Part shown: positions 1-64,000 of the stretch, piece by piece
Layout of the letters: the number at the start of each line of letters is the position of its first letter
How positions within the stretch are numbered: position 1 is the stretch's first letter
Source of the DNA: a virus
DNA: 64,000 bases
Reading direction: 5' to 3' (one strand)
Virus record (IMG/VR): IMGVR_UViG_3300030060_008003
Span: 27,502-91,501 of that record
Program-made: the position numbers and the translations under genes
Notes under the pieces: generated by a model
The model's input: only the letters and a program-made list of their open reading frames with translations
Told to the model about the DNA's origin: nothing
Databases searched by the model: none

Positions 1-27
1 AAAATATATTATATCAGCCCTAACTCA

Positions 28-366
28 ATGATAATGCAACAAAAAAAGAATAAGCTTAAAACTGCAGGTTATTTTATTAAGAGATTAAAAGATAACGACT
101 TCGTAACGTTACGAATATTTGACAAATATAGTGAATCAGATCCACGAAAGTGGACTGTTTTGGTCGACCCGGGAGGAGCTTCTGTTTTTGTTACATGTTT
201 TGAGAATACTCCATTTAAGGGAGAATATCTGTTTAACTTTAATGATGGAAATCAAATATTCAATAATAATTTTAGCTTAAAAACTGATTCTATTGAGGTT
301 GTTGTAAGTAAGTTATTAAAATCGGGAGTGCAGCAAAAGGATAAGAATGATTTTTTGAATAAATAA
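28..366 (+). CDS. Small phage protein, function unknown
   Basis: A 112-aa soluble protein with mixed alpha/beta composition, a basic N-terminus and no membrane segment. I do not recognise the family. Two in-frame ATGs lie at the start (28 and 34) and the sequence does not decide between them. Too little upstream sequence is in the window to judge a promoter. Its TAA stop overlaps the late promoter of the next gene. It sits upstream of RNase H and primase, so a role in DNA replication or late-transcription control is possible but is only an inference from position. Confidence 0.6.
   Translation: MIMQQKKNKLKTAGYFIKRLKDNDFVTLRIFDKYSESDPRKWTVLVDPGGASVFVTCFENTPFKGEYLFNFNDGNQIFNNNFSLKTDSIEVVVSKLLKSGVQQKDKNDFLNK
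358..365 (+). promoter_or_regulatory. T4-type late promoter core for the gene at 371
   Basis: AATAAATA, followed by 5 bases and then ATG. The TAA stop codon of the upstream gene overlaps the element. Confidence 0.65.
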
Positions 367-370
367 TTAT

Positions 371-715
371 ATGAGTGATGATCAACCAGAAAAAGATTCC
401 GAAGATTTTGAGGATCCGGTTGAAAATGATGAGGAATTAAGAGAATTGGTTGAAAAAGCTCTTAAGCAAAGTTTAGTTGAGAAAAAAACATTTAAGAGAA
501 GACAAGATTTAGCGCACAGACTAAGCAACATTATTAGCGAATATTTAGATTGTTATATTTTATTAGGTTATGATTTTCAAGGGCAATATTTAGACATTAA
601 AGCGTCTAAAACACCACAACAACAAGAAGCATTACATTCGTTTTTATTAAAATACTTTGCATCTGAAATGCATCATATAAAAGGTCATGGGTTCGGTCCA
701 GATGAAATATCGTAA
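371..715 (+). CDS. Small acidic phage protein, function unknown
   Basis: A 114-aa protein with a strongly acidic N-terminal 30 residues, then a predicted helical domain containing LSNIISEYLDCYILLGYDF. No catalytic motif is visible. It has its own late-type promoter 5 bases before the ATG and no Shine-Dalgarno sequence. Its 3' end overlaps the start of the next gene by 14 bases, implying coupled expression. I do not recognise the family. A T4 gp33-like role was considered because gp33 lies near rnh in T4, but I see no sequence similarity. Confidence 0.6.
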   Translation: MSDDQPEKDSEDFEDPVENDEELRELVEKALKQSLVEKKTFKRRQDLAHRLSNIISEYLDCYILLGYDFQGQYLDIKASKTPQQQEALHSFLLKYFASEMHHIKGHGFGPDEIS

Positions 716-1043
716 AAGAGATATATACGCAGTTGAGACGGGAGACTACGTAGGTAAAATGTTTGCAGTGGTAAAATTAAAAAAAGACACTATTGGCTGT
801 CTTATTTTACCACAAATGGAAAACGTTGATGTTCCGATAGAATCATTTGATAACGGAAGGAACAATGATATAATTAAATTAGTAGAGAAGCTTCCTAAAG
901 ACGTGTATTCTGTTATAGAGGCTCAATATAATAAAAATGAAAACTCTAATAATAGACGGGAACAATTTAATACACCGAACATATCATACAGCGAAAATCC
1001 AGTCGAAGAAGACGAAGAATCACACGGATTACCAAGTAAGTAA
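702..1043 (+). CDS. Small phage protein overlapping the RNase H gene
   Basis: About 113 aa. I chose the ATG at 702 (MKYRKRDIYAVETGDYVG) over the one at 687 because the conserved-looking protein begins there, but the choice is uncertain. The N-terminal two thirds resemble a compact beta domain. The last 35 codons are polar and acidic and are read in a different frame across the first 107 bases of the RNase H gene. The function is unknown. The overlap suggests translational coupling to the exonuclease. Confidence 0.55.
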   Translation: MKYRKRDIYAVETGDYVGKMFAVVKLKKDTIGCLILPQMENVDVPIESFDNGRNNDIIKLVEKLPKDVYSVIEAQYNKNENSNNRREQFNTPNISYSENPVEEDEESHGLPSK

Positions 1044-1821
1044 CTTCCATATTTACTTTACGCTTAACGCTGTTAGCTCCTACGTGAAGCAGTTTGTTCC
1101 TGATACTACAATATTTGTATGGGATGAAAAGCAAGACTATAAACCCAATATACGAAAGAGTATCCTTAAGGAATATAAGGGTAATCGATCTAAAGATTCT
1201 TCACCTCATCAAAATAACGAGGTAATTAAGTCCATACTCTACTCAATGGGTATCAATTCTATCTTTCCTCGCGAACTAGAGGCAGATGATATTGTTGCAT
1301 ACATTTGTAGAGAGCACGAAGGTTCAAAAGTAATTATCTCAGTAGATAGAGACTTTCTGCAGTTAGTTAGTTCCGAGTGTACCTTATACGATCCGATACG
1401 TAAGAGATTCTTTGAAGATAGTAATTTTGAAGAGCAGACAGGATATAAGGATGTTGAGCAATGGTTTACTGCAAAATGTTTAACAGGTGATAAGTCGGAT
1501 AATGTACCAGGTATACCTCGCTTTGGTAAAGCTTCAGTTAAAAAATATTTTGAAGATCCTGGATTTATGCTAGATGATTCTCAACGCGAAATATTCAAAC
1601 GAAACGTAGATATATTTTGTTTAGATAAGTATGAGTCTCTACCTGATGAAGCACAATACTATAAAGATCAATTAGCTGTTAAAGTTGATCCTTCATATAA
1701 GGTATTTCTTGAATATTGTGAGGAATATTCCTTTAAGAGAATTCTAGATAAAAAAGAAGATTGGCATAATTTGTTTTTCATGAAAAGCTTATATAATAAG
1801 TTAAATGATATCGCTTCCTGA
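937..1821 (+). CDS. rnh: T4-type RNase H / 5'-3' flap exonuclease
   Basis: A 294-aa FEN/PIN-fold nuclease that removes RNA primers and flaps from Okazaki fragments in the phage replisome. Visible motifs in order: N-terminal LIIDGNNLIHRTY with the first metal-binding Asp; the acidic cluster ELEADDIVAYI near residue 120; SVDRDFLQL; and the helix-hairpin-helix region LTGDKSDNVPGIPRFG, which carries two further Asp residues and binds DNA. The length matches T4 RNase H (about 305 aa). The start lies inside the preceding gene and no Shine-Dalgarno sequence is seen. The TGA stop overlaps the start of the primase gene, so the two replication genes are coupled. Confidence 0.9.
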   Translation: MKTLIIDGNNLIHRTYHTAKIQSKKTKNHTDYQVSNFHIYFTLNAVSSYVKQFVPDTTIFVWDEKQDYKPNIRKSILKEYKGNRSKDSSPHQNNEVIKSILYSMGINSIFPRELEADDIVAYICREHEGSKVIISVDRDFLQLVSSECTLYDPIRKRFFEDSNFEEQTGYKDVEQWFTAKCLTGDKSDNVPGIPRFGKASVKKYFEDPGFMLDDSQREIFKRNVDIFCLDKYESLPDEAQYYKDQLAVKVDPSYKVFLEYCEEYSFKRILDKKEDWHNLFFMKSLYNKLNDIAS

Positions 1822-2866
1822 AGATTTTGTTATACTAAAATTCTTTGAGCTAGGTTTTTATCCTAAGTATAACAAATTTAATAACGTCTACCAATGCAGC
1901 TGCCCTATCTGCAGAGAAGGTAAGTCGTTAGGTAAAAAAAGACGATGTTATTATATACCTAAAAATGAGAATATATTTTGTCATAACTGTGGATGGTCTG
2001 GTAAACCGTTAAGATGGATAAAAGAGGTATCAGGTACTACAGATAAAGATATAATTAAAGAATTAAAAGATCATGTTCCGGACGCTGCAGATATTATTGA
2101 AAGAAGTGAAGATACTAAACCAAACTTTAAAGTCGCTACCTTACCTAAGGATAGTATTAATTTGTCTGATGAGCTTCAGCTTAACTTTTATAATAGTAGT
2201 AACGTTGTTACAGCTGTTAGACATCTAATTAAAGAGCGGCGATTAGATACAGCGATAAATAAACCTTCATCGTTATATGTATCATTAACTGATATGGTAC
2301 ATAAAAATAGACTCGTTATACCCTTCTTTAACGAGCATGATGAAATTGAGTTCTATCAAACAAGGACGGTTCTAAACAAAGATAATAAAGTTAAACCGAA
2401 ATACTTAGGAAAGGTAAATGCTGAAAAAACTCTCTTTAATATTGATCGTGTAAGTAATGATCATGACTGCGTTTATATATTTGAAGGACCGATTAATGCT
2501 TTTTTTACGAAAAATTCAATTGCTGTAGCAGGTATTACTGAACGTGGTAAATCATTTACACAGCGACAAGAGGAGCAGTTAAATACAACGCTTAAATGGT
2601 ATGATAAGACGTGGATACTTGATTCACAGTGGGTTGATCAAGCATCCTTAGTAAAGTCTGAAGTACTACTCAAACAAGGGGAGAGAGTGTTTATATGGCC
2701 GGAAAAGTTTGGCAAGAGATTTAAAGACTTTAATGATATTGCTATTGCTTGTAAGATAGATGAAATAAAGTGGAGCTTTATAGAAAAAAATACCTTCGAC
2801 GGAATCGAAGGTATTGTGAGATTATCTGAGATTAAAAAGTACCGTAATCAAACGTATTTAAATTGA
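1805..2866 (+). CDS. gp61: DNA primase (T4 gp61-like)
   Basis: A 353-aa DnaG-type primase that makes RNA primers with the replicative helicase. The N-terminus has a zinc-binding module with CSCPIC and, about 25 residues on, CHNCGWSG. The central part holds the TOPRIM core, with the catalytic Glu in VYIFEGPINAFF and the acidic pair in WILDSQWVD. The length is close to T4 gp61 (342 aa). It overlaps the end of RNase H by 17 bases. Its last 60 bases carry a hairpin that reads as a terminator for the convergent gene, and its stop overlaps that gene's stop. Confidence 0.88.
   Translation: MISLPEDFVILKFFELGFYPKYNKFNNVYQCSCPICREGKSLGKKRRCYYIPKNENIFCHNCGWSGKPLRWIKEVSGTTDKDIIKELKDHVPDAADIIERSEDTKPNFKVATLPKDSINLSDELQLNFYNSSNVVTAVRHLIKERRLDTAINKPSSLYVSLTDMVHKNRLVIPFFNEHDEIEFYQTRTVLNKDNKVKPKYLGKVNAEKTLFNIDRVSNDHDCVYIFEGPINAFFTKNSIAVAGITERGKSFTQRQEEQLNTTLKWYDKTWILDSQWVDQASLVKSEVLLKQGERVFIWPEKFGKRFKDFNDIAIACKIDEIKWSFIEKNTFDGIEGIVRLSEIKKYRNQTYLN
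2784..2815 (-). terminator. Intrinsic terminator inside the primase coding sequence
   Basis: An 11-bp perfect stem (789-799 paired with 805-815 of the 2 kb block, that is 2789-2799 with 2805-2815) with a 5-base loop. Read on the minus strand it is followed by a run of seven T. It lies just downstream of the minus-strand gene at 2848-3285 and would end that transcript while serving as codons of primase on the other strand. Confidence 0.7.
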
Positions 2867-3285
2867 GCATTTCCAGTTTGAGCGATATAACCCTTAAAGG
2901 ACTCATTTAGAGCAGCAAGCTCTGTAGCAACTCTAGCAATTTTACGTTGCTCGGAAGCTTTCATACGGTCAAAGATTGTATCGGGTTCGGCATTAGCTAA
3001 TAAAGTTTGAATAGAGTCTGGAGAAGAGCCGTTTAAGTACTCTAGAAACTGCTCAATTTCACCAACCCAACCTTCAAGCTTAGTTCTCATAGCCGCGTTG
3101 CGCTCACTAACAGCTTGTGCAGCCTTTACATTTGGATCTTCATCAACAGCAACTTCATCAACTTCAACATCTACGTCAAAATCACCAGCTTCAGTATTAT
3201 CCTCTAACTCCGCTTCAAAAGCTGCTCTCTCCTCTTCAGCTTGCTCGTTAAGAGATTTTAAAAAACGTTTCTCAAATTTGGTCAT
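2848..3285 (-). CDS. Acidic late protein, possible virion or prohead component
   Basis: 145 aa with a charged N-terminal half, including an Asp/Glu/Val-rich stretch (residues 28-50), and a helical C-terminal half. There is no enzyme motif. A late promoter (ACTAAATA) ends 5 bases before the ATG, so expression is late. Charge and promoter would fit a prohead core or other minor virion protein, but I see no specific family match. It converges on primase, overlaps its 3' end and has its terminator inside it. Confidence 0.6.
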   Translation of the reverse strand: MTKFEKRFLKSLNEQAEEERAAFEAELEDNTEAGDFDVDVEVDEVAVDEDPNVKAAQAVSERNAAMRTKLEGWVGEIEQFLEYLNGSSPDSIQTLLANAEPDTIFDRMKASEQRKIARVATELAALNESFKGYIAQTGNAQFKYV

Positions 3286-3290
3286 AAAAT

Positions 3291-3298
3291 TATTTAGT
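3291..3298 (-). promoter_or_regulatory. Late promoter core for the gene at 3285
   Basis: ACTAAATA on the minus strand, 5 bases before the ATG. It forms a head-to-head pair with the plus-strand promoter at 3305. Confidence 0.75.
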
Positions 3299-3304
3299 CT
3301 CTAG

Positions 3305-3312
3305 CATAAATA
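3305..3312 (+). promoter_or_regulatory. Late promoter core for the gene at 3318
   Basis: CATAAATA followed by ATTAC and ATG. The same string AGCATAAATAATTACATG recurs at 47035-47052. Confidence 0.8.
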
Positions 3313-3317
3313 ATTAC

Positions 3318-3644
3318 ATGGATGGACCAGAATTTCCTTACAGTGTAGGCCCAGAAGATAAGCCTATCAACTTTCATATGAATGCTTCAGATCAAATGGG
3401 TATGTATAAGGATAATGAAAAACACCAAAAAGCTCCACCTATTTTACCGTATCACTTACAGCAAATGAATCAGCTCCTAGGAGACACGTTTACAAATTTA
3501 GTTGAAGTAAGAAATATGTTAGCCGCGGCAAAATCTAATGAAAATATTGCTGGTGGTGTTATTGATCAAATTAACAATAAAATTGATCAAATTAACGAAC
3601 TACTACTTGATATTCCGGAGGATATGGCTAAAATAGCTATATGA
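3318..3644 (+). CDS. Small late protein, function unknown
   Basis: 108 aa with a polar N-terminus and a helical C-terminal half, including a heptad-like repeat of IDQINNKIDQINELL that suggests a coiled coil. Its late promoter lies 5 bases before the ATG. It overlaps the next gene as ATATGA, so the two are coupled. It is probably a minor virion or assembly protein, inferred only from promoter class and coiled coil. Confidence 0.6.
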   Translation: MDGPEFPYSVGPEDKPINFHMNASDQMGMYKDNEKHQKAPPILPYHLQQMNQLLGDTFTNLVEVRNMLAAAKSNENIAGGVIDQINNKIDQINELLLDIPEDMAKIAI

Positions 3645-4096
3645 CTATCTTAAGGTCGCTTTTTATTACCATATTAGTATCTCTTGCTATTGGTTTTGGA
3701 TTACGTAATATATTTGGATTTTGGGAGACTGCAGTTCTCGTATTTGTTTGCCAGTTTTTAATTGCTTTTATTGTTTCATCTCTAAAGATTAACAGAGTAG
3801 ATAATCTTACTGCAGAGTTTGAAGGAGAATTACAACAACTTCTTGATCTCAATGAAGCGACAATTGTATGCCCATGTAATAATAATACCTTTCAGCAAAA
3901 TGTATTTATTAATATGGATAATACATTTACTTGTGACAAATGTAATAACACATATAGAATAGATGTTAACTTAGTACCGACACTCCTAACAGAAACTATT
4001 GATGTTAATAAGACATTTACTGATTTAGCTAAAGAAATAAAAGAAAGCGATGATATAAAAATAACATCTGACTATAAGCCAGGAACGGAACTATAA
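3641..4096 (+). CDS. Membrane protein with a cytosolic zinc-ribbon-like domain
   Basis: 151 aa. Two adjacent hydrophobic segments (about residues 5-22 and 28-46) form a membrane hairpin. The rest is soluble and carries two Cys pairs, VCPCNNNTF and FTCDKCNNTY, spaced like a zinc ribbon. Its start overlaps the stop of the late gene upstream, so it should be co-expressed late. No known family is recognised. A membrane hairpin with a metal-binding domain could act in late envelope remodelling or host control, but that is speculation. Confidence 0.6.
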   Translation: MTILRSLFITILVSLAIGFGLRNIFGFWETAVLVFVCQFLIAFIVSSLKINRVDNLTAEFEGELQQLLDLNEATIVCPCNNNTFQQNVFINMDNTFTCDKCNNTYRIDVNLVPTLLTETIDVNKTFTDLAKEIKESDDIKITSDYKPGTEL

Positions 4097-4102
4097 TATA
4101 AT
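4087..4102 (+). promoter_or_regulatory. GGAAC-box promoter for the gene at 4109
   Basis: GGAACTA-N3-TATAAT followed by 6 bases and ATG. The 25-base stretch ending in the ATG is nearly identical to that before the gene at 29896. Confidence 0.7.
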
Positions 4103-4108
4103 TATATT

Positions 4109-4342
4109 ATGAATAAACATGAATTTAAACTGAAAGACGGTACAACGAAGACGATGGACTTTGATGAACTAGTTCGTTGGGCTTGTCTAATTGAAGCGCT
4201 TGAAGTAGTAGGTGGTAGAGAAGATATCGATATTGAAAGTAATAACTGGATTAAGCCTCTCGCTTTTCAAAAGTATATTGATGAAAGATTTCATTCAATG
4301 AAGCATGATCTCAAGGTAGAAGCTACTTTAGGTAACTTATAA
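4109..4342 (+). CDS. Small early-type protein, function unknown
   Basis: 77 aa, soluble and mixed in charge, with no recognised motif. It is driven by a GGAAC-box / TATAAT promoter placed so that transcription should begin at the ATG, which marks it as an early or middle gene. It converges on the glycosyltransferase gene with a 6-base overlap of stops. Confidence 0.55.
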   Translation: MNKHEFKLKDGTTKTMDFDELVRWACLIEALEVVGGREDIDIESNNWIKPLAFQKYIDERFHSMKHDLKVEATLGNL

Positions 4343-5164
4343 ACCTAATTCTTCTTTTACAGTTTGGATATATTCTGCTGATACTTTGTCTTTAAATCTT
4401 TTGATTATTTCATTAGTATCTTTTCCAATTTCTTGGAATCCAATCATATAATTACGGAATCTATCTTCTTTAGTTGGGCGATAAGGAACACCAGTGGGTC
4501 TACCAAAGCGATGTAACCATCGAAGAAATGGTAAACAAACAGCCTTTCGCCCAGCTAATCTATATTTTTCATGAATATAGCCTTCTTCACCACCAAACCC
4601 TCTAAACTTTTTATTAAAGCCTAACCAGCTATCTTTTCTACATGTAAATAAACCTAAACCTTGTGCTGGTATTTCAAATGGTTTATTATTAGGATCTTTA
4701 CCTCGTTTATCTGTATCCCAAACACCCCACATATCACTGCCCCACTTATCGAGATTAAAGTGGGTGCTTACGTTCTTCATATCATCGTATATTAACGGTC
4801 CCTGTAAAAGGTTTTGATGATCTTTACCCGCGTCGTAAAAATCTAAAAGCTTTTTTAAGCTGCCAGGATCTAATAATACATGACAATCTAATACTAATAC
4901 GTATTCAGTGTTAGCTAAACCAAATATTTTATCTCTTAAAGAGGTTGCTGAAAAACCATCAAACTCAACATATGTTACAGGCTCTTTAAGCCAGTCGACA
5001 AACTTACGGATCTCTCTTCCTTGTGCTGATTTAGGATTATTGTTAATGATAACAAATTCTAACCTATCTAATACCTCTTTATGGTGTAATCTTAAGGATT
5101 GAATTGTAAAATAGAGACCTTCATAGTCATCGTAAACGCAAGTTCCAATAGTTAGTTTTCCCAC
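4337..5164 (-). CDS. GT-A glycosyltransferase, family 2-like
   Basis: 275 aa. The N-terminus IGTCVYDDYEGLYFTIQSL and the following FVIINNNP resemble the nucleotide-binding start of GT2 enzymes. LVLDCHVLLDPGSL takes the place of the DxD metal/sugar-nucleotide motif (here Asp-Cys-His), and GFGGEEGYIHEKYRLAG resembles the acceptor/catalytic ED region. It probably transfers a sugar to a virion or host surface glycan. It lies directly downstream of the fibre genes with an 11-base gap and no promoter of its own, so it should be transcribed with them. Confidence 0.7.
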   Translation of the reverse strand: MGKLTIGTCVYDDYEGLYFTIQSLRLHHKEVLDRLEFVIINNNPKSAQGREIRKFVDWLKEPVTYVEFDGFSATSLRDKIFGLANTEYVLVLDCHVLLDPGSLKKLLDFYDAGKDHQNLLQGPLIYDDMKNVSTHFNLDKWGSDMWGVWDTDKRGKDPNNKPFEIPAQGLGLFTCRKDSWLGFNKKFRGFGGEEGYIHEKYRLAGRKAVCLPFLRWLHRFGRPTGVPYRPTKEDRFRNYMIGFQEIGKDTNEIIKRFKDKVSAEYIQTVKEELGL

Positions 5165-5175
5165 ACTAATAATTA

Positions 5176-8100
5176 CTAAAACTGCAAGTTATTGCAATCT
5201 TCATCCTCCGGACAAATAGTTGTAGTCACCGTTAATACAGGAGGAACTGTCGTTGTCGTAGTAGTTGTCGTTGTCGTAGTAGTCGTAGTTGTAAGCTCGT
5301 CCATTATGAACGGTGTTTGTAACGGTAAAATAGGAGCCGGATATATAAATGTCGGTGGTTCCGGTGGTTCTGGCGGTTCCGGTGGTTCCGGTGGTTCGGG
5401 AGGCAGAGTAACTACTGGGTCACGAGGGTCCGGAGGACCGCCAAAGTCATTCGGTGTAACAATATGTGGTGGAATAGTCGTACACGGAGGTGGAGGAGTA
5501 GTATATACTGGCGGCGTCGTATACGGGGGAGTAGTGTACGGAGGTGTAGTGTATGGGGGTGTCGTATACGGAGGAGTAGTTTTATAAGGTGGTTCAGTTG
5601 TAGGATCTTCATATATCCTAAAATCACTACCACTTCCGTCAGTTGGATCAGAAAATATTAATCCAGGTAAATCAATTGTTATATCAATCGGGCTACCGTT
5701 TAATGAACCATCTGATTCGTCATCTGGCTCAGGGTAAGGATTATAGCATATACCCTCTTCATTACGCCTCCAGCCATCAGGGCAAACATCCACACATTCT
5801 CCGTTAACTCTTTCCTTACCTTCAGGACACGGTGGTGGGGTTACTGGAGGCGTTGTATCATCCGGTGGAGGAGTCGTACCATCATCCGGTGGAGGAGTCG
5901 TACCATCATCCGGTGGAGGAGTTGTATAACCACCACCTGGATCAGGTGTAGTGTCTGTACCGTCCCCTGCACCCTTTAAAAGTTCTTCATCAATATCAAC
6001 TGTGTTAGGTGTATAATCACCACCGTACACACCCATCGTTTCACCTGCTAGTCTAGTTATTGCATTGTTTATAAGCTCCTGTATTGCAAGTGTACCGTAG
6101 AAAGGACCACCGCTAGTAGTAAAATGAGTTTCAATTAGAATCGGTGTATTATTTGTATATATAAAAGTAGGGGAACTACTATCGCCTTTTTGTAATGGTT
6201 CATTGATGTAATTATCAGACTCTCGATATTCTTCGTCAACTTGATCGTGTGGTGGAAATGTAATATTAACACCATTATTAGATCCCCCTCCATATTTTAC
6301 AATAAGCGCTTTTCTTTCTTGATCCGTGCGTACAAAATGACCACCTTTTAGAATTTCTGAATATTCAGTCAAACTCTTAGGTTGAGGTAGTGAGTAAATT
6401 GTTACATTATCAACCGGTTCATTGAGTAAACCAACAGTTACATCATACTTATCAGAACCTCCGACTTCCCGATCTAGATTTTGCGTTAAAACTATCCTTC
6501 TAGTAATTCTATTTCCATTTTTATCTACAAAAACTACTTCACCGCCAAATGGATCATTAGGACCATATAAAACAGGCCAATGTTTTGATATGACGACATG
6601 CTGCGGGGTTATTAATGTAGCTGCCTTTCTCCATGGAGGTGGTCTATCATTTTGATTTTGTGGTGACCATGTTTCTGCACCAGCCTCATTAACTCCGGAA
6701 AAATCTACTTTTGACAGCCCATTACCAAAGTTAATAGGCATTGCATCTAAAAGAACCTTATTTATATTCTTAGCTGTTTGTGATGGCTCTCGCGCAGCTA
6801 GCTGCGACTCTATAGTCTCTGGGTCTTCAAATACTAAATCCGGATTATCGTCTAAAAACTTTTGGATAATACCGAGATCATCGTCTAGAAAACGCATCTG
6901 TATAAGCTTAGCATCCGCCGGCAGATTACTATCTCTGATTTCTACGTACTTTGCGTATGTTTCCTCAGCCAGTTCAACTATTTTTGTCCAGGTTAATAAC
7001 TCTAATTGACTAATTAGCCTTCGTTCACGAGCCTCGAAGCGTTTAGCAGCAATTTCTTCAATTCTAGCCGCTCGATCTATACCTTGTTGTCTTTGAGATT
7101 CTAATTCTAGCTCAGCCTGCGATGTTCGATCCTCTTCTTCTTGTCTTTTCGCTTCAGCACGAGCTTCTGCTTCCTTTACTTTATCATCACTAACTTGCTG
7201 AATAGCTTGTTGTCGAGCTTGAGCTGCATTAAATAAAAACTGATTTATTAATACTGTTGTTGTACCTAACGAATTAATTTGATCAATATACTCTTGCTTT
7301 CTATAATAAGGTATAACATCCTCGCCTAATGAACTTATCGCCCGGTCTTTTATTGCATTAAGTCTTTCGAGCCTTTCTGCTACAACTCGCGCAGCAGCAT
7401 CTGCTGAAGCCTTATCAGCAGCGCGCTGCGCTGCATCCACCGCCCCTTTAAGTGATTCTATTTTTGCAAGTATGCTAACAAAAGCTGCCGCAAGGTTAAG
7501 AGCTGTAATTTTACTAGCATTTGTCCTCTGTGTAATTTGCCAGACAGCTGCTTGACTCCCAACTTGGCCTGTTTTATATGTTTCCTCTGCAAAAACAGCT
7601 GCAGCGTCTATAGCTTGTGATGCGCTTACAATATTATTATAAACATCTGTTATCGCAGTATTTGATAATACATTAAAATTATTAGCTGTAGTTAACCATT
7701 GGTTAACACTCATCAAAGCCATAGCAACCTTTCCATTTGCTAAGTTCGCTGAGTCTCTGGCTCTTTCAGCCATGTCATTTAGATTTGTAACTCGATCTAC
7801 AAAACTTTGCGGAAATTCATTAGGCCTTCTTTGATTTTGTGCTCTTAATGACAAGCCAAGTGTTCCGGGTGAGTAACCGCGACCTCCGGAGGCGTTCGTA
7901 CCTGCTCCAATTGTATTCTCAGCAGCAGTAACTGATTCTTCAGCTAACACAGCTGCCGCTGCTAACGGATCGCGTATTGTATCAACAATATCACTCTTAC
8001 TAATCGTAACAGTTTCCGTCTCTGGAGCTGATTCGAGGTCTTCAGTAAGGCCACTTAACCCACTGTCACCAGGATAAGTTACCGTTGGGGTAGTTCCTCC

Positions 8101-8805
8101 CCCTGGTGGAGGTGTAACTTCATCAGGCGGTTGTGTAACACCCGTGTTTTCAACAATAGAAGGACGTGATGGTTCTGATTCCAAAACATCCGTAATAATC
8201 TCTACTTCCCTTACAGTTACCCCCTCGCTCTGTGTATTATTAAAAAGGCCAGATATTAAATCTTGACTCTCTTGATTTAATCCTTCACTCTCTCGAGCCG
8301 GTGGTGGAGTAACACCAGGTGTCGATGGATCGTAATTAGGGTTAGGTATGTTTAAAGTTTGAGATTTAACATATGGCCTACCATCTACAATTTGCTGAAG
8401 AGATACAGTAACATCCATGCTACCGTCTTTAGCAACTTCATCAGCACCTAAAGTTAATCTTGCAGCATTTATAGTTATCTGCGCAGTACCAGCCGATACT
8501 GCTGAATCACCATCTTCAAGTTCTGTCTTATTGTTAAAATCTTCAACAAAATATTCTACTTCCCCATCAAACCCTTTACTCAATGAAACGTAATCAACAT
8601 TAATGACCCCAGTGGTGTTATCAAATGAGCCCTCAACGCCACCAGCGCCGAGTTGCGGATAAGATATAACAGTTACAAAAACGTCTTGTATCTGTACATC
8701 TGGATCTCCTAAATGCACAGAAGCCGGCGCCGGGGTTCCAGACGACAACCCCATTGGATCAGGAGTTGTTTGATATTGAGAAAAATCTGGAGCCGGTGTT
8801 TCCAT
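5176..8805 (-). CDS. 1209-aa fibre-like virion protein with embedded trypsin-like serine protease
   Basis: A modular protein. Residues 1-310 are beta-rich with Pro/Thr linkers. Residues about 310-690 are Ala/Glu/Arg-rich and helical, probably a coiled-coil stalk. Residues about 715-920 hold a chymotrypsin-fold domain with His736 (ITPQHVVISKHW), Asp788 (KYDVTVGLLNEPV) and Ser876 (KGDSSSPTF), spaced like the S1 triad. Then come Pro/Thr linkers, a Cys-rich module (six Cys), tandem TTPPY and PPE repeats, a poly-Thr run and the C-terminus ICPEDEDCNNLQF. The ATG overlaps the upstream stop as TAATG. It lies in the adhesion gene block and is probably part of the virion. The protease assignment rests on motifs only. 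Confidence 0.75.
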   Translation of the reverse strand: METPAPDFSQYQTTPDPMGLSSGTPAPASVHLGDPDVQIQDVFVTVISYPQLGAGGVEGSFDNTTGVINVDYVSLSKGFDGEVEYFVEDFNNKTELEDGDSAVSAGTAQITINAARLTLGADEVAKDGSMDVTVSLQQIVDGRPYVKSQTLNIPNPNYDPSTPGVTPPPARESEGLNQESQDLISGLFNNTQSEGVTVREVEIITDVLESEPSRPSIVENTGVTQPPDEVTPPPGGGTTPTVTYPGDSGLSGLTEDLESAPETETVTISKSDIVDTIRDPLAAAAVLAEESVTAAENTIGAGTNASGGRGYSPGTLGLSLRAQNQRRPNEFPQSFVDRVTNLNDMAERARDSANLANGKVAMALMSVNQWLTTANNFNVLSNTAITDVYNNIVSASQAIDAAAVFAEETYKTGQVGSQAAVWQITQRTNASKITALNLAAAFVSILAKIESLKGAVDAAQRAADKASADAAARVVAERLERLNAIKDRAISSLGEDVIPYYRKQEYIDQINSLGTTTVLINQFLFNAAQARQQAIQQVSDDKVKEAEARAEAKRQEEEDRTSQAELELESQRQQGIDRAARIEEIAAKRFEARERRLISQLELLTWTKIVELAEETYAKYVEIRDSNLPADAKLIQMRFLDDDLGIIQKFLDDNPDLVFEDPETIESQLAAREPSQTAKNINKVLLDAMPINFGNGLSKVDFSGVNEAGAETWSPQNQNDRPPPWRKAATLITPQHVVISKHWPVLYGPNDPFGGEVVFVDKNGNRITRRIVLTQNLDREVGGSDKYDVTVGLLNEPVDNVTIYSLPQPKSLTEYSEILKGGHFVRTDQERKALIVKYGGGSNNGVNITFPPHDQVDEEYRESDNYINEPLQKGDSSSPTFIYTNNTPILIETHFTTSGGPFYGTLAIQELINNAITRLAGETMGVYGGDYTPNTVDIDEELLKGAGDGTDTTPDPGGGYTTPPPDDGTTPPPDDGTTPPPDDTTPPVTPPPCPEGKERVNGECVDVCPDGWRRNEEGICYNPYPEPDDESDGSLNGSPIDITIDLPGLIFSDPTDGSGSDFRIYEDPTTEPPYKTTPPYTTPPYTTPPYTTPPYTTPPVYTTPPPPCTTIPPHIVTPNDFGGPPDPRDPVVTLPPEPPEPPEPPEPPEPPTFIYPAPILPLQTPFIMDELTTTTTTTTTTTTTTTVPPVLTVTTTICPEDEDCNNLQF
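5225..5590 (-). repeat. Low-complexity Thr/Pro/Glu repeat region in the fibre gene
   Basis: Encodes tandem TTPPY units (about 5 copies), a PPE run (about 5 units) and a stretch of 16 or so Thr. The Thr run uses ACA, ACG and ACT codons mixed, so it is not a simple DNA microsatellite. This argues that the repeat is kept at protein level as a flexible, possibly glycosylated stalk. Confidence 0.75.
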
Positions 8806-9731
8806 TATGCAGTAATATTAGTGACAGTTGTAAATGGATTATTAGGTACAGTACTCAGACTCGGAGTTCGAATAGTTTCAGTAAGTACCTCACTTCCTTC
8901 GTATCCTTCAACATGAAAATTTCTTAAAAAGAAATCTTTTGCGCTCAATTGATAAGCTGCGGCAGTTGATGCATAATTTGCTGAAATTGGAGTAGTAAAG
9001 GCAAATCCACAATAAATGTTTTCTATATTAGAAAGAGTACTATATCTTGTACCGAGGCTAATTGCCGTTAGTAAGGTGTAAGTTGTTGTATCACTCTCAC
9101 GTGAATCAATAAATAGCGTTCGTCCAAGATTAACATATCTAAATCTTAAAGTCCTGTATGTGTCTGTAGATATAGTACTAAACGTAGTAGATATAGAAGA
9201 AAGATGATTATTAACAATTACGTTATGTAAAAAGTCTCGCGTTATAATTGATTCTCTTAATACTTTATTTGGTTGTACCCCGGGTCGATCATCTCTACCT
9301 GTTAACGCGTATTTACCAGTAGAATCAAACGCTACTTTAACTAACATACCACTAAGTACAGCCCCTTCGAGTAAAACTGTAGAATCGCCTTCTGTTTTCA
9401 AAGGTTCAGAAGAGGATAAAACACCTGCTTTGGTATACCCTTCCGTCAGCAGTGCATTTGCTGATAATATAAATTCTGGGTCTTGATCACCAATATATTG
9501 CCCGGGTAGACAAGATAAAGGTCTAGGTAAATTAGTTAAAAACGTTGAAAAACCTAATTCGTAATTATGAGATTTAGCTGTTGCACCAAAACTAGTACTC
9601 GGTAGCTTGTATTGAAAAGACCACGTAATATCATAATTTGAATTAAAAGATTTACCAACTTCGACGAAGGTATAATATCTTGCCTCCGCGGGTAATGATA
9701 TATCTGTTGGAAATCCTGCTAATGCTGCCAT
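8805..9731 (-). CDS. Virion-associated beta-rich protein, function unknown
   Basis: 308 aa, rich in Thr and Ser, with regular beta-strand patterns and no membrane segment or catalytic motif. The fold looks like a tail-fibre or lectin-type beta-sandwich protein, but I recognise no family. A late promoter (ATTAAATA) ends 5 bases before the ATG. Its stop overlaps the ATG of the 1209-aa protease-bearing protein (TAATG), so the two are translationally coupled and may be partners in one fibre. Confidence 0.65.
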   Translation of the reverse strand: MAALAGFPTDISLPAEARYYTFVEVGKSFNSNYDITWSFQYKLPSTSFGATAKSHNYELGFSTFLTNLPRPLSCLPGQYIGDQDPEFILSANALLTEGYTKAGVLSSSEPLKTEGDSTVLLEGAVLSGMLVKVAFDSTGKYALTGRDDRPGVQPNKVLRESIITRDFLHNVIVNNHLSSISTTFSTISTDTYRTLRFRYVNLGRTLFIDSRESDTTTYTLLTAISLGTRYSTLSNIENIYCGFAFTTPISANYASTAAAYQLSAKDFFLRNFHVEGYEGSEVLTETIRTPSLSTVPNNPFTTVTNITA

Positions 9732-9736
9732 ATATA

Positions 9737-9744
9737 TATTTAAT
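9737..9744 (-). promoter_or_regulatory. Late promoter core for the gene at 9731
   Basis: ATTAAATA, 5 bases before the ATG, in the 16-base gap between two genes. Confidence 0.75.
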
Positions 9745-9747
9745 TAC

Positions 9748-9960
9748 TCATTCCTTTATAAAAGTACAGGTTAGAGATTTTGTTTTTTTGATTTGTGTTT
9801 TAAACACTAACATGTAACCTAACTTTGATAACTCTAAATGTACCGTTTTAAAGTGTTCGAATGGTATATTGACAAGGATACTTTCAAACTCGTTATCATA
9901 TATAACGTAGTCGGAAAATTCTTCACAGAGTGCATTAGCTCTGCAAACACTTGTATTCAT
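9748..9960 (-). CDS. Small late protein, function unknown
   Basis: 70 aa, mixed alpha/beta, with no recognised motif. A late promoter ends 5 bases before the ATG and contains the stop codon of the gene upstream. It lies between fibre genes, so a small structural or chaperone role for fibre assembly is possible. That is inference from context only. Confidence 0.55.
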   Translation of the reverse strand: MNTSVCRANALCEEFSDYVIYDNEFESILVNIPFEHFKTVHLELSKLGYMLVFKTQIKKTKSLTCTFIKE

Positions 9961-9965
9961 ACAAG

Positions 9966-9973
9966 TATTTATT
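9966..9973 (-). promoter_or_regulatory. Late promoter core for the gene at 9960
   Basis: AATAAATA, 5 bases before the ATG. The TAA at 9969-9971 is also the stop codon of the gene at 9969-10136. Confidence 0.75.
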
Positions 9974-10136
9974 CATCATCAAAGACTTGAAGAATTTTAT
10001 CTATCTTTTCAATTAAAATATTCGTATCAGCATGTAGCTGACTTTCACTATATTTAAAGCTAGTGTTATTAGATAAAATTTCTTTTAGAGTTACAAAATC
10101 TTCAAAATTAAGACCTTCAACTATAACTTCTTCCAT
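9969..10136 (-). CDS. 55-aa protein, function unknown
   Basis: A short reading frame starting MEEVIVEGLNFEDFVTLKEI and ending in DDE, predicted largely helical and acidic. It fills what would otherwise be the only gap of about 200 bases in the fibre block, is in the same direction as its neighbours, and its stop codon forms part of the next promoter. Upstream of its ATG there is a TATAAC-like element but no clear late box. It may be a small assembly helper. Confidence 0.5.
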   Translation of the reverse strand: MEEVIVEGLNFEDFVTLKEILSNNTSFKYSESQLHADTNILIEKIDKILQVFDDE

Positions 10137-10168
10137 ATTGTAGTTATATTCTCTACGCTATAAAGCAA

Positions 10169-11830
10169 CTAGTTCCACTCAAACACAACAACACCAGTTG
10201 CAACAGGAGCACTTGCGGGCCCATCAGCATGTGACCCTCCACCCCCGCCATATGCAGGCGAGTGTCCATAAAATCCAGCTCCACCAACATCTTCTTCATC
10301 TCCACCATCGTCTGTATCGATAAATCCAACCCCACCTAAAATCTTTAATGTACCTGTCGGTAAATATACACTTTCAGCAATTGTTGGAGACGCAGCGTCT
10401 ATTAAACCAAACGCGCCACCTGGCGCTGTAACTATTGGATTATTACCATCTGCTTTAGGTTCATATATGTAACTAGTTTGTCCGCTAGTGTTTCCAACCG
10501 GAGCTGCTCCAACAACAACGGGGAATTCTTTTCCAGGAGCCGCTGAAAGATACCCGATAGCTGTAGCGCCAGCATTACCCGATGTCTTATCACCGGGAGA
10601 TCCTGACCCGGTTACATAAAACTTAACATAAGATACACCACCTGGCATTTTAAAGGTATGTTCTATACCTGGTGTGTCAAAAACCTGTATACCTGGCTGT
10701 GGTCTTGTTATTTTTACCGTACCACTAAGCGGATTAAAAGACGTATCTGTTACATTTTGTGTAACACCTGATCCAGATGTTATAGTAGCAGAAAGATTTT
10801 TACCAATTGTATATGCTGGACTAGTTACACCACCAAAAGCTTTGATAATAAAATTCATACCAACAGCAGAAAGTGTTGTCTTTCGAGCTGATAAACCTGC
10901 TCCACGTGCTGGAAATTGACCACCGAGACTATTTGTTGTTGAATCAAAGCCGTGTATAAATGTAGAACTTAAATTTGGAACATTGAAAGTATTATCTGCA
11001 AAATTACGCCCATATTGTCCATTAAGAGCAGTAAGAAGCTCAGAATATGTTACAGCATTAACAGCTTGCCCGTTACAGTTCAACCAACCATGCGGTGCAC
11101 TAGTTAATGGACCGGCATATGTCTGAATAGAACCAACAGGAATTAAAGCTGCTGTGGTTGGTGCAACAGCTGTAAGGACTTCTTTTGGTACTTTCCAAGT
11201 AAGTTGAGATCCACCGCCGCTATCTATTGCATCATAAGCTAGGAAATCTTCTTGTTGCGGTGACCCAGCTGGAAAAGTATAATTAACTGCACCTACGCGT
11301 AATTTAGATGGTAGTGTAAGATAATCAGTTAAACCAGTGCTATTTTGTGTAATTTTATCGATACTAATTGTAGCACTTAATGCTAGTTTTTCAGAACCAT
11401 CAATAGTTAATGAGTTGCCTATTGCATTTAAAGAAAAATTACCTGCAGATAATGTTCCAACTGATATTCTATTATTAGCATCAATAGTTATTGTTTTATT
11501 ATATGCGCTTAAGTAAGTTGCAACAGTTACCCAATCCGCCCCTACGCTTCCTGTACCTTTAGTTAAAACTTTAAAACATCTGTTATCTGTATCATACGCA
11601 TAATCACCACTAGCCACAGGCGCGAGCGATGTTAAGTCCGCTGCCTCACCTGCCCATTTGTTACCAACTATAACACCACCTACTGTTGTACCATCACCAA
11701 TATACAACCTTTTTGTATCAGTGGCATACCCTAGTTCTCCAGTTTCTAATGTTATTTGCTGTCGATCATGATTTGTCCCTCTTCTAACAAGAAGTTTTAA
11801 TAATGTGTTTTCTAAAATTTGTATGGACAT
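10169..11830 (-). CDS. Tail-collar fibre protein with Gly-rich C-terminal domain
   Basis: 553 aa. The N-terminal LLVRRGTNHDRQ..GELGYATDTKRLYIGDGT is the repeat-like domain found at the start of many phage tail fibres. Residues about 230-290 are a phage tail-collar domain (PVGSIQTYAGPLTSAPHGWL, NVPNLSSTFIHG). The C-terminal 170 residues are Gly-rich and end in a run of five Gly and VVVFEWN, typical of receptor-contacting tips. It is a paralogue of the next gene upstream (11843-13405). A late promoter lies 9 bases before the ATG. Confidence 0.8.
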   Translation of the reverse strand: MSIQILENTLLKLLVRRGTNHDRQQITLETGELGYATDTKRLYIGDGTTVGGVIVGNKWAGEAADLTSLAPVASGDYAYDTDNRCFKVLTKGTGSVGADWVTVATYLSAYNKTITIDANNRISVGTLSAGNFSLNAIGNSLTIDGSEKLALSATISIDKITQNSTGLTDYLTLPSKLRVGAVNYTFPAGSPQQEDFLAYDAIDSGGGSQLTWKVPKEVLTAVAPTTAALIPVGSIQTYAGPLTSAPHGWLNCNGQAVNAVTYSELLTALNGQYGRNFADNTFNVPNLSSTFIHGFDSTTNSLGGQFPARGAGLSARKTTLSAVGMNFIIKAFGGVTSPAYTIGKNLSATITSGSGVTQNVTDTSFNPLSGTVKITRPQPGIQVFDTPGIEHTFKMPGGVSYVKFYVTGSGSPGDKTSGNAGATAIGYLSAAPGKEFPVVVGAAPVGNTSGQTSYIYEPKADGNNPIVTAPGGAFGLIDAASPTIAESVYLPTGTLKILGGVGFIDTDDGGDEEDVGGAGFYGHSPAYGGGGGSHADGPASAPVATGVVVFEWN

Positions 11831-11839
11831 ATGTTAAAA

Positions 11840-11847
11840 TATTTAGT
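11840..11847 (-). promoter_or_regulatory. Late promoter core for the gene at 11830
   Basis: ACTAAATA with an unusually long spacing of 9 bases to the ATG. Confidence 0.55.
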
Positions 11848-13405
11848 AGCTATAAACCGGTATTGCAAATCTATCAAATGTTTCATTACTAGCACTATTA
11901 CGTACATTACCAGATAACGCCATAGTAATAAATCCTGCTGAACTTAAACTAAGCACTTGACCGCCTGAGTTAAGGCCGTTACATACTTGCTGTGCATATT
12001 TACCTAAAAATCCTTGACTTACTTGATTTGGCGCGCCATTGAAGATATTTAAAACAGGATCTTCAGCATACTTAATAATAAAGTTAACACCAAATGCGCT
12101 AAGAGTATTGTAAGGAGGCTTTTTATCAGGTCCGGAGACAGCACCATCTGTAGCACTCAAGAATAATGTTCTTGTACTCGCAGTAATGGCTCCTTCAGAG
12201 CCATATAGCATAACATCGCCACCGGTTAAACTCGGTACTCTAAAGAGAGACATTCCCGTGCCGCCATATACAGTGCCTATTTTATCAAAAAGCTGTCTAT
12301 ACTCTGTATTAGTAGTTGCATCATATGCATGACCATCACATAATAGATAACCTGCAGGAGGGCTGCTAAACGCTTGCGCATGCGGTAAAATAGAACCAAT
12401 AGGTACACCATCACCAGCTCCAGCGCCTGATAAGCCAGTAGCTGTTACAACATCAAATATAGAGCTTTGTACGTCTGTAACTAAACCTTTTTCTACATTT
12501 ACATAAGGCAGCTCTTGAAATGCTGAAGTAGATCCATTTAATGATACAACCCCGTTATCATTTATTAAGAGTTCACCGTCTACAGATTGCAATGTTGTTT
12601 CGAGTCTATTAGATGCCGTGTTTACGGTTAATCCACCACCCAATCTACCCTCTGTAGTGGATGTTCCATCACCCGGTCCAGCCCATGTAGATATAGGAAA
12701 TGATAATGATCCGACACTCTTAAGTTCTAATTTATTATTAGCATCAAACTTAAATTGATCCTCATTAACACTAAGAGCTAGCTCTTCACCGTTACCTCCC
12801 TTTAAACCGCTTGCTGATGGAAATAAAGCTTTTATTTCTCGTTTTGTTATAGAGTTTTGCTTTGGGGTTAATCGACCTGTAGTGCCGGTTGCACTAGATA
12901 ATTCTATATAGTCTGTATTAAATGCTACACTTGCTTCTCCAGCCGTAGTGTTTGATGATAATAAACCAGCTCCAAAAAATGTTGTACCTATATTTTGTGA
13001 ATCTAAACCTTGTTTTTTAACAGAAAGCTTATTATTACTATCAAACTCGATAGATGTATCATTAGGTACACTACCAATATATGCCCACCCTGATAAAGCA
13101 TTAGTATATGCTTTACCAGTTGAACTAGCCCCAGTTAAAATATACAAGCGACTATCTGCATACCCTATATCACCGACTTGAAGATGAGGAGATTCGCCAG
13201 CAGCTGGTCCTAAACTAGCAACTGTTGCAAAAGGACCTACTGCTTTATTACCAGCAACAGTCCCGCCGTAAGTTGCTCCATCACCAACAAATAATCTCTT
13301 AGAATCAAGAGTGTAACCAACCTCCCCTTGATCTAATACAATGTCCTGGCGCTGACTATCAGTACCTCTTCTAACTTTTAATTTTACTATAGTAATATTT
13401 GCCAT
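11843..13405 (-). CDS. Tail-collar fibre protein (paralogue of 10169-11830)
   Basis: 520 aa. It starts with the same fibre domain as its neighbour (LKVRRGTDSQRQ..GEVGYTLDSKRLFVGDGA). A collar domain lies at about residues 330-400 (PIGSILPHAQAFSSPPAGYL, LFRVPSLTGGDVML) and is followed by SAFGVNFIIKYAE, which the paralogue matches as SAVGMNFIIKAFG. The C-terminus is short and lacks the Gly-rich tip. A degenerate late-like element (CATAAAAA) lies 3 bases before the ATG. It is probably a short fibre or fibre adaptor in the baseplate. Confidence 0.8.
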   Translation of the reverse strand: MANITIVKLKVRRGTDSQRQDIVLDQGEVGYTLDSKRLFVGDGATYGGTVAGNKAVGPFATVASLGPAAGESPHLQVGDIGYADSRLYILTGASSTGKAYTNALSGWAYIGSVPNDTSIEFDSNNKLSVKKQGLDSQNIGTTFFGAGLLSSNTTAGEASVAFNTDYIELSSATGTTGRLTPKQNSITKREIKALFPSASGLKGGNGEELALSVNEDQFKFDANNKLELKSVGSLSFPISTWAGPGDGTSTTEGRLGGGLTVNTASNRLETTLQSVDGELLINDNGVVSLNGSTSAFQELPYVNVEKGLVTDVQSSIFDVVTATGLSGAGAGDGVPIGSILPHAQAFSSPPAGYLLCDGHAYDATTNTEYRQLFDKIGTVYGGTGMSLFRVPSLTGGDVMLYGSEGAITASTRTLFLSATDGAVSGPDKKPPYNTLSAFGVNFIIKYAEDPVLNIFNGAPNQVSQGFLGKYAQQVCNGLNSGGQVLSLSSAGFITMALSGNVRNSASNETFDRFAIPVYSY

Positions 13406-13411
13406 GATTTT

Positions 13412-14491
13412 TTATGCTATTCTTCTCCATACATATGCACCGTATGATGGAGGAATGTTATTATGTTTTTTACCTTCACCTACAGACGTAGATTGTCTAA
13501 TGCTCTCAGATCCTTCATTAAAATTAACTTGCTGATTATCTCTTGTTACAACACTTGCACGGTTAGCATTATTAGCTAGCTCTCCAGCTTGTGCTGACCC
13601 TACATCTACAGCTCCTTTCTCAATACACCAGGCATATGCATTAAAGTCCCACTGCGATCCATTACCTAAAGGCGATTTACTCGCTACAAATCGCGTTTCA
13701 CCATTCCATAGTCCGATTACTTCTTTATATTGAAACTGTGTATTATTTAGATATCTACTTCTTGTATCCGGGTCATAGTTTGCAGCAGAACCTAATTGAA
13801 AGTTAAGATCAAGAGATCTTCTTACAATATCTTGTGGATCATTATTATTTGCTGTTCTGTTTCCAAACTGATTATTCCAATTCCACCCACTCGCTGCTCC
13901 TAACGCGTTTCTTGACCGTTGCTGCTCTTGCCATGCTTGTGTTGAATTCGTTACACCTACCCCTGTTGCAACAAAGGGCTGGCCATTAGCAACACTTGTA
14001 CCGGTAGATACAAATACGTCATTAGAACCAACATTAGTTGTATGTGTATGAGCTGGCATGTTACCAACATTAAGCTCTGTCATATATTCACCTGCTCTGT
14101 TACCAGACTCAGGAGGTAAGCCATCTTCACAAAATTTTCTATAATCGGTGTTTTTATCTGTATGACCACCAACACCCACTAAAAACCTTCCTTCTGCAGC
14201 TATCTCCCAAGTAGTTCCAGCTATTCTTGTTTGAGGGTTTATATTATCAAGAGTTAATTGGAGACAACCAACAGGGAAAAACGCATCTAACCATTCTGTT
14301 GGTTCAGATAAAGGTCCTTTAGGGTATATATAATTATTAATTATAACTCTATCACCGCTTAGTGCCAATCCAGTAGAGTTGCCGGCACCATCAAAAACTT
14401 TATTTAAAGTATCCCCTAACTCCGCACCACTTAAATGAAGCAAAGAAGTGTAAAAATCAGATATAAATTGATCTGTTAAACTTTCTGGCAT
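13412..14491 (-). CDS. Tail-collar protein with HxH metal motif, short paralogue
   Basis: 359 aa. The N-terminus MPESLTDQFISDFYTSLLHL matches that of the 929-aa protein upstream. A collar-type domain contains GRFLVGVGGHTDKN and MPAHTHTTN. The HTH triplet parallels the HxH pair through which T4 gp12 trimers bind zinc (established for gp12; inferred here). It ends with KHNNIPPSYGAYVWRRIA, the closing motif of the collar/knob domain, and lacks the adhesin extension present in its paralogue. A late promoter lies 8 bases before the ATG. Confidence 0.8.
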   Translation of the reverse strand: MPESLTDQFISDFYTSLLHLSGAELGDTLNKVFDGAGNSTGLALSGDRVIINNYIYPKGPLSEPTEWLDAFFPVGCLQLTLDNINPQTRIAGTTWEIAAEGRFLVGVGGHTDKNTDYRKFCEDGLPPESGNRAGEYMTELNVGNMPAHTHTTNVGSNDVFVSTGTSVANGQPFVATGVGVTNSTQAWQEQQRSRNALGAASGWNWNNQFGNRTANNNDPQDIVRRSLDLNFQLGSAANYDPDTRSRYLNNTQFQYKEVIGLWNGETRFVASKSPLGNGSQWDFNAYAWCIEKGAVDVGSAQAGELANNANRASVVTRDNQQVNFNEGSESIRQSTSVGEGKKHNNIPPSYGAYVWRRIA

Positions 14492-14499
14492 ACTACTAT

Positions 14500-14507
14500 T
14501 ATTTATG
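14500..14507 (-). promoter_or_regulatory. Late promoter core for the gene at 14491
   Basis: CATAAATA, 8 bases before the ATG. Confidence 0.65.
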
Positions 14508-14523
14508 TCACAATTTGAAAATA

Positions 14524-17313
14524 CTATCTAATGTTGACATTTCCTTGAGTTTCACCATATACTAAACCACCTATTATATTAACAGTACCAGCCGTAGCTT
14601 TTACTGTAAGTCCACCATTTCCAGGTTTTCTTGGATTAGTAGAAGCCCATGACTGGCCTCCAGCTGCTCCCCAGCCACCGCCACCTGCACTAACATATTC
14701 AGTCCATCGCGCCGCCCAAAGATCTTGCCCACCTATTCTACGAACTGGTGCAATCTCATATACACCAGGTTGATTAGTACTACCACCACGTACTAAAGCA
14801 GATCTATGGTTATAACCATCCCAACCGGTTGGTGATAGATATGAAAATCCATTATAATCTAAAGTTATTGTAGTACCAAACTCTGTATGAGATCCCCTAC
14901 CTGGTTTATTTACACCAGCTACAATATAAGGAAGTCCAGGTGTACTATTATTAACCTGATCTGCTCTCCAGTGAGGACCTACTGCCCAGCTTCGACCAGC
15001 ACCAAAACCTCTTGCTTGTCTTAACGTATAACCAGAGTTCCAACCACGGTATGGTTGACTTCTATTATAAGCTGTTACATATGTTTCAATTACTTTATCT
15101 CTTGATCTACCTGGCCTAGGTATTACCTGTACATTAACTGATCCGTTATTACGCGGTGCTGTATTACTCCACTCCGGGCCATCAGTTTTTAAGTTACCAT
15201 CAGCATCTATAGCACCGAAACGTGCTCCAGGAATACCACCTGTCCCGCCACCATAAGCAGTAGCTGTTAGTATACGGCCACCTCCACCACCAGTCCCTTG
15301 ATCATCGTAGCCTTTTCTTCTTCTTCCATGAGCACCGCTCCCTCCGGCTTGTCCACCTACACCTGGTAATGCAGGCCACAATGGTCCCCAGCCAATTGTT
15401 ACAATATCACCTCTAGATTTAAATAATTGTAATGAATACTGACTAGTAAACTTATTATACCACCGACCGTTACTGCCAAGTTCACCAGGCGCGCCACCTG
15501 CTCCCCCAGCAGCAGTAGTTTTCCATAAATCATTCCTTGCACCTCTTACTGTAGATATATCTACTAGACCGCCATCTCCATCACCGAAATCCCACCCGGG
15601 GTATTGAAATATTGTAGACGTACCGCCCCAACCACCACCGGCACCACCACCGCCTCCTGATTCCCCTTCTAGAGAAGCAGAACCACCTCCACCTCCACCA
15701 CCGATACCACCAGCAGTATTATCGATAGTAATTTCAGAGTTTCCAATAACATGTATAGCATCTCCACCATCTTGCGCGTCAGAATAAAAACTACCGCCGT
15801 TACCGCCTCTACCCATAATAAATCCCTTGTTTATTAAGGTTAAACCACCAGGAAAATCATCTATGACCATTGCAGGAACTTTATCATTATTTGGATCATC
15901 AGAGTAAATGTAAACGCCATTATCAATAATAATTCGACAAGCAGCTTGCCCGTTCCATCCATTATCTACTGCCCATTGATTTAAATTAAATACGTTATTT
16001 TTAGTTGATATTTGATTACGATCAATGATAAACTCAAATGGTAAGTTTTCTCTTGGTCGTTCAGCTGGTGGTATATTATCAACAGAATCAAGAGGTACAC
16101 GTCTCCAGAAATATACTGGGTAATTAGGTGGTATATTATTATGTCCTATACACTGACCTGTTGTTGTAGATTCAACAACTCTCGAACCTGGAACTAATCC
16201 ATAATATAAATTTTCACCAAAACGTGCTTGCTCCGGTAATTCGTTTAACTCTATCAACCTATTAACACCCGCTAACGCTTTTTGTGCTTCTTTTACCCCG
16301 AGAACACCGATGATAAAATCACGTGCTTTAAGTAAATCTGCATCCGTAAACCTACCTGGATGCACTCTACTCTGTGTACGAGGATCAAATATAGGTCTAG
16401 CAATAAAATACTCTGTACCTTGAAATGTCCATCTCACACCAATTGGTCTTGGACTATTGCCAATAAATTTACCTGTTGTATTTAACATACCACCCCAACC
16501 AGGACCACCAGCAGATGGTTGCGCCCAGCCTCTCAGTGATTGATTTGAATATTGTGGATCAAAATCTGCATCAGTATATGTTCTACCCTGCTCATGACGA
16601 GCTTTAATTAAATAATCACGGTAATTTAATTGATCGTTGTATTCGGTATTATTTTGAAATGCTACAATAGCATCACTATCTAGATAACGCTCATCCTCAC
16701 CAGTTAATTGTTTCGGGTTAATAGTATCTCCGAAGTAATGTATAAAACCAACATTTGTACCTTCACCTTGTTTACCAGCTGGAACTATCTCTGTCCTAGT
16801 ATTAGTTGTGTGGGTATGGTTTGGTAGATCTTCTAATAATATAGGGGCTCTATACTCACCAGCTATATCACCCTGTTGAAGATTATTACCATTTCTTTGT
16901 CTACTACCGCCCGCTGTAAAAGTAAAAGTATCGTTATTTTTATCTGTATACGTTCCAGCACCAACTGCAAATAGCCCTTCTGATTGTAAAATCCATCTTG
17001 TACCCATTATTCTAGATCCTGGGTTTACAAAATCTGTTGTCATTATTATAACATTAATAGGGAAAAAAGCATCTAACCATTCTTTTTGATATGACCATCC
17101 TATAGGCTCCACAAAGCTATTAATTATAAATCTGTTGTCAGCTGAACTTAGAGATATACCGGTTACATTTCCCACCCCGTCGTACACTTTTGCTACCCCA
17201 GCTGGGTGTTCTCCAGCATCACGTCTATCCCAAGAAGCAATACTACCACCGCTTATATGTAATAAAGATGTGTATTGATCTGATATACGTTGTTGTGAAA
17301 GGCTTTCTGGCAT
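14524..17313 (-). CDS. Tail-collar protein fused to a poly-glycine adhesin
   Basis: 929 aa. The first ~410 residues mirror the 359-aa paralogue: MPESLSQQRISDQYTSLLHI, the knob with LLEDLPNHTHTTN, and the ending HNNIPPNYPVYFWRRVP. The remaining ~515 residues begin with a beta domain (NGWNGQAACRIIIDNGVYIY, GGLTLINKGFIMGRGGNGG) followed by many Gly runs, one of eight residues. This architecture matches gp38-like adhesins built from polyglycine-II helices, the receptor-binding tips of several T4-like phages (known for that family). It is the best candidate here for the host-recognition protein. A late promoter lies 6 bases before the ATG. Confidence 0.8.
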   Translation of the reverse strand: MPESLSQQRISDQYTSLLHISGGSIASWDRRDAGEHPAGVAKVYDGVGNVTGISLSSADNRFIINSFVEPIGWSYQKEWLDAFFPINVIIMTTDFVNPGSRIMGTRWILQSEGLFAVGAGTYTDKNNDTFTFTAGGSRQRNGNNLQQGDIAGEYRAPILLEDLPNHTHTTNTRTEIVPAGKQGEGTNVGFIHYFGDTINPKQLTGEDERYLDSDAIVAFQNNTEYNDQLNYRDYLIKARHEQGRTYTDADFDPQYSNQSLRGWAQPSAGGPGWGGMLNTTGKFIGNSPRPIGVRWTFQGTEYFIARPIFDPRTQSRVHPGRFTDADLLKARDFIIGVLGVKEAQKALAGVNRLIELNELPEQARFGENLYYGLVPGSRVVESTTTGQCIGHNNIPPNYPVYFWRRVPLDSVDNIPPAERPRENLPFEFIIDRNQISTKNNVFNLNQWAVDNGWNGQAACRIIIDNGVYIYSDDPNNDKVPAMVIDDFPGGLTLINKGFIMGRGGNGGSFYSDAQDGGDAIHVIGNSEITIDNTAGGIGGGGGGGSASLEGESGGGGGAGGGWGGTSTIFQYPGWDFGDGDGGLVDISTVRGARNDLWKTTAAGGAGGAPGELGSNGRWYNKFTSQYSLQLFKSRGDIVTIGWGPLWPALPGVGGQAGGSGAHGRRRKGYDDQGTGGGGGRILTATAYGGGTGGIPGARFGAIDADGNLKTDGPEWSNTAPRNNGSVNVQVIPRPGRSRDKVIETYVTAYNRSQPYRGWNSGYTLRQARGFGAGRSWAVGPHWRADQVNNSTPGLPYIVAGVNKPGRGSHTEFGTTITLDYNGFSYLSPTGWDGYNHRSALVRGGSTNQPGVYEIAPVRRIGGQDLWAARWTEYVSAGGGGWGAAGGQSWASTNPRKPGNGGLTVKATAGTVNIIGGLVYGETQGNVNIR

Positions 17314-17319
17314 TATGTA

Positions 17320-17327
17320 TATTTATT
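17320..17327 (-). promoter_or_regulatory. Late promoter core for the gene at 17313
   Basis: AATAAATA, 6 bases before the ATG and directly adjacent to the stop codon of the upstream gene. Confidence 0.75.
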
Positions 17328-19298
17328 TTAGTAATTAGGAGTACCACTATCAGTACTACCTGGATTTATTTCATCAAATTCTACCCCACCAATAACTATG
17401 TCACCAAAAAAGTCTTCTTCCGGACCTTCTAATAGTTCTGATTTATCTATTATACTATTTAAAACTTGTTGCTGTAATTCAAAAAGTTGGTTAATAACCC
17501 GTGAAACAACATTATAATCAACTGCTTCATTTTCATGGAATTCAATATCTCTAAAATTAATATCTAATCCTTTGTAAGTTATATAATCTCTTAGTATAGG
17601 TATACCGGATGCTACTGTTGCTGCTGGTATGAGGCTGAGACTTAAAAAGATGTTTACTGTGTCTTTAATAATATTTTGTATTTCGCTATTTAATGTGCTT
17701 CCTAAACTCGACTCACAGCTCGTAATTTTTTCATATAAATTTTTAAGATCTAATGGTACGAAGTTTTGATACAATAGATTACTTTCTTTAAACAGATATA
17801 TACGACCGATATTATGTAAAAGGAAAAATAAATCTGTTTCATTTTTAGTTACTATATAGTTTATATAGTTAAAGTAGTTTGATTTAAGTATATTAGAATT
17901 AAACTTCTTTTCAATTAAATTAAAACGTTCCCCAGTATTATTAAAGTACATATCAGGTAGATATTGTAAATTTTCTGGATCTGCAAAGCCAGAAACTTCT
18001 TGTGGATTTGATATAAATCTTGTTGTTATAAAACCTCTATCATTTATTATAAAAACGTTTGAATCGTTTTGCGAGAAAAATATTTCAATATCATCTTCTT
18101 CAACTGCAGTAAATTTATATGTCGGTCTATGTCTAAAAACGTATTTTGGATTTAAACTCGAACTTAAATTAGTTATTTTTTCAGCGTCTAATTGATATAG
18201 GTAAAATACACCTTGACCACTAGTATCTTTTTCACTAACTTCTGGCGACACCTGTCCCGGCTCGGTTAAAATTAAAATAGAATCATCTGAGTCTCTTATA
18301 TCGAAAGAAACTATATCTTCATCTTCTTCAGCTGTAATCGTTGCAATTAATTTATTCGAGTATTTGTTTCTAACAGAAATAGCTATTGTATCAATTCCTT
18401 CCTCTTCATTTATTTCACGGTATCTATAACCCAATAAATTGTTTCCTATTTTAACTGTTTTATCGATTACATCTTCACGTAGAGTTATTTTATCTACAAG
18501 CTTTAACTTTCCGCAAGGGTTAATAAAACTATTGTCGTATAAGTTAAGATCTACTTCTACTGAGCCAGCTGATAAACTGTATAATATATCTGCTGAATTA
18601 TCATACGTAAATCTAGTACCACCTTTGAATAAGGTTTCACCAGTATCCTCGTCAGGTGTAATAGGTACTAAGTTACTGTTTTTAACAAAGCTACCTGAGA
18701 AAGTGTGTGAAGTCGTCGGCGTTGTCGTAAAATAAAAATATGTCTCATCATTATAAACAAATAAAGTACTATCGATAGTGTTATCTAGTACATTAACACC
18801 TTGTACCTTATCGATAAAACTAAATGGATCGATTTGAATAGGAAATTGATTATCTTTAGCTAGTTTTGTATCATCATTACGCGTATCATTTTTACCACTC
18901 GATAATCCTAAAAAGTACGCATTTCCATTTTTTGCAGAGTTTTTGAAGTTAAGCAAATCATTACGCGATGTTATATTTAATGCATATAGATTAAGGTTAT
19001 TTTGATTTAGAAGACCTAAATTTGTATCAATAAAAGATTGATCAATAACACTTCTTGGAGATATAGTAGGTCTTGTTAGTATGTTAGACTCTACTGTTGG
19101 TGTTGTTGTTCTATCGAACTCTAACTTATGTAAAATACTATTTGCAAAAAAAGTATCAGTAGATTGTAAGATTCGTGAAGATTCAGTAAGAGACTTTCCG
19201 GTATAAGCTACACCATCTCTTACGTTAACAAATCCCGTATACGGCGCGCCACTTAAAGTAAAACTACCAGCAGCAGCATATTTAAAGTATTCAATCAT
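17328..19298 (-). CDS. Large virion (peripheral baseplate) protein, function unknown
   Basis: 656 aa, beta-rich with many Asn, Asp and Thr and no enzyme motif. A helical C-terminal quarter ends in acidic tails (LEGPEEDFFGDIVIGG). It overlaps the preceding gene by 4 bases and lacks its own promoter, so it is co-translated with the 793-aa protein upstream. Between gp6/gp25 and the collar fibres, T4 has gp7 to gp12. This gene probably fills part of that role, but the sequence does not show which one. Confidence 0.65.
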   Translation of the reverse strand: MIEYFKYAAAGSFTLSGAPYTGFVNVRDGVAYTGKSLTESSRILQSTDTFFANSILHKLEFDRTTTPTVESNILTRPTISPRSVIDQSFIDTNLGLLNQNNLNLYALNITSRNDLLNFKNSAKNGNAYFLGLSSGKNDTRNDDTKLAKDNQFPIQIDPFSFIDKVQGVNVLDNTIDSTLFVYNDETYFYFTTTPTTSHTFSGSFVKNSNLVPITPDEDTGETLFKGGTRFTYDNSADILYSLSAGSVEVDLNLYDNSFINPCGKLKLVDKITLREDVIDKTVKIGNNLLGYRYREINEEEGIDTIAISVRNKYSNKLIATITAEEDEDIVSFDIRDSDDSILILTEPGQVSPEVSEKDTSGQGVFYLYQLDAEKITNLSSSLNPKYVFRHRPTYKFTAVEEDDIEIFFSQNDSNVFIINDRGFITTRFISNPQEVSGFADPENLQYLPDMYFNNTGERFNLIEKKFNSNILKSNYFNYINYIVTKNETDLFFLLHNIGRIYLFKESNLLYQNFVPLDLKNLYEKITSCESSLGSTLNSEIQNIIKDTVNIFLSLSLIPAATVASGIPILRDYITYKGLDINFRDIEFHENEAVDYNVVSRVINQLFELQQQVLNSIIDKSELLEGPEEDFFGDIVIGGVEFDEINPGSTDSGTPNY

Positions 19299-21673
19299 TT
19301 TTTGTAGTCTATAAATTTAATATCGTTAATGTTCGTCGTTTTTGGAATAGAGTTTTTAATATTTGTCAAAACAATATTTTTAACTTCATCACGAATATTA
19401 CTATCTGTTATATTTAAATTTTTAATATTAATATCCACCTCATTACTCTTATGTTTGAGGTTTGTGTTTATTGAGTTTACAAGTTGTATATTATCTGTTA
19501 AATTTCTCTGACCGCATGGTAGAGATATAGTTATGTCTTGTATATTATTAAGATTGGAACTAAACAAGAAAGCTATTCGTTCATTCTCATTAAGAGGTTC
19601 GAGAGAAAGATATAAATTATCAATAGCTATTCTATCCTCTGGATCACTAGCAGCATTACGTAATATTTCAATACTTTGCTGTACATTATCTTCATCTGTA
19701 TAATATATAAAGATGTCGCCAAAAAGAAGTCGCTTAGTGTACATTTGAAAAGCGTTAATTTCAAATGTATACAACTCAATTGAATTTAGATATAATTTAA
19801 ACTCACCTAATACAGCATCAAAGGATAAGAAAACATTATTTTGTTCAAATAAATCAATACTAAATTCATACTCATACGTTGTTTGGGCTATTCTAGCTGA
19901 TAAACTTAAACCTTCAGTACTATTATCAAATAACTTATAGCTAAACTTACAAGTTTTTCCATTTTTCTTAAAACAAATACCACCGTCAATCGCATTATAC
20001 TCTGACTCTATATAAAAATCATTTGTATCATTTTGTATTGTAAATCCTAATCCAAAGCCACCATTTTCATTTATAGTAGAAAAATAATTATTAATCTTTC
20101 TATCCACAACCGAAGTTTCGCAGAAATTTGTCGGAGATTTTCTAGTAAAATTTTGTTTTGCAATTCTTACATATTTGTATCTTTTTGACGGTTCAAAAAC
20201 TAAATCACTCTTTTTATCAAAATAATATTTTTCAGTTACTGATGTTTTGAGACTTGAATTAGTCATAATTAAATTTTCAACAGCTTGATCATAAGTTATA
20301 TTAAATGAACCAACACCACCCAGGGCCTCTTCTTTTGAAACGAGATCTGGGTAAAAATACCTATCAACCCACGTTCCGCGTTTACCTATACCACCGGATA
20401 ACCATGTGCAAAGGTAGGTGACATTTTCACCTTTAACAGAATTATCATCTAAACTATATACTCTATCTGATAAATCTGGTGCAGTAAACGAAAAAGAACC
20501 GCAATCTGCAAACTTAGTATCATTAATGTTTATTTTATCAAAAGGCTGCAGGGACGATGGAGTTGTAAAATGTGTTGTACCTGATCTGATAATTATATCA
20601 TAGTTATTATAAACATAGTTTAAGGCTAATGTTTCATTTTCCTCACTATCTATATCTGCAAAAATACTAGTGTAGTTTCTTAAATTTTGCGCAAATGTGG
20701 TTGTCTCAGAAGTTGATAAAAGGTTATTTGATGATGTAAACGAGTCTTGTGTATTTACTATATTTTTTAGCGTTAAAAAATTAAAAATTTGTTTATCATT
20801 ATTACTCGAACTGTAGAGTAAGTAGTTAGAAGGTAAATTAAAATCACTTGTTGTATTTTTAATCTTTCCAGAATTATCGTATGTTATGTATGATGTATTA
20901 TACGGCGACGGTATAGTTAAATTTAGCTCTTGATCGAGTCTTATACTAAAAGCAGTAACAGCAAACTCATTATATTGATTTATGGGATTGAGTCTCGTAG
21001 CAACAACCTTATCCCCGTTACTAGTTAATGCATACACAGTTTTTGTCCCAGATTTAATTTTTGTAGAATATAAATTAATGTAACTTATTGATGTATACTT
21101 ACATAAATTATAATTTAAATTAAACCCAGATAGTGGTAATTGACTTTCTGAAACAAATAACACTTCACGTGTATCTGTAAACTCACTATCGTTGTCATTT
21201 TCTACAACAAGAAAGTATCGAATATTATTTACCCTAGTTGCAACTCTACAATTAAAATCATCTATTAATTCAATTTCAAAAACACTACCCTCACTAGGAT
21301 TAATCGTTGCCGTTCCGTAGTTTTCTGCTGCGTAAATATTATTTTCTATTTTAAACGTACTTAAAGAAGCTTGCTTAAAGGAACAAAATGCATTAGCACT
21401 GAATCCAAAATTTAATGTTGAAGTGTATCTTTTTGGTTTTACTTTTGGCGCATTATATGTTGTAACGCTATCTAATAAAACGTTATTAGTAAGGTAAAAG
21501 TTAGTGTAGTTTAAATTTTTAAAGCTTTGTGAGCTAGAGAGGGCCTGTATAAAATTTATCTTAAAGCCTCCATTAAATGTCCGTGGGAATTGATCTAATT
21601 CAATATTCATCGGACAAAAGCTAGCCTCTGCTGAGCTAAGTGCACTTAGACTAGATTTTACTAAAGATCCCAT
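19295..21673 (-). CDS. Large virion protein with a LamG-like region
   Basis: About 792 aa. I place the start at the ATG at 21673 (MGSLVKSSLSALSS), because a late promoter lies exactly 6 bases before it; the frame extends two codons further upstream. Residues about 520-680 (GGFGLGFTIQNDTNDFYIES, GEFKLYLNSIELYTFEI, KRLLFGDIFIYYTDED) resemble a concanavalin/LamG-type beta sandwich. It is probably a peripheral baseplate or fibre-attachment protein. The exact T4 equivalent is not identifiable. Confidence 0.65.
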   Translation of the reverse strand: MGSLVKSSLSALSSAEASFCPMNIELDQFPRTFNGGFKINFIQALSSSQSFKNLNYTNFYLTNNVLLDSVTTYNAPKVKPKRYTSTLNFGFSANAFCSFKQASLSTFKIENNIYAAENYGTATINPSEGSVFEIELIDDFNCRVATRVNNIRYFLVVENDNDSEFTDTREVLFVSESQLPLSGFNLNYNLCKYTSISYINLYSTKIKSGTKTVYALTSNGDKVVATRLNPINQYNEFAVTAFSIRLDQELNLTIPSPYNTSYITYDNSGKIKNTTSDFNLPSNYLLYSSSNNDKQIFNFLTLKNIVNTQDSFTSSNNLLSTSETTTFAQNLRNYTSIFADIDSEENETLALNYVYNNYDIIIRSGTTHFTTPSSLQPFDKININDTKFADCGSFSFTAPDLSDRVYSLDDNSVKGENVTYLCTWLSGGIGKRGTWVDRYFYPDLVSKEEALGGVGSFNITYDQAVENLIMTNSSLKTSVTEKYYFDKKSDLVFEPSKRYKYVRIAKQNFTRKSPTNFCETSVVDRKINNYFSTINENGGFGLGFTIQNDTNDFYIESEYNAIDGGICFKKNGKTCKFSYKLFDNSTEGLSLSARIAQTTYEYEFSIDLFEQNNVFLSFDAVLGEFKLYLNSIELYTFEINAFQMYTKRLLFGDIFIYYTDEDNVQQSIEILRNAASDPEDRIAIDNLYLSLEPLNENERIAFLFSSNLNNIQDITISLPCGQRNLTDNIQLVNSINTNLKHKSNEVDINIKNLNITDSNIRDEVKNIVLTNIKNSIPKTTNINDIKFIDYKK

Positions 21674-21679
21674 TAACAA

Positions 21680-21687
21680 TATTTATG
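21680..21687 (-). promoter_or_regulatory. Late promoter core for the gene at 21673
   Basis: CATAAATA, 6 bases before the ATG. The TAA stop of the upstream 178-aa gene lies inside it. Confidence 0.75.
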
Positions 21688-22219
21688 CTGTGTCTTCTTT
21701 ATAAGATTCGTTATCCAATTGAACGATATAATTATCTTTTTTAGTAAGAAATGTAAATCTAGAGCTATTATAGCTTTTGTTTAAGAGATCCAGCCCTACT
21801 AAGTCAATATCTTCAACAGTTTGATAATAACCGCCCGTTCGTATATTTATAGGTGCGCTTAATTGCGTTGTTTCACCTGTAACATACCCCACATTAATTT
21901 TTAATACTACAGACTTGTTAAGCGCGTAATTAGACGGCTCGTATATATGATTATATAGATCTGATAGATATTTTGGTGCAATACCTCTATTTACTTCAGG
22001 ATATATTGAATCCTTTAAATAGTCGCGAAAAATAGTAACATCAGGCTCTAGTACAGGTGTACCGTCGCCCCAATCAATTGCTAGATAGTTTGGAAATGTA
22101 CCGGTAAATATATCTACCAAATTTATATTAAAGTTAGTAACATCAAAAAGATCGATAGTATCGTAAAGTATAGAGCCACCAACTTCTGTTGTAGATATAG
22201 AGAAAGTAAATGTATTCAT
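21683..22219 (-). CDS. PKD-like small virion protein
   Basis: 178 aa. LAIDWGDGTPVLEP with a later YNHIYEPSNY fits the WGDG and H-x-Y signature of a single PKD/Ig-like domain. It starts within the stop of the upstream 997-aa gene (ATGA overlap) and is translationally coupled to it. It is probably a small baseplate or fibre connector. The PKD assignment is from motif only. Confidence 0.6.
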   Translation of the reverse strand: MNTFTFSISTTEVGGSILYDTIDLFDVTNFNINLVDIFTGTFPNYLAIDWGDGTPVLEPDVTIFRDYLKDSIYPEVNRGIAPKYLSDLYNHIYEPSNYALNKSVVLKINVGYVTGETTQLSAPINIRTGGYYQTVEDIDLVGLDLLNKSYNSSRFTFLTKKDNYIVQLDNESYKEDTA

Positions 22220-25209
22220 AGTATTAAAGCTGCTCCGGATAAGGGTGAGGGTGTAACGTTAGTTGTTGTTAAGGTAGGTACAATAGATGATAGTACAAAA
22301 TTGATATTATTTAAATTGCGTATATTTTTTGCTGATTGTGTAAAGTTAAAAGTAAATCTACTATTATTACAAACATATGCCTCTGTATTTAAAAACTTAA
22401 CGTCATCAACATACTCAAAGAGATAATTTAATAAGACCGGTCCTTTATTTTGATCCTTTAAAACTACAGCAAGATTAAATTGATTATTATCACTGCTATA
22501 CGTCAGTTGAGGGCGGCTACACTCAATGTATACTGAATCATCAGCCGTTAATGCAAAGTACGCTGCTGATGAAAGGACAGGGTTACCGGTTGTTGGATAT
22601 ATTTGTTCACTCTTATCGTTTGCGTAATTATATTTGTAGATCTCTGGGTAAAAATTATCACCTTTATAACCTACTTGTTGCCTCGCCATCCGACAGTAGA
22701 AAACATCATCCTGTACCTTTAGCCTATTACTAGCCTTATCAAAGAAATTTGTATTTATTGTTAATGAATTTGTAAAAGTATTTGGCGTTTTAAATGTTTC
22801 ATTATCGTAATTAGTTCTCTCAATAACTACGTAACTACTAGTTTCGATAAATAATGTACTATAGAAGATATCGAAATTAACAACAGCCGTGGATAATTCA
22901 TTACAAACAGCTTTGTTATACTTTGTAGAGATATAAGGTAACCACTCTGTAAGCTCCTTTACTGCTGGTTTATTTGGCGCTTGATTTACATTTTTAATGT
23001 ATATCTTACCTAAGTGCTCCCTTTTATCAAAAAATCTTGATGTCGCAGACGTAACGTCAGCTATAGACGTTTTCGCGAAAACGTCTGTTTCATAATCAAA
23101 TTTTTCTCTATTTTGCGAATAGTTAAATATAATTTTATCTGTAAATAAACCACCGTCGTAATTTTTAACATCATTCCCAGAGTTGCCAGATCCGCCTGAT
23201 AGTCGAACATTATAACTAAAATTACCTACAAGGCTTTTAGTAAATGCATCAGTTGGATCGCATAATGCTGTAAAGATAGTTTTACCAGGGAAGGAGGTAG
23301 GGTAAGGAGGATTTGTATTGAACAAACCAATACCTGCTTCTGTTAATTCAGAAAAATAAAATTGATCTGTACTAGCAGCGTAGGAGCTTAAATCAGAGAT
23401 ATTTGAAACGCCTATATCTGTTGCACTTGTTGGGTCTACGAGAGCTTCTGTATCTGAAAAAGCAAAATATGCGCCTTCTTTTACATCAGCATCAATAGTA
23501 AATCCTGCAGGTCTTTTATAGTCGACTTCTAAGTAATTAGATGGCTCTTTTAACCCTTGATAGGGATTAAAATATCTGTAAAATATATTGTAAGCAGAAG
23601 TTGGAAAACTAGTCCAACTACCCGGTGTATCGGGTATTAAGCCAGGTGTAGATCGGCCAGTAAACCCATTTGTAAAGGTAGAAAGACCAGATCTTATAGT
23701 CTCAGCAAATGTAGCAGAATCTGATATTTTATATGAAAATTTATAACCTTCACCGTATAGGTCATCGAAAAATTGATAACCGTTCATTAACAAGCTCTTA
23801 ACTTGCTTACGCGTTTCAACTGTTACATTATTTCGATAGTAATTTGAATCTTTTACCAACCCAAATATATTACCGAATAGATCTTTCTTACTATCAAAAA
23901 TATAGCCTTCATCAAACAGATAAGATAGATCAGTATTTAAATTTCTATCCTGACCCATTTCAGAATTATAACCTATAAAAGCAGTACTATCTCTATCTGT
24001 GTTAGGTTGATTAACTGCAATACCCTTACTGGCATTATTAATGGCACGTGACGTATCGATAATAAATGTAAGAACATTTTCTGTATTTGTAAATAAATTA
24101 GGATCTGGAAAAATATATAATTGATTTGGTGGATATTTTTTTCTCGTGAAAAACTGTAATCGTTTACCTTCAATAACTACAATTGCAGAATTTTGTGGTC
24201 TAAAAAATCCTAGATCTCGCTCGCTAACTATATCATTAGAAAAAATTGATGCTGTAGATGGAAAATCTTGATTTAAGAAATTAGCATATGGCTTTTGTGC
24301 TTTAAACAACATTTTTATATTGTTGTTTTCGTCAAGTTCAGGGTTACCCTCCCCATCTGTTGCAATATAATAGAAGTCAGCTCCCATGAACTTTTCTGTA
24401 AGCTTCCTTTTATTGCTAAATAAAGAATCTTCTTTTACATTAAAATTTAAAGTTTGTTGAGCTTCTTTAAGCTCAATTAGATCACTAGCAACATTAGCAA
24501 AGACCTGTTGTATAAGCGACTCATCATTTAATAAAAATATATTATCTCGTGGTAACTGCGAAGGATCATACCCTTGAAAAGTTTCACCGTAAGATGATGC
24601 ATCAGGAGTTTTATTAAAGTACTGTGCGAAGTTATCAAAGTACTCTGTCATCGATATTGATAAATGTTCTTTAATTTTATCTATATCATAATCCTTAGCA
24701 GATGTACTACGGTTTTCTAGAAATTCTAAAATAAGATCTATAGCAGCTTGCTCTGCACCTAATGTACTACCTTTTACTTTTGCTTTTGTAGTTGCATAAT
24801 GTAGTTTTTGTCTTTTACTTTTGTAGTACGATATAATACTTCGTATCTTCTTACTGTAAAAAGACATTGCTACTTCTAAATCATGAGGATCAGAAAAATC
24901 TAATTGTGTGAGAAATCTTTGCTCTGCGTTAGTAGAAAAATTTAAAGTAATATCTTTTAAAAAGTCACGATAACGTTCAATTATTATACCTTTATTATCA
25001 CTATCTTGACCTTCAATTATAACGTTCCACCTACTAATGTATGTATTATAAAAACTGGTTAATGTATCCGGATCGTATTGCTCAGTTACAGTTTCTATAA
25101 ACTGAACAAAAGAAAATGGAGTAAATCTATCTAATGCATCATCACGATTAACATTAGGATTAGTTATAGATAAATCTACTTCAGGGTAGCCTGTAACAAT
25201 AGTATCCAT
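22216..25209 (-). CDS. Large baseplate-associated protein, gp7-like by position
   Basis: 997 aa. The helical N-terminal 250 residues include DPHDLEVAMSFYSKKIRSII and YKSKRQKLHYATTKAKVKGS, a pattern I associate with gp7-like wedge proteins of marine T4-like phages. The rest is beta-rich with no catalytic motif. Its length is close to T4 gp7 (1032 aa) and it lies two genes from gp6. A late promoter (GATAAATA) lies 6 bases before the ATG. The family assignment is tentative. Confidence 0.6.
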   Translation of the reverse strand: MDTIVTGYPEVDLSITNPNVNRDDALDRFTPFSFVQFIETVTEQYDPDTLTSFYNTYISRWNVIIEGQDSDNKGIIIERYRDFLKDITLNFSTNAEQRFLTQLDFSDPHDLEVAMSFYSKKIRSIISYYKSKRQKLHYATTKAKVKGSTLGAEQAAIDLILEFLENRSTSAKDYDIDKIKEHLSISMTEYFDNFAQYFNKTPDASSYGETFQGYDPSQLPRDNIFLLNDESLIQQVFANVASDLIELKEAQQTLNFNVKEDSLFSNKRKLTEKFMGADFYYIATDGEGNPELDENNNIKMLFKAQKPYANFLNQDFPSTASIFSNDIVSERDLGFFRPQNSAIVVIEGKRLQFFTRKKYPPNQLYIFPDPNLFTNTENVLTFIIDTSRAINNASKGIAVNQPNTDRDSTAFIGYNSEMGQDRNLNTDLSYLFDEGYIFDSKKDLFGNIFGLVKDSNYYRNNVTVETRKQVKSLLMNGYQFFDDLYGEGYKFSYKISDSATFAETIRSGLSTFTNGFTGRSTPGLIPDTPGSWTSFPTSAYNIFYRYFNPYQGLKEPSNYLEVDYKRPAGFTIDADVKEGAYFAFSDTEALVDPTSATDIGVSNISDLSSYAASTDQFYFSELTEAGIGLFNTNPPYPTSFPGKTIFTALCDPTDAFTKSLVGNFSYNVRLSGGSGNSGNDVKNYDGGLFTDKIIFNYSQNREKFDYETDVFAKTSIADVTSATSRFFDKREHLGKIYIKNVNQAPNKPAVKELTEWLPYISTKYNKAVCNELSTAVVNFDIFYSTLFIETSSYVVIERTNYDNETFKTPNTFTNSLTINTNFFDKASNRLKVQDDVFYCRMARQQVGYKGDNFYPEIYKYNYANDKSEQIYPTTGNPVLSSAAYFALTADDSVYIECSRPQLTYSSDNNQFNLAVVLKDQNKGPVLLNYLFEYVDDVKFLNTEAYVCNNSRFTFNFTQSAKNIRNLNNINFVLSSIVPTLTTTNVTPSPLSGAALIL

Positions 25210-25215
25210 TAAACA

Positions 25216-25223
25216 TATTTATC
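25216..25223 (-). promoter_or_regulatory. Late promoter core for the gene at 25209
   Basis: GATAAATA, 6 bases before the ATG. Confidence 0.75.
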
Positions 25224-25224
25224 T

Positions 25225-27507
25225 CTAGAACAGAGATAGACTACTAAATAAGGAGTTTCGAATCATAACATCAAATACATTGTTATCACCCTCTAGTGCA
25301 CTAAGTGGTGTATTGTAATCGAGTGTTGTTAAGCCATTTTTATAATCAATCAACCCTCCTTCTATAGTATTATCAAACCCAGCAGATAGACTGTAAAATT
25401 TATAAAATTTATCTACTTCTGTTGTATCATACGACGCTGGTAATACTAAAGGCCACCCCCAATACGAGCCACTACTCGTTATAGCAGATCCTGTAGGTAC
25501 GGTCGTACTAAGATCACTCAACATATACGTATTAGTATTACGTGAACGTGAATATGCCGCACCAAACTCACCAGACCCACCACTAAGCGCACATAACGGT
25601 TGATACGTATTTAACCTTGTATACGTTTCACTAAATTTTTCATAAGCGACTATATCAGTCCCGGCAGAAACTTCATACGTTAATGTATCTAACAACCCAT
25701 TTAAATTTTTACCATATGTGACTTTTGTTGTATGCCCTTGAGGGTCATAATTTTCATCAAATTTATTTTGCGTACCTCTAAATTTATTATAATTAACACT
25801 CAAAACGCTCATCAACCTATCTACCATTTCTGGTTGTTGTGCTAAAGCTCTATCAAAAACCAAACCATCATCATCTGTTAAACTAGCTAAATTAATGAGA
25901 GAGTTTATATCGCAATAATCTATGTCATTAGTATTTGATGTAAAATTTTGAATCTTAGACCATAGCTTTTTACCCAAAACAGTATAATCACTACTTACAC
26001 TACCAAAGATAGTTCCTATAAAATCAGTAAATAATATATCTTTATCTAATAAAATTTCTTGGAATCTCAAATCTTTTATTGTTTGTTCAAAATCAAAATT
26101 TTCATTTTGTTTGTACGCTTCATAATAATTTTTAGGGTAACAAGTAAATGGAGCAAAACCAGTTACAGTATTTTTTAATGTTGGGCTTGTGGCAGTGTCT
26201 TCATATAGGCATTTTGCGCTTAAAGTTAAGACTGATGGTTTGCCAGAAAGCGTCGCTAGAGTTTTGTCATTAAATGTTAATAATCCCCTATACCAAAATC
26301 TTGTATCAAAAGCAGATAAAGGCGCAGCACTTAAACTCTGTATATCGTAATGAGTTGTAGACACAACAACACCACTGACACCAGGTATAACTTCTGGCGA
26401 TGTCCCGGATAATAATTCAAATGTAGGTGTTGTGTTACTTGACAAAGACTTCATTGTAAAGTAGCCTGTGTTCTTTGGTGATAAAATAAATGGGATACCT
26501 AATCCTTTAAATTGAATCGGTGAAACTTCAAAAGTTTCAACACTATCACCTTCACCGGGTATACCATTTGACGTAATTGCTATACTACTAATAGTTTGCG
26601 AAGAAACTGTTCCGACTAAAGAGGAGAGAGTAATAGTAAAGTTATTTGAATAATCGTTATTTTTAAATCCTGATGTAGTATCTGAAAAAATATTATCTCT
26701 ATCTTTAAAGAGAGATATGTTAACAGGCCTATAGGGTTGTTTTTGTCTGTCAGTTTTAAAATAAAATATATCTTTACCAGAACTACCAGCGTGAAAGCTT
26801 GAAATATGTGAACTAGTAGTGTTAACTATAGAGAAGGCTGTCGGACCTTTACCTGATGTGTGATTGTTTCCGCTTAAACGTACATATATGTTTGTAGATG
26901 ATAAAGACATTTTCTTTATCTCTTCATATTCAAATCCCGATAACGTGTCAATGTAGTTTTTCTTATAAAATGAGTGAAATGCTCTAAGATTATTAAATTT
27001 ATTTGGCTTTATATTAAAAAAGTTAGGTACATCGCATCCTGATACAGAAAAGTAGATATCTTGAAAATCTTGATAAAAGGGTGTTTGAGAATTAATTGTT
27101 ACCGGGTTTGAAAATTCACCTGCTGATAATTCTAATATATTTGATTTAGTCGGTCCCGCTGTTACAGAAAAGGTATTAGTAATGTAATCGTGTATTGTTA
27201 TATTAGTACTGTATGACGCTAGTATACTATTATTATCACAGTCGCGTAAAACCATTCGAACGTTGTATACACCTGGATATTGATATGCATGGGTACTTGT
27301 TAATGTGTTACCGTAGGTACCATCACCAAAGTCAAAGGTTGCTTTAAGAGTGTTATATTGTGTAGTTACAGCTTCACCACCTAAAGAGCTAGGTATACGC
27401 GCTTTAAATGTAAGAGGGGTAAAGGGTAAATTGTATGAAGATAATTTAGCTTCACGCTTAAAATCTTCTACATCAAAGGTTGCATAATTAACTTGTATAT
27501 TACTCAT
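25225..27507 (-). CDS. PKD-domain virion protein
   Basis: 760 aa. Near residues 70-100, TFDFGDGTYGNTLTSTHAYQ followed by YPGVYNVRM is a clear PKD/Ig-like domain, a fold used for protein or glycan contacts on phage surfaces. The remainder is beta-rich and Ser/Thr-rich. It overlaps the gp6 gene by 8 bases with an ATGA-type junction and has no promoter of its own. It is probably a baseplate wedge or peripheral protein. The exact T4 counterpart is unclear. Confidence 0.65.
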   Translation of the reverse strand: MSNIQVNYATFDVEDFKREAKLSSYNLPFTPLTFKARIPSSLGGEAVTTQYNTLKATFDFGDGTYGNTLTSTHAYQYPGVYNVRMVLRDCDNNSILASYSTNITIHDYITNTFSVTAGPTKSNILELSAGEFSNPVTINSQTPFYQDFQDIYFSVSGCDVPNFFNIKPNKFNNLRAFHSFYKKNYIDTLSGFEYEEIKKMSLSSTNIYVRLSGNNHTSGKGPTAFSIVNTTSSHISSFHAGSSGKDIFYFKTDRQKQPYRPVNISLFKDRDNIFSDTTSGFKNNDYSNNFTITLSSLVGTVSSQTISSIAITSNGIPGEGDSVETFEVSPIQFKGLGIPFILSPKNTGYFTMKSLSSNTTPTFELLSGTSPEVIPGVSGVVVSTTHYDIQSLSAAPLSAFDTRFWYRGLLTFNDKTLATLSGKPSVLTLSAKCLYEDTATSPTLKNTVTGFAPFTCYPKNYYEAYKQNENFDFEQTIKDLRFQEILLDKDILFTDFIGTIFGSVSSDYTVLGKKLWSKIQNFTSNTNDIDYCDINSLINLASLTDDDGLVFDRALAQQPEMVDRLMSVLSVNYNKFRGTQNKFDENYDPQGHTTKVTYGKNLNGLLDTLTYEVSAGTDIVAYEKFSETYTRLNTYQPLCALSGGSGEFGAAYSRSRNTNTYMLSDLSTTVPTGSAITSSGSYWGWPLVLPASYDTTEVDKFYKFYSLSAGFDNTIEGGLIDYKNGLTTLDYNTPLSALEGDNNVFDVMIRNSLFSSLSLF

Positions 27508-29344
27508 CTGTTATAACAATGCGATCAGCTACAGATAGTGGCGAATATAAATATGGAAACTTAAAAAACGGTAACGTCTTATCTTGATTCACTAATTCTA
27601 TATCACTTTCTGGGTACTGTGGATTGAATGATAAAAATGATACACCACCGGTAAATATTTCACCCGTTGTTTCATTTCTAGTTTCGATACGTTTTATTCC
27701 CTCTAAAGAAAGAATGTCATTAGCAAGATTTATTAATTTTAAATTACCACCTAACACATTATCATCAGGATTAAAAAACTTTTTAATTAAACTACCAATT
27801 CTTGTCTTTAGAGTTGTTTTATTTATTTTATTATTAGTTTCTCTTACAGCATATAGTTTTGTTTGGTCGAGTATATCTAATGTTAAATCTGCTGCGTCTC
27901 CTATACCTAGTCCAAAAGCCATGTATATAGGATCTCGTGGTACGACAGTATTTGATAACATTTTTCTATCTTGTGTTTGAGTAACAATATAATTTTTAAA
28001 CGAATTACTCAAAAAAGGTGGATAAGATTTATCTTCTGCTATTTTAAATTTAGGTACAACAAAAACATTTATATTATTAAAGTCACAAGAATCAGCAAAG
28101 TTAACTTGATTAATTATTACTCTGTTAACCTTATTTGGATCAACGCATATATCATAAAAATATTGTATATACTCATTAATATAGCTATCATTACTAACCA
28201 CTTTTGTACTAGCGATAACGTTGGCTAGGTTTTTTTGTAAAAATGATTGATAGTCTCCTTCTGTAACTAATCTTAATTGTGAAGAAAACATTTTTGGAGC
28301 ATTTTGTCTGATTTGCTCTACTGTTTCTTCTGTAGAAAGTGCAGAAGAATTAAGTGGGTTATTAAATGTAATTTTCGGACTATTAGTAATATTTAAAAAG
28401 GTAGTTTCAGTTTTATTTGGGTATAAGTCTTGAAATAGTTCACGCTGCCTAGTAGAGTCGTAAACAAACAGTTTATTACCGTTGATAATATTCTTACTAA
28501 TAACACCAGCAGTATTATCAGATAGTATATAGTTTACTGATACTATATCTCCTCCATCGAGCTTCTTACCGAACACGCCGCTACCAAACTTTATTTCATA
28601 GTGTCCATATTCATTTAATCTCAACTCACAAACCCTATCAACAGATTTTGTGAGATATAAACTCTCCACAATCTCATACTCATAATATGTGTTATTACTT
28701 AATTCTTTAACATATACGCTTAATGTACCGTCAGCAATAAATTTATCACTATTACTATCAACAATGTTATCAACTACAACAGGTAGAATTTCAAACTCTT
28801 CACCTTGAGCAGTGTAGTCAGGGTATTCTTTTATTGTACCTTGGTATAATATAGTTTCATCATTTACACTCTGTAGCGTCTCTACCCCGTTAGTTGATTT
28901 ATTGAAAGATATATCTTTGTTAAAATTATACTGCACCCCATCAGCTAAAAAGTAAGAATATTTACGAATAGTATAGTTACCAATTGGTAAAGAAGCCGCA
29001 GCCACAGCATTTATTGGAACAATTGAAGTTTGCTTTCCAGCTGGCTTATAACCTATCAGCTTAACAATTTTATTCATGTTTTCATACAAAGTAGCTTGAT
29101 CGAAATTGACTTCTGCTGCTGTGTTGTTTAAGTAAAATAAGAGAACATGATATGAATAAGCGATTATATCAATAACCGCTGCCAGGTTACTACCTTCATA
29201 GTTTTGATCTGTAAATTTTTGATTTTCATCTAATCGATTAATAATGTAGTCTTTTAAACTTACAGCATCAAACGCAACATACGCGTCCTGCGGAAGATTA
29301 AAATCTAAAAACTTGTTTGATGTCTCGTTTGTGTTAGTTGGCAT
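27500..29344 (-). CDS. gp6: Baseplate wedge subunit gp6
   Basis: 614 aa, close to T4 gp6 (660 aa). The N-terminus (DAVSLKDYIINRLDENQKFT, IDIIAYSYHVLLFYLNNTAA, ENMNKIVKLIGYKP) is the conserved helical start of gp6/baseplate-J-like proteins. A later LRLVTEGDYQSFLQKNL is also family-typical. In the virion, gp6 dimers form the ring that holds the wedges together. The gene lies 2 bases after gp25, the same neighbour as in other T4-like phages. Confidence 0.85.
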   Translation of the reverse strand: MPTNTNETSNKFLDFNLPQDAYVAFDAVSLKDYIINRLDENQKFTDQNYEGSNLAAVIDIIAYSYHVLLFYLNNTAAEVNFDQATLYENMNKIVKLIGYKPAGKQTSIVPINAVAAASLPIGNYTIRKYSYFLADGVQYNFNKDISFNKSTNGVETLQSVNDETILYQGTIKEYPDYTAQGEEFEILPVVVDNIVDSNSDKFIADGTLSVYVKELSNNTYYEYEIVESLYLTKSVDRVCELRLNEYGHYEIKFGSGVFGKKLDGGDIVSVNYILSDNTAGVISKNIINGNKLFVYDSTRQRELFQDLYPNKTETTFLNITNSPKITFNNPLNSSALSTEETVEQIRQNAPKMFSSQLRLVTEGDYQSFLQKNLANVIASTKVVSNDSYINEYIQYFYDICVDPNKVNRVIINQVNFADSCDFNNINVFVVPKFKIAEDKSYPPFLSNSFKNYIVTQTQDRKMLSNTVVPRDPIYMAFGLGIGDAADLTLDILDQTKLYAVRETNNKINKTTLKTRIGSLIKKFFNPDDNVLGGNLKLINLANDILSLEGIKRIETRNETTGEIFTGGVSFLSFNPQYPESDIELVNQDKTLPFFKFPYLYSPLSVADRIVITDE

Positions 29345-29346
29345 GG

Positions 29347-29835
29347 TTATAATACGTAATATCCGTTACTATTTAATAATGATTTGAGAGTTATCCCATA
29401 AGCATCTAATGAGGGAATGTTTATTTGCATTTCAATATAATATTCTTGTGCGTCTGTAATAGCATCTACATTAACATTTTCAAGTTGTATACGTGGCTCT
29501 TGTGAAGGTAGTAAGGTATCAATATCATATTTAATTTTATAAGCAGTAGAGCTATTAACCGGGTCAAATAGGTATCTTCTTAAATCTAAACCAAATTCTG
29601 GATTTAGGATTTTTTGACCCGGCGAAGTTAAAAATATATTAATAAGACTATTTTTAATAGCTTGTAAATCATATGATCCTTGAACATCTTTTAAAATTAC
29701 ATCTTTCTTAAGCTGTTTATTATAGTATACTTCAGGCACGAGGTCTAAAAAGAGATCTTTGTAAAGATAGCCTCCCTCTAAGGCTGCTTCCCCACCTTTG
29801 TCTATTGTTACGTCCTTTATCTTAATTAAAGCCAT
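29347..29835 (-). CDS. gp25: Baseplate wedge subunit gp25
   Basis: 162 aa. DLQAIKNSLINIFLTSPGQ followed by PEFGLDLRRYLFDPVN is the hallmark of the gp25/lysozyme-like wedge family. The protein contacts the first sheath ring and gp6 in the wedge core. A late promoter lies 6 bases before the ATG. It heads a run of minus-strand baseplate genes (gp25, gp6, PKD protein and onward). Confidence 0.92.
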   Translation of the reverse strand: MALIKIKDVTIDKGGEAALEGGYLYKDLFLDLVPEVYYNKQLKKDVILKDVQGSYDLQAIKNSLINIFLTSPGQKILNPEFGLDLRRYLFDPVNSSTAYKIKYDIDTLLPSQEPRIQLENVNVDAITDAQEYYIEMQINIPSLDAYGITLKSLLNSNGYYVL

Positions 29836-29841
29836 TTATAA

Positions 29842-29849
29842 TATTTAAT
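29842..29849 (-). promoter_or_regulatory. Late promoter core for gp25
   Basis: ATTAAATA, 6 bases before the ATG, back to back with the early-type promoter at 29874. Confidence 0.75.
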
Positions 29850-29873
29850 ACCTCAGTGGTAAATCGAGATTAA

Positions 29874-29889
29874 GGAACTATAATATAAT
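29874..29889 (+). promoter_or_regulatory. GGAAC-box promoter for the gene at 29896
   Basis: AAGGAACTA-N3-TATAAT followed by 6 bases and ATG, almost identical to the element at 4087. Overlapping TATAAT copies lie in this AT-rich stretch. Confidence 0.75.
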
Positions 29890-29895
29890 TATAAT

Positions 29896-30162
29896 ATGCG
29901 TGTTAAAGGAAAGACCGAAGTAGATGTAGAAATAACTGTGTCAGAACTAGTATCTGCTCTTAAAGAAGAAATTTATGCAGCCTTAAATCTTCCTAAACCG
30001 AGAGAAGGGCGGGTGTATATTAAAGACGGTCGATTTGTTCATGAAAAGTCTGTATATACAACACACTCTTTCGAAATTGAAGAAGATCTAGGTCTTGCTA
30101 TAGAAGACGATACTGATGTGTTTACAGCGTTTCATACTATAGCAGAATTTCTTAGAGATTAA
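29896..30162 (+). CDS. Small early-type protein, function unknown
   Basis: 88 aa, acidic, with a helical N-terminal region (TVSELVSALKEEIYAALNLP) and a beta-hairpin-like centre (GRVYIKDGRFVHEKSVY). No family is recognised. Its GGAAC-box promoter, with transcription predicted to start on the ATG, marks it as early or middle, in contrast to the late genes around it. Confidence 0.6.
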   Translation: MRVKGKTEVDVEITVSELVSALKEEIYAALNLPKPREGRVYIKDGRFVHEKSVYTTHSFEIEEDLGLAIEDDTDVFTAFHTIAEFLRD

Positions 30163-30196
30163 GTTCCGTAATACCGTGTGATTATTTGCAGGTCTG

Positions 30197-30204
30197 CATA
30201 AATA
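30197..30204 (+). promoter_or_regulatory. Late promoter core for the gene at 30210
   Basis: CATAAATA, then ATATT and ATG. Confidence 0.8.
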
Positions 30205-30209
30205 ATATT

Positions 30210-30770
30210 ATGGCAGATAAAAAGTTTGTTAACTTGCATGAATCTTATATGAGAAGATACGAGCGTGGTGGTTTCCTCGTTGGTGATGTTTTTGAGTTTA
30301 ATGATGACTATGAATCAACTGATTGTTATAAAGAACTTCCAAAAGCTACAAAAGATCTTTTAACTAAAATGAAAGATTCCGGTCTTCATATTAGAGTTAC
30401 CGGTATTAAAGATACAGCACCTACTCGTTACCCTGCTAGTTCGCAACAGTCTTCCTTAGATGTAAATTTAAATCTCGCTCTAGATGAGGGCGGCGGGAGA
30501 TACTCACATTATGTTACTGTGCCCGGTTTGCTGGGACACGCTGTGCAATACGCTCCAAACCTTCTACCTATTCCGGATGCTTTAAAGAGAAAAAGCGATG
30601 TTAATATTAAGCCTGAAGAAGCAGAAGAGACGACAGCCCCACAGGCCCCGGAGAACCCAGTAAGAGCATTACCAAAACAGAATACAGTAATTCCAAGTGA
30701 CCCAGCTACACCTTCCCCGGCTGCTACATCGTATACGAATCAGTATCTTGCTGACTTAAAAAAAGCTTAA
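30210..30770 (+). CDS. Late protein, probably virion-associated
   Basis: 186 aa. I chose the ATG at 30210 (MADKKFVNLHESYMRRYERG) rather than the one at 30186, because the late promoter ends 5 bases before it and would overlap the longer frame. The N-terminal two thirds are globular (GGFLVGDVFEFNDDY, VTVPGLLGHAVQYAPNLLPI). The C-terminal 55 residues are Pro/Ala/Thr-rich and look disordered. No family is recognised. Confidence 0.65.
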   Translation: MADKKFVNLHESYMRRYERGGFLVGDVFEFNDDYESTDCYKELPKATKDLLTKMKDSGLHIRVTGIKDTAPTRYPASSQQSSLDVNLNLALDEGGGRYSHYVTVPGLLGHAVQYAPNLLPIPDALKRKSDVNIKPEEAEETTAPQAPENPVRALPKQNTVIPSDPATPSPAATSYTNQYLADLKKA

Positions 30771-31687
30771 ACCCTTTCTAGGTTAACTAAACAAGCAAAG
30801 GCGTTAATCTCTTTATCTACTACAAACGCACTTTTATAGAGATGATCTGCAATAATAGCAATCATCTCTTTCTTTTTGATATCATCAATATTAGCAGAGT
30901 AGATAAAATTTAGATAGTTACTTAATAAAGTATCATAATCACCTTGAAATCTGTCTTCGTTTTCAATTAGATATCTTCTTGCTTCTAAACATTGCTTAGA
31001 AGCTATTTTTTTGAAAACGGCTTCGAGCAGCTCGTTATCACTAACAACGCTAGTAATACACAACTCTGAATCAATGACGTTCTTCTGTAGCTCGTTGATC
31101 GTTTTCCGTAAATCGGGGAAGTGACGCTTGACAAGTTGGACAAACTTCTTCTTTTGCTCTTCCGGTACTTTAACATTTTCATCTTTAAGAATATTATAAC
31201 ATCTTTTAACTGCTAATTCAACAACAGGTTTAATAGTCAGTGATTGACATCTTGATTGTAGAGCTGGTATAATTTTATGTTTGTAATTTGCAGTAAGGAT
31301 AAACCGACAGTACTTAGCATACGTCTCCATAGTATTACGCAAAGCAGCTTGCGCCTGTGAAGTGAGACCATCAGCCTCATCTAGAATAACGACCTTAACT
31401 CCACCATCAAAAGACTTAGTTTGTGCAAAATTAGTGATATTATGTCGAATAGTATCAATACCAGACTCATCAGAAGCATTAATATAAAGGTAATTACATC
31501 CGAGAATATCGTTAACAATAACTCTAGCAAGGGTGGTCTTACCAGTACCAGGATTACCAACAAAAAGAAGATTAGGTATTTCATTCGTATATTCTTCGAC
31601 AACGCGTAATGTCTCATTATCTAAAATAACATCACTCAGCGTTTGCGGTCGATATTTTTCAACCCAAATTTTATCAAAATCAATCAT
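30767..31687 (-). CDS. gp44: Sliding-clamp loader ATPase gp44
   Basis: 306 aa AAA+ ATPase that, with gp62, loads the gp45 clamp. Walker A is LLFVGNPGTGKTTLAR, Walker B is VVILDEADGL, sensor 1 is RFILTANYKHKI, and the arginine-finger motif of clamp loaders is ALQSRCQSLTI. The length matches T4 gp44 (319 aa). The start is 2 bases from the dUTPase stop, so it is transcribed after dUTPase. Neither gene has a late box, as expected for replication genes, although both are surrounded by late structural genes. Confidence 0.93.
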   Translation of the reverse strand: MIDFDKIWVEKYRPQTLSDVILDNETLRVVEEYTNEIPNLLFVGNPGTGKTTLARVIVNDILGCNYLYINASDESGIDTIRHNITNFAQTKSFDGGVKVVILDEADGLTSQAQAALRNTMETYAKYCRFILTANYKHKIIPALQSRCQSLTIKPVVELAVKRCYNILKDENVKVPEEQKKKFVQLVKRHFPDLRKTINELQKNVIDSELCITSVVSDNELLEAVFKKIASKQCLEARRYLIENEDRFQGDYDTLLSNYLNFIYSANIDDIKKKEMIAIIADHLYKSAFVVDKEINAFACLVNLERV

Positions 31688-31689
31688 AA

Positions 31690-32112
31690 TTACTTACCAG
31701 ATGAACCAAAGCCTTTTTCACCTCGAAGAGACTGTTCAATCTCACCTTCAATAACTTCAACATCATGATTATTATAAACTACAAACTGCGCAATTCTATC
31801 ACCAGCTTTGATTTCATAATCTTTATCAGTTAAGTTATACAGCTTGATTCCAGCGCTACCTCTGTAACCACTATCAATAATACCTGGATGAGGTAAAATA
31901 CCATGCTTAAATCCTAAACCTGATCTACCTTCTATTCTCACCCAATAGCCTGGTTGAATATAAGCAAACTTTAGCCCCACGTCAATAACCGCGGACCCTT
32001 TTGCAGGAATAGTCTTATCCTCTACACACGTAACATCCAGTCCCGTGTCGTCCTTATGGTTTTTAGAAGGTAGAACTGCATTCTCAGTAATCTTCTTAAA
32101 TTTCAATATCAT
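31690..32112 (-). CDS. dut: dUTPase (dUTP diphosphatase)
   Basis: 140 aa. All five trimeric dUTPase motifs are visible: DDTGLDV, RIEGRSGLGFKHGI, GIIDSGYRGSAGIKLYN, KAGDRIAQFVVY and the C-terminal RGEKGFGSSGK, which closes over the active site. It hydrolyses dUTP to dUMP and pyrophosphate, lowering uracil misincorporation and supplying dTMP synthesis, useful for an AT-rich genome. It is transcribed with gp44. The upstream region shows only a poor TATA-like element, not a late box. Confidence 0.93.
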   Translation of the reverse strand: MILKFKKITENAVLPSKNHKDDTGLDVTCVEDKTIPAKGSAVIDVGLKFAYIQPGYWVRIEGRSGLGFKHGILPHPGIIDSGYRGSAGIKLYNLTDKDYEIKAGDRIAQFVVYNNHDVEVIEGEIEQSLRGEKGFGSSGK

Positions 32113-32152
32113 ATACTTATGATAAGATATATTGTAAAAAATTCAAGTATAG

Positions 32153-32160
32153 ATTAAATA
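32153..32160 (+). promoter_or_regulatory. Late promoter core for the gene at 32169
   Basis: ATTAAATA, 8 bases before the ATG. Confidence 0.6.
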
Positions 32161-32168
32161 TACGTGTA

Positions 32169-32612
32169 ATGGCTGAAGAAGAGCTAGATGAAGCAGTTAA
32201 CGATATTATTGCTCAAATAAAAGGTAATAACAATACTGTACGTGAAAAAAAGCAAGATGTAACTATCGATAAAGATAATCTTGAAGAGTTTATTATGAAG
32301 TCTTCCGGTAAACTGGTTGCTAAATCACTTGAAATTGTTGATAACGTTAATGATTACATTTCATCGGCTCCAGAAAATAGAGATGTTGCTGCATTAGCAG
32401 AAGTTATAAAAGCAACAGCCGGTTCAATTGATACACTTCAAAAACTTCATAGTTCAAATGAGAGAAATGAAACACAAAAAGAAGTAAAACGTATGGATGT
32501 CGAATCGAAGGAGAGATTAAACATTGCTGATAATCAAACTAAAATGCTATTATCTAGAGACGATATAATGAAAGCTTTAGTTGAAAAGGATGATGACGTT
32601 ATTGATGTTTAA
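32169..32612 (+). CDS. gp16: Probable small terminase subunit gp16
   Basis: 147 aa, nearly all helical and highly charged. The middle part (PENRDVAALAEVIKATAGSI followed by DTLQKLHSSNERNETQKEV) follows the gp16 helical core, which in T4 forms the ring that regulates the gp17 packaging motor. The length fits T4 gp16 (164 aa). A late promoter precedes it. Unlike in T4 it is not beside gp17, which lies 13 kb away on the other strand. The identification is by pattern and length and is moderately sure. Confidence 0.55.
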   Translation: MAEEELDEAVNDIIAQIKGNNNTVREKKQDVTIDKDNLEEFIMKSSGKLVAKSLEIVDNVNDYISSAPENRDVAALAEVIKATAGSIDTLQKLHSSNERNETQKEVKRMDVESKERLNIADNQTKMLLSRDDIMKALVEKDDDVIDV

Positions 32613-33934
32613 AACTTAAGGTTATCGCAATTATCCTCGCTCGCACAAATATCTTTTTCTTTAGTTTGAGTTAGATAGTCTTCAAACTCTTTCATTGTTG
32701 GGAATGGCATCCATACTGTCTCACCTGTACTTGTCGGGTGAGAGTGCGAACCAGACAGAGCACCGTTAGTTAATTCAAGCGTCTTATTTGAAGCACTTTG
32801 TGGACTTGTAAAAGTTGTAACGTTTAACACGCCTGGAAAAGTACCAAGTCTATTGATAGCTGTTTGCTCAGGTGTAAATTGAGTTCCTCCTATGTTTGGA
32901 TTTTCGCGAGGTCTACCACCACCACTTCTAGCAGCACCTTGACCAGCTACAGTATATAAATCAAAAGAACCACTACTGGTGGAGAGTGTAAGTCCGAAGT
33001 TTGGTACCGATGGTCCGCAGCAACAGCTGCAACATACTTCAACACACTCTTCATCAATATATTCATTTCCTTGCTCATCAAAAACCTTCTTTAAAATTAA
33101 AAATGACTTACATACTTGCCCGTTCTCTGTTTTTGAGATATTTTGCTCAGGGTCAAAAAAGTTTATATTTCTCTTATATTCGAATAATCTAAATGCATCT
33201 AACCCCAGGTAGTCCTCAATTATTCCAATAATAGTGTTAGCAATACTGCGTAAGATATTACTAAAATTGATATCCTTTAACATAAGGTTACCTACAGCAA
33301 TTGTTGATGCCGTATACCTACCTAGATATTCTGTGTTAACGCGTTCAGCAGGGCGTTTATCGATATACGGGAGCGTGTTATCACTATAAACAGCACTCTC
33401 TGTATTGTATTGAATAACTTGCGCGCAAGTTCTTTGACAGTTACTAAGATTTCTGCGAATAAATGCTGGAGTCTTTTTAACTAGATTTAATGATATGTCG
33501 TTTGATTCGCCATAATAAATTGCTGTACCGGCATTTTGCTGAGCTGTATTCGCAAGACACCCTAATATATCGGGCGATGGAAAAAAGCAGTTCTGTACTC
33601 TTCCTCTACCTCTATAAGGATTTTGCGCATATATAGCTACTTGGTTAGTAAACGGACCATTATATAGTTGTCTTATATAATATAGAGCAGCTTGTTCATC
33701 TATTTCAGGGTTACCCTTTATGAGGTCGTCAACAAAAACCTGTAGTTGGTTAAATCCTAGCTGATATACCTTTTTAAACGACTCACAAAGCTCTTTGTCT
33801 TTATTTGTAAATGTATAACCTAATATTGGACCTTTACTTTGATCCTTACAATCTGTCTCTATAACAGATACAAACTGATCTTTAGTTAATTCTAAAGCTC
33901 TTAACGTTTCTACACTTTTATTACATATCGCCAT
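32609..33934 (-). CDS. Virion protein with Cys cluster and shared C-terminal motif
   Basis: 441 aa. The N-terminal half is helical. Near residue 300 there is a dense cysteine cluster, CVEVCCSCCCGPSVPN, followed by a Gly/Arg-rich linker and a His-containing loop (GALSGSHSHPTSTGETVWMP). The last 13 residues ICASEDNCDNLKF closely match the end of the 1209-aa protease-bearing fibre protein. It lies 1 base after the gp27-like gene and in the same block as hub genes, so it is probably a hub or fibre component. No known family is recognised. Confidence 0.65.
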   Translation of the reverse strand: MAICNKSVETLRALELTKDQFVSVIETDCKDQSKGPILGYTFTNKDKELCESFKKVYQLGFNQLQVFVDDLIKGNPEIDEQAALYYIRQLYNGPFTNQVAIYAQNPYRGRGRVQNCFFPSPDILGCLANTAQQNAGTAIYYGESNDISLNLVKKTPAFIRRNLSNCQRTCAQVIQYNTESAVYSDNTLPYIDKRPAERVNTEYLGRYTASTIAVGNLMLKDINFSNILRSIANTIIGIIEDYLGLDAFRLFEYKRNINFFDPEQNISKTENGQVCKSFLILKKVFDEQGNEYIDEECVEVCCSCCCGPSVPNFGLTLSTSSGSFDLYTVAGQGAARSGGGRPRENPNIGGTQFTPEQTAINRLGTFPGVLNVTTFTSPQSASNKTLELTNGALSGSHSHPTSTGETVWMPFPTMKEFEDYLTQTKEKDICASEDNCDNLKF

Positions 33935-35323
33935 TTAACTTACATCTTTAACTTTCATTCCAGGTCCCGTACATGTCTTGATACACGACATTACGTTATA
34001 GTACTTATCCTTATTGAATAGATGTCTCACTTTAGTAACAAACCATCTACCTAATAACTTTTTATCTACAATCTCTTCTTCTTTATTTCTTTTAAATACA
34101 TCTATAAACTTACCAGGCTTTCTCGCCGTATCACCAATATTATCGATAGCTAGTTGAAGATTAAAAAATGTTAAGTTAGATACCATTTGAGCTTTAGCAA
34201 TATGCTTAACATGCTCTTTCTTGTATGGTAGAATAAAGGGTTTAAATATCTCACTTTTTGACTGGTTTAAAGGTAAGAAGGGCTCAGGCTTACCACCGAC
34301 ATATTTAAAAACATCAACAAATGATTTTGTCCATGCTTCCTTCACGTCTTTAATTGTCATTAGCTTTTTAACTTCTATCCCTAACTCTCTATCAGTTGTA
34401 GCAATAGAATAATTAGTAAAAAATTCATTACTGTATGTTACCATAGGTGTAGTAAAGTTTGTACTCTTTAACGCGTTAGTGTATTCATTAGTAGGAATCT
34501 TTTCGTCAATTGGGTTATCTGGTGAATCACCAATATTTTGCATATTAGTTAAGTCACCTACACCAAAAGTCTCCTGCGTTAATTTAGAGTTTTCACCAAA
34601 TATTTTACTAATAGGTCGTAATTGATATTTTTTCTTTACTCTATCAAATGTAAGAAAGCCCTGACATGATAGATCACCATCAATAAAGTAATATATTCTA
34701 AGTAAATATTTTATTAAATCAGAATATCTAAATGATATAGGTGGTATAATATACTCTGGAAAATTATCTATAACCATATCACCTGGCTCCCAGTTTTCTT
34801 CATCAATGCAACCTGGCCCAATAACCTCTTCCAAAATTTCTTGAATTATATCACCAATAGCGACAGCAGGGCCTCCTCTACCACCGCCACCATACCTCTT
34901 TCCATAGGGAATTTTTTCATTTAACTTAAAATAATTTTCTTCTATTAACGTATATGTCTTAAAATTATTTGATCGGTCTGTTTTTGAGACACTATTGCTT
35001 TCATTAGCTATAACAAAGTCATATTCTAGTTTTATTTCATCTTTTGGTCTTGTATCTAAGTTATTAAAAAGTGTAATTTTAAACTTATCTCTACCATCAC
35101 CTCTTGTGAATACCGTGTTTTCAATAAAATCAAATGGGTTGTTAACAGTCACGCTTGCACTAGCAAACGGCTCAAAAAAGTTTTCTTCTAGCTCAAATGT
35201 AACAACTGCAGATTTTGTAAAGTTGATTTCAGCCGGACCACTCCCAGCACCCGGTCCAGTGAGATTAAACTTACAGAAAAACTCACTACCGTTAATTGGA
35301 TAGATGTCTTTACCTGGCTTCAT
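33935..35323 (-). CDS. Baseplate hub protein, gp27-like
   Basis: 462 aa. The C-terminal part has FNLQLAIDNIGDTARKPGKF, then KLLGRWFVTKVRHLFNKDKY, the pattern of hub proteins (gp27/gpD fold) where a beta-barrel domain ends with a Gly-x-Trp-x-Val strand. The N-terminal half (AVVTFELEENFFEPFASASV) fits the first tube-like barrel. In T4, gp27 forms the trimeric hub under the spike. The ATG overlaps the gp53 stop (TAATG), so it is coupled. The family call is moderate. Confidence 0.6.
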   Translation of the reverse strand: MKPGKDIYPINGSEFFCKFNLTGPGAGSGPAEINFTKSAVVTFELEENFFEPFASASVTVNNPFDFIENTVFTRGDGRDKFKITLFNNLDTRPKDEIKLEYDFVIANESNSVSKTDRSNNFKTYTLIEENYFKLNEKIPYGKRYGGGGRGGPAVAIGDIIQEILEEVIGPGCIDEENWEPGDMVIDNFPEYIIPPISFRYSDLIKYLLRIYYFIDGDLSCQGFLTFDRVKKKYQLRPISKIFGENSKLTQETFGVGDLTNMQNIGDSPDNPIDEKIPTNEYTNALKSTNFTTPMVTYSNEFFTNYSIATTDRELGIEVKKLMTIKDVKEAWTKSFVDVFKYVGGKPEPFLPLNQSKSEIFKPFILPYKKEHVKHIAKAQMVSNLTFFNLQLAIDNIGDTARKPGKFIDVFKRNKEEEIVDKKLLGRWFVTKVRHLFNKDKYYNVMSCIKTCTGPGMKVKDVS

Positions 35324-35730
35324 TAGAAGTGTCTGTTACTAAAGGCAGTTGTCTCGGTAATCTGTTGATAGATTAAACCCCTTTCATTTTTCTTAATATA
35401 CTTTAGCTGCATGCCTCCTTCAGCGTAAAATAAATTATTAAGAAGAGGCTTGTTTAGTAAATATATAATCCACCAACTATCAATATCACCGTATATATTA
35501 TGCGACGTAGTAGTTAAAGGTTCACGTGATTTAACTATATAAGTTTCAAGTAATTCAGGATCTATATTATTAGGAAATTCTATCTTATTGAGAATATTAT
35601 AAAAATAAAACTGCTTATTACTCTTCCCTTCTGTGTATATACGAAATATTCTCTCGTAACGAGTTAATGGAAGCCTATCAAGCGCTTCGATATCGTTTTG
35701 GTATTTTCCTGTTGTGCCTGTTAAACTCAT
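35323..35730 (-). CDS. gp53: Baseplate wedge subunit gp53
   Basis: About 135 aa. I place the start at the ATG at 35730 (MSLTGTTGKYQNDIEALDRL), four bases from the gp48 stop; a longer frame would run into gp48. LPLTRYERIFRIYTEGKSN, FNNIYGDIDSWWIIYLLNKP-type residues (here HNIYGDIDSWWIIYLLN) and a hydrophobic C-terminus are typical of gp53, which links neighbouring wedges. It lies between gp48 and the hub gene. Confidence 0.75.
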   Translation of the reverse strand: MSLTGTTGKYQNDIEALDRLPLTRYERIFRIYTEGKSNKQFYFYNILNKIEFPNNIDPELLETYIVKSREPLTTTSHNIYGDIDSWWIIYLLNKPLLNNLFYAEGGMQLKYIKKNERGLIYQQITETTAFSNRHF

Positions 35731-35731
35731 T

Positions 35732-36871
35732 TTATTCATTTGTTGTTGCTTGCCCTGTTGATCTTCTAGCAGCATTCAACTGAGCATCCGCTGCATCCGC
35801 CGCTAAATTAGTGGCCAGCTGGGCAAATTGGCTAAATGAGCCCCCCGTTCTCGCAGCCTGTGTTCTCAGTAGCCCGAGAGCTTCTGCACGTTTATATTCA
35901 TATTCTGCTGGATTCTGTCCTGGTGTCTTCACCATCTTCATAAAGTTAGCTGGCTCGATTGTGAGCGATGTAAAGGTTAGATTTACTATATAGGCTTCCG
36001 GGACAATAGATCCACCTATTCTTCTTCTTTGACCTTGCATTGAAATACTAAAGTTATCTAATGAAGCCCATTCTATATATCTCAAACCAGGTACTTCAAT
36101 ATGATAGATTGCTGGGAAGGTCATACCGAGAGGGCCTTCACGTGTAGGTCTGTTTATCATAGTAAATTCCTTTATAAACTCAGCATTTTTAACTATCGCG
36201 TCATCATTAAGAGTATTAGATAAAGCAAAAGATAATTGTAACCCTTGATCAGTATTACCATACTGATAAAATTTAGGTGTTTCAATATAACTACCAGGGT
36301 CACCGATTGTTTTCGTACCTGCCATGCTACCTTGCATTGTCCTAGCCCCTGCGCCGATCTGATCTATTATTCCTTTAAAGCCTTCCGCACTAGCGCCGCC
36401 TCCGCCGCTTTCACCCATAGACTTTACGCCATCTACTAAGCTGCTGGTAACCGATAGCAGACCCTTACCTAACGCTACACCGCCACCAATAAGCTTTTCA
36501 CCAGCGCCTGCTAAGTTTTCAATTACCTCTGCTCCTATCATTTGTGCACCTCTCTGACTTATCGAGGAAAAAGAGTCAGCATACTCGTTGGTAAATGCTC
36601 TATAATCATCAGTAAAGAAAGGAAAGAAATAAGTACCAAGTTGTTTACCACCCTGGTAAAGACCTCTATAAAATGCAATACCGTCATCAATTCCACTGTT
36701 CTCTTCAGATGCTGGTCTTACAGTATTTAGATAACCATTAACAAATTGTTGAAGCTGGTTAGAATCGAGATTATGTGCCGTACATATAGCTTGTGGAGCC
36801 TCTTCCCTCAAAGGTGAGTTTCTGGGAACTGAGGTCCAGTCATAATTTCTAACTATGTCCGTATCGGCCAT
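35732..36871 (-). CDS. gp48: Tail tube cap / baseplate gp48
   Basis: 379 aa (T4 gp48: 364 aa). The C-terminal part has the tube-like fold of this family: LQLSFALSNTLNDDAIVKN, HIEVPGLRYIEWASLDNFS, YIVNLTFTSLTIEPANFM. The Gly/Ala-rich middle (residues about 115-185) resembles a membrane-inserting or flexible segment. With gp54 it caps the baseplate and starts tube assembly. A late promoter lies 5 bases before the ATG and contains the stop codon of the tape-measure gene. Confidence 0.75.
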   Translation of the reverse strand: MADTDIVRNYDWTSVPRNSPLREEAPQAICTAHNLDSNQLQQFVNGYLNTVRPASEENSGIDDGIAFYRGLYQGGKQLGTYFFPFFTDDYRAFTNEYADSFSSISQRGAQMIGAEVIENLAGAGEKLIGGGVALGKGLLSVTSSLVDGVKSMGESGGGGASAEGFKGIIDQIGAGARTMQGSMAGTKTIGDPGSYIETPKFYQYGNTDQGLQLSFALSNTLNDDAIVKNAEFIKEFTMINRPTREGPLGMTFPAIYHIEVPGLRYIEWASLDNFSISMQGQRRRIGGSIVPEAYIVNLTFTSLTIEPANFMKMVKTPGQNPAEYEYKRAEALGLLRTQAARTGGSFSQFAQLATNLAADAADAQLNAARRSTGQATTNE

Positions 36872-36876
36872 AATAA

Positions 36877-36884
36877 TATTTATG
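36877..36884 (-). promoter_or_regulatory. Late promoter core for gp48
   Basis: CATAAATA, 5 bases before the ATG. The TAA at 36880-36882 is the stop of the upstream gene. Confidence 0.8.
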
Positions 36885-38997
36885 TAAGCGTACCTGGGGT
36901 ATGCATACTATAAGGTGAATTATAAAATTCTACTCTACTATCACCCATTTGTGGGCCAGATGGATCTCCTTGCGTTCCAGCAATAGAATTACTAGGCGGT
37001 GATACACTTACTACGTTACCACCACCGGTTCCACCTGCTGGTTTTTTAACTAATGCCTGTGTAAGTTGTACTAGTTGCGCTAAGTACGTATTAGATACTC
37101 CTATGGCTTTTAATTGAAGACTTGCTATTCTTCCAGACTGTTCACCTTCATTACCTTCAGCTGATAAAAACGGATCACTTAATATTTGATTTACAGTTGT
37201 ATATTGCTTTGGTTGTTCTGAACGACTCGTTAAGCTCTTTAATGCGTCTTGAGTTTTACCAAATAGGCTCTTTACAGTTTTACTGGTATTGCCTAATAAT
37301 TTATCAACAATACTTTCTGATCTTCCAACCATTTCCCCTATAGGACCACCACGTTTCATTCCCATTACAATATCACTCCGGCTAAATGAAACAGGACGTT
37401 TAGCTCCAGGTCTCCAAATAAAGTCATTAAATTCTGGATCTTTTTGATACTCAGGGTTCTTTTTCTTCAAATTAGCCTTTGCCTCTTCATCTCCACCTGC
37501 AGCAGCCTGAATTGCTTGTGTTCTATTTTCTGTTAAACCAGGGAAGAATGACATCATCATACGTCCTAGCGGTCTAGCTCCAAAATGATCTGCTAACATT
37601 CCCCCTATTTTTCTACCAACCCAATCACCGGCCATAAACCCTAAGAAGGTACCGACCGGTCCTAATCCTAATGGTGGAGGACCAGATAACGCCGCTCCTA
37701 ACGCTGCACCCAACACTACACCACCCAAACCTTCTGCAACACGCTTACCTATATTTTGCTCTAACTCTTCCATTGATGATTCCGGGTCCTTAGAAAATTT
37801 ATTAATATCATAAGCAGCAAAAGCACCTTCAATAGCTGCACCAATAAAAGGTATTCTCTTTAAAACACCCCGTAATGCTTTACTACCACCGCCCTTAAGC
37901 ATATAATTTTTTGCTCCATCCCAGGCCATTTTTAACGGCTTACCTACTAATTCAACTCCTTTCTTAGCTACATTGTAAACAGCGCCCCCCGCTGTTTTCA
38001 CACCTTGGTATGCGGCTTGTCCTCCTTTTACAGCCACATCTTTAACTGTTTTTAGTGCTGTTCCAGTTTTTTGGATTGCTTTACTTCCAAAATCCACAGC
38101 TGCATCTTTACCTGCTTTTAGTGCTGCTCCAGTTTTTTGGATTGCTTTACCTCCAAAATCTTTAGCTGCTTGGTATCCTCCTTTGAGCTTATTACCCAGC
38201 CAGCTCAAAGCCCCTCCTCCTTTTTCAGCAACTTTCTCACCGACACTTTTCACAGCGCCTTTCCCGGCTTCAAACGCAGACCTAGTAGCATTACCAATAC
38301 TTGATAAAGCGCCTGTTAAAGCGCTTTTTGCAGAGCTTAACATACCTTTTGCAGCATTAACTCCACTGCTCATAGCACCGGTGAACCCTTTCCAAAACCC
38401 TGATCCTTTAAACCCTTGCCATAACCCACTAAAGAAATTTCCTACTTTACTAAAACCAGCTTTAATTGCTCCCCATGCGGCTGAGCCCACACCTTTAAGA
38501 GCGCCCCATATTTTACCACCAGCCCATTTTACACCTTTCCATATCCACCCACCAAGCATCCTCATTAACCCTCTTCGACCGGCAAACCCACCAATACCTA
38601 GTATGCCAAGCATGCCTGATATCCAATCTAGAAGACCCTGACCATCTTTTTCACCTTCTTCCGCCGTTAATCGATCATCACCGCTCTTTTTAACTTGGTC
38701 TTTTTTTCTCTTTATAACTGTATCAGGCTTGTCATCCTTGTCATACTTACTCTTTTCCAGAAACCATTGTTTAAAAACAATACTCATCTTATTTTTAAGA
38801 CGAGACTTTTCAGGAGAAGTTAAATTAGCTTTTACTTTTGGTCCCTTTTTAACACCGTATAAAGATGAATTGGTAACATTTTTACCGATGCTGTCAATAG
38901 CATCATAGTCACCTGCTGCTTGAGCCTCTGACTCCTGCATAGCAGCCAGTTTCTCTGTCGCATCAGTTAAAGCAATTATATCATCAGGTCCTGCCAC
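36880..38997 (-). CDS. gp29: Tail tape-measure protein gp29-like
   Basis: 705 aa (T4 gp29: 590 aa). It starts with GTG at 38997, supported by a late promoter 5 bases upstream. The charged N-terminus is followed by Gly/Trp-rich hydrophobic segments (residues about 130-215), then a long Ala/Gly/Lys-rich helical region with two tandem 22-residue units (DFG[GS]KAIQKTG[AT]ALK), a Gly-rich hydrophobic segment near 425-460 and a Ser/Pro-rich C-terminus. This composition and its place between gp48 and the hub genes fit the protein that sets tail length and enters the host envelope. Confidence 0.7.
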   Translation of the reverse strand: MAGPDDIIALTDATEKLAAMQESEAQAAGDYDAIDSIGKNVTNSSLYGVKKGPKVKANLTSPEKSRLKNKMSIVFKQWFLEKSKYDKDDKPDTVIKRKKDQVKKSGDDRLTAEEGEKDGQGLLDWISGMLGILGIGGFAGRRGLMRMLGGWIWKGVKWAGGKIWGALKGVGSAAWGAIKAGFSKVGNFFSGLWQGFKGSGFWKGFTGAMSSGVNAAKGMLSSAKSALTGALSSIGNATRSAFEAGKGAVKSVGEKVAEKGGGALSWLGNKLKGGYQAAKDFGGKAIQKTGAALKAGKDAAVDFGSKAIQKTGTALKTVKDVAVKGGQAAYQGVKTAGGAVYNVAKKGVELVGKPLKMAWDGAKNYMLKGGGSKALRGVLKRIPFIGAAIEGAFAAYDINKFSKDPESSMEELEQNIGKRVAEGLGGVVLGAALGAALSGPPPLGLGPVGTFLGFMAGDWVGRKIGGMLADHFGARPLGRMMMSFFPGLTENRTQAIQAAAGGDEEAKANLKKKNPEYQKDPEFNDFIWRPGAKRPVSFSRSDIVMGMKRGGPIGEMVGRSESIVDKLLGNTSKTVKSLFGKTQDALKSLTSRSEQPKQYTTVNQILSDPFLSAEGNEGEQSGRIASLQLKAIGVSNTYLAQLVQLTQALVKKPAGGTGGGNVVSVSPPSNSIAGTQGDPSGPQMGDSRVEFYNSPYSMHTPGTLT
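38051..38182 (-). repeat. 66-bp tandem repeat in the tape-measure gene
   Basis: Two adjacent 66-bp copies (38051-38116 and 38117-38182) differ at a few positions and encode two 22-residue units starting DFGGKAIQKTG and DFGSKAIQKTG. Confidence 0.8.
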
Positions 38998-39002
38998 CTA
39001 AA

Positions 39003-39010
39003 TATTTAAT
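39003..39010 (-). promoter_or_regulatory. Late promoter core for the tape-measure gene
   Basis: ATTAAATA, 5 bases before a GTG start. It contains the TAA stop (39006-39008) of the upstream gene. Confidence 0.75.
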
Positions 39011-39734
39011 CGCTCCCTGAAGTATCGAAGAATTCGGCATCAATTGCTAACTCTGTCTCATCAACTGTAAGTATATCAGTATTATACTTATTAATAGTTT
39101 CAATAAAATCTGAAATTTTAGAATAGACGCTGAGAGGAAGTTTTTCAACAAGCTTTACACGCTCGTGAATTCGTATATCGTCTAAATCGATTACATCATC
39201 ATCAACCTGGATTGTATTGATATGCTTGAGTATCTCATAAATGTACAATTTTCCAATACCTTCTTTAAGTAACTCTTGCTCAGTATTAATTTCCTGCTCA
39301 CACTTATTAAGTAGCATGTTTTCCTCTCGTAAAGTAGGTATCTTAAGTGTCAGTTTTAAAGTATCCTGCTTAATAGTTGATTCATTTTTAACGTTTAGTG
39401 GAATATTTTTAATGTTGTTGAGAACACCCTGTAGTTCAATCTTACCTACTTTATTACCTAGAGCATGCTTTCTTAATGCAACAATAAAAGGAAGCTTATC
39501 ATATATCTTTAAATCTGATAACCCAGAGTTTTCAATGATAATTTTATTAAGTGTTCTGTTAAAATCTAATGTACCTTTAAGACCGTCAAGTGCAGAAGAG
39601 ATTAAATCTTTTTGTTGCTTTAAGTTTAAAGGCTTTGTAGGTACCTTCTTTTTTAACGATGGTACAAAAACTTCAATAGTTACGTCATTAAGTTTATCTA
39701 ATTTATTTAAAAAGGACGAGACATTTTTACTCAT
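39006..39734 (-). CDS. Baseplate hub assembly protein, gp26/gp51-type
   Basis: 242 aa, mostly helical, with a basic N-terminal beta hairpin (VTIEVFVPSLKKKVPTKPLN) followed by LKQQKDLISSALDG. This pattern, a short beta motif that describes a target and then a helical bundle ending in an acidic tail, matches the T4 baseplate hub assembly family (gp26/gp51) found next to the tape measure. It and the next gene upstream look like distant paralogues. A late promoter lies 5 bases before the ATG. Confidence 0.6.
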   Translation of the reverse strand: MSKNVSSFLNKLDKLNDVTIEVFVPSLKKKVPTKPLNLKQQKDLISSALDGLKGTLDFNRTLNKIIIENSGLSDLKIYDKLPFIVALRKHALGNKVGKIELQGVLNNIKNIPLNVKNESTIKQDTLKLTLKIPTLREENMLLNKCEQEINTEQELLKEGIGKLYIYEILKHINTIQVDDDVIDLDDIRIHERVKLVEKLPLSVYSKISDFIETINKYNTDILTVDETELAIDAEFFDTSGSD

Positions 39735-39739
39735 ACATA

Positions 39740-39747
39740 TATTTAGC
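39740..39747 (-). promoter_or_regulatory. Late promoter core for the gene at 39734
   Basis: GCTAAATA, 5 bases before the ATG. The TAA at 39743-39745 is the stop of the upstream gene. Confidence 0.75.
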
Positions 39748-40537
39748 TAGCACTTTGATTTTGCAAGTCTTGGTTTTGTTTCTCGACCTCATCTTGATAT
39801 AATTTATAGTAATCAAAAAGTTCAAGATATGTACAGTTTGTAAGAAATAGTACATCCGGAATCCTTTTGCTTAAGACGAATAACATTTCCCTATAGTCTG
39901 TATCACCTATACAGTCAAATAATTTGACGATAAAAGCAGCAAGAGACCCATCTAACATGTTAAGTTTGATTTCATCTATCTCCATACTCTCTTTACCGTT
40001 ATAGACAATCATACTAAAATGCGGTGCATTACTTTTTACAAACTTTTCAATATAGTTAAAGATAGTGTCAGGTAACCTACCGACAACATTTGTATAGTCT
40101 TCTTCAGATAATGAAGACAATATTATCTTTTCATTATCAATTTCCAAACTCTCAATAAGTGAAAAAATAAAATCAGTATCACCAACATAAAACCTTGAGG
40201 GGTAGTTTAGAACGCATTTAATTCCCTCAACATCTATTTCCTGTCTTATATCATCAAAGGAGCCAATATTTTTTCTAAAGAGTTGTAAGTCAATATTGAC
40301 ATTACCTTTTTTAGATCCGACAGCAACTTGTTCACCAATACATTTTTCTCTTAAAATAAACAATGTAAATAATTTTTCTACTACATTTAGACCTTTTGTT
40401 ACAATAAATGATTCCAGAAATTTAATTATATTAGAGCGAGAAGAGTCATTATACAAAGCCATCTTTCGTAGATCCTTGTATAATATTTCTTTTACTACAA
40501 CTTCCTTTTTATTAGGAAGGGTAAAGGAGAGATCCAT
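39743..40537 (-). CDS. Baseplate hub assembly protein, gp26/gp51-type
   Basis: 264 aa from the ATG at 40537 (MDLSFTLPNKKEVVVKEILY). A longer frame would overlap the upstream gene and is not supported. The short basic beta motif followed by YKDLRKMALYNDSSRSNIIK and a helical body parallels the next gene and the T4 baseplate hub family. The ATG is preceded not by a late box but by TATAAT at 7 bases, so it may be switched on earlier than its neighbours. Confidence 0.6.
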   Translation of the reverse strand: MDLSFTLPNKKEVVVKEILYKDLRKMALYNDSSRSNIIKFLESFIVTKGLNVVEKLFTLFILREKCIGEQVAVGSKKGNVNIDLQLFRKNIGSFDDIRQEIDVEGIKCVLNYPSRFYVGDTDFIFSLIESLEIDNEKIILSSLSEEDYTNVVGRLPDTIFNYIEKFVKSNAPHFSMIVYNGKESMEIDEIKLNMLDGSLAAFIVKLFDCIGDTDYREMLFVLSKRIPDVLFLTNCTYLELFDYYKLYQDEVEKQNQDLQNQSAS

Positions 40538-40544
40538 ATTATTA

Positions 40545-40550
40545 ATTATA
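40545..40550 (-). promoter_or_regulatory. TATAAT element before the gene at 40537
   Basis: TATAAT on the minus strand, 7 bases before the ATG, with no GGAAC box. A possible middle promoter inside the late block. Confidence 0.4.
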
Positions 40551-40565
40551 GCGCAAAATAAATTG

Positions 40566-41195
40566 TCAAGAAGGAGACTGATTTGTATCGATAGGTTCGT
40601 AGTTTCTAAATGCAAACGTAATGCTTTTTTCTAAAAACGATTCATTATCATAATCAATTGTATAACCTTCTATGTTAGTAGGAAATACATCAGTAAAGAT
40701 ATAACCTTTACGAATTTCACCTTTGTTATTATATTGTCTTAAAACAACATTAGGACATAGCAGCCCTCTATTTATTAAACCATCAATACCTATTGCTATC
40801 ATCCACGGTCTAAAAAAGTTATGCTCTAAATCTTCATTTGTATCGAATACATTTACTGTAAGATTTCTATTTAAGAACCCTTGTCTCTTTTCTACACCAA
40901 ATGCTGGTAAGAATCCACCTTTGTTTATATCTCCTCCTGCTTCAAGAAACTCTGTTGTTTCACCCGGAACAGTTACTTCACGAGCTACCATAGTGTTACC
41001 ATTAGATACAAACTCCTCTGGTGTATTTTTAACTCTCCACCGCTCGCGAGCTTTTGATAATGCCTGGTCGACTTGACCAACTACCGAGCTTGCATTAGAG
41101 AATTCTATTTTCCATAGAGATGGTAAAGAGAGATAGAACTTTGGAGGACCACCAACGCTATAGTTACTGAGAAAGTCATATTGTTCTCTTGCCAT
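40566..41195 (-). CDS. gp54: Tube-family protein, probable gp54 (tube initiator)
   Basis: 209 aa. The start MAREQYDFLSNYSVGGPPKF and the pattern of beta strands with a central YRPW-like element (NFFRPWMIAIGIDGLI) and IFTDVFPTNIEGYTIDYDNE resemble the gp19/gp54 tube fold used to start the tail tube on gp48. The late promoter lies 6 bases before the ATG. It lies immediately after gp19 in transcription order. It could instead be a second tube subunit. T4 gp54 is longer (320 aa), so the call is moderate. Confidence 0.5.
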   Translation of the reverse strand: MAREQYDFLSNYSVGGPPKFYLSLPSLWKIEFSNASSVVGQVDQALSKARERWRVKNTPEEFVSNGNTMVAREVTVPGETTEFLEAGGDINKGGFLPAFGVEKRQGFLNRNLTVNVFDTNEDLEHNFFRPWMIAIGIDGLINRGLLCPNVVLRQYNNKGEIRKGYIFTDVFPTNIEGYTIDYDNESFLEKSITFAFRNYEPIDTNQSPS

Positions 41196-41201
41196 TAATA
41201 A

Positions 41202-41209
41202 TATTTAAT
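41202..41209 (-). promoter_or_regulatory. Late promoter core for the gene at 41195
   Basis: ATTAAATA, 6 bases before the ATG. Confidence 0.75.
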
Positions 41210-41232
41210 CGGCAAACCTGCTAAAGATACAG

Positions 41233-41769
41233 TTAACTAAAATCTCTGTAGAAGTGGTAAGCGAATGTAGTAGAGAAGTTTAAAATGGCTCCTTCACCTT
41301 CAGCAATAGAGTATTCAATGTCTCCAATCTCTCTAATTGATGCTCCAACAAGCTCAATGTTTCTAACATCGTTCAGACCTTTATCAATTTGAACTAAGTT
41401 AATTCTTGACTCTTCACCAGGCATACCATATGAACCGAGAGATGTTTCATTATTAAACACTGCTCTTGAAGCTTGTTCCATTTTCGTTCTTAGTTCACAA
41501 TCTTCATCGTGATAGAACTCAATTGAATAACCTTCAGCGTTAGCATATGTTGACCTTCCAGGTACTTGAAACTGTTGACCGAAATAGTTAACAGTTTGGT
41601 TAGTTATGTTTCTTCCTGGTAAGTTTGCAGTCCTAGCGTAAACTAGGTCATCTTCCCCGTTAAAACTAATTCCACCGATTAAGTCTATTTGCCTTACTCG
41701 AAATAGAAAGTCACGGGAAAATTGCTTTTCTGCAGCTCTGGTAAAGAAGTTTTGAATAGTTGTTGCCAT
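41233..41769 (-). CDS. gp19: Tail tube subunit gp19
   Basis: 178 aa (T4 gp19: 163 aa). LVYARTANLPGRNITNQTVN, YFGQQFQVPGRSTYANAEGY, SIEFYHDEDCELRTKMEQAS and the ending FSTTFAYHFYRDFS are the conserved strands of the T4-type tube protein, which stacks as hexameric rings inside the sheath. A late promoter lies 5 bases before the ATG. It follows gp18, as in T4. Confidence 0.9.
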   Translation of the reverse strand: MATTIQNFFTRAAEKQFSRDFLFRVRQIDLIGGISFNGEDDLVYARTANLPGRNITNQTVNYFGQQFQVPGRSTYANAEGYSIEFYHDEDCELRTKMEQASRAVFNNETSLGSYGMPGEESRINLVQIDKGLNDVRNIELVGASIREIGDIEYSIAEGEGAILNFSTTFAYHFYRDFS

Positions 41770-41774
41770 AATAT

Positions 41775-41782
41775 TATTTATT
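41775..41782 (-). promoter_or_regulatory. Late promoter core for gp19
   Basis: AATAAATA, 5 bases before the ATG. Confidence 0.8.
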
Positions 41783-41792
41783 GTTTAGTTCA

Positions 41793-44651
41793 TTAACCAC
41801 CGATTAATTCTTCAAAATTAGCATCTGTTCTAGTAGCGTAGAAGTTAACTAATATAAACTCTGCTGTTCTTGTCGGCTTGATGTAAATATCAACTACCAA
41901 CTCATTAGCATCGATAACTTGCGGAGTGTTGTTTCTTTCATCACAAACAATCAAGTAGTCAAACAGACCTTCATTATTCTTAGCCCTTTCAAAGATCGGG
42001 GTAAGTGTGTTAACAATTCTGGTTCTAGTAAACTCTGTATTCTGTTCAAATACGAAGAATCTAGAAACTTTCTTAGTTGGTCTCTCTAAGCTTAAGAACA
42101 GCCTTCTAACATTAATTCTGTCGAATGCGCTCGATTTCTTTGAAAGTGTCTTCTGACCAAATATTACTAATCCCTGTGATGGGAATTGTGCTACTGGGTT
42201 AATATTAGCTTTGTAAAGCTCATCTCTTTGCTTCTGATTTGGATTAACTGCAATATCATTTGCAAATGTTACAAGCCCTCTAGTAAAGCCAGCTGGTGCA
42301 AACCATGGGAAGGTTGCTGCATCTGTTCTTGCCATTGTAGCTCCAGCAAAGCCAGAGAATGGAACGTAAACTTGACGTCCTGAGTAGCTATCATAAACTA
42401 ATGCCCAGTTACCATATACAGTAGCGTAAGATGTATTCTCATTTGCGAACTGATGTCTTATAGGCCAGTAAATGTCAGTTTGGAAATTCTTACTCTTATT
42501 ATCTAACACTCTACCACCAGAACCCTGTATGAAGATCTGACGTAATGGATCAGCAATAAAGATACAATCACCTCTACCTCCACCAAGATAAGGCGGTGAG
42601 CAGAATTGCTCAAACTTATTAAAGATAGTAGAGTAGTTATTTCTAAGAGTTAAAGCATCTCCAGTAATATCATTAGAAGTTCTTAATCCATTAACAGCTG
42701 CAGCAGACGTCGCAGAATACTCATCGTAGTAAGTTGTACTGTCTGCGCTAGCAATTGCATAGATTGTTCCTAAGCCACCTTCAACAACAACATCAATATC
42801 GTAGATGTCATCATTTTTAACACCGTCAAGAGCTCTTTCAAGCTTACTAGGTATATCACCTAATTCCTTACCCTTAACAGTTGCTTCAGTATAAGCTCCA
42901 AGACCGTAAATACTTTCTGCTTTACCTAGTGCTGTATCTAATGCTGTATAATGAGCTGCATCAATTCCTGTTTTTGCTACTCCCTGTGCGTCAGTATTAG
43001 TAGCTAGTTGAGTTGTTAATACTCTAACTCTCTTATTAACATTGCCGTCAGCATCTAAGGCATTTGTACCTCTAAGTCTATTAGAGACATAATCATTAAC
43101 TTTTACAACCACGTTTCGTGACGAATCATCGCGACTCTCAACAAAGAACGGTACATCTAAGCCACCAGCTGGATTAAGCTTTGTTCTATAGTAGTTAATA
43201 GATCCTGCTATTCCATCTTCTAACACATAATCAAGCTTAAACGCTTCATTGGCGTAAATTGACTTACGCAGTTTAAATACACCTAAGCTTAACACATCAT
43301 CGTCATCTCTACCGTCAATCTCAAAATCAGTAAGATTTTCCATTACCTCAGATACTGAATTAGTTGTACCTGTTTGGAAGTTAGCTGATAGTTTAAACAC
43401 TTGCGTACCAGCTGGTATTGTCGTAAACGAGGTTGTAGACGCAGCTGATTGCGTAAGCGTTTTAGTTGTTAAAATATTATTAAAGTTACTTCCTGGAGTT
43501 GTATTAGTATTATCAGCAAGTCCAACATAATAACCTTCAAACTGGTTATTGATAGTTGAAGTCGACTTGTTTAATATCACCGCTCCAGCTGCACCTGCAT
43601 TAGCAATAGTAGCAAACGAATCTTTAGCACCTGCTGTTGCAGACCATGTAAACGCTGTATCTTCTAAAGCGCTAAGATATTGTGATTCAGTAAGTTCTAA
43701 GTGAGTAGGTTGACCTAACACATATACTGCTGAAGCAGTATCTAAGTTAGTTGAAATTTGCTGATTAGATTCAGCACTAAGAGTGAAAGTATCAGTAGCA
43801 CCAGTAAACGGACTGAGTACTGACGGTGTAATTACACCAATAGTCTTTAGTGCAGAAGCGCCAGTAAGGCCAATTTTAACAGAAGTACTAGCATAAGTGT
43901 TAGGTGCATTTCCTGCACTTGCCATAAAGTTAAATGTATCATTACCAGGTGTTACTGGTCTTGCTGCAACTGTATAACCGGCTGACAGACGAACTACGGA
44001 CGATAGTGCATGTCTAATGGACTGAGGTGAGTTACCACCGGTCTTACTAGCACAAAGTTGAATTACATTAGTGGTACCGCCGTTTTTAACTTGAGTAGAT
44101 GAAGTAGTAGAGAATTCACAACTACCTGTATTACCACCAACCTGGGGGTTACTAGCGCCTTCTGCACCAGTACCAAATCCAAAGACAACAGAGCTCAGAA
44201 CACCACGACCAGATTGAATTTGAATCTCCACTCCGGAAAGAGCAGTATGCGAATCAGCAGCAGTAAATTTTTGATTAAGATGAAAGGAACTCAGCTGACC
44301 CAATTGCGAGTCACCAGTAACGTTACGTACTGGATATACTAAAGCTGAATATTTAGACCCAAATCCATCACCAGTACCATGACCATATGGTAATCTACTA
44401 GCATAAACATTAGCTGGCGAATTTAGCAGCTCATTTAAAGTATAGTAAAAGTACCGTTCTGATGAGTTAGTCGGCGGGCCAAATATATTGTTTAGCTCTT
44501 GTTTAGTTGTAATTTTAAGAACTTCGTCAAGTGGTCCTTGTTGTGCAAAACCTGTAACATATACATTAGTTCCAACATTTAAAGGAGCTGTAAGTGAAAG
44601 ATCTGATTCTCTAATTTCTACTCCTGGAGAGTTAATCGTACGCTGTGCCAT
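41793..44651 (-). CDS. gp18: Tail sheath protein gp18, enlarged
   Basis: 952 aa against 659 in T4. The N-terminus SPGVEIRESDLSLTAPLNVG and the C-terminal region (INVRRLFLSLERPTKKVSRF, FVFEQNTEFTRTRIVNTLTP, VDIYIKPTRTAEFILVNF) are the conserved sheath core that interlocks in the contracted state. The extra ~300 residues lie in the middle (about 100-450, Ser/Thr/Ala-rich and beta-rich) and should form protruding outer domains. A late promoter lies 5 bases before the ATG. Confidence 0.9.
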   Translation of the reverse strand: MAQRTINSPGVEIRESDLSLTAPLNVGTNVYVTGFAQQGPLDEVLKITTKQELNNIFGPPTNSSERYFYYTLNELLNSPANVYASRLPYGHGTGDGFGSKYSALVYPVRNVTGDSQLGQLSSFHLNQKFTAADSHTALSGVEIQIQSGRGVLSSVVFGFGTGAEGASNPQVGGNTGSCEFSTTSSTQVKNGGTTNVIQLCASKTGGNSPQSIRHALSSVVRLSAGYTVAARPVTPGNDTFNFMASAGNAPNTYASTSVKIGLTGASALKTIGVITPSVLSPFTGATDTFTLSAESNQQISTNLDTASAVYVLGQPTHLELTESQYLSALEDTAFTWSATAGAKDSFATIANAGAAGAVILNKSTSTINNQFEGYYVGLADNTNTTPGSNFNNILTTKTLTQSAASTTSFTTIPAGTQVFKLSANFQTGTTNSVSEVMENLTDFEIDGRDDDDVLSLGVFKLRKSIYANEAFKLDYVLEDGIAGSINYYRTKLNPAGGLDVPFFVESRDDSSRNVVVKVNDYVSNRLRGTNALDADGNVNKRVRVLTTQLATNTDAQGVAKTGIDAAHYTALDTALGKAESIYGLGAYTEATVKGKELGDIPSKLERALDGVKNDDIYDIDVVVEGGLGTIYAIASADSTTYYDEYSATSAAAVNGLRTSNDITGDALTLRNNYSTIFNKFEQFCSPPYLGGGRGDCIFIADPLRQIFIQGSGGRVLDNKSKNFQTDIYWPIRHQFANENTSYATVYGNWALVYDSYSGRQVYVPFSGFAGATMARTDAATFPWFAPAGFTRGLVTFANDIAVNPNQKQRDELYKANINPVAQFPSQGLVIFGQKTLSKKSSAFDRINVRRLFLSLERPTKKVSRFFVFEQNTEFTRTRIVNTLTPIFERAKNNEGLFDYLIVCDERNNTPQVIDANELVVDIYIKPTRTAEFILVNFYATRTDANFEELIGG

Positions 44652-44656
44652 AAAAT

Positions 44657-44664
44657 TATTTATC
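44657..44664 (-). promoter_or_regulatory. Late promoter core for gp18
   Basis: GATAAATA, 5 bases before the ATG. Confidence 0.8.
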
Positions 44665-44683
44665 TATTTCATGACAATTATAT

Positions 44684-45271
44684 TCAAAAATCTATAACTT
44701 CAGTATGTAATTGTGAATAAACAAAGGTGAAACCAGATGTAATTTCGTCTGCTGTTTGATAGTTGTAGTCTATCTTATCAACAGTGGTGGGAAATGCCTT
44801 TGTATAGGTAAATTTTATTCTATTATTATTAAATTCATCTTTACCATAAATGGTTAAATTTGCTTGATAATCTTTAAAATTTTCATCTGGATCAGCAGCG
44901 TTTATTTCTCGAGCGTTGTATGTACCGGTATATTGGTCATGAAGTAAGTTAAGCCATTGATATATTACCCAATAGTTTTTATATTCATTATCAACTTTAA
45001 ACTGAACACTAACAGGTGGGTAGGGATTCTTACTATGGGATGTAACATATAACGTGCTTCCTGCATATCTTGTTTCTGTAGCTGGTACTGTAATTTCAGG
45101 AACAGCTGTGCCAAATATAGAAAATTGTACCGAGTCACTAATAATAGACGTATTATCTTGATTAAATTTCTTATTAAACTCTCTTAGTATAGGGGGTATA
45201 TCAAATACAAGCAAGAACTTATCAGCTCTTGACTTGTTGAGCACCGATTGCTGCATGGTGTTATAGGCCAT
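44684..45271 (-). CDS. Tube-fold tail protein between terminase and sheath
   Basis: 195 aa. Strand patterns such as FSIFGTAVPEITVPATETRY, YPPVSVQFKVDNEYKNYWVI and KAFPTTVDKIDYNYQTADEI resemble the gp19-type tube fold (beta sandwich with a connecting loop and a final strand pair). In T4 nothing lies between gp17 and gp18. This could be a second tube subunit, a tube terminator (gp3 role) or a neck protein. A late promoter lies 6 bases before the ATG. Confidence 0.6.
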   Translation of the reverse strand: MAYNTMQQSVLNKSRADKFLLVFDIPPILREFNKKFNQDNTSIISDSVQFSIFGTAVPEITVPATETRYAGSTLYVTSHSKNPYPPVSVQFKVDNEYKNYWVIYQWLNLLHDQYTGTYNAREINAADPDENFKDYQANLTIYGKDEFNNNRIKFTYTKAFPTTVDKIDYNYQTADEITSGFTFVYSQLHTEVIDF

Positions 45272-45277
45272 ATAATA

Positions 45278-45285
45278 TATTTATC
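45278..45285 (-). promoter_or_regulatory. Late promoter core for the gene at 45271
   Basis: GATAAATA, 6 bases before the ATG. The TAA at 45281-45283 is the terminase stop codon. Confidence 0.75.
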
Positions 45286-47017
45286 TTTTAACTCTCTCGC
45301 CAGTCCAGTTTGGAGGTGGTTTTTCGCCTAATAGCTGATAACCGAAAGTTTGAAGTTCATCCATATCTGATATAACTTCATCGCCCATACCCCATACAAG
45401 AGCATTCATCTCATGATTATGATTACCTACTACCTCATTATCTAGATATATAGAAGTTGGATCTTCAAAATACTGTACACCAAAGTCCATAGGCTCTATA
45501 ACAGAAGGTTTACCCATATCATCAACTTCTACGATTTCAAAAAATCTTTCTGTTATTTCTTTCTCTAATATAAAGAGACCATATAACATAGCCATTACTC
45601 TATCATCATGAAAGCCACCACGCGCTTTCCAAGTACCGTTTGGATACCTTACAAAATTTCTTAACTCAGCTACAGTTTCTTCTTCATTAATGTTAACGAC
45701 TCTTATCTCGTTCATGAAGTATCTCATGTTGAGGACCCCTTTATACTTAGTATTGGTGTGAGCTATCATACCTCTCATAACATTACGGCGGTGTGCATTA
45801 GCATTACCATATGATACTATTTTTTCATATCCTAAATCTACAGCTAATCTATCTACAACTTGAGCACCGCAGTTGTTTCTTTCAATTAAAGCTAGAGGCG
45901 AGCCCCAGTTTCTTAAAATTTTGTATAGTCTATTAGTAAACTCTAACGGAGGTATTTTATTGTTTCTATATACTGCTACTTGTTTTATTTCTTTTATATC
46001 TGTTATATCTAATATTTGAATAACGGAAGAATCAACACCTACACCTTCTGATATATCTACCCCCGCGACATAAAGTTTAGATTCATCAGGCTCTTCCCAC
46101 AGCTTATAGTGACCCTCATCTAGAATAATTTTAGGGTCAGATACCTTTGACATCATTTCTTCAAATAATTCATCATCTAATGTTGATTCGCCAGAATGTA
46201 TAAACTCGCATTCAAATTCCTGTAACCAAGCATCAGCAGAACCAATAGCTGTTTTAGTAGCTTGAGCCCAAGCTTCATCGCGACCTGGTATCTCGCTCCA
46301 TTTTATCTTATCATGTGCCCATCCATTCTCACCTTCTATAGCTCCGTGATATAATTTATAAAACAAATTATCAGTACCATTAGCTGTGGAGCATACAAAT
46401 ACTTTAGATTTTTTAGAAGAAGTAATAATTGGGAAGACCGACTTCCAAAACTCTTCTACTAAATGCGGCTCAATAAAAGCCATCTCATCAATAACAAGAC
46501 AGTTAACAGATTGTCCTCGAGCAGCAGTACCGGTAGTAGTTGTGATACCTATTCTACTACCATTCTCTAACGTCATAGAAGTTTTAGCATACTCCTTCAC
46601 CGGTGGTTTTAACCAGTTAGGTAACTCTTCATAAGCCATCCTCACTCTTTGAAAGATTTCAATAGCGGTTGCCTCTTTGTTTGCCACTAATAGGATACGC
46701 TGATCATTATTAAAACATGCTTGCCATAAAATGTATATGGTCATCATTGTCGATTTACCAATCTGTCTAGAAGCTAACAAACAAAAGAATCGATTATCTC
46801 TCATCTTTCTTAATGCTCTTTTTTGAGGCTTATACAACTGTATATTTTCTTTACCTCTATCTAAGTTAACAATATGAAAGAAGTTCTCAGCAAAATATAG
46901 TATATTACTACTAGCCTTTTTAAGGTTCTTTACCTGCTCTTTAGTGTATTCACCCTTCCAGTTAACGTTGGGTAAGTTCTTATTACCCATATAAAACATA
47001 TTATCCTGTCTAGCCAC
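45281..47017 (-). CDS. gp17: Large terminase subunit gp17
   Basis: 578 aa. I choose the GTG at 47017 (ARQDNMFYMGNKNLP follows) because a late promoter ends 5 bases before it; a longer frame would cross the divergent promoter. The packaging ATPase has Walker A LLASRQIGKSTMM, Walker B CLVIDEMAF and the coupling motif VFVCSTANG. The RNase H-fold nuclease has VAGVDISEGVGVDSSVIQIL and GGFHDDRVMA near the end. It pumps DNA into the prohead and cuts concatemers. The length is close to T4 gp17 (610 aa). Confidence 0.94.
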   Translation of the reverse strand: MARQDNMFYMGNKNLPNVNWKGEYTKEQVKNLKKASSNILYFAENFFHIVNLDRGKENIQLYKPQKRALRKMRDNRFFCLLASRQIGKSTMMTIYILWQACFNNDQRILLVANKEATAIEIFQRVRMAYEELPNWLKPPVKEYAKTSMTLENGSRIGITTTTGTAARGQSVNCLVIDEMAFIEPHLVEEFWKSVFPIITSSKKSKVFVCSTANGTDNLFYKLYHGAIEGENGWAHDKIKWSEIPGRDEAWAQATKTAIGSADAWLQEFECEFIHSGESTLDDELFEEMMSKVSDPKIILDEGHYKLWEEPDESKLYVAGVDISEGVGVDSSVIQILDITDIKEIKQVAVYRNNKIPPLEFTNRLYKILRNWGSPLALIERNNCGAQVVDRLAVDLGYEKIVSYGNANAHRRNVMRGMIAHTNTKYKGVLNMRYFMNEIRVVNINEEETVAELRNFVRYPNGTWKARGGFHDDRVMAMLYGLFILEKEITERFFEIVEVDDMGKPSVIEPMDFGVQYFEDPTSIYLDNEVVGNHNHEMNALVWGMGDEVISDMDELQTFGYQLLGEKPPPNWTGERVKR

Positions 47018-47022
47018 AGAAA

Positions 47023-47030
47023 TATTTAAT
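47023..47030 (-). promoter_or_regulatory. Late promoter core for gp17
   Basis: ATTAAATA, 5 bases before a GTG start. Head to head with the promoter at 47037. Confidence 0.75.
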
Positions 47031-47036
47031 GCATAG

Positions 47037-47044
47037 CATAAATA
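47037..47044 (+). promoter_or_regulatory. Late promoter core for the gene at 47050
   Basis: CATAAATA, then ATTAC and ATG, the same 18 bases as at 3303-3320. Confidence 0.8.
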
Positions 47045-47049
47045 ATTAC

Positions 47050-48192
47050 ATGTCAAAAAGTAAAGACTGGATATCATTAGGTGAAGCATATAAAGATGTT
47101 TTCAGAAAAGTAGTTGTCAACGAGGATATACCGGTACCAGCTGGTACAGTAGGAAAAGCTCCTCTTGAAACAGGAGGCCCGCAAGAAGAAGGCGGCTTTA
47201 GACCACCTCTAGTTGACATTACTAAGATGTCTGAAAAGGATAAAAAAGATAATATATACAACATTAAAGGCTATACATATGGTGATGGTAATGATCCTGT
47301 CGATTGTGACGGGCCAGATCCGACAGGACCTGAATATGACCAGGTACCTTATTCAGGTATAGTAGGACCTGAAGAAGATGAAGAAGAGAAAGGCAAAAGG
47401 CCAGACTATCCAGATGTTGATAATGATAATGACACAGATGAGTCTATGGAGAAAGCTCTCAAAGATAAGAAAAAAGGCAAAAAACATAATAATGATGAAG
47501 AAGATGAAGAATTTTTGGAAGAACACGAGAAAATTGCACGCGCTGGCCTAAATAATTTTATGAGCAAATCCGTATTTGATAAACTTTATAATAAGGTAAT
47601 GGTAAGTGAAAGCTTTGGTGAAGATGCTGAAGATGTAACTGAACTTGAAGCTTTAGGAATTGAGACAGAAACTGATGTTGAAGTTGATGAAGTTCCAGAA
47701 GAGATCACAGTTTCCATTCCTGGATCACTAGCACAAGAACTTTGTGATATCTTACAAACAGCCATCGCACAACAGGAAACAGAAGTTGACATTGATGTTG
47801 ATGTAGAAGAAGTAACTGATACAGAGTTTGAAGAGGATGCTGAAACTGCTAGACAGAAAACATATGGTGGTAATAAAGGAGACCATCCTCGTAGGTTTAA
47901 TAAAAAGACCGGTCGTAAGAGTGAGGTAAAAGATTATGAAGAGGATGAAGAAGCAGTAATGAAAGATGGTGGAGGTTACGGCATGGATGCTGGTTCTACT
48001 CTTAAAGGAGAAGTTAACTACGGTAGAGGAGGCCAAAACAAAGTCAGTAAGTTAAGACCAGCTGGTGCTGCTAAGATGAAAGACGGTGGAGGTTACGGCT
48101 TAGATGCTGGTTCTACTCTTAATCATACCGTTGACATGGGTAAAAACAACAAGGTGGGTAAATTACCTGTAGGTAAAAACGCTTTCGAATAA
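47050..48192 (+). CDS. Acidic late protein, possible scaffold/prohead core
   Basis: 380 aa from the ATG at 47050 (MSKSKDWISLGEAYKDVFRK); the late promoter 5 bases upstream rules out the longer frame. It is very rich in Asp, Glu and Lys, with two similar modules, LGEAYKDVFRKVVVNE at the N-terminus and MSKSVFDKLYNKVMVSE near residue 170. An acidic beta region and two copies of KDGGGYG[ML]DAGSTL come near the C-terminus. The composition suits a scaffold or prohead core protein trimmed by the prohead protease, but I see no proof. It is followed by a strong terminator. Confidence 0.6.
   Translation: MSKSKDWISLGEAYKDVFRKVVVNEDIPVPAGTVGKAPLETGGPQEEGGFRPPLVDITKMSEKDKKDNIYNIKGYTYGDGNDPVDCDGPDPTGPEYDQVPYSGIVGPEEDEEEKGKRPDYPDVDNDNDTDESMEKALKDKKKGKKHNNDEEDEEFLEEHEKIARAGLNNFMSKSVFDKLYNKVMVSESFGEDAEDVTELEALGIETETDVEVDEVPEEITVSIPGSLAQELCDILQTAIAQQETEVDIDVDVEEVTDTEFEEDAETARQKTYGGNKGDHPRRFNKKTGRKSEVKDYEEDEEAVMKDGGGYGMDAGSTLKGEVNYGRGGQNKVSKLRPAGAAKMKDGGGYGLDAGSTLNHTVDMGKNNKVGKLPVGKNAFE
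47959..48121 (+). repeat. In-frame 46-bp direct repeat
   Basis: Copies at 47959-48004 and 48076-48121, 117 bases apart, with only a few differences, mostly clustered at the Met/Leu codon position. They encode MKDGGGYG[ML]DAGSTL twice. Confidence 0.85.
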
Positions 48193-48216
48193 GTCGCTCA
48201 AAAATTAAACAATAAT

Positions 48217-48252
48217 AAAAAGCCCGTTGAGTACCCCTCTTCGGGCTTTTTT
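48217..48252 (+). terminator. Strong intrinsic terminator
   Basis: AAAAAGCCCG paired with CGGGCTTTTT over a 15-base loop, ending in six T. It separates the acidic late protein from the nucleotidyltransferase gene, whose late promoter begins at the very next base. Confidence 0.92.
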
Positions 48253-48260
48253 AATAAATA
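48253..48260 (+). promoter_or_regulatory. Late promoter core for the gene at 48266
   Basis: AATAAATA directly after the terminator T-run, 5 bases before a GTG start. Confidence 0.75.
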
Positions 48261-48265
48261 TAATT

Positions 48266-49300
48266 GTGAGGTTCTACAATAACACACTCAATCAAAAGTT
48301 TTGGTCGGAGGATAATAAATTCGACCCTGACATAAGAAAGAAGCTTTTAGCTATAACTGATGATTTTGTTGAGAGTTTAGATCTCCAAGGGGTGGATATA
48401 CATGATATTACCTTAACTGGTAGTAATAGTAATTACAATTACAATGAGCACTCTGATCTCGATGTACATGTATTAATCGACTTTAAAGATATTAATGAGG
48501 ATGAAGATTTAGTTAAGAGATCTCTCGATGGTCCTCGGTTTGTATGGAATCTTAGACATAATGTAAATCTTAAAGGCCATGATGTTGAAATGTATATGCA
48601 AGATAAAGACGAGCCGCATGTCGCTTCTGGTCTTTATTCGTTAAAAGATGATAAATGGATTACTGAACCATCTTTTGATCCTCCATCAATAGATGTTAAT
48701 GATGTATTTAAAAAAGCTAAAGCTATTGAAACGGAGATAGAGATTTTAAAGGAAGAGTTAGGTAAAGCTGATGGTGATGAAGCTAAAAAATTACATGAGT
48801 GTGGTAAAGAATTAAAAGATAAAATATCAAAGATGCGAAAGCGTGGATTAGCTCGTGAAGGAGAATTTAGTATTGAAAATTTAGCATTCAAAGTGTTACG
48901 TAATACAGAAGCTATCGGTGATCTTATAGATTTAATATCATCATCGTATGATAAAATTTATACTGAAAGATTTAAAACCTTCTCTGAATATTTTCAAGGA
49001 GATCCTATCATGAATCCTCATATGAGAAATGGTAAAAATGTTAATAGAGTTGGATTATCAAAAAAGCATCTGAATACTTTACCAAAGCAGTACCAGCATA
49101 AATGTCCACATGTATCAAATCTCGTTAATGGATCTGCTAGTCAAATTAAATTAATGGGTCGACCACTACTAGACACTCTTGCAGCTTATGCTGTCGACTA
49201 TAAGCCAGGTGTAACAAATACCCTAGGTAACTCTGGTGTAGAAGTACAAATGTTTGAAGATAACGAAGGAACCCCATGTGGAATGTTAAAGAAGAAGTAA
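48266..49300 (+). CDS. Pol-beta-superfamily nucleotidyltransferase, late expressed
   Basis: 344 aa from the GTG at 48266; the late promoter ends 5 bases before it, and the longer frame would begin inside the terminator. DITLTGSNSNYNYNEHSDLD followed by VHVLIDF is the GS-x(n)-DxD signature of the pol-beta nucleotidyltransferase fold, and the third Asp is likely in GHDVEMYMQ. A coiled-coil region lies at about 150-205. The C-terminal 100 residues resemble no domain I know. The substrate is unknown. It is followed 1 base later by gp14, so it is expressed with head-tail genes and could be a virion component or act in late host takeover. Confidence 0.75.
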   Translation: MRFYNNTLNQKFWSEDNKFDPDIRKKLLAITDDFVESLDLQGVDIHDITLTGSNSNYNYNEHSDLDVHVLIDFKDINEDEDLVKRSLDGPRFVWNLRHNVNLKGHDVEMYMQDKDEPHVASGLYSLKDDKWITEPSFDPPSIDVNDVFKKAKAIETEIEILKEELGKADGDEAKKLHECGKELKDKISKMRKRGLAREGEFSIENLAFKVLRNTEAIGDLIDLISSSYDKIYTERFKTFSEYFQGDPIMNPHMRNGKNVNRVGLSKKHLNTLPKQYQHKCPHVSNLVNGSASQIKLMGRPLLDTLAAYAVDYKPGVTNTLGNSGVEVQMFEDNEGTPCGMLKKK

Positions 49301-49301
49301 A

Positions 49302-50123
49302 ATGCCATCAACGCCTCCATGTAATCAAAATAGATTAAACTGCCTTCCAGAGGAAGTTTTAGCAGCAACTGCTATACCTTCTTGTGGTCAGCTTGTTAGT
49401 CCATATAACTTACAAGCAGAGCAGTTAGTATTTGATCAGGCATTTAACGATTTAATTAACAACTTTGGCATACCGGTAGATTACTATATTAACACCTTTA
49501 ATCTTTCTGCTGCTGATTTACTCTACGGTGAGGACTTTGGCAACGAAACTAACAGAAGACAATTCCAAGGTCCGTTATCAGGTATGCAAATGTACGTTGA
49601 GCTATCAGATGATGCTATTAATTTATCTAAGTTTGGCTTTGATCCTGATGATGAGTTTACAGCCTTTGTACATATAAGCTCTTTCCAATCTACAGCGTCA
49701 GCATATTTTGATTATTCAGCTGTTGCTCAAGCAATTGAACCAAAAGCAGGTGATGTAATTGATCTTAAAGTGTTAGGATGTGATAGACCAAATCAAAGAG
49801 GTTCAGTTATGTTTCAGGTAACAGAGAGAATGGATCAAGACTTAGCTGTATTGAACCCTGTACTTGGTCATTACATTTACAGACTTAGAGGTAAGAGATT
49901 TAATTACTCGTTTGAATCAGGGTTATCAAGCGAACCTGTTAATGAGCAAGTCTACGATAGTACAAAGAGTGGTATACTATCTACTGATCTCTTTGACCAG
50001 TCAGCATCTGAAGGTAAGACTTATCCTAATGAGCACGATCCTTATGATATTAACGATGTATCAAAGACACAAGTAATGGATATGGATGTCAATGATACAG
50101 ACATCTATGGCTCGTATTATTAG
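49302..50123 (+). CDS. gp14: Neck protein gp14
   Basis: 273 aa (T4 gp14: 256 aa). It parallels T4 gp14 through AADLLYGEDFGN (T4 has PDLIFGEDLKN), EPKAGDVIDLKVLG, MFQVTERMDQDLAVLNPVLG and HYIYRLRGKRFNYSFESGL. gp14 with gp13 completes the head-tail neck. It is 1 base after the nucleotidyltransferase gene and shares its late promoter. Convergent with the GT9-like gene, with a 4-base overlap. Confidence 0.72.
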   Translation: MPSTPPCNQNRLNCLPEEVLAATAIPSCGQLVSPYNLQAEQLVFDQAFNDLINNFGIPVDYYINTFNLSAADLLYGEDFGNETNRRQFQGPLSGMQMYVELSDDAINLSKFGFDPDDEFTAFVHISSFQSTASAYFDYSAVAQAIEPKAGDVIDLKVLGCDRPNQRGSVMFQVTERMDQDLAVLNPVLGHYIYRLRGKRFNYSFESGLSSEPVNEQVYDSTKSGILSTDLFDQSASEGKTYPNEHDPYDINDVSKTQVMDMDVNDTDIYGSYY

Positions 50124-51013
50124 CCAACAGCTTTAATAATAGCTTGTACGTCGTGTAACTCATCCACACTATCATAAGGGCATTGATGAATGACACCTTG
50201 GAAATCGTAATCGTAAAGATATGAATCAACTGTACCTTCATCCCGCGCTACCTTAGGTACAATGTTAGTATGCATTTCATATCCAAATACTTTAGGCTGT
50301 GTATTAACCCATACAACAACAGATGGTAATTGAAGCGGTACAGCAGCATGCTGTAGAGATGAATCAATAAACAATCTCTTCTGAGCGTGAGCAACCATAG
50401 CAAAGAGAGGCTTTTTACCAATTGTTTTATCAAAACGATAACAGTTATTTAACTTAGGATGAAATTCATAACATATATGCACAATGTTATATTTCTCAGC
50501 TAAACCATCAACTACTTCCTGTGCTTGAGAAGGGTGCATATCTCTTGTCCATGAGTAAGGGTGTTGCTGATGATCTGGACCAGGTCCGCCAAATGGTTGA
50601 AATGCTAATAAAGGTCTGTTATCACCAGCAAACTGACTCATATAAGCCCGAGCTTCTTCTATCTCTCTAAAATTAAAATTTAGAATAGGCTTTTCTCCAT
50701 TATACTTTGTACCAATCATATCACACCATGTCTTAATTAAGTGTGACTTTTTCGTAATATGACTAGTTTGCTTATATGGATCTTGAGCAAATACTTTAAC
50801 ATCTTTACCCTTAATAACGTCTTGATAAAAATAAGGCGTGTTACCAATTCTATAGAATCTAGCAACGTCCTTATTCTTAACCCATACTTCAGGCCAAGCA
50901 GAGACAACAATAATCTTTCGCTTAGGATTAGCCTTCTTATACGCTGCTGTTACAGCTGTTGCAGCGACATTTTTACCAATGCCCCCTTCGATGTGAAATA
51001 CAGTAGTAGCCAT
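50120..51013 (-). CDS. GT9-like glycosyltransferase (heptosyltransferase type)
   Basis: 297 aa, GT-B fold. The N-terminus FHIEGGIGKNVAATAVTAAY, with a basic segment and IIVVSAWPEVW, is the acceptor-domain start of LPS heptosyltransferases. The C-terminal half has LLAFQPFGGPGPDHQQHPYS, YNIVHICYEFHP and FIDSSLQHAAVPLQLPSVVV, the donor-binding part. It probably modifies LPS or a virion glycan. No late box precedes it; an AT-rich element resembling TATTAT lies before the ATG. Confidence 0.72.
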   Translation of the reverse strand: MATTVFHIEGGIGKNVAATAVTAAYKKANPKRKIIVVSAWPEVWVKNKDVARFYRIGNTPYFYQDVIKGKDVKVFAQDPYKQTSHITKKSHLIKTWCDMIGTKYNGEKPILNFNFREIEEARAYMSQFAGDNRPLLAFQPFGGPGPDHQQHPYSWTRDMHPSQAQEVVDGLAEKYNIVHICYEFHPKLNNCYRFDKTIGKKPLFAMVAHAQKRLFIDSSLQHAAVPLQLPSVVVWVNTQPKVFGYEMHTNIVPKVARDEGTVDSYLYDYDFQGVIHQCPYDSVDELHDVQAIIKAVG

Positions 51014-51052
51014 ATATCATATATAATACGCTACTGTAAAAGATCAATACTA

Positions 51053-53449
51053 TTATGGTCCAAGTGAGATGAGTAAACAAGTACCACATGCACCATTACG
51101 ATAGACCATTCCCTCTACTTTTGGATCTGATGTTGGTAGACCGAATCCACAACTATCAGCACTAAGCCAAAGTCTGTTTGTATGTAGAGTCTTAGCTGAT
51201 ACTGCAGTTATGTCAGTACCAAATACAGAGGAGAATTTATGCTCGCAATTTCTTCCAATACAGTTGCAACAACCGCCGCCGATAAATCCAAAATCTGCAC
51301 AAACATCATTACAATAACCACTAGCAACTCCACTATAGCAGCATTTAACGCAACCATACTCACCGCCAACTATAGACGAAAAGCACCCACCGTCAGATAT
51401 TTGATTTGCATTTCCACTACCTATAAAGCTATTTTTTGTACAAACGAAATGATTACTACCACCGGCTATAGTACTCTGACAACCAGCTTTTAAAATAGCA
51501 TTGCAAAAACCACCAACAATTGCAGCTTGATTTGTCGTCGTACAGTTAGCATTACCACCACCTAAGAATGAGCAATTACCAGCAGCAGATAATGAATTTC
51601 CACCTACTACTGTTGAATAGCTGTTACGTGCTGTATTAACGCAACCACCTACAATACTAGCAAATGATCCGTGGGTTGTATTTCTTGCACCACCTACAAT
51701 CACACTAGATGCTCCACATGCACTGTTACATGCACCACCTCCCACAAATGCGCTTGTAGCAACTACGTTCGAATAACCACCAACTATTACTCCGTTTTTG
51801 GCATCACCCGAAGTAGTGTTTTTACTACCACCAACAATTACTGTTTGCTTACCACATGCGACTTTATTGTTTTGACCGCCGCCGATAAAGTTACCAGCAC
51901 CACCGGCAGAGTATGTATCGTTTTTACAACCTCCAACAACTACATCAAAACAAGAATGAGCAGATAAAGAATAACCACCGCCAATAAATGCACAAGCACC
52001 GCAACTGACTTGGTTTTGAGCTCCACCAGCTATTGTTCCAAATGCTGCACTGTCTATACAATTGCTTTCACCGCCTCCAATAGTTGCATAACAAACACAG
52101 GCAATATTATCTGTACCGCCTCCAATGGTCGCACCGGCCTCGAGCGCGCAGTTATTTCTACCTCCGGCTATAGTGGTTACACAAGCAGTAGCCCTATTAC
52201 TTTTACCCCCACCCACAGTAGAATGACAACAGCCGCATGCGATGTTTGATTCACCTCCTCCTACTGTTCCGTAGTTAGATACGGAGTTGCAAAGTCCCCC
52301 TCCGATAGTTCCAAAACAATCTTGTGAATCATGATTACATCCACCACCTATAACTCCAAATTTTCCACATGAGCTATTCGCCGCACCGCCGGCAATAGTT
52401 GCAAAATCACCCATTGCGCTGTTACTAAAGCCACCACCAACAAATGTACCTTTACCGGCACTGCAGTTACTATGACCTCCAACAACAGCACTACCTGGGT
52501 TTGTTGCATCATTACCGCAACCACCGCCAACAAACGAACTTAGGCCTGAGGCTATATTTGACATTCCGCCTACAACTACCGACCCACAATTACCAGAAGC
52601 AGCGTTACCACAACCACCACCAATAAAAGAACTTAATCCGGTCGCGCAATTACTACCACCAGCTACTACACCAGCATAATCACCTGCTGCAGTTGTTTGA
52701 TTGCAACATCCACCTACGACAGAATAATCTCCAGCAGCGGTATTTTTAAATCCACCAACAACTGAACTATGGCATCCTGAAGCAGTATTGCAACATCCAC
52801 CAGTAACATTACTAGAAGGACATGAAGCAATATTGCAATATCCACCTCCAACTGCAGCATAAGTTGCACTTGCGGCATTATCATCACCACCAGCAACTGT
52901 AGCGTAATTACCGCTAGCACAGTTTTGTCTACCACCTCCTACGGTACTGTTTATAGCGCTTGCTACATTAGTTCCACCACCACCAACTGTACTACAAGTT
53001 GCTGTAGCGCAGTTGGCTGTACCACCTGCAACTGTACCATGATTAGCTGTAGCGCAGTTACTCTGACCACCTCCAATTACTGTATATGTAGTAGTAGTGC
53101 AGTGATCGCAACCACCACCAATAATACTACACGTACCTGAAGCACGGTTATTACAGCCACCAGTGACAGAAGAGTTAGAACCTACAGCAATAGAACCCCC
53201 GGCAGCTACGATTAAGCTGCCATTAGCGCTTAGGTTACCTTTTATAGATTGATTTGTTTGAAAGAAACTATTAGCCAGTGGAGTCGCTAAAGGTTTATCT
53301 TGCGCTGTACCATACTTTGCTCCAGACAGGTAATTTGCGATCGAACTCAGTGATGCGCGCCGAGTTTGTGCTTCATCGACTAATGCGACTTCTTCAGTTC
53401 CAGTATATGGTATGATGCCTTCGTTGAGCTCAGTAATCTTTTTACCCAT
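51053..53449 (-). CDS. Cysteine-rich YadA-like beta-roll fibre protein
   Basis: 798 aa. An N-terminal attachment region (residues 1-85, MGKKITELNEGIIPYTGTEE) is followed by about 42 repeats of roughly 15 residues with consensus [IV]-G-G-G-x-x-N-x-A, the left-handed beta-roll of YadA/trimeric autotransporter heads. By hand count about 58 residues are Cys, often directly after GGG or Asn. The C-terminus (TNRLWLSADSCGFGLPTSDP, GMVYRNG) is typical of marine T4-like fibre ends. It is probably a trimeric host-contact fibre. A late promoter lies 5 bases before the ATG. It is upstream of the lysis-type genes. Confidence 0.82.
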   Translation of the reverse strand: MGKKITELNEGIIPYTGTEEVALVDEAQTRRASLSSIANYLSGAKYGTAQDKPLATPLANSFFQTNQSIKGNLSANGSLIVAAGGSIAVGSNSSVTGGCNNRASGTCSIIGGGCDHCTTTTYTVIGGGQSNCATANHGTVAGGTANCATATCSTVGGGGTNVASAINSTVGGGRQNCASGNYATVAGGDDNAASATYAAVGGGYCNIASCPSSNVTGGCCNTASGCHSSVVGGFKNTAAGDYSVVGGCCNQTTAAGDYAGVVAGGSNCATGLSSFIGGGCGNAASGNCGSVVVGGMSNIASGLSSFVGGGCGNDATNPGSAVVGGHSNCSAGKGTFVGGGFSNSAMGDFATIAGGAANSSCGKFGVIGGGCNHDSQDCFGTIGGGLCNSVSNYGTVGGGESNIACGCCHSTVGGGKSNRATACVTTIAGGRNNCALEAGATIGGGTDNIACVCYATIGGGESNCIDSAAFGTIAGGAQNQVSCGACAFIGGGYSLSAHSCFDVVVGGCKNDTYSAGGAGNFIGGGQNNKVACGKQTVIVGGSKNTTSGDAKNGVIVGGYSNVVATSAFVGGGACNSACGASSVIVGGARNTTHGSFASIVGGCVNTARNSYSTVVGGNSLSAAGNCSFLGGGNANCTTTNQAAIVGGFCNAILKAGCQSTIAGGSNHFVCTKNSFIGSGNANQISDGGCFSSIVGGEYGCVKCCYSGVASGYCNDVCADFGFIGGGCCNCIGRNCEHKFSSVFGTDITAVSAKTLHTNRLWLSADSCGFGLPTSDPKVEGMVYRNGACGTCLLISLGP
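51240..53195 (-). repeat. About 42 degenerate ~45-bp coding repeats (beta-roll array)
   Basis: Each unit encodes [IV]GGG-x-x-N-x-A followed by 6-9 variable residues. The DNA copies are diverged, so the repeat is conserved at protein level. Confidence 0.8.
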
Positions 53450-53454
53450 ATGTA

Positions 53455-53462
53455 TATTTATT
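53455..53462 (-). promoter_or_regulatory. Late promoter core for the beta-roll fibre gene
   Basis: AATAAATA, 5 bases before the ATG. Its first base is shared with the stop codon of the upstream gene. Confidence 0.78.
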
Positions 53463-53701
53463 TACTTCGGCGCTTTTAACCTGCAACAAAAAGCAATAAC
53501 TATTGCAAAAACACCAGAGAACAATAAATGCCTCTTAAATCCATCAACCGATGTACAGAGACCTTCGAAGTCAACCGCTTTACTTCCTCCATTTTGAATA
53601 GCATCTAATGAAAGTTTCATTTCTTCTGCGCAAGTATAACCTCTAACAACAAAAGCTAATATAATAGCCGATAGGATATAGACTAAGTATCTAGGTTTCA
53701 T
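53462..53701 (-). CDS. Small protein with two membrane segments
   Basis: 79 aa. Hydrophobic segments lie at about residues 5-20 (YLVYILSAIILAFVV) and 60-73 (LLFSGVFAIVIAFCC), with a ~35-residue loop carrying two Cys between them. It begins 4 bases inside the end of the holin-like gene and is coupled to it. The position suggests a lysis accessory protein (antiholin or spanin-like), but the second membrane segment argues against a standard spanin. The function is not proven. Confidence 0.6.
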   Translation of the reverse strand: MKPRYLVYILSAIILAFVVRGYTCAEEMKLSLDAIQNGGSKAVDFEGLCTSVDGFKRHLLFSGVFAIVIAFCCRLKAPK

Positions 53702-54015
53702 TTTTTAAGAACCTTCTCAGGATTATCTGCAAATTTTTTACCTAGTTTAACAATACCAGCAATTACCTCAGGGGAGATAACACCTATAATACCATATGTA
53801 ACAGCTTTATAAAGAGAGGATATTTCTGTTTGTTCTAAAATAAACCACGCAATGCCAGCAGATAGACCAGCTGTAAATATCTTTTTAAGTTGTTGCCACC
53901 ACGTGTAATTATTTTCACCTGACAATAAACGAGCGAGCATGGCGCCGGCGCCGATTAAAGGCACGACCCAACCTCCTTGGAGGAACTCTTTAAGTAGGGA
54001 TTTTTCCGGCTCCAT
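53698..54015 (-). CDS. Holin candidate (holin superfamily III / LydA-like)
   Basis: 105 aa from the ATG at 54015 (MEPEKSLLKEFLQGGWVVPL); the late promoter upstream fixes this start, and a longer frame is unsupported. FLQGGWVVPLIGAGAMLARL, FTAGLSAGIAWFIL and VTYGIIGVISPEVIAGIV give three hydrophobic segments followed by a basic C-terminus, the layout of LydA-type phage holins. It would form membrane holes at the end of infection. No endolysin is seen in this window. Confidence 0.7.
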   Translation of the reverse strand: MEPEKSLLKEFLQGGWVVPLIGAGAMLARLLSGENNYTWWQQLKKIFTAGLSAGIAWFILEQTEISSLYKAVTYGIIGVISPEVIAGIVKLGKKFADNPEKVLKK

Positions 54016-54022
54016 GTTAATA

Positions 54023-54030
54023 TATTTATA
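54023..54030 (-). promoter_or_regulatory. Late promoter core for the holin candidate
   Basis: TATAAATA, the exact T4 late consensus, 7 bases before the ATG. Confidence 0.8.
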
Positions 54031-54090
54031 GACAAAACTACGTAGATCTATAGAGTTGTACAAATATTATTGATTTTATGATAATGTATG

Positions 54091-54096
54091 TATAAT
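54091..54096 (+). promoter_or_regulatory. TATAAT element before the nuclease gene
   Basis: TATAAT, 8 bases before the GTG start at 54105, without a GGAAC box. Confidence 0.45.
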
Positions 54097-54104
54097 AAGA
54101 GGTA

Positions 54105-54785
54105 GTGAAGATAAAATTTGATGAAGCGTCTCATACCTATACGCATAAAGATACTGGTGAAAAATTTATATCGGTAACAACTTTACTCGGTAAGTACAAG
54201 CAACCCTTTGATAGAGATGGTCACTCGAAGCGAGTAGCAGATAGAGAAGGCGTATCACAAGAGTTAGTATTGGAGATGTGGGAAAAGGAAAAGATTAGAG
54301 CTTGTACTCGTGGTACTAACATTCATAAGATTTTAGAGGATTATATCAGTTACGGAGATGTAGAAGATAATTACGGGTGGTTGTGTAAGTCGTATGATAA
54401 GGCTGCAGAACGCTCAATTGATTCATTTAGTACTGTGCTGTGTGAGAATTTATTGTATAATGAAGACCACTGCATAGCTGGAACTGCTGATCTAATATAT
54501 GAACATAAGCATGAGTTTACGATTGGTGATTTTAAAACTAATAAGAGATTTAGATTTAGTTCTCCATATTCAGAACGTTTAAAAGATCCTGTAAGTCATC
54601 TTCATAACTGTGAGTTTAATCTATATGGGTTGCAGTTATCTCTTTATGCTTATCTGTATGAAAAAATGTCTGGAAAGAGATGTAGAAAATGTGTTATCTT
54701 TTATCTAAAAGACGATAGATTTTTATCTTATCATGTAAACTACATGAAAGCAGAGGTAGAAGCTCTTCTAGCTAGTATGAAGTAA
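54105..54785 (+). CDS. PD-(D/E)XK nuclease (RecB/Cas4-like exonuclease)
   Basis: 226 aa, GTG start. The catalytic core reads RGTNIHKILEDYI (helix with His), IAGTADLIYEHKHEFTIGDF followed by KTNK, which gives the Asp...(D/E)xK arrangement (GTADLI, then IGDFKTNK), and YGLQLSLYAYL, the Gln-Tyr helix motif of RecB-family nucleases. It probably degrades or processes DNA ends during replication, recombination or host DNA breakdown. A TATAAT element rather than a late box precedes it. It is convergent with SOD, with an 18-base overlap. Confidence 0.82.
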   Translation: MKIKFDEASHTYTHKDTGEKFISVTTLLGKYKQPFDRDGHSKRVADREGVSQELVLEMWEKEKIRACTRGTNIHKILEDYISYGDVEDNYGWLCKSYDKAAERSIDSFSTVLCENLLYNEDHCIAGTADLIYEHKHEFTIGDFKTNKRFRFSSPYSERLKDPVSHLHNCEFNLYGLQLSLYAYLYEKMSGKRCRKCVIFYLKDDRFLSYHVNYMKAEVEALLASMK

Positions 54786-55394
54786 AGCAGAGCAAAAGTC
54801 CCAGTTAACAATATCAAAGAAGTTTTGTAACCATTCTTGTCTTTTAGGTCCATACATAAGGTAGTAGCTGTGCTCCCATACATCTACTCCTAGAACAGGC
54901 TTACCTAAGTCAAACATTAAAGGATTATCTTGATTAGGCGTCCTTACTAAATCTAATCTACCATTCTTTTCTACTAACCAGCCCCATCCTGATCCAAATT
55001 GACCCTTAGCGTTTTCAATAAATTCTTTTTTAAACTTTCCGAAAGTACCAAATCGTTTTAAGATTCTATCTTTAATCTCACCTGTAAAGTCACTTCCACC
55101 TGGCTTCATCATGTTAAAAAACAACTGATGATTATATGCTCCTCCAGCGTTATCCTTTATATGGTCGTTATATCTTTTGATATCTTTAACTAACTCTACA
55201 AGAGGTGGTTTCTTTTTATTCACCATAGCTGCATTTAATTTTTTAACATATCCTTTATAATGATCGTTGTAGTGAAAGTCAGTCGTTTGTCTGTTTACTA
55301 CAGGCTCGAGTGCGCTTAAAGAATACGGAAGATTAATAGGCTTATATGAGCCGACTTTTTCTAAAATTAAGTTTACCTCTCTTGAAAATGACAT
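54768..55394 (-). CDS. sod: Fe/Mn superoxide dismutase, Mn-type residues
   Basis: 208 aa. All four metal ligands are visible: His in TDFHYNDHYKGY, His in AGGAYNHQLFF, and Asp and His in VDVWEHSYYLMYG. The second-shell residues AGGxxNH and RTPNQDNP follow the Mn-type pattern (Gly77/Gln146 in E. coli SodA numbering) rather than the Fe type. It converts superoxide to oxygen and hydrogen peroxide. No signal peptide is seen, so it is cytoplasmic or virion-associated. A late promoter lies 6 bases before the ATG, head to head with the next gene's promoter. It is an uncommon phage gene. Confidence 0.93.
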   Translation of the reverse strand: MSFSREVNLILEKVGSYKPINLPYSLSALEPVVNRQTTDFHYNDHYKGYVKKLNAAMVNKKKPPLVELVKDIKRYNDHIKDNAGGAYNHQLFFNMMKPGGSDFTGEIKDRILKRFGTFGKFKKEFIENAKGQFGSGWGWLVEKNGRLDLVRTPNQDNPLMFDLGKPVLGVDVWEHSYYLMYGPKRQEWLQNFFDIVNWDFCSALLHTS

Positions 55395-55400
55395 TAATTA

Positions 55401-55408
55401 TATTTAAT
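55401..55408 (-). promoter_or_regulatory. Late promoter core for the SOD gene
   Basis: ATTAAATA, 6 bases before the ATG, head to head with the promoter at 55410. Confidence 0.75.
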
Positions 55409-55409
55409 A

Positions 55410-55417
55410 AATAAATA
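55410..55417 (+). promoter_or_regulatory. Late promoter core for the gene at 55423
   Basis: AATAAATA, 5 bases before the ATG. Confidence 0.75.
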
Positions 55418-55422
55418 GCGAT

Positions 55423-55626
55423 ATGAAACGAAGTTCTGTTCTAAAAAAGTTTGACAAGGAGATAGAAAATCTATGGGATATAGTTTACAAGATTAAGGAT
55501 GTGTTAGAGAGTACAGATGATTATGAGTTATCTGAGTTAGGAGGAAAGTTTTTAGACCAAATAGCGGAAGTAATGGAAGAGGGAGATATATCTTTAGAAG
55601 ATATTAGAGATCAAATATCTGGTTGA
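55423..55626 (+). CDS. Small late helical protein, function unknown
   Basis: 67 aa, acidic and helical throughout (KKFDKEIENLWDIVYKIKDV). It shares a compact divergent promoter region with SOD, so the two are expressed at the same stage. No family is recognised. It may be a small virion or assembly protein. Confidence 0.55.
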   Translation: MKRSSVLKKFDKEIENLWDIVYKIKDVLESTDDYELSELGGKFLDQIAEVMEEGDISLEDIRDQISG

Positions 55627-55637
55627 TTTAATAGAAA

Positions 55638-55658
55638 GCCACATATAATATAAGTGGC
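55638..55658 (+). promoter_or_regulatory. Inverted repeat around TATAAT before guaC
   Basis: GCCAC and GTGGC arms (55638-55642 and 55654-55658) enclose TATAAT at 55644-55649, and the right arm abuts the ATG. It could be an operator or an RNA hairpin hiding the start. Confidence 0.5.
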
Positions 55659-56699
55659 ATGCGTATAGAGACTGAGCTAAAGTACGATTTTGATGATGTT
55701 CTTATTCGACCTAAGAGGTCGACACTGACGTCACGAAAAGAGGTTGATTTAACTAGAACGTTTAGATTTAAATACGGTGGTTCGTATCACGGTATACCAG
55801 TTATGGCTGCTAACATGGATGGAGTTGGCACGTTAGAGGTAGGAAGAACCTTAAGTGACTTAGATCTCTTTACTTGTTACAAGAAAGACATTGATGAAAA
55901 GGAGCTTATTGAAGAGCTTAAAGATAATCAAGGTAAACATGTAGCTGTAACTGTAGGTAGAAACGAGCATGATTATGAGAGGTTAGCTCGTATTAACAAG
56001 AAAGCTCCGGTTCGTAATATTTGTATTGATGTAGCAAACGGTTATACTCAAGCACTTGTTGATTTTGTAAAGGTAGTAAGAAGAACGTTTCCTCAAAGGA
56101 CAATTATAGCGGGTAATGTTGTAACAGGTGAAATGGTTGAAGAGCTTCTTTTAGCTGGAGCAGATATTATTAAAGTTGGGATTGGATCAGGAAGCGTTTG
56201 TACTACGCGACTTAAGACGGGAGTTGGTTATCCTCAGTTTAGTTGCATTGCTGAATGTGCTGATGCTGCTCATGGATTAGATGGCCATATTATTGCTGAT
56301 GGAGGATGTACGACTCCGGGTGATGTAGCTAAAGCATTTGGTGCTGGTGCTGATTTTGTTATGCTAGGTTCTATGTTAGCTGGGTCAATAGAAGGAGGTG
56401 GTGAAAAGATTACTATCGATGATAAAGAGTATGTAGAGTTCTATGGAATGAGTAGTAAGAAGGCTAACGAAAAGCATAACGGAGGTCTTATGGATTACAG
56501 AACGTCAGAAGGACGTAGAGTAGTTCTTCCATTTAAAGGACCTATGCGTTATATTGTTCAAGATATTCTAGGAGGTATTAGGAGTACATGTACATATGTA
56601 GGAGCTGCTAAGCTAAAGCATTTAAGCAAGTGCGCTACGTTTGTTAGATGTACTAAGACGCATAGTAAGATATATGAGCCAAACACCTTAGAGATTTAA
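55659..56699 (+). CDS. guaC: GMP reductase
   Basis: 346 aa, almost the length of E. coli GuaC (347). The catalytic loop KVGIGSGSVCTTRLKTGVGY holds the active Cys, followed by ADGGCTTPGDVAKAFGAGAD and FVMLGSMLAG (phosphate binding), FYGMSSKKANEKH and DILGGIRSTCTYVGA. IMP dehydrogenases have CBS domains and a longer form, both absent here. The enzyme reduces GMP to IMP with NADPH and releases ammonia, moving guanine nucleotides toward adenine nucleotides. It uses a TATAAT promoter, not a late one, so expression is early or middle. It is followed 4 bases later by sugar genes. Confidence 0.9.
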   Translation: MRIETELKYDFDDVLIRPKRSTLTSRKEVDLTRTFRFKYGGSYHGIPVMAANMDGVGTLEVGRTLSDLDLFTCYKKDIDEKELIEELKDNQGKHVAVTVGRNEHDYERLARINKKAPVRNICIDVANGYTQALVDFVKVVRRTFPQRTIIAGNVVTGEMVEELLLAGADIIKVGIGSGSVCTTRLKTGVGYPQFSCIAECADAAHGLDGHIIADGGCTTPGDVAKAFGAGADFVMLGSMLAGSIEGGGEKITIDDKEYVEFYGMSSKKANEKHNGGLMDYRTSEGRRVVLPFKGPMRYIVQDILGGIRSTCTYVGAAKLKHLSKCATFVRCTKTHSKIYEPNTLEI

Positions 56700-56703
56700 A
56701 AAT

Positions 56704-57573
56704 ATGAAAAAAATTGTAATATTAGGAAACGGATATGTTGGAGGTTATCTATATGATAGATTGCTCTTTCCCGGACCAGATAAAAAAAGCTACGACGTAA
56801 AGATCGAAAAAAGAAAGCTGCTAAACTATAATGATATTAAGTGTCTTGAAATATATCTAGACAGAGAAAAGCCTGATTATGTTATCAACTGTTCAGGTTT
56901 TACAGGGAGGCCTAATGTTGATGAGGGTGAGTTTAAAAAGGAGCTTTGCTTTGAACTGAATACATTTGGACCGCTGAGAGTAAGTAACTTATGTAAGACA
57001 AAGAACATTAATTATATTCATATTTCTTCTGGATGTATATACACAGGTTATGAAAAGCCTTGGGAAGAAGATGACGAACCTAATTTTGGTCTGTTTGATG
57101 AGGACTCTTCTACTTACTCAAAGAGTAAGCATGCATTTGAGTTAGGATGTGATTGGGGACTAATACTAAGAGTTAGAATGCCGTTCTGTGATATCCTTCA
57201 TGGTAGATCTTTCATTACAAAGATATATAAGTACGATAACCTAATCGATAAAGTTAACTCAAAGACATATATTCCTCAGCTTCTCGATTTTATTGAGCAT
57301 TTTGTTAGTAGAGGGTACGAAGCTAAAGAAAAAGATATCTTAAATTTTGTTAACCCAGAGCCTCTCTCTACTAAGAAGGTAACAAAGTTAATGGATGACT
57401 TTGATGTTACTAATCCTAACTGGGAGTGGGTTAATTTTGAAGATCTCGAGACAACAGCCAATAGATCTAACTGTGTGATGTCAACTGATAAGTTAGAAAA
57501 CGAATATGGATTCGAGATATGGGATGAAAAAGTTGCACTTGAGAGCGCGCTGAATAATATAATAACGGTATGA
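56704..57573 (+). CDS. NAD-dependent sugar reductase/epimerase (RmlD-like SDR)
   Basis: 289 aa extended short-chain dehydrogenase. The Rossmann start is KIVILGNGYVGGYLYDRLL. INYIHISSGCIYTGYEKP holds the catalytic Ser/Thr region and TYSKSKHAFELG is the Tyr-x3-Lys pair. This is closest in layout to dTDP-4-dehydrorhamnose reductases and related GDP-sugar enzymes. It is first in a tightly packed cassette (next gene overlaps by 4 bases), so it probably acts on a nucleotide sugar made by its neighbours. Confidence 0.75.
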   Translation: MKKIVILGNGYVGGYLYDRLLFPGPDKKSYDVKIEKRKLLNYNDIKCLEIYLDREKPDYVINCSGFTGRPNVDEGEFKKELCFELNTFGPLRVSNLCKTKNINYIHISSGCIYTGYEKPWEEDDEPNFGLFDEDSSTYSKSKHAFELGCDWGLILRVRMPFCDILHGRSFITKIYKYDNLIDKVNSKTYIPQLLDFIEHFVSRGYEAKEKDILNFVNPEPLSTKKVTKLMDDFDVTNPNWEWVNFEDLETTANRSNCVMSTDKLENEYGFEIWDEKVALESALNNIITV

Positions 57574-58013
57574 GTAAAGAAATTTTAGGATTCACTGCAG
57601 GTAACTTTGATCTGCTTCATCCGGGTTACATTAGATGTTTTAGAGAAGCTAAGAGACATTGTGATAAATTTATTGTCTTTCTCCAAAAAGATCCTTCTCT
57701 ACATAGGAAGAGTAAATATAAACCTGTAATATCTCTATACAATAGATACGAGGCACTGATGGCTATTAGATATATTGACGATGTCTATACATATCAAACA
57801 GAAGAAGAGCTTTATAATTTAATTAAATTCTGGAAGCCTGATGTTCGTATTTTAGGAGAAGATTATATCGAGAAAGAATCCTTTACAGGAGACGATTTAC
57901 CTCCTAGAGTAATTTATACAACTCGCTCTCATGGCTGGTCAACTACTCGACTAAAAGATCTTATTACTAAACAGACTATCAAACAGAATCCAGACGTCTT
58001 TAATAAGAAATAA
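57570..58013 (+). CDS. Cytidylyltransferase-family nucleotidyltransferase (TagD/HldE-like)
   Basis: 147 aa. FTAGNFDLLHPGYIRCFREA carries the HxGH-type motif, here HPGY with the last His replaced by Tyr. WKPDVRILGEDY and TRSHGWSTTRLKDLI (the ISSTxL-type motif) complete the fold. Such enzymes make CDP-glycerol or ADP-heptose-like activated sugars. The Tyr substitution is unusual for this motif and its effect is unknown. The start overlaps the upstream stop (ATGA). Confidence 0.8.
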   Translation: MSKEILGFTAGNFDLLHPGYIRCFREAKRHCDKFIVFLQKDPSLHRKSKYKPVISLYNRYEALMAIRYIDDVYTYQTEEELYNLIKFWKPDVRILGEDYIEKESFTGDDLPPRVIYTTRSHGWSTTRLKDLITKQTIKQNPDVFNKK

Positions 58014-58014
58014 C

Positions 58015-58818
58015 ATGAAGATATGTGTTGTAGTATTAACCTATAAATCTGATTTATATGATCATTTTGATAGAATAAGAAGAAAATACTTAGAAACAAA
58101 AGATGTAGACTATTATTTCTTGTATAATGGCACTGACAAAAGTTTAAGCAATCCAAAGGAGCATAATCTTAATTATTATTCCTACCTCCGACACTATGAA
58201 AGTCCCCATTACCCGGTAATGTGGGATAAATTTATGGCTTTTATATCTGAAACAGCTGGAAAATATGATTATGTTATTAGGGTAAACTGTTCCACGTTTG
58301 TAAATGTAGATATTATAATACAAAAAATTAAACAACTTAACAATAGAGAACATTTATATATGGGACATTTTAATGGAAGTCTCTGTCGAGAATGTCGATC
58401 TAATTGTGCTGATGTAGATAGTGAGGTAGGTGATTATGTAAGTAGTGCATTTTATGATAAAGATGTCTGGATTAATTTCAACCATTACAGCTACGCCCAC
58501 GGAGGTTGCATCGTCTTCTCTAACGCAACCCTAGAAAAGCTATTTGAACTTAGTAAAACTCTTAAACATAATCCGGAAGCACGAATGCGTTCAGATGATA
58601 TACTAATAGGCTTAGGTTTGAGAGAAGTTCTTAAAATACCTCTTACATATTTAGATAGGTATTACCTCAGCGGCTTAAATACTTTACCATCTGAGAAAAA
58701 CCTAAGTCAGATTGTAGAGGAAGCATTAACATACCCTCAAATACGAATAAGAAATAGTAATAGAGATTTAATTGATAAGAATATATGGAATATTATAGAA
58801 AGGAAACTACAATTGTAA
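58015..58818 (+). CDS. Glycosyltransferase, fringe/GT31-like
   Basis: 267 aa. ICVVVLTYKSDLYDHFDRIR and YDYVIRVNCSTFVNVDII resemble the nucleotide-sugar-binding part of GT31-type enzymes, where a DDD-like motif sits before FVN (here RVNCST). YAHGGCIVFSNATLEKLFEL matches the Gly-Gly loop, and MRSDDILIGLGLREV the catalytic acidic motif. It lies 1 base after the nucleotidyltransferase. It probably attaches the sugar made by this cassette. The altered DxD position makes the call moderate. Confidence 0.6.
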   Translation: MKICVVVLTYKSDLYDHFDRIRRKYLETKDVDYYFLYNGTDKSLSNPKEHNLNYYSYLRHYESPHYPVMWDKFMAFISETAGKYDYVIRVNCSTFVNVDIIIQKIKQLNNREHLYMGHFNGSLCRECRSNCADVDSEVGDYVSSAFYDKDVWINFNHYSYAHGGCIVFSNATLEKLFELSKTLKHNPEARMRSDDILIGLGLREVLKIPLTYLDRYYLSGLNTLPSEKNLSQIVEEALTYPQIRIRNSNRDLIDKNIWNIIERKLQL

Positions 58819-58819
58819 G

Positions 58820-59794
58820 ATGAGCACATATGTCGTAACTGGAGGATGTGGCTTTATTGGGTCATATGTAATTAAAGAGCTTCTTAAAAGCAAAGATGAG
58901 GACCTCTTTATCTACAATATTGATAAGATGGGCATTGGCTCTTCAGAAGAAAATATTGTTGAAGATGAGCGAGTTGAGCATCACTTTATGGATATTGCTA
59001 ATGGTGATGCATGGAGGCTTCATATGTCCAATCCATTAGATTTCATAACAGAAGATGTTGACTATGTCATCCACTTAGCTGCTGAGTCTCATGTTGATCG
59101 TTCTATTGACAATCCCTTAGAGTTTGTTGACTCAAATTTAAAAGGCACAGCTAACGTATTAGAGCTAGTAAGAAAGCATAGATCTAGAATGGTTCATGTA
59201 TCAACTGATGAAGTGTATGGTCATCTCGAAAGGGACGACCCTCCGTTTACTGAAGAAAGTCCTCTTGCTCCTAGATCACCTTACTCAGCAACTAAAGCTG
59301 GTTCTGATCTTCTCGTACAATCTTATATTGAGACATTCGGTATTGATGCTTCTATTACTAGATGCTGTAACAACTACGGACCACGACAAGGTGATGAGAA
59401 GTTAATTCCTACTGTAATTAGATCAATTGTCAAAGGTGATAAAATTCCTGTATATGGTACAGGAGAAAATATTAGAGAATGGATTCATGCTGAAGATCAT
59501 GCTAAGGCTATTATCGAAGTACTACTAACCGGAGAAGAACAGCTATATAATATTCCCGGAAGCGGTACATATACTAATGTAAAGCTAATTAATATTATCA
59601 TTCAGATGCTTGAGCTCTTTTATCCAGAATATAAGAGAGAGAAAAAAGAATATATTGAGTTTGTAAAAGACAGAGCAGGACATGATTTTAAATATGAGCT
59701 CTCTACTAAACACGACTTGCAAGCTGTAAAAGATCAGAAGAGCTTCTCTATTGAGGAAACAATAAAGTACTATGTTGAACAATACAAAGCTTAA
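58820..59794 (+). CDS. rmlB: dTDP-glucose 4,6-dehydratase-like (RmlB)
   Basis: 324 aa. VVTGGCGFIGSYVIKELL binds NAD. HLAAESHVDRSIDNP, VHVSTDEVYGHL with Thr-Asp-Glu, and SPYSATKAGSDLLVQSY with Tyr-x3-Lys are the diagnostic RmlB motifs. CNNYGPRQGDEKLIPTVI and GENIREWIHAEDHAKAI close the sugar site. It makes the 4-keto-6-deoxy sugar from which rhamnose and related sugars derive. It is last in the cassette, overlapping a convergent gene by 4 bases. Confidence 0.85.
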   Translation: MSTYVVTGGCGFIGSYVIKELLKSKDEDLFIYNIDKMGIGSSEENIVEDERVEHHFMDIANGDAWRLHMSNPLDFITEDVDYVIHLAAESHVDRSIDNPLEFVDSNLKGTANVLELVRKHRSRMVHVSTDEVYGHLERDDPPFTEESPLAPRSPYSATKAGSDLLVQSYIETFGIDASITRCCNNYGPRQGDEKLIPTVIRSIVKGDKIPVYGTGENIREWIHAEDHAKAIIEVLLTGEEQLYNIPGSGTYTNVKLINIIIQMLELFYPEYKREKKEYIEFVKDRAGHDFKYELSTKHDLQAVKDQKSFSIEETIKYYVEQYKA

Positions 59795-60279
59795 AGCTTG
59801 TTAGGGTCAACGTCAAAAAACTTTAAGAGCATCTCCTCCTCAGTCATTTCTTGCTCTACAACGGTTTCATCTTCTGTCTCTTCTGCATCGCTATAGTACT
59901 TGTAGATATCTTCTTCTTCCATACTATAGTCGAAGTTAGTTGACGTTGCTACGGTTGTATCAAACTTTGCTCTGATATCACCGATAATGGTATGCTTGAG
60001 TTGCTTTACAGCATCATCTTTTTCAGCTCTCTTTAAGAAGTCAGTTATATTATCTTTTGTAAACTTTCCTTTTAGAGCTTCAAAAGGATCTGGGTATGCA
60101 CTCCAAATGTGATGAACAAGATACTTTTGCGTAATCATTGCGCAGTCTCTGATAACATAGTAAGCTGATTTGTTTTGAATCTCCACGCCGATATCTGGCT
60201 TTTTATATGCGCGCTGCGCAGGCCCCAAAAGCTTAGCTTGTTTCTCTGAGCTATTTTCTAATATAATCTGTTCTAACAC
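59791..60279 (-). CDS. Late acidic protein, function unknown
   Basis: 162 aa from the GTG at 60279 (LEQIILENSSEKQAKLLGPA follows). The late promoter 5 bases upstream sets this start, and a longer frame would cross it. Helical N-terminal two thirds (SAYYVIRDCAMITQKYLVHH) and a very acidic C-terminal third (EEEDIYKYYSDAEETEDETV). No family is recognised. A head-assembly or packaging role is possible from charge and promoter class only. Confidence 0.6.
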   Translation of the reverse strand: MLEQIILENSSEKQAKLLGPAQRAYKKPDIGVEIQNKSAYYVIRDCAMITQKYLVHHIWSAYPDPFEALKGKFTKDNITDFLKRAEKDDAVKQLKHTIIGDIRAKFDTTVATSTNFDYSMEEEDIYKYYSDAEETEDETVVEQEMTEEEMLLKFFDVDPNKL

Positions 60280-60284
60280 ATAAT

Positions 60285-60292
60285 TATTTATG
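60285..60292 (-). promoter_or_regulatory. Late promoter core for the gene at 60279
   Basis: CATAAATA, 5 bases before a GTG start. Confidence 0.75.
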
Positions 60293-60305
60293 TTGCAATG
60301 TATAA

Positions 60306-60321
60306 GGAACCAGCTTATAAT
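60306..60321 (+). promoter_or_regulatory. GGAAC-box promoter for the gene at 60331
   Basis: AAGGAACCA-N3-TATAAT, with 9 bases to the ATG instead of 6. Confidence 0.65.
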
Positions 60322-60330
60322 AAGAAGGAA

Positions 60331-60519
60331 ATGCCTAAACGTAGACCTCCCATTAAACCGTTTGTTTATGGAAAGTATCTTGTCGAGTATCGAGAAGAGA
60401 AAGGCGGTATGCTTAGGTTTTATAAGGAACACATTGAAAATTATAAAGAGGCGGAAAAAATTCGCGAAAAGCTCTTAAGAGAGGGTTACTATGAACCAGT
60501 CATTAAAAAAATCGGATGA
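60331..60519 (+). CDS. Small basic protein, function unknown
   Basis: 62 aa from the ATG at 60331 (MPKRRPPIKPFVYGKYLVEY). The promoter lies inside the longer frame that begins at 60298, so the shorter start is preferred. Basic N-terminus and a helical middle. It overlaps the next gene by 4 bases and should be coupled to it. Early or middle timing from its GGAAC-box promoter. Confidence 0.55.
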   Translation: MPKRRPPIKPFVYGKYLVEYREEKGGMLRFYKEHIENYKEAEKIREKLLREGYYEPVIKKIG

Positions 60520-60968
60520 TCAGATTATTTCCATCAAGAAGAATACAGAAAGAGACAGATATTGATTTTGAATTATTGAGTAACATTTGTACGGATATAT
60601 TTGAAAAGGGATTTGGAAGAAAGATTAACATATACTGTAGGGTGTGGAAGAGCAGAGTTAAGGAACAATCAACTATGGAACGACCTTCACGAAGTATATG
60701 TTACTATAAAATGGACTTAGATATTGAGGGTAATAGACGATATATCTTTGGGAGTATTCTCCATGAATTAAGGCATGCCTTTCAGGAATATATTTTCCGT
60801 TTTACAGCTGTTGCGAGATTTGCGTCATATAATGCATACTACAACTCTAAAGAAGAGAAAGACGCTAGGAAGCAAGAGAAATTGACTACCGAGGTAATGA
60901 AAATATACGATACATTTAAGAGAGCTGAAGAAAAATTTAAGAGATTTAACTTAAAGGAACTAGGTTAA
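60516..60968 (+). CDS. HExxH zinc-metalloprotease-like protein
   Basis: 150 aa. FGSILHELRHAFQEYIFRF contains HExxH (HELRH), the zinc and catalytic motif of minigluzincin/SprT-like peptidases. The third zinc ligand is not evident from the sequence, although acidic residues in the C-terminal helix (KLTTEVMKIYDTF) could serve. It is probably a small zincin acting on a host or phage protein. The coding end carries the GGAAC-box promoter of the DUF932 gene. Confidence 0.65.
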   Translation: MIRLFPSRRIQKETDIDFELLSNICTDIFEKGFGRKINIYCRVWKSRVKEQSTMERPSRSICYYKMDLDIEGNRRYIFGSILHELRHAFQEYIFRFTAVARFASYNAYYNSKEEKDARKQEKLTTEVMKIYDTFKRAEEKFKRFNLKELG

Positions 60969-60971
60969 AAT
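60956..60971 (+). promoter_or_regulatory. GGAAC-box promoter for the DUF932 gene
   Basis: AAGGAACTA-N3-TAAAAT (one change from TATAAT), inside the end of the metalloprotease-like gene. Transcription would start near 60978, giving a ~30-base A-rich leader, unlike the other promoters of this class. Confidence 0.55.
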
Positions 60972-61007
60972 AAAAGGGTAGAACAAAACAAACCAAAATA
61001 AAAAAAA

Positions 61008-61847
61008 ATGGGATTCTTAACCGAAATCAACACACTAGAAGAAGTACCTCGCTTTGAGGTAAATAAAGTGCCGCTTAAAAATGACCGCGGCGAACATAAC
61101 GGGGTATTCGCTCTTGAACGCTCTGATAACGGCGCACACCTTGGTAGTTGCGGTAGAAAGTATCGTCCAATTCAGATGGATGAGATGTTTGACATCTTGG
61201 ATACAGCCAGCGATAAGGTAGGCGGTATTGAGCACAAAGGATTTACCTTTGCTGGAGAAGGCAAACGAGTCGTTGTTCAGTCGAAGCTCGGCGAACCGAT
61301 TGACGTTGAAGGTGATAAGGTAGATGGTTACTTCTATACTATCATTGATAATACTGGAATGAGTTCTAACAAGTGTGCTCCTTCCACTACTAGGATTGCT
61401 TGTGATAATGCTCTTCACTTGATTGAGAAGCGCCGTGGAGATAATCTCCGTCACTCAGCTACCTTCGATGCAAACGTTGAACGTATGGTTCATAGGATTG
61501 CTGAAAATATTGAAGACTTCAAAGGCTTTAACTCTACTATTGAGTTCTTAAAGAGCAATAAGTTTTCACGTGACCAGATGGTTAAGCTTACTCAGAAGCT
61601 TATTCCAGTTGAGAAGGACGAGTCTACTCGTAGGGTTAATCAGCGAGAAGGAATCGTAGAGCTCTACGCAAGTGGTCGAGGTAATGTTGGAGAGTCTCGT
61701 TGGGATGCTCTGAATGCTTTCACTGAGTTTGAAACTCATAACAGGAAGCAGTCTCCTGAGAAGCTCGTAAGGTCCCTGATGGGTAACACGCTCTCAACTA
61801 AAGCACTTAGGGTACTGAAGGAGCCTAAGATCCAGTGGGCCGGATAA
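61008..61847 (+). CDS. DUF932 family protein
   Basis: 279 aa. EVNKVPLKNDRGEHNGVFAL, LGSCGRKYRPIQMDEMFDIL, YFYTIIDNTGMSSNKCAPST and TRIACDNALHL are the conserved core of DUF932 (phage/plasmid-like protein family). The function is not established. Members occur widely in phages and plasmids. Codon use differs from the neighbours (frequent CGC, CGT, CTC, AAG), suggesting either high expression or recent transfer. The A-rich leader with no G or T just before the ATG is unique in this window. Confidence 0.82.
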   Translation: MGFLTEINTLEEVPRFEVNKVPLKNDRGEHNGVFALERSDNGAHLGSCGRKYRPIQMDEMFDILDTASDKVGGIEHKGFTFAGEGKRVVVQSKLGEPIDVEGDKVDGYFYTIIDNTGMSSNKCAPSTTRIACDNALHLIEKRRGDNLRHSATFDANVERMVHRIAENIEDFKGFNSTIEFLKSNKFSRDQMVKLTQKLIPVEKDESTRRVNQREGIVELYASGRGNVGESRWDALNAFTEFETHNRKQSPEKLVRSLMGNTLSTKALRVLKEPKIQWAG

Positions 61848-62074
61848 ATATTCACAGAACATACATCCCGGAGTCCGATTTAGGACCCGGGGTGTTAGTT
61901 CAATCATACTACGAATTTGAGAAATCTATTCCTTGCATATCAAAGATGCGAGTATATTATGTAGATAATAAAGTAGTTGGTAAGGATATATCAGATGATT
62001 TGGATATATTTTGCCACCTTTATCTTACAAAGCTAGTAACAGAGGAGTTAAGTGAAATAAATAATGAATGGTAA
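61835..62074 (+). CDS. Small protein, function unknown
   Basis: 79 aa with a GTG start inside the end of the DUF932 gene. Beta-rich N-terminus (GPGVLVQSYYEFEKSIPCIS) and helical end. A GATAAATA string lies just after the GTG but does not line up with another start. Probably co-transcribed with DUF932. No family is recognised. Confidence 0.5.
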   Translation: MGRINIHRTYIPESDLGPGVLVQSYYEFEKSIPCISKMRVYYVDNKVVGKDISDDLDIFCHLYLTKLVTEELSEINNEW

Positions 62075-62246
62075 AATCGGAGAATTTACGTTTGAATTAG
62101 ATAGTGAGTTAAGCAGAATTGCTGTATATAAAAGTGGAGATGGTACAGAGCCAGCTTGGTACATTACAGTAGGTCGAGATATTGACGAAAAGACTTTCCA
62201 TTATGAAATAATGGATTGGTATTCGAAGAAGGTAGAGAAACGATAA
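62064..62246 (+). CDS. Small protein, function unknown
   Basis: 60 aa (MNGKIGEFTFELDSELSRIA), with alternating beta strands and a Trp-rich middle (TEPAWYITVGRDI). It overlaps the previous gene by 11 bases and follows the same transcript. No motif is recognised. Confidence 0.5.
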   Translation: MNGKIGEFTFELDSELSRIAVYKSGDGTEPAWYITVGRDIDEKTFHYEIMDWYSKKVEKR

Positions 62247-62262
62247 GGAACTACGCTATAAT
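62247..62262 (+). promoter_or_regulatory. GGAAC-box promoter for the gene at 62269
   Basis: AAGGAACTA-N3-TATAAT, then AATAAT and ATG. Confidence 0.75.
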
Positions 62263-62268
62263 AATAAT

Positions 62269-62457
62269 ATGACGGTAGATCTTACGAAAAGTGATAAGGA
62301 GTACGCTAAGCAGCATGGTCTTACGTACGGAGAAATGCGAGACTTCAAAGAAGATATGATTCGCGAAGAAGAAATGATGAGAACTTTCTACGAGACGAAG
62401 GAGAAAGAGCGCATCGATTTTAAAAATTCACCTCAATCTATTTACGCAGCATGGTAG
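62269..62457 (+). CDS. Small charged helical protein, function unknown
   Basis: 62 aa, mostly helical and rich in Glu, Lys and Met (MRDFKEDMIREEEMMRTFYE). Early-type promoter with transcription predicted to start on the ATG. It overlaps the next gene by 7 bases. No family is recognised. Confidence 0.55.
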   Translation: MTVDLTKSDKEYAKQHGLTYGEMRDFKEDMIREEEMMRTFYETKEKERIDFKNSPQSIYAAW

Positions 62458-62717
62458 ACGATAATATTAAAAATTGTATAAATTGTGGACGAGAAGTTGA
62501 AAAAGCAAGAGTTGAGTTCGGATTTAAAAACTGCGCTACGTGCGCGCATGCCGGCCCTGACGTCCCTAGACCGAAAGGTAGGATGGTATATGGTCATAAA
62601 ACCGGTGCAGAAATTGAGATCCTTTCAGAAGAGTCTTGGAACGAGAATAAGAAGTATTTTATCCCGAATGGTGCAAGGTCGGCGGTAAAGAACTTTAGTC
62701 GGTCTATTTGTTCATAA
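62451..62717 (+). CDS. Small zinc-finger protein, DksA/TraR-type Cys4
   Basis: 88 aa. CINCGREVEKARVEFGFKNC followed by ATCA gives CxxC-x(16)-CxxC, the spacing and flanking pattern of the DksA/TraR zinc finger, but without the coiled coil used to enter RNA polymerase. It may bind RNA polymerase or a nucleic acid. Early-type context (coupled to the gene upstream). A terminator follows its stop within 2 bases. Confidence 0.65.
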   Translation: MVDDNIKNCINCGREVEKARVEFGFKNCATCAHAGPDVPRPKGRMVYGHKTGAEIEILSEESWNENKKYFIPNGARSAVKNFSRSICS

Positions 62718-62853
62718 GAAGAGCCTCGATTCTATCGAGGCTCTTTTTGGTTTCGACTTTGTGTTTGGCTAATTCAGCCATTATGCTAATGCAAAAAAAC
62801 AGTATACCAAGTCCTATAATTGTACGAGTCCACCTGGCCTCGTCATGACTCAT
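62704..62853 (-). CDS. 49-aa membrane protein, short hidden gene
   Basis: MSHDEARWTRTIIGLGILFF starts a protein with one membrane segment (about residues 11-28) and a basic helical tail. Its ATG overlaps the stop of the late gene upstream (TAATG), the coupling seen elsewhere in this genome. Its last 15 codons are the complement of the terminator hairpin of the convergent gene and overlap that gene's last bases. The role is unknown; small single-span proteins near late genes can be spanin or superinfection factors. Confidence 0.45.
   Translation of the reverse strand: MSHDEARWTRTIIGLGILFFCISIMAELAKHKVETKKSLDRIEALLMNK
62719..62748 (+). terminator. Strong intrinsic terminator
   Basis: AAGAGCCTCGAT and ATCGAGGCTCTT form a 12-bp stem with a TCT loop, followed by T bases. 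It ends the early gene run 62269-62717. On the minus strand the same bases are codons of the 49-aa protein and no T-run follows. Confidence 0.9.
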
Positions 62854-63215
62854 TACTTGTCGTCTTTATCTTCGTCGTCGTGCTCGTCCTCTTCATCAGA
62901 GCCAAGCTTCTTAACTTTTTTCTTAGCTTTAGCTCCATGAGCAGTCTCTTCATCATGCTCTTTGATAACAACAACTCTAGCTTCATCAGCAGGTACAGAG
63001 ACTAATTGACCCTTATACTCAACATAATACTCTTCAATGACTCCATCACTTGTTAAGCTATGATCAACAACTGCGAACTCTTCATCTTCTTCACCCAGAC
63101 CTGGGTGTGCAATTGTCTTCGCTCAGGTATGTTGAATAGCGTCTGCTGCGCTGTTAATAAAATTTTCATCTAATCTCTTTAAGATTTCATTTGCTGCTTT
63201 ATCAAATTCACTCAT
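62853..63215 (-). pseudogene. Late charged protein interrupted by an in-frame TGA
   Basis: Codons 1-30 read MSEFDKAANEILKRLDENFI then NSAADAIQHT. Codon 31 (63125-63123) is TGA, and the same frame continues for 89 more codons (AKTIAHPGLGEEDEEFAVVD onward) to a Lys-rich and Asp/Glu-rich end. The downstream part contains no in-frame ATG, GTG or TTG, so it can only be made by readthrough. A late promoter lies 8 bases before the ATG. A TGG-to-TGA change, a base error or programmed readthrough would each explain it. The charge pattern resembles prohead core proteins such as gp67. Confidence 0.65.
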
Positions 63216-63223
63216 AGTAATAT

Positions 63224-63231
63224 TATTTATT
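63224..63231 (-). promoter_or_regulatory. Late promoter core for the gene at 63215
   Basis: AATAAATA, 8 bases before the ATG. Confidence 0.65.
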
Positions 63232-63275
63232 GCAACCGTATTGATAATCTAGAAAACACTTTATAATTACAAAAC

Positions 63276-63350
63276 GCTCCTATAGTTCAACGGATAGAAC
63301 AAGGCACTTCTAATGCTTAGATCCAAGTTCGAGTCTTGGTAGGAGTACCA
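63276..63350 (+). tRNA. tRNA-Arg (anticodon UCU)
   Basis: Full cloverleaf: acceptor GCTCCTA with TAGGAGT (one G-T pair), D arm, anticodon stem AGGCA/TGCTT with loop CTTCTAA giving TCT, T arm CCAAG-TTCGAGT-CTTGG, and an encoded CCA end. It reads AGA/AGG, codons used often in this AT-rich genome. Confidence 0.93.
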
Positions 63351-63376
63351 TTAGTTGAAAGATAAACAACAGACAC

Positions 63377-63382
63377 TATAAT
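63377..63382 (+). promoter_or_regulatory. TATAAT element before the gene at 63390
   Basis: TATAAT, 7 bases before the ATG, without a GGAAC box. Confidence 0.45.
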
Positions 63383-63389
63383 ATAACAA

Positions 63390-63578
63390 ATGGAAGAGAG
63401 TACTGGAATCATCGTAGACTATTCTGATTGGACTAACCCGCCATCAACAGGCGGAACCCGGCCCGACCGCGGAACCTTTTCATATGGTTACACGACAGTA
63501 ATTTATATACCAGCTCAGGTCCCTAGGTTAAAAACAACGCATAACCTCCCTAATGGAGATGTTATTACAATCGGATAA
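63390..63578 (+). CDS. Small protein, function unknown
   Basis: 62 aa, rich in Thr, Gly, Pro and Tyr (PPSTGGTRPDRGTFSYGYTT), with predicted beta structure and no known motif. It lies between two tRNA genes with an early-type promoter. Confidence 0.45.
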   Translation: MEESTGIIVDYSDWTNPPSTGGTRPDRGTFSYGYTTVIYIPAQVPRLKTTHNLPNGDVITIG

Positions 63579-63579
63579 A

Positions 63580-63595
63580 GGAACCACAATATAAT
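63580..63595 (+). promoter_or_regulatory. GGAAC-box promoter for the gene at 63602
   Basis: AAGGAACCA-N3-TATAAT, then AAAAGC and ATG. Confidence 0.75.
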
Positions 63596-63601
63596 AAAAG
63601 C

Positions 63602-63937
63602 ATGAAGAAAGAATATTTTGAACTTAGGATTTTTATTTGTTTTATCATTACCTTACTGTATGTTAACTATACTGTAATGGTTAGTAAAAACGAAGAAGCG
63701 GAAGCTGTACAAGCTGTACAAGTTGTACAGGAAAAAGTTCTCGAAGGATTTGAGGTTCGAATTGTCAACGATCATACAAACGAGCGCCTAGAATTAACAG
63801 AGACTCTAGGTCAAGCACTAGCTTATATCGAACAATACTCAATGCATCATGAAGATCTTGTAGCATTTGATCTATCTACTGGTTCTAAAGTAGGTAGTAG
63901 TGATAAGGGTAATGGTGTCATTTATACTGGATTTTAA
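63602..63937 (+). CDS. Membrane-anchored small protein, function unknown
   Basis: 111 aa. An N-terminal segment (residues about 9-27, LRIFICFIITLLYVNYTVMV) is a signal anchor. It is followed by a Glu/Val/Gln-rich stretch encoded by tandem GTACAAG-like 9-bp units (about 63706-63731) and a soluble domain. Early-type promoter. No family is recognised. It could act in the periplasm or inner membrane of the host. Confidence 0.5.
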   Translation: MKKEYFELRIFICFIITLLYVNYTVMVSKNEEAEAVQAVQVVQEKVLEGFEVRIVNDHTNERLELTETLGQALAYIEQYSMHHEDLVAFDLSTGSKVGSSDKGNGVIYTGF

Positions 63938-63941
63938 ACTA

Positions 63942-64000
63942 GCGCTTGTAGCTCAGTGGTTAGAGCACACGACTCATAATCGTTAGGTCCTGGGTTCAAA
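63942..64000 (+). tRNA. tRNA-Met or tRNA-Ile2 (anticodon CAU), cut by window end
   Basis: Acceptor 5' strand GCGCTTG, D arm GCTC...GAGC, and anticodon loop CTCATAA giving CAT. The T arm begins CCTGGGTTCAAA at the end of the window. The 3' acceptor strand is outside, so elongator Met and lysidine-modified Ile cannot be told apart. Confidence 0.85.

Follow-up and report, generated by a model that had tools for sequence, protein, structure and literature searches.

TibC heptosylates the autotransporter TibA, and the glycocin S-glycosyltransferases of the SunS type are GT2-type enzymes with small-peptide substrates. Together with AAH, TibC represents the family of bacterial autotransporter heptosyltransferases (BAHT), which combines a GT9-like fold with a gene position beside a beta-solenoid protein and modifies serine, not threonine, of beta-helical adhesins (PMC4358343). 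SunS-type enzymes attach the sugar to cysteine sulfur (PMC6405829, PMC12457901), and in heptosyltransferases the catalytic base Asp13 is present in all members (PMC5713226). In the trimeric left-handed beta-rolls, the repeat has 14–15 residues, with a conserved glycine at position 8; residues 5 and 7 are turned towards the three-fold axis, and position 6 lies in the chain interior; UspA1 has an extra glycine at position 9 (PMC9543794).

Here, we analyze a viral locus in which a gene for a GT9-fold glycosyltransferase-like protein (GT) adjoins that of a fibre-like beta-roll protein rich in cysteine. The window, i.e., the whole stretch of 64,000 nucleotides that was analyzed, is a part of a 91.5-kb virus record. 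We consider it probable that the exposed cysteines of the fibre are glycosylated by the adjacent GT9-fold enzyme; the catalysis, the acceptor, the sugar chemistry, the location on the virion, and the biological role are what we infer.

The phage GT resembles TibC and AAH in its fold and in the position of its gene, and it is proposed to modify, as they do, a large number of exposed side chains, its partner being a putative adhesin. In contrast to TibC and AAH, it has 297 residues rather than about 400, carries lysine in place of the catalytic aspartate, has a cysteine-rich partner, and belongs to a family seen in viruses; the BAHT iron finger, formed by four conserved cysteines, is absent from it. 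With WaaC, WaaF, and other GT9 proteins it shares the fold and the donor motif, whereas the Asp13-to-Lys replacement, a Pfam GT9 score under the cut-off, and a fibre gene as the genomic partner set it apart from WaaC and WaaF. Its common point with the SunS type is the proposed chemistry on cysteine sulfur, the differences being the GT-B/GT9 fold and a fibre acceptor with tens of sites. The system would work like TibC/TibA, yet, judged by the features tested, it lies outside the BAHT family.

The fibre-like protein and its genomic setting

The fibre-like ORF encodes an N-terminal region, a long roll, and a C-terminal cap (Table 1). The N-terminal region is near-invariant in three relatives (L001–L003) and probably is the attachment end. 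The roll consists of about 39–41 layers of ~15 residues each, with the pattern S-T-V-G-G-G-x-x-N-x-A-S-x-x-x, and the GG pair is present in nearly all aligned layers. A phmmer comparison with solved structures matched the protein to 3pr7, the head trimer of UspA1 (E 2.6e-21), in agreement with the YadA-like beta-roll proposed in the initial annotation. The roll type is considered right because this head matches the sequence; an AlphaFold2 model of the roll monomer, built on a four-sequence alignment, had a pLDDT of 41.7. The protein is probably trimeric and presumably located on the virion. The 15-residue GGxxN repeat is common to the UspA1/YadA head and the phage roll. Unlike UspA1 and YadA, the phage protein is fibre-like, has 7% cysteine at exposed sites, and lacks a Pfam autotransporter anchor, as no anchor family was found at its C-terminus in a scan up to E 1. 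An ice-binding role of the roll was rejected, since Pfam LbR_Ice_bind (PF21300) scored 25.1 bits against a cut-off of 30.

The best matches of the tail sheath encoded in the window are to marine T4-like phages, and the source of the fibre ORF is an uncultured marine T4-like phage. A weak holin match adjoins the fibre gene. Searches of annotated phage records by tblastn with the roll, the N-terminus, and the C-terminal half yielded no matches, for which low-complexity masking is probably partly responsible, and a distant blastn search returned short chance matches only.

Several other genes of the window deserve mention. A 929-aa protein with only two cysteines, which has a Gp10 C-terminal match and a weak one to Gp38-like adhesins, is probably another receptor-binding protein. 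The superoxide dismutase gene, which lies a few genes from the fibre, is syntenic in L001–L003, L101, and L124, and GMP reductase is an unusual metabolic gene for a phage.

Table 1. Features of the fibre locus, of the rest of the window, and of the AG-345-L05 record; positions refer to the window unless a record is named.
Feature	Position	Strand	Content	Basis or remark
Fibre-like ORF	51053-53449	-	ATG start, 798 aa
Fibre N-terminal region	53198..53449	-	residues 1-84, 'MGKKITELNEG...', 0 Cys	translation
Left-handed beta-roll	51239..53197	-	residues 85-737, 55/58 Cys	repeats, homology, column mapping
Fibre C-terminal cap	51053..51238	-	residues 738-798, '...LHTNRLWLSADSCGFGLPTSDPKVEGMVYRNGACGTCLLISLGP', 3 Cys, plus stop codon
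GT9-fold glycosyltransferase-like protein	50120-51013	-	297 aa	AlphaFold2, Foldseek, weak Pfam GT9
Fe/Mn superoxide dismutase	54768-55394	-		Sod_Fe_C, E 1e-32
GMP reductase	55659-56699	+		PRK05096, 489 bits, above NCBIfam cut-off
Sugar-nucleotide cluster	56704-59794	+	RmlD-like, RfaE/G3P-cytidylyltransferase-like, Fringe-like GT, and dTDP-glucose 4,6-dehydratase-like genes
Gp10/Gp38-like protein	14524-17313	-	929 aa
AG-345-L05 'AIGxxAG' repeat protein	L554:4093-11565			Kyanoviridae, single-cell origin

Number and placement of the cysteines

The initial annotation had counted about 58 cysteines by hand; the ORF contains exactly 58 in 798 residues (7.3%), of which 55 fall within positions 51240–53195, that is, residues 85–737. 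At a frequency of 1.2%, typical of other ORFs, the binomial probability of at least 58 cysteines is 6e-27. Other long ORFs of the window have 0–4.1% cysteine, most of the structural ones less than 1%.

To place the cysteine-bearing columns of the repeat in the structure, we relied on column statistics and on the LPBR structures described in the literature (PMC9543794). The cysteines occupy positions +2, +3, +5, +7, and −5 to −7 relative to the GG pair, which bears out the earlier observation that they recur at particular repeat positions, and in the window protein they never occur on the S-T-V-G-G-G strand or at the Asn or Ala position. Cysteine accounts for 47 of 273 residues on the exposed columns versus 0 of 312 on the strand, core, Asn, and Ala columns of this protein (Fisher 3e-17). 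The same confinement to exposed columns is seen in 3,198 layers from 137 viral rolls and in the three relatives, none of which has more than one exception.

Between relatives, 81–93% of the exposed-column cysteines are kept, compared to 55–90% for Ser, Thr, Ala, and Asn, cysteine being higher in each pair; about one-fifth of the cysteine sites turn over. Neutral drift as the sole cause is rejected, as the cysteines are confined to exposed sites and are better conserved than Ser, Thr, or Ala. The stacking in columns expected in the initial annotation is not observed above chance. In the window protein, same-column cysteine pairs in neighbouring layers number 5 versus 6.8 expected, stacking is at the chance level in the relatives as well, and permutation statistics of pairs over 77 cysteine-rich proteins reveal no general ladder. 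In the latter set, column −5 avoids stacking (3 pairs seen, 20 expected), and excesses are observed for consecutive cysteines at columns 7–8 (21 versus 5.8 expected) and for column 2 paired with column 5 two layers on (50 versus 25.5); these excesses may have arisen by tandem duplication. The fibre protein itself has a few CxxC and CC motifs, and no clear sequence motif was found around cysteine.

Cysteine was expected to be rare in rolls of this type, but in phages this is not so, as tens of IMG/VR rolls contain 2–10%. The pattern V-G-G-C-x-N-x-A-x-G, which itself includes cysteine and thus yields a set enriched by design, matched at least 120 IMG/VR stretches, mostly in rolls with 2–10% cysteine. 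Among the matches listed, cysteine content is bimodal, with 49 of 137 rolls below 0.5% and 76 of 137 in the range of 2–10%, and a cysteine-neutral pattern gave 12 cysteine-rich loci out of 71 listed. The cysteine-containing pattern found a single roll (0.8% cysteine) among the 117 stretches listed for bacterial and archaeal genomes; given GC limits, a scarcity of cysteine-rich rolls in prokaryotes is only suggested by these matches.

The GT9-fold protein and its association with cysteine

The GT gene directly follows the fibre gene in the same orientation, with a gap of 39 nt. An AlphaFold2 model based on 27 sequences has a pLDDT of 93.6, and Foldseek matches it to the GT9 structures 3tov (E 1e-11, TM 0.71) and 1psw (E 1.7e-10), to heptosyltransferases II and I (WaaF, WaaC), and to TibC (E 9e-8). 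The Pfam GT9 model (PF01075) gives 14.7 bits for the window protein against a gathering score of 22, and it matches 6 of 27 family members at E 0.1, the best (E 0.0019) being under the cut-off. The donor motif D-S/T-G-x-x-H-x-x-A-A-L is retained in the family, and in a profile comparison the invariant Asp217 aligns with the donor-site Asp261 of WaaC, which is needed for activity. The equivalent of Asp13 is Lys14, a lysine being present in each of the 26 family rows covering this position, and the Lys192 motif is lost; taken together, these changes could mean that glycosyltransferase activity is lost or different. The family alignment contains no invariant or nearly invariant cysteine, and hence the phage GT has no iron finger of the TibC type.

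Homologs of the window GT, at 33–98% identity, are found near cysteine-rich rolls in many different viral contigs, and GT relatives occur in at least 579 IMG/VR stretches. PHROG 8954, which carries no functional assignment, is matched by 24 of the 27 family members. A collection of 50,697 annotated phage records yielded one match, in Marine virus AG-345-L05, and about 795 bacterial genomes from two phyla gave weak partial matches only (best E 3e-6), as would be expected from generic GT9 enzymes. Within the databases searched, the family is apparently viral and uncultured.

The sugar-nucleotide cluster of the window is a possible source of the donor for the fibre enzyme. For two of its genes, 57570 and 58820, matches to a number of sugar-nucleotide families were obtained, the best being rfaE_dom_II and dTDP-glucose 4,6-dehydratase. 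Phage-encoded supply of ADP-heptose was rejected, since both matches are under the cut-offs.

Among roll loci flanked by 3 kb or more, the GT gene was found in 30 of 58 cysteine-rich and in none of 47 cysteine-poor ones (P 2.5e-10). This count, like those below, was made among the IMG/VR matches listed, the main cysteine-rich set having been drawn with the cysteine-containing pattern; the contigs are fragments, and the figures are therefore rough. When no GT was present in the locus of a cysteine-rich roll, the record often contained one elsewhere (36/48), compared to a single weak partial match (E 1e-8) in 50 whole records with cysteine-poor rolls. Taking locus and whole record together, a GT accompanies 69 of 86 cysteine-rich and 1 of 60 cysteine-poor rolls among the matches listed. 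Counted by sequence cluster, the respective numbers among these matches are 50 of 60 and 1 of 13 (P 4e-7), the cysteine-poor rolls comprising these 13 clusters only.

Sampling from the GT side gave a concordant result. Most GTs sit directly downstream of a repeat protein, and for 49 of 58 non-redundant GTs among the matches listed the upstream gene has at least 2% cysteine, the median for upstream genes being 4.3% versus 1.2% in other ORFs. Of these 49 cysteine-rich partners, 13 were not counted as GGxxN rolls.

Proteins with a 17-residue repeat, 'NFLGxxAGxxATxA', were picked regardless of cysteine content and are separate from the rolls; they look like a second solenoid family of aquatic phages. 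Such proteins, with the extended motif 'NSNFLGxxAGxxATxA', occur both with and without cysteine (L410–L431, L495, and others). Among the matches listed, a GT was found with 11 of 15 cysteine-rich members (10 in the locus and one in the record) and with none of 83 cysteine-poor ones, and here, too, cysteine is confined to variable columns. As a control for lineage, gp23-bearing T4-like records of this family were considered separately: a GT is present in 3/3 cysteine-rich and 0/15 cysteine-poor records. Nine loci were found when a third type of repeat was sought. Marine virus AG-345-L05 encodes a 2,491-aa 'AIGxxAG' repeat protein with 75 cysteines ~15 kb from its GT.

No GT was found for ten cysteine-rich clusters, some of them in records of 40–70 kb. 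Six records with cysteine-rich rolls and no detectable GT (L030, L037, L041, L116, L119, and L212; some of 40–54 kb) also encode several structural proteins that are cysteine-rich. These six records may have either another enzyme or another role for cysteine. Overall, the association between GT and cysteine is strong and well supported, as it holds in at least two repeat families and differently drawn samples concur. It is very likely that the link is functional in some way.

Explanations for the exposed cysteines

The proposed S-glycosylation would proceed as follows. Fibre and enzyme would be synthesized side by side in the cytoplasm of the host, in which the cysteines are reduced, and the GT9-fold enzyme would put sugar onto the sulfur of exposed cysteines along the rigid rod. 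A thiol acceptor should ionize near neutral pH and require no strong base, and the loss of Asp13 would fit a thiol acceptor for this reason. Many individually dispensable sites would serve as redundant acceptors, as in hyperglycosylated autotransporters, and the observed turnover of cysteine sites agrees with such redundancy. The product would be a sugar-coated fibre with thioether links resistant to hydrolysis, and the coat might protect the fibre, adjust its binding, or itself be the ligand. Points that weigh against S-glycosylation are the altered catalytic positions of the GT, the cysteine-rich clusters in which no GT was found, the Pfam GT9 scores under the cut-off, the lack of a clear motif around cysteine, and the excess of consecutive cysteines at columns 7–8, which would not be expected from the spacing of sugars.

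Four other explanations were considered. The enzyme might act as a phage TibC and glycosylate serine or threonine of the fibre, with cysteine having some other, linked role. Exposed Ser and Thr are indeed abundant, and TibC and AAH act on serine, not threonine, of beta-helical adhesins (PMC4358343), but cysteine-poor rolls and repeats, equally rich in exposed Ser and Thr, lack the enzyme, and the catalytic aspartate that serves as a base for hydroxyl acceptors is replaced by lysine, which makes this reading unlikely, if conceivable.

Also unlikely is a GT-fold protein that has lost catalysis and serves as an assembly factor or chaperone in the folding of cysteine-rich repeats. The cysteines would then act by themselves, in thiol adhesion, oxidation-dependent hardening, or metal binding. 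A position directly downstream of the fibre gene is a usual one for a chaperone, the catalytic positions are altered, and the family is absent from the bacterial genomes searched. Nevertheless, the donor-site aspartate is conserved and the GT9 fold is predicted with high confidence, and a chaperone would have no reason to track cysteine across different repeat families.

We regard as improbable that the GT and cysteine-rich rolls simply travel in one lineage or module, with neither acting on the other, cysteine being tolerated because phage proteins fold in the reducing cytoplasm. While the cysteine-poor rolls belong for the most part to other groups of phages, and neighbouring genes, e.g., that at 49302–50123, are likewise enriched in cysteine-rich loci, the link persists within T4-like (gp23) records and in the 17-residue repeat family, as well as in the GT-side sampling, where identity among GTs falls to about 33%; nor does co-descent account for cysteines that occur only at exposed sites and are better conserved there than Ser, Thr, or Ala.

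Finally, the two options of the initial annotation, disulfides that staple the trimer and a ladder of stacked metal sites, are highly improbable. A rigid rod with many cysteines, its few CxxC and CC motifs, and the excess at columns 7–8 might suggest such roles, but stapling of the trimer core needs cysteine at position 5 or 7 (PMC9543794), where, as on the interior strand, there is none. A ladder needs stacked or paired cysteines, whereas same-column stacking in the window protein does not exceed chance and the 77 proteins show no general ladder; in addition, cysteine sites turn over among close relatives.

We therefore return to S-glycosylation of the fibre. In its general form, it is moderately probable that a virus-specific GT9-fold family with lysine in place of aspartate S-glycosylates beta-solenoid fibres at tens of exposed cysteines, and that such systems are widespread in uncultured aquatic phages. 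We know of no S-glycosyltransferase of the GT9 type, and the literature searched contained neither such an enzyme nor an S-glycosylation system on phage fibres; if the proposal is true, it would, as far as we know, be without precedent both for a GT9-type S-glycosyltransferase and for a system of this kind on phage fibres. It would account for the abundant cysteine in many environmental phage fibres and would provide a proposed function for PHROG 8954, a large unannotated gene family. A cysteine-directed and probably hydrolysis-resistant sugar coat would thereby be added to the repertoire of phage fibres.
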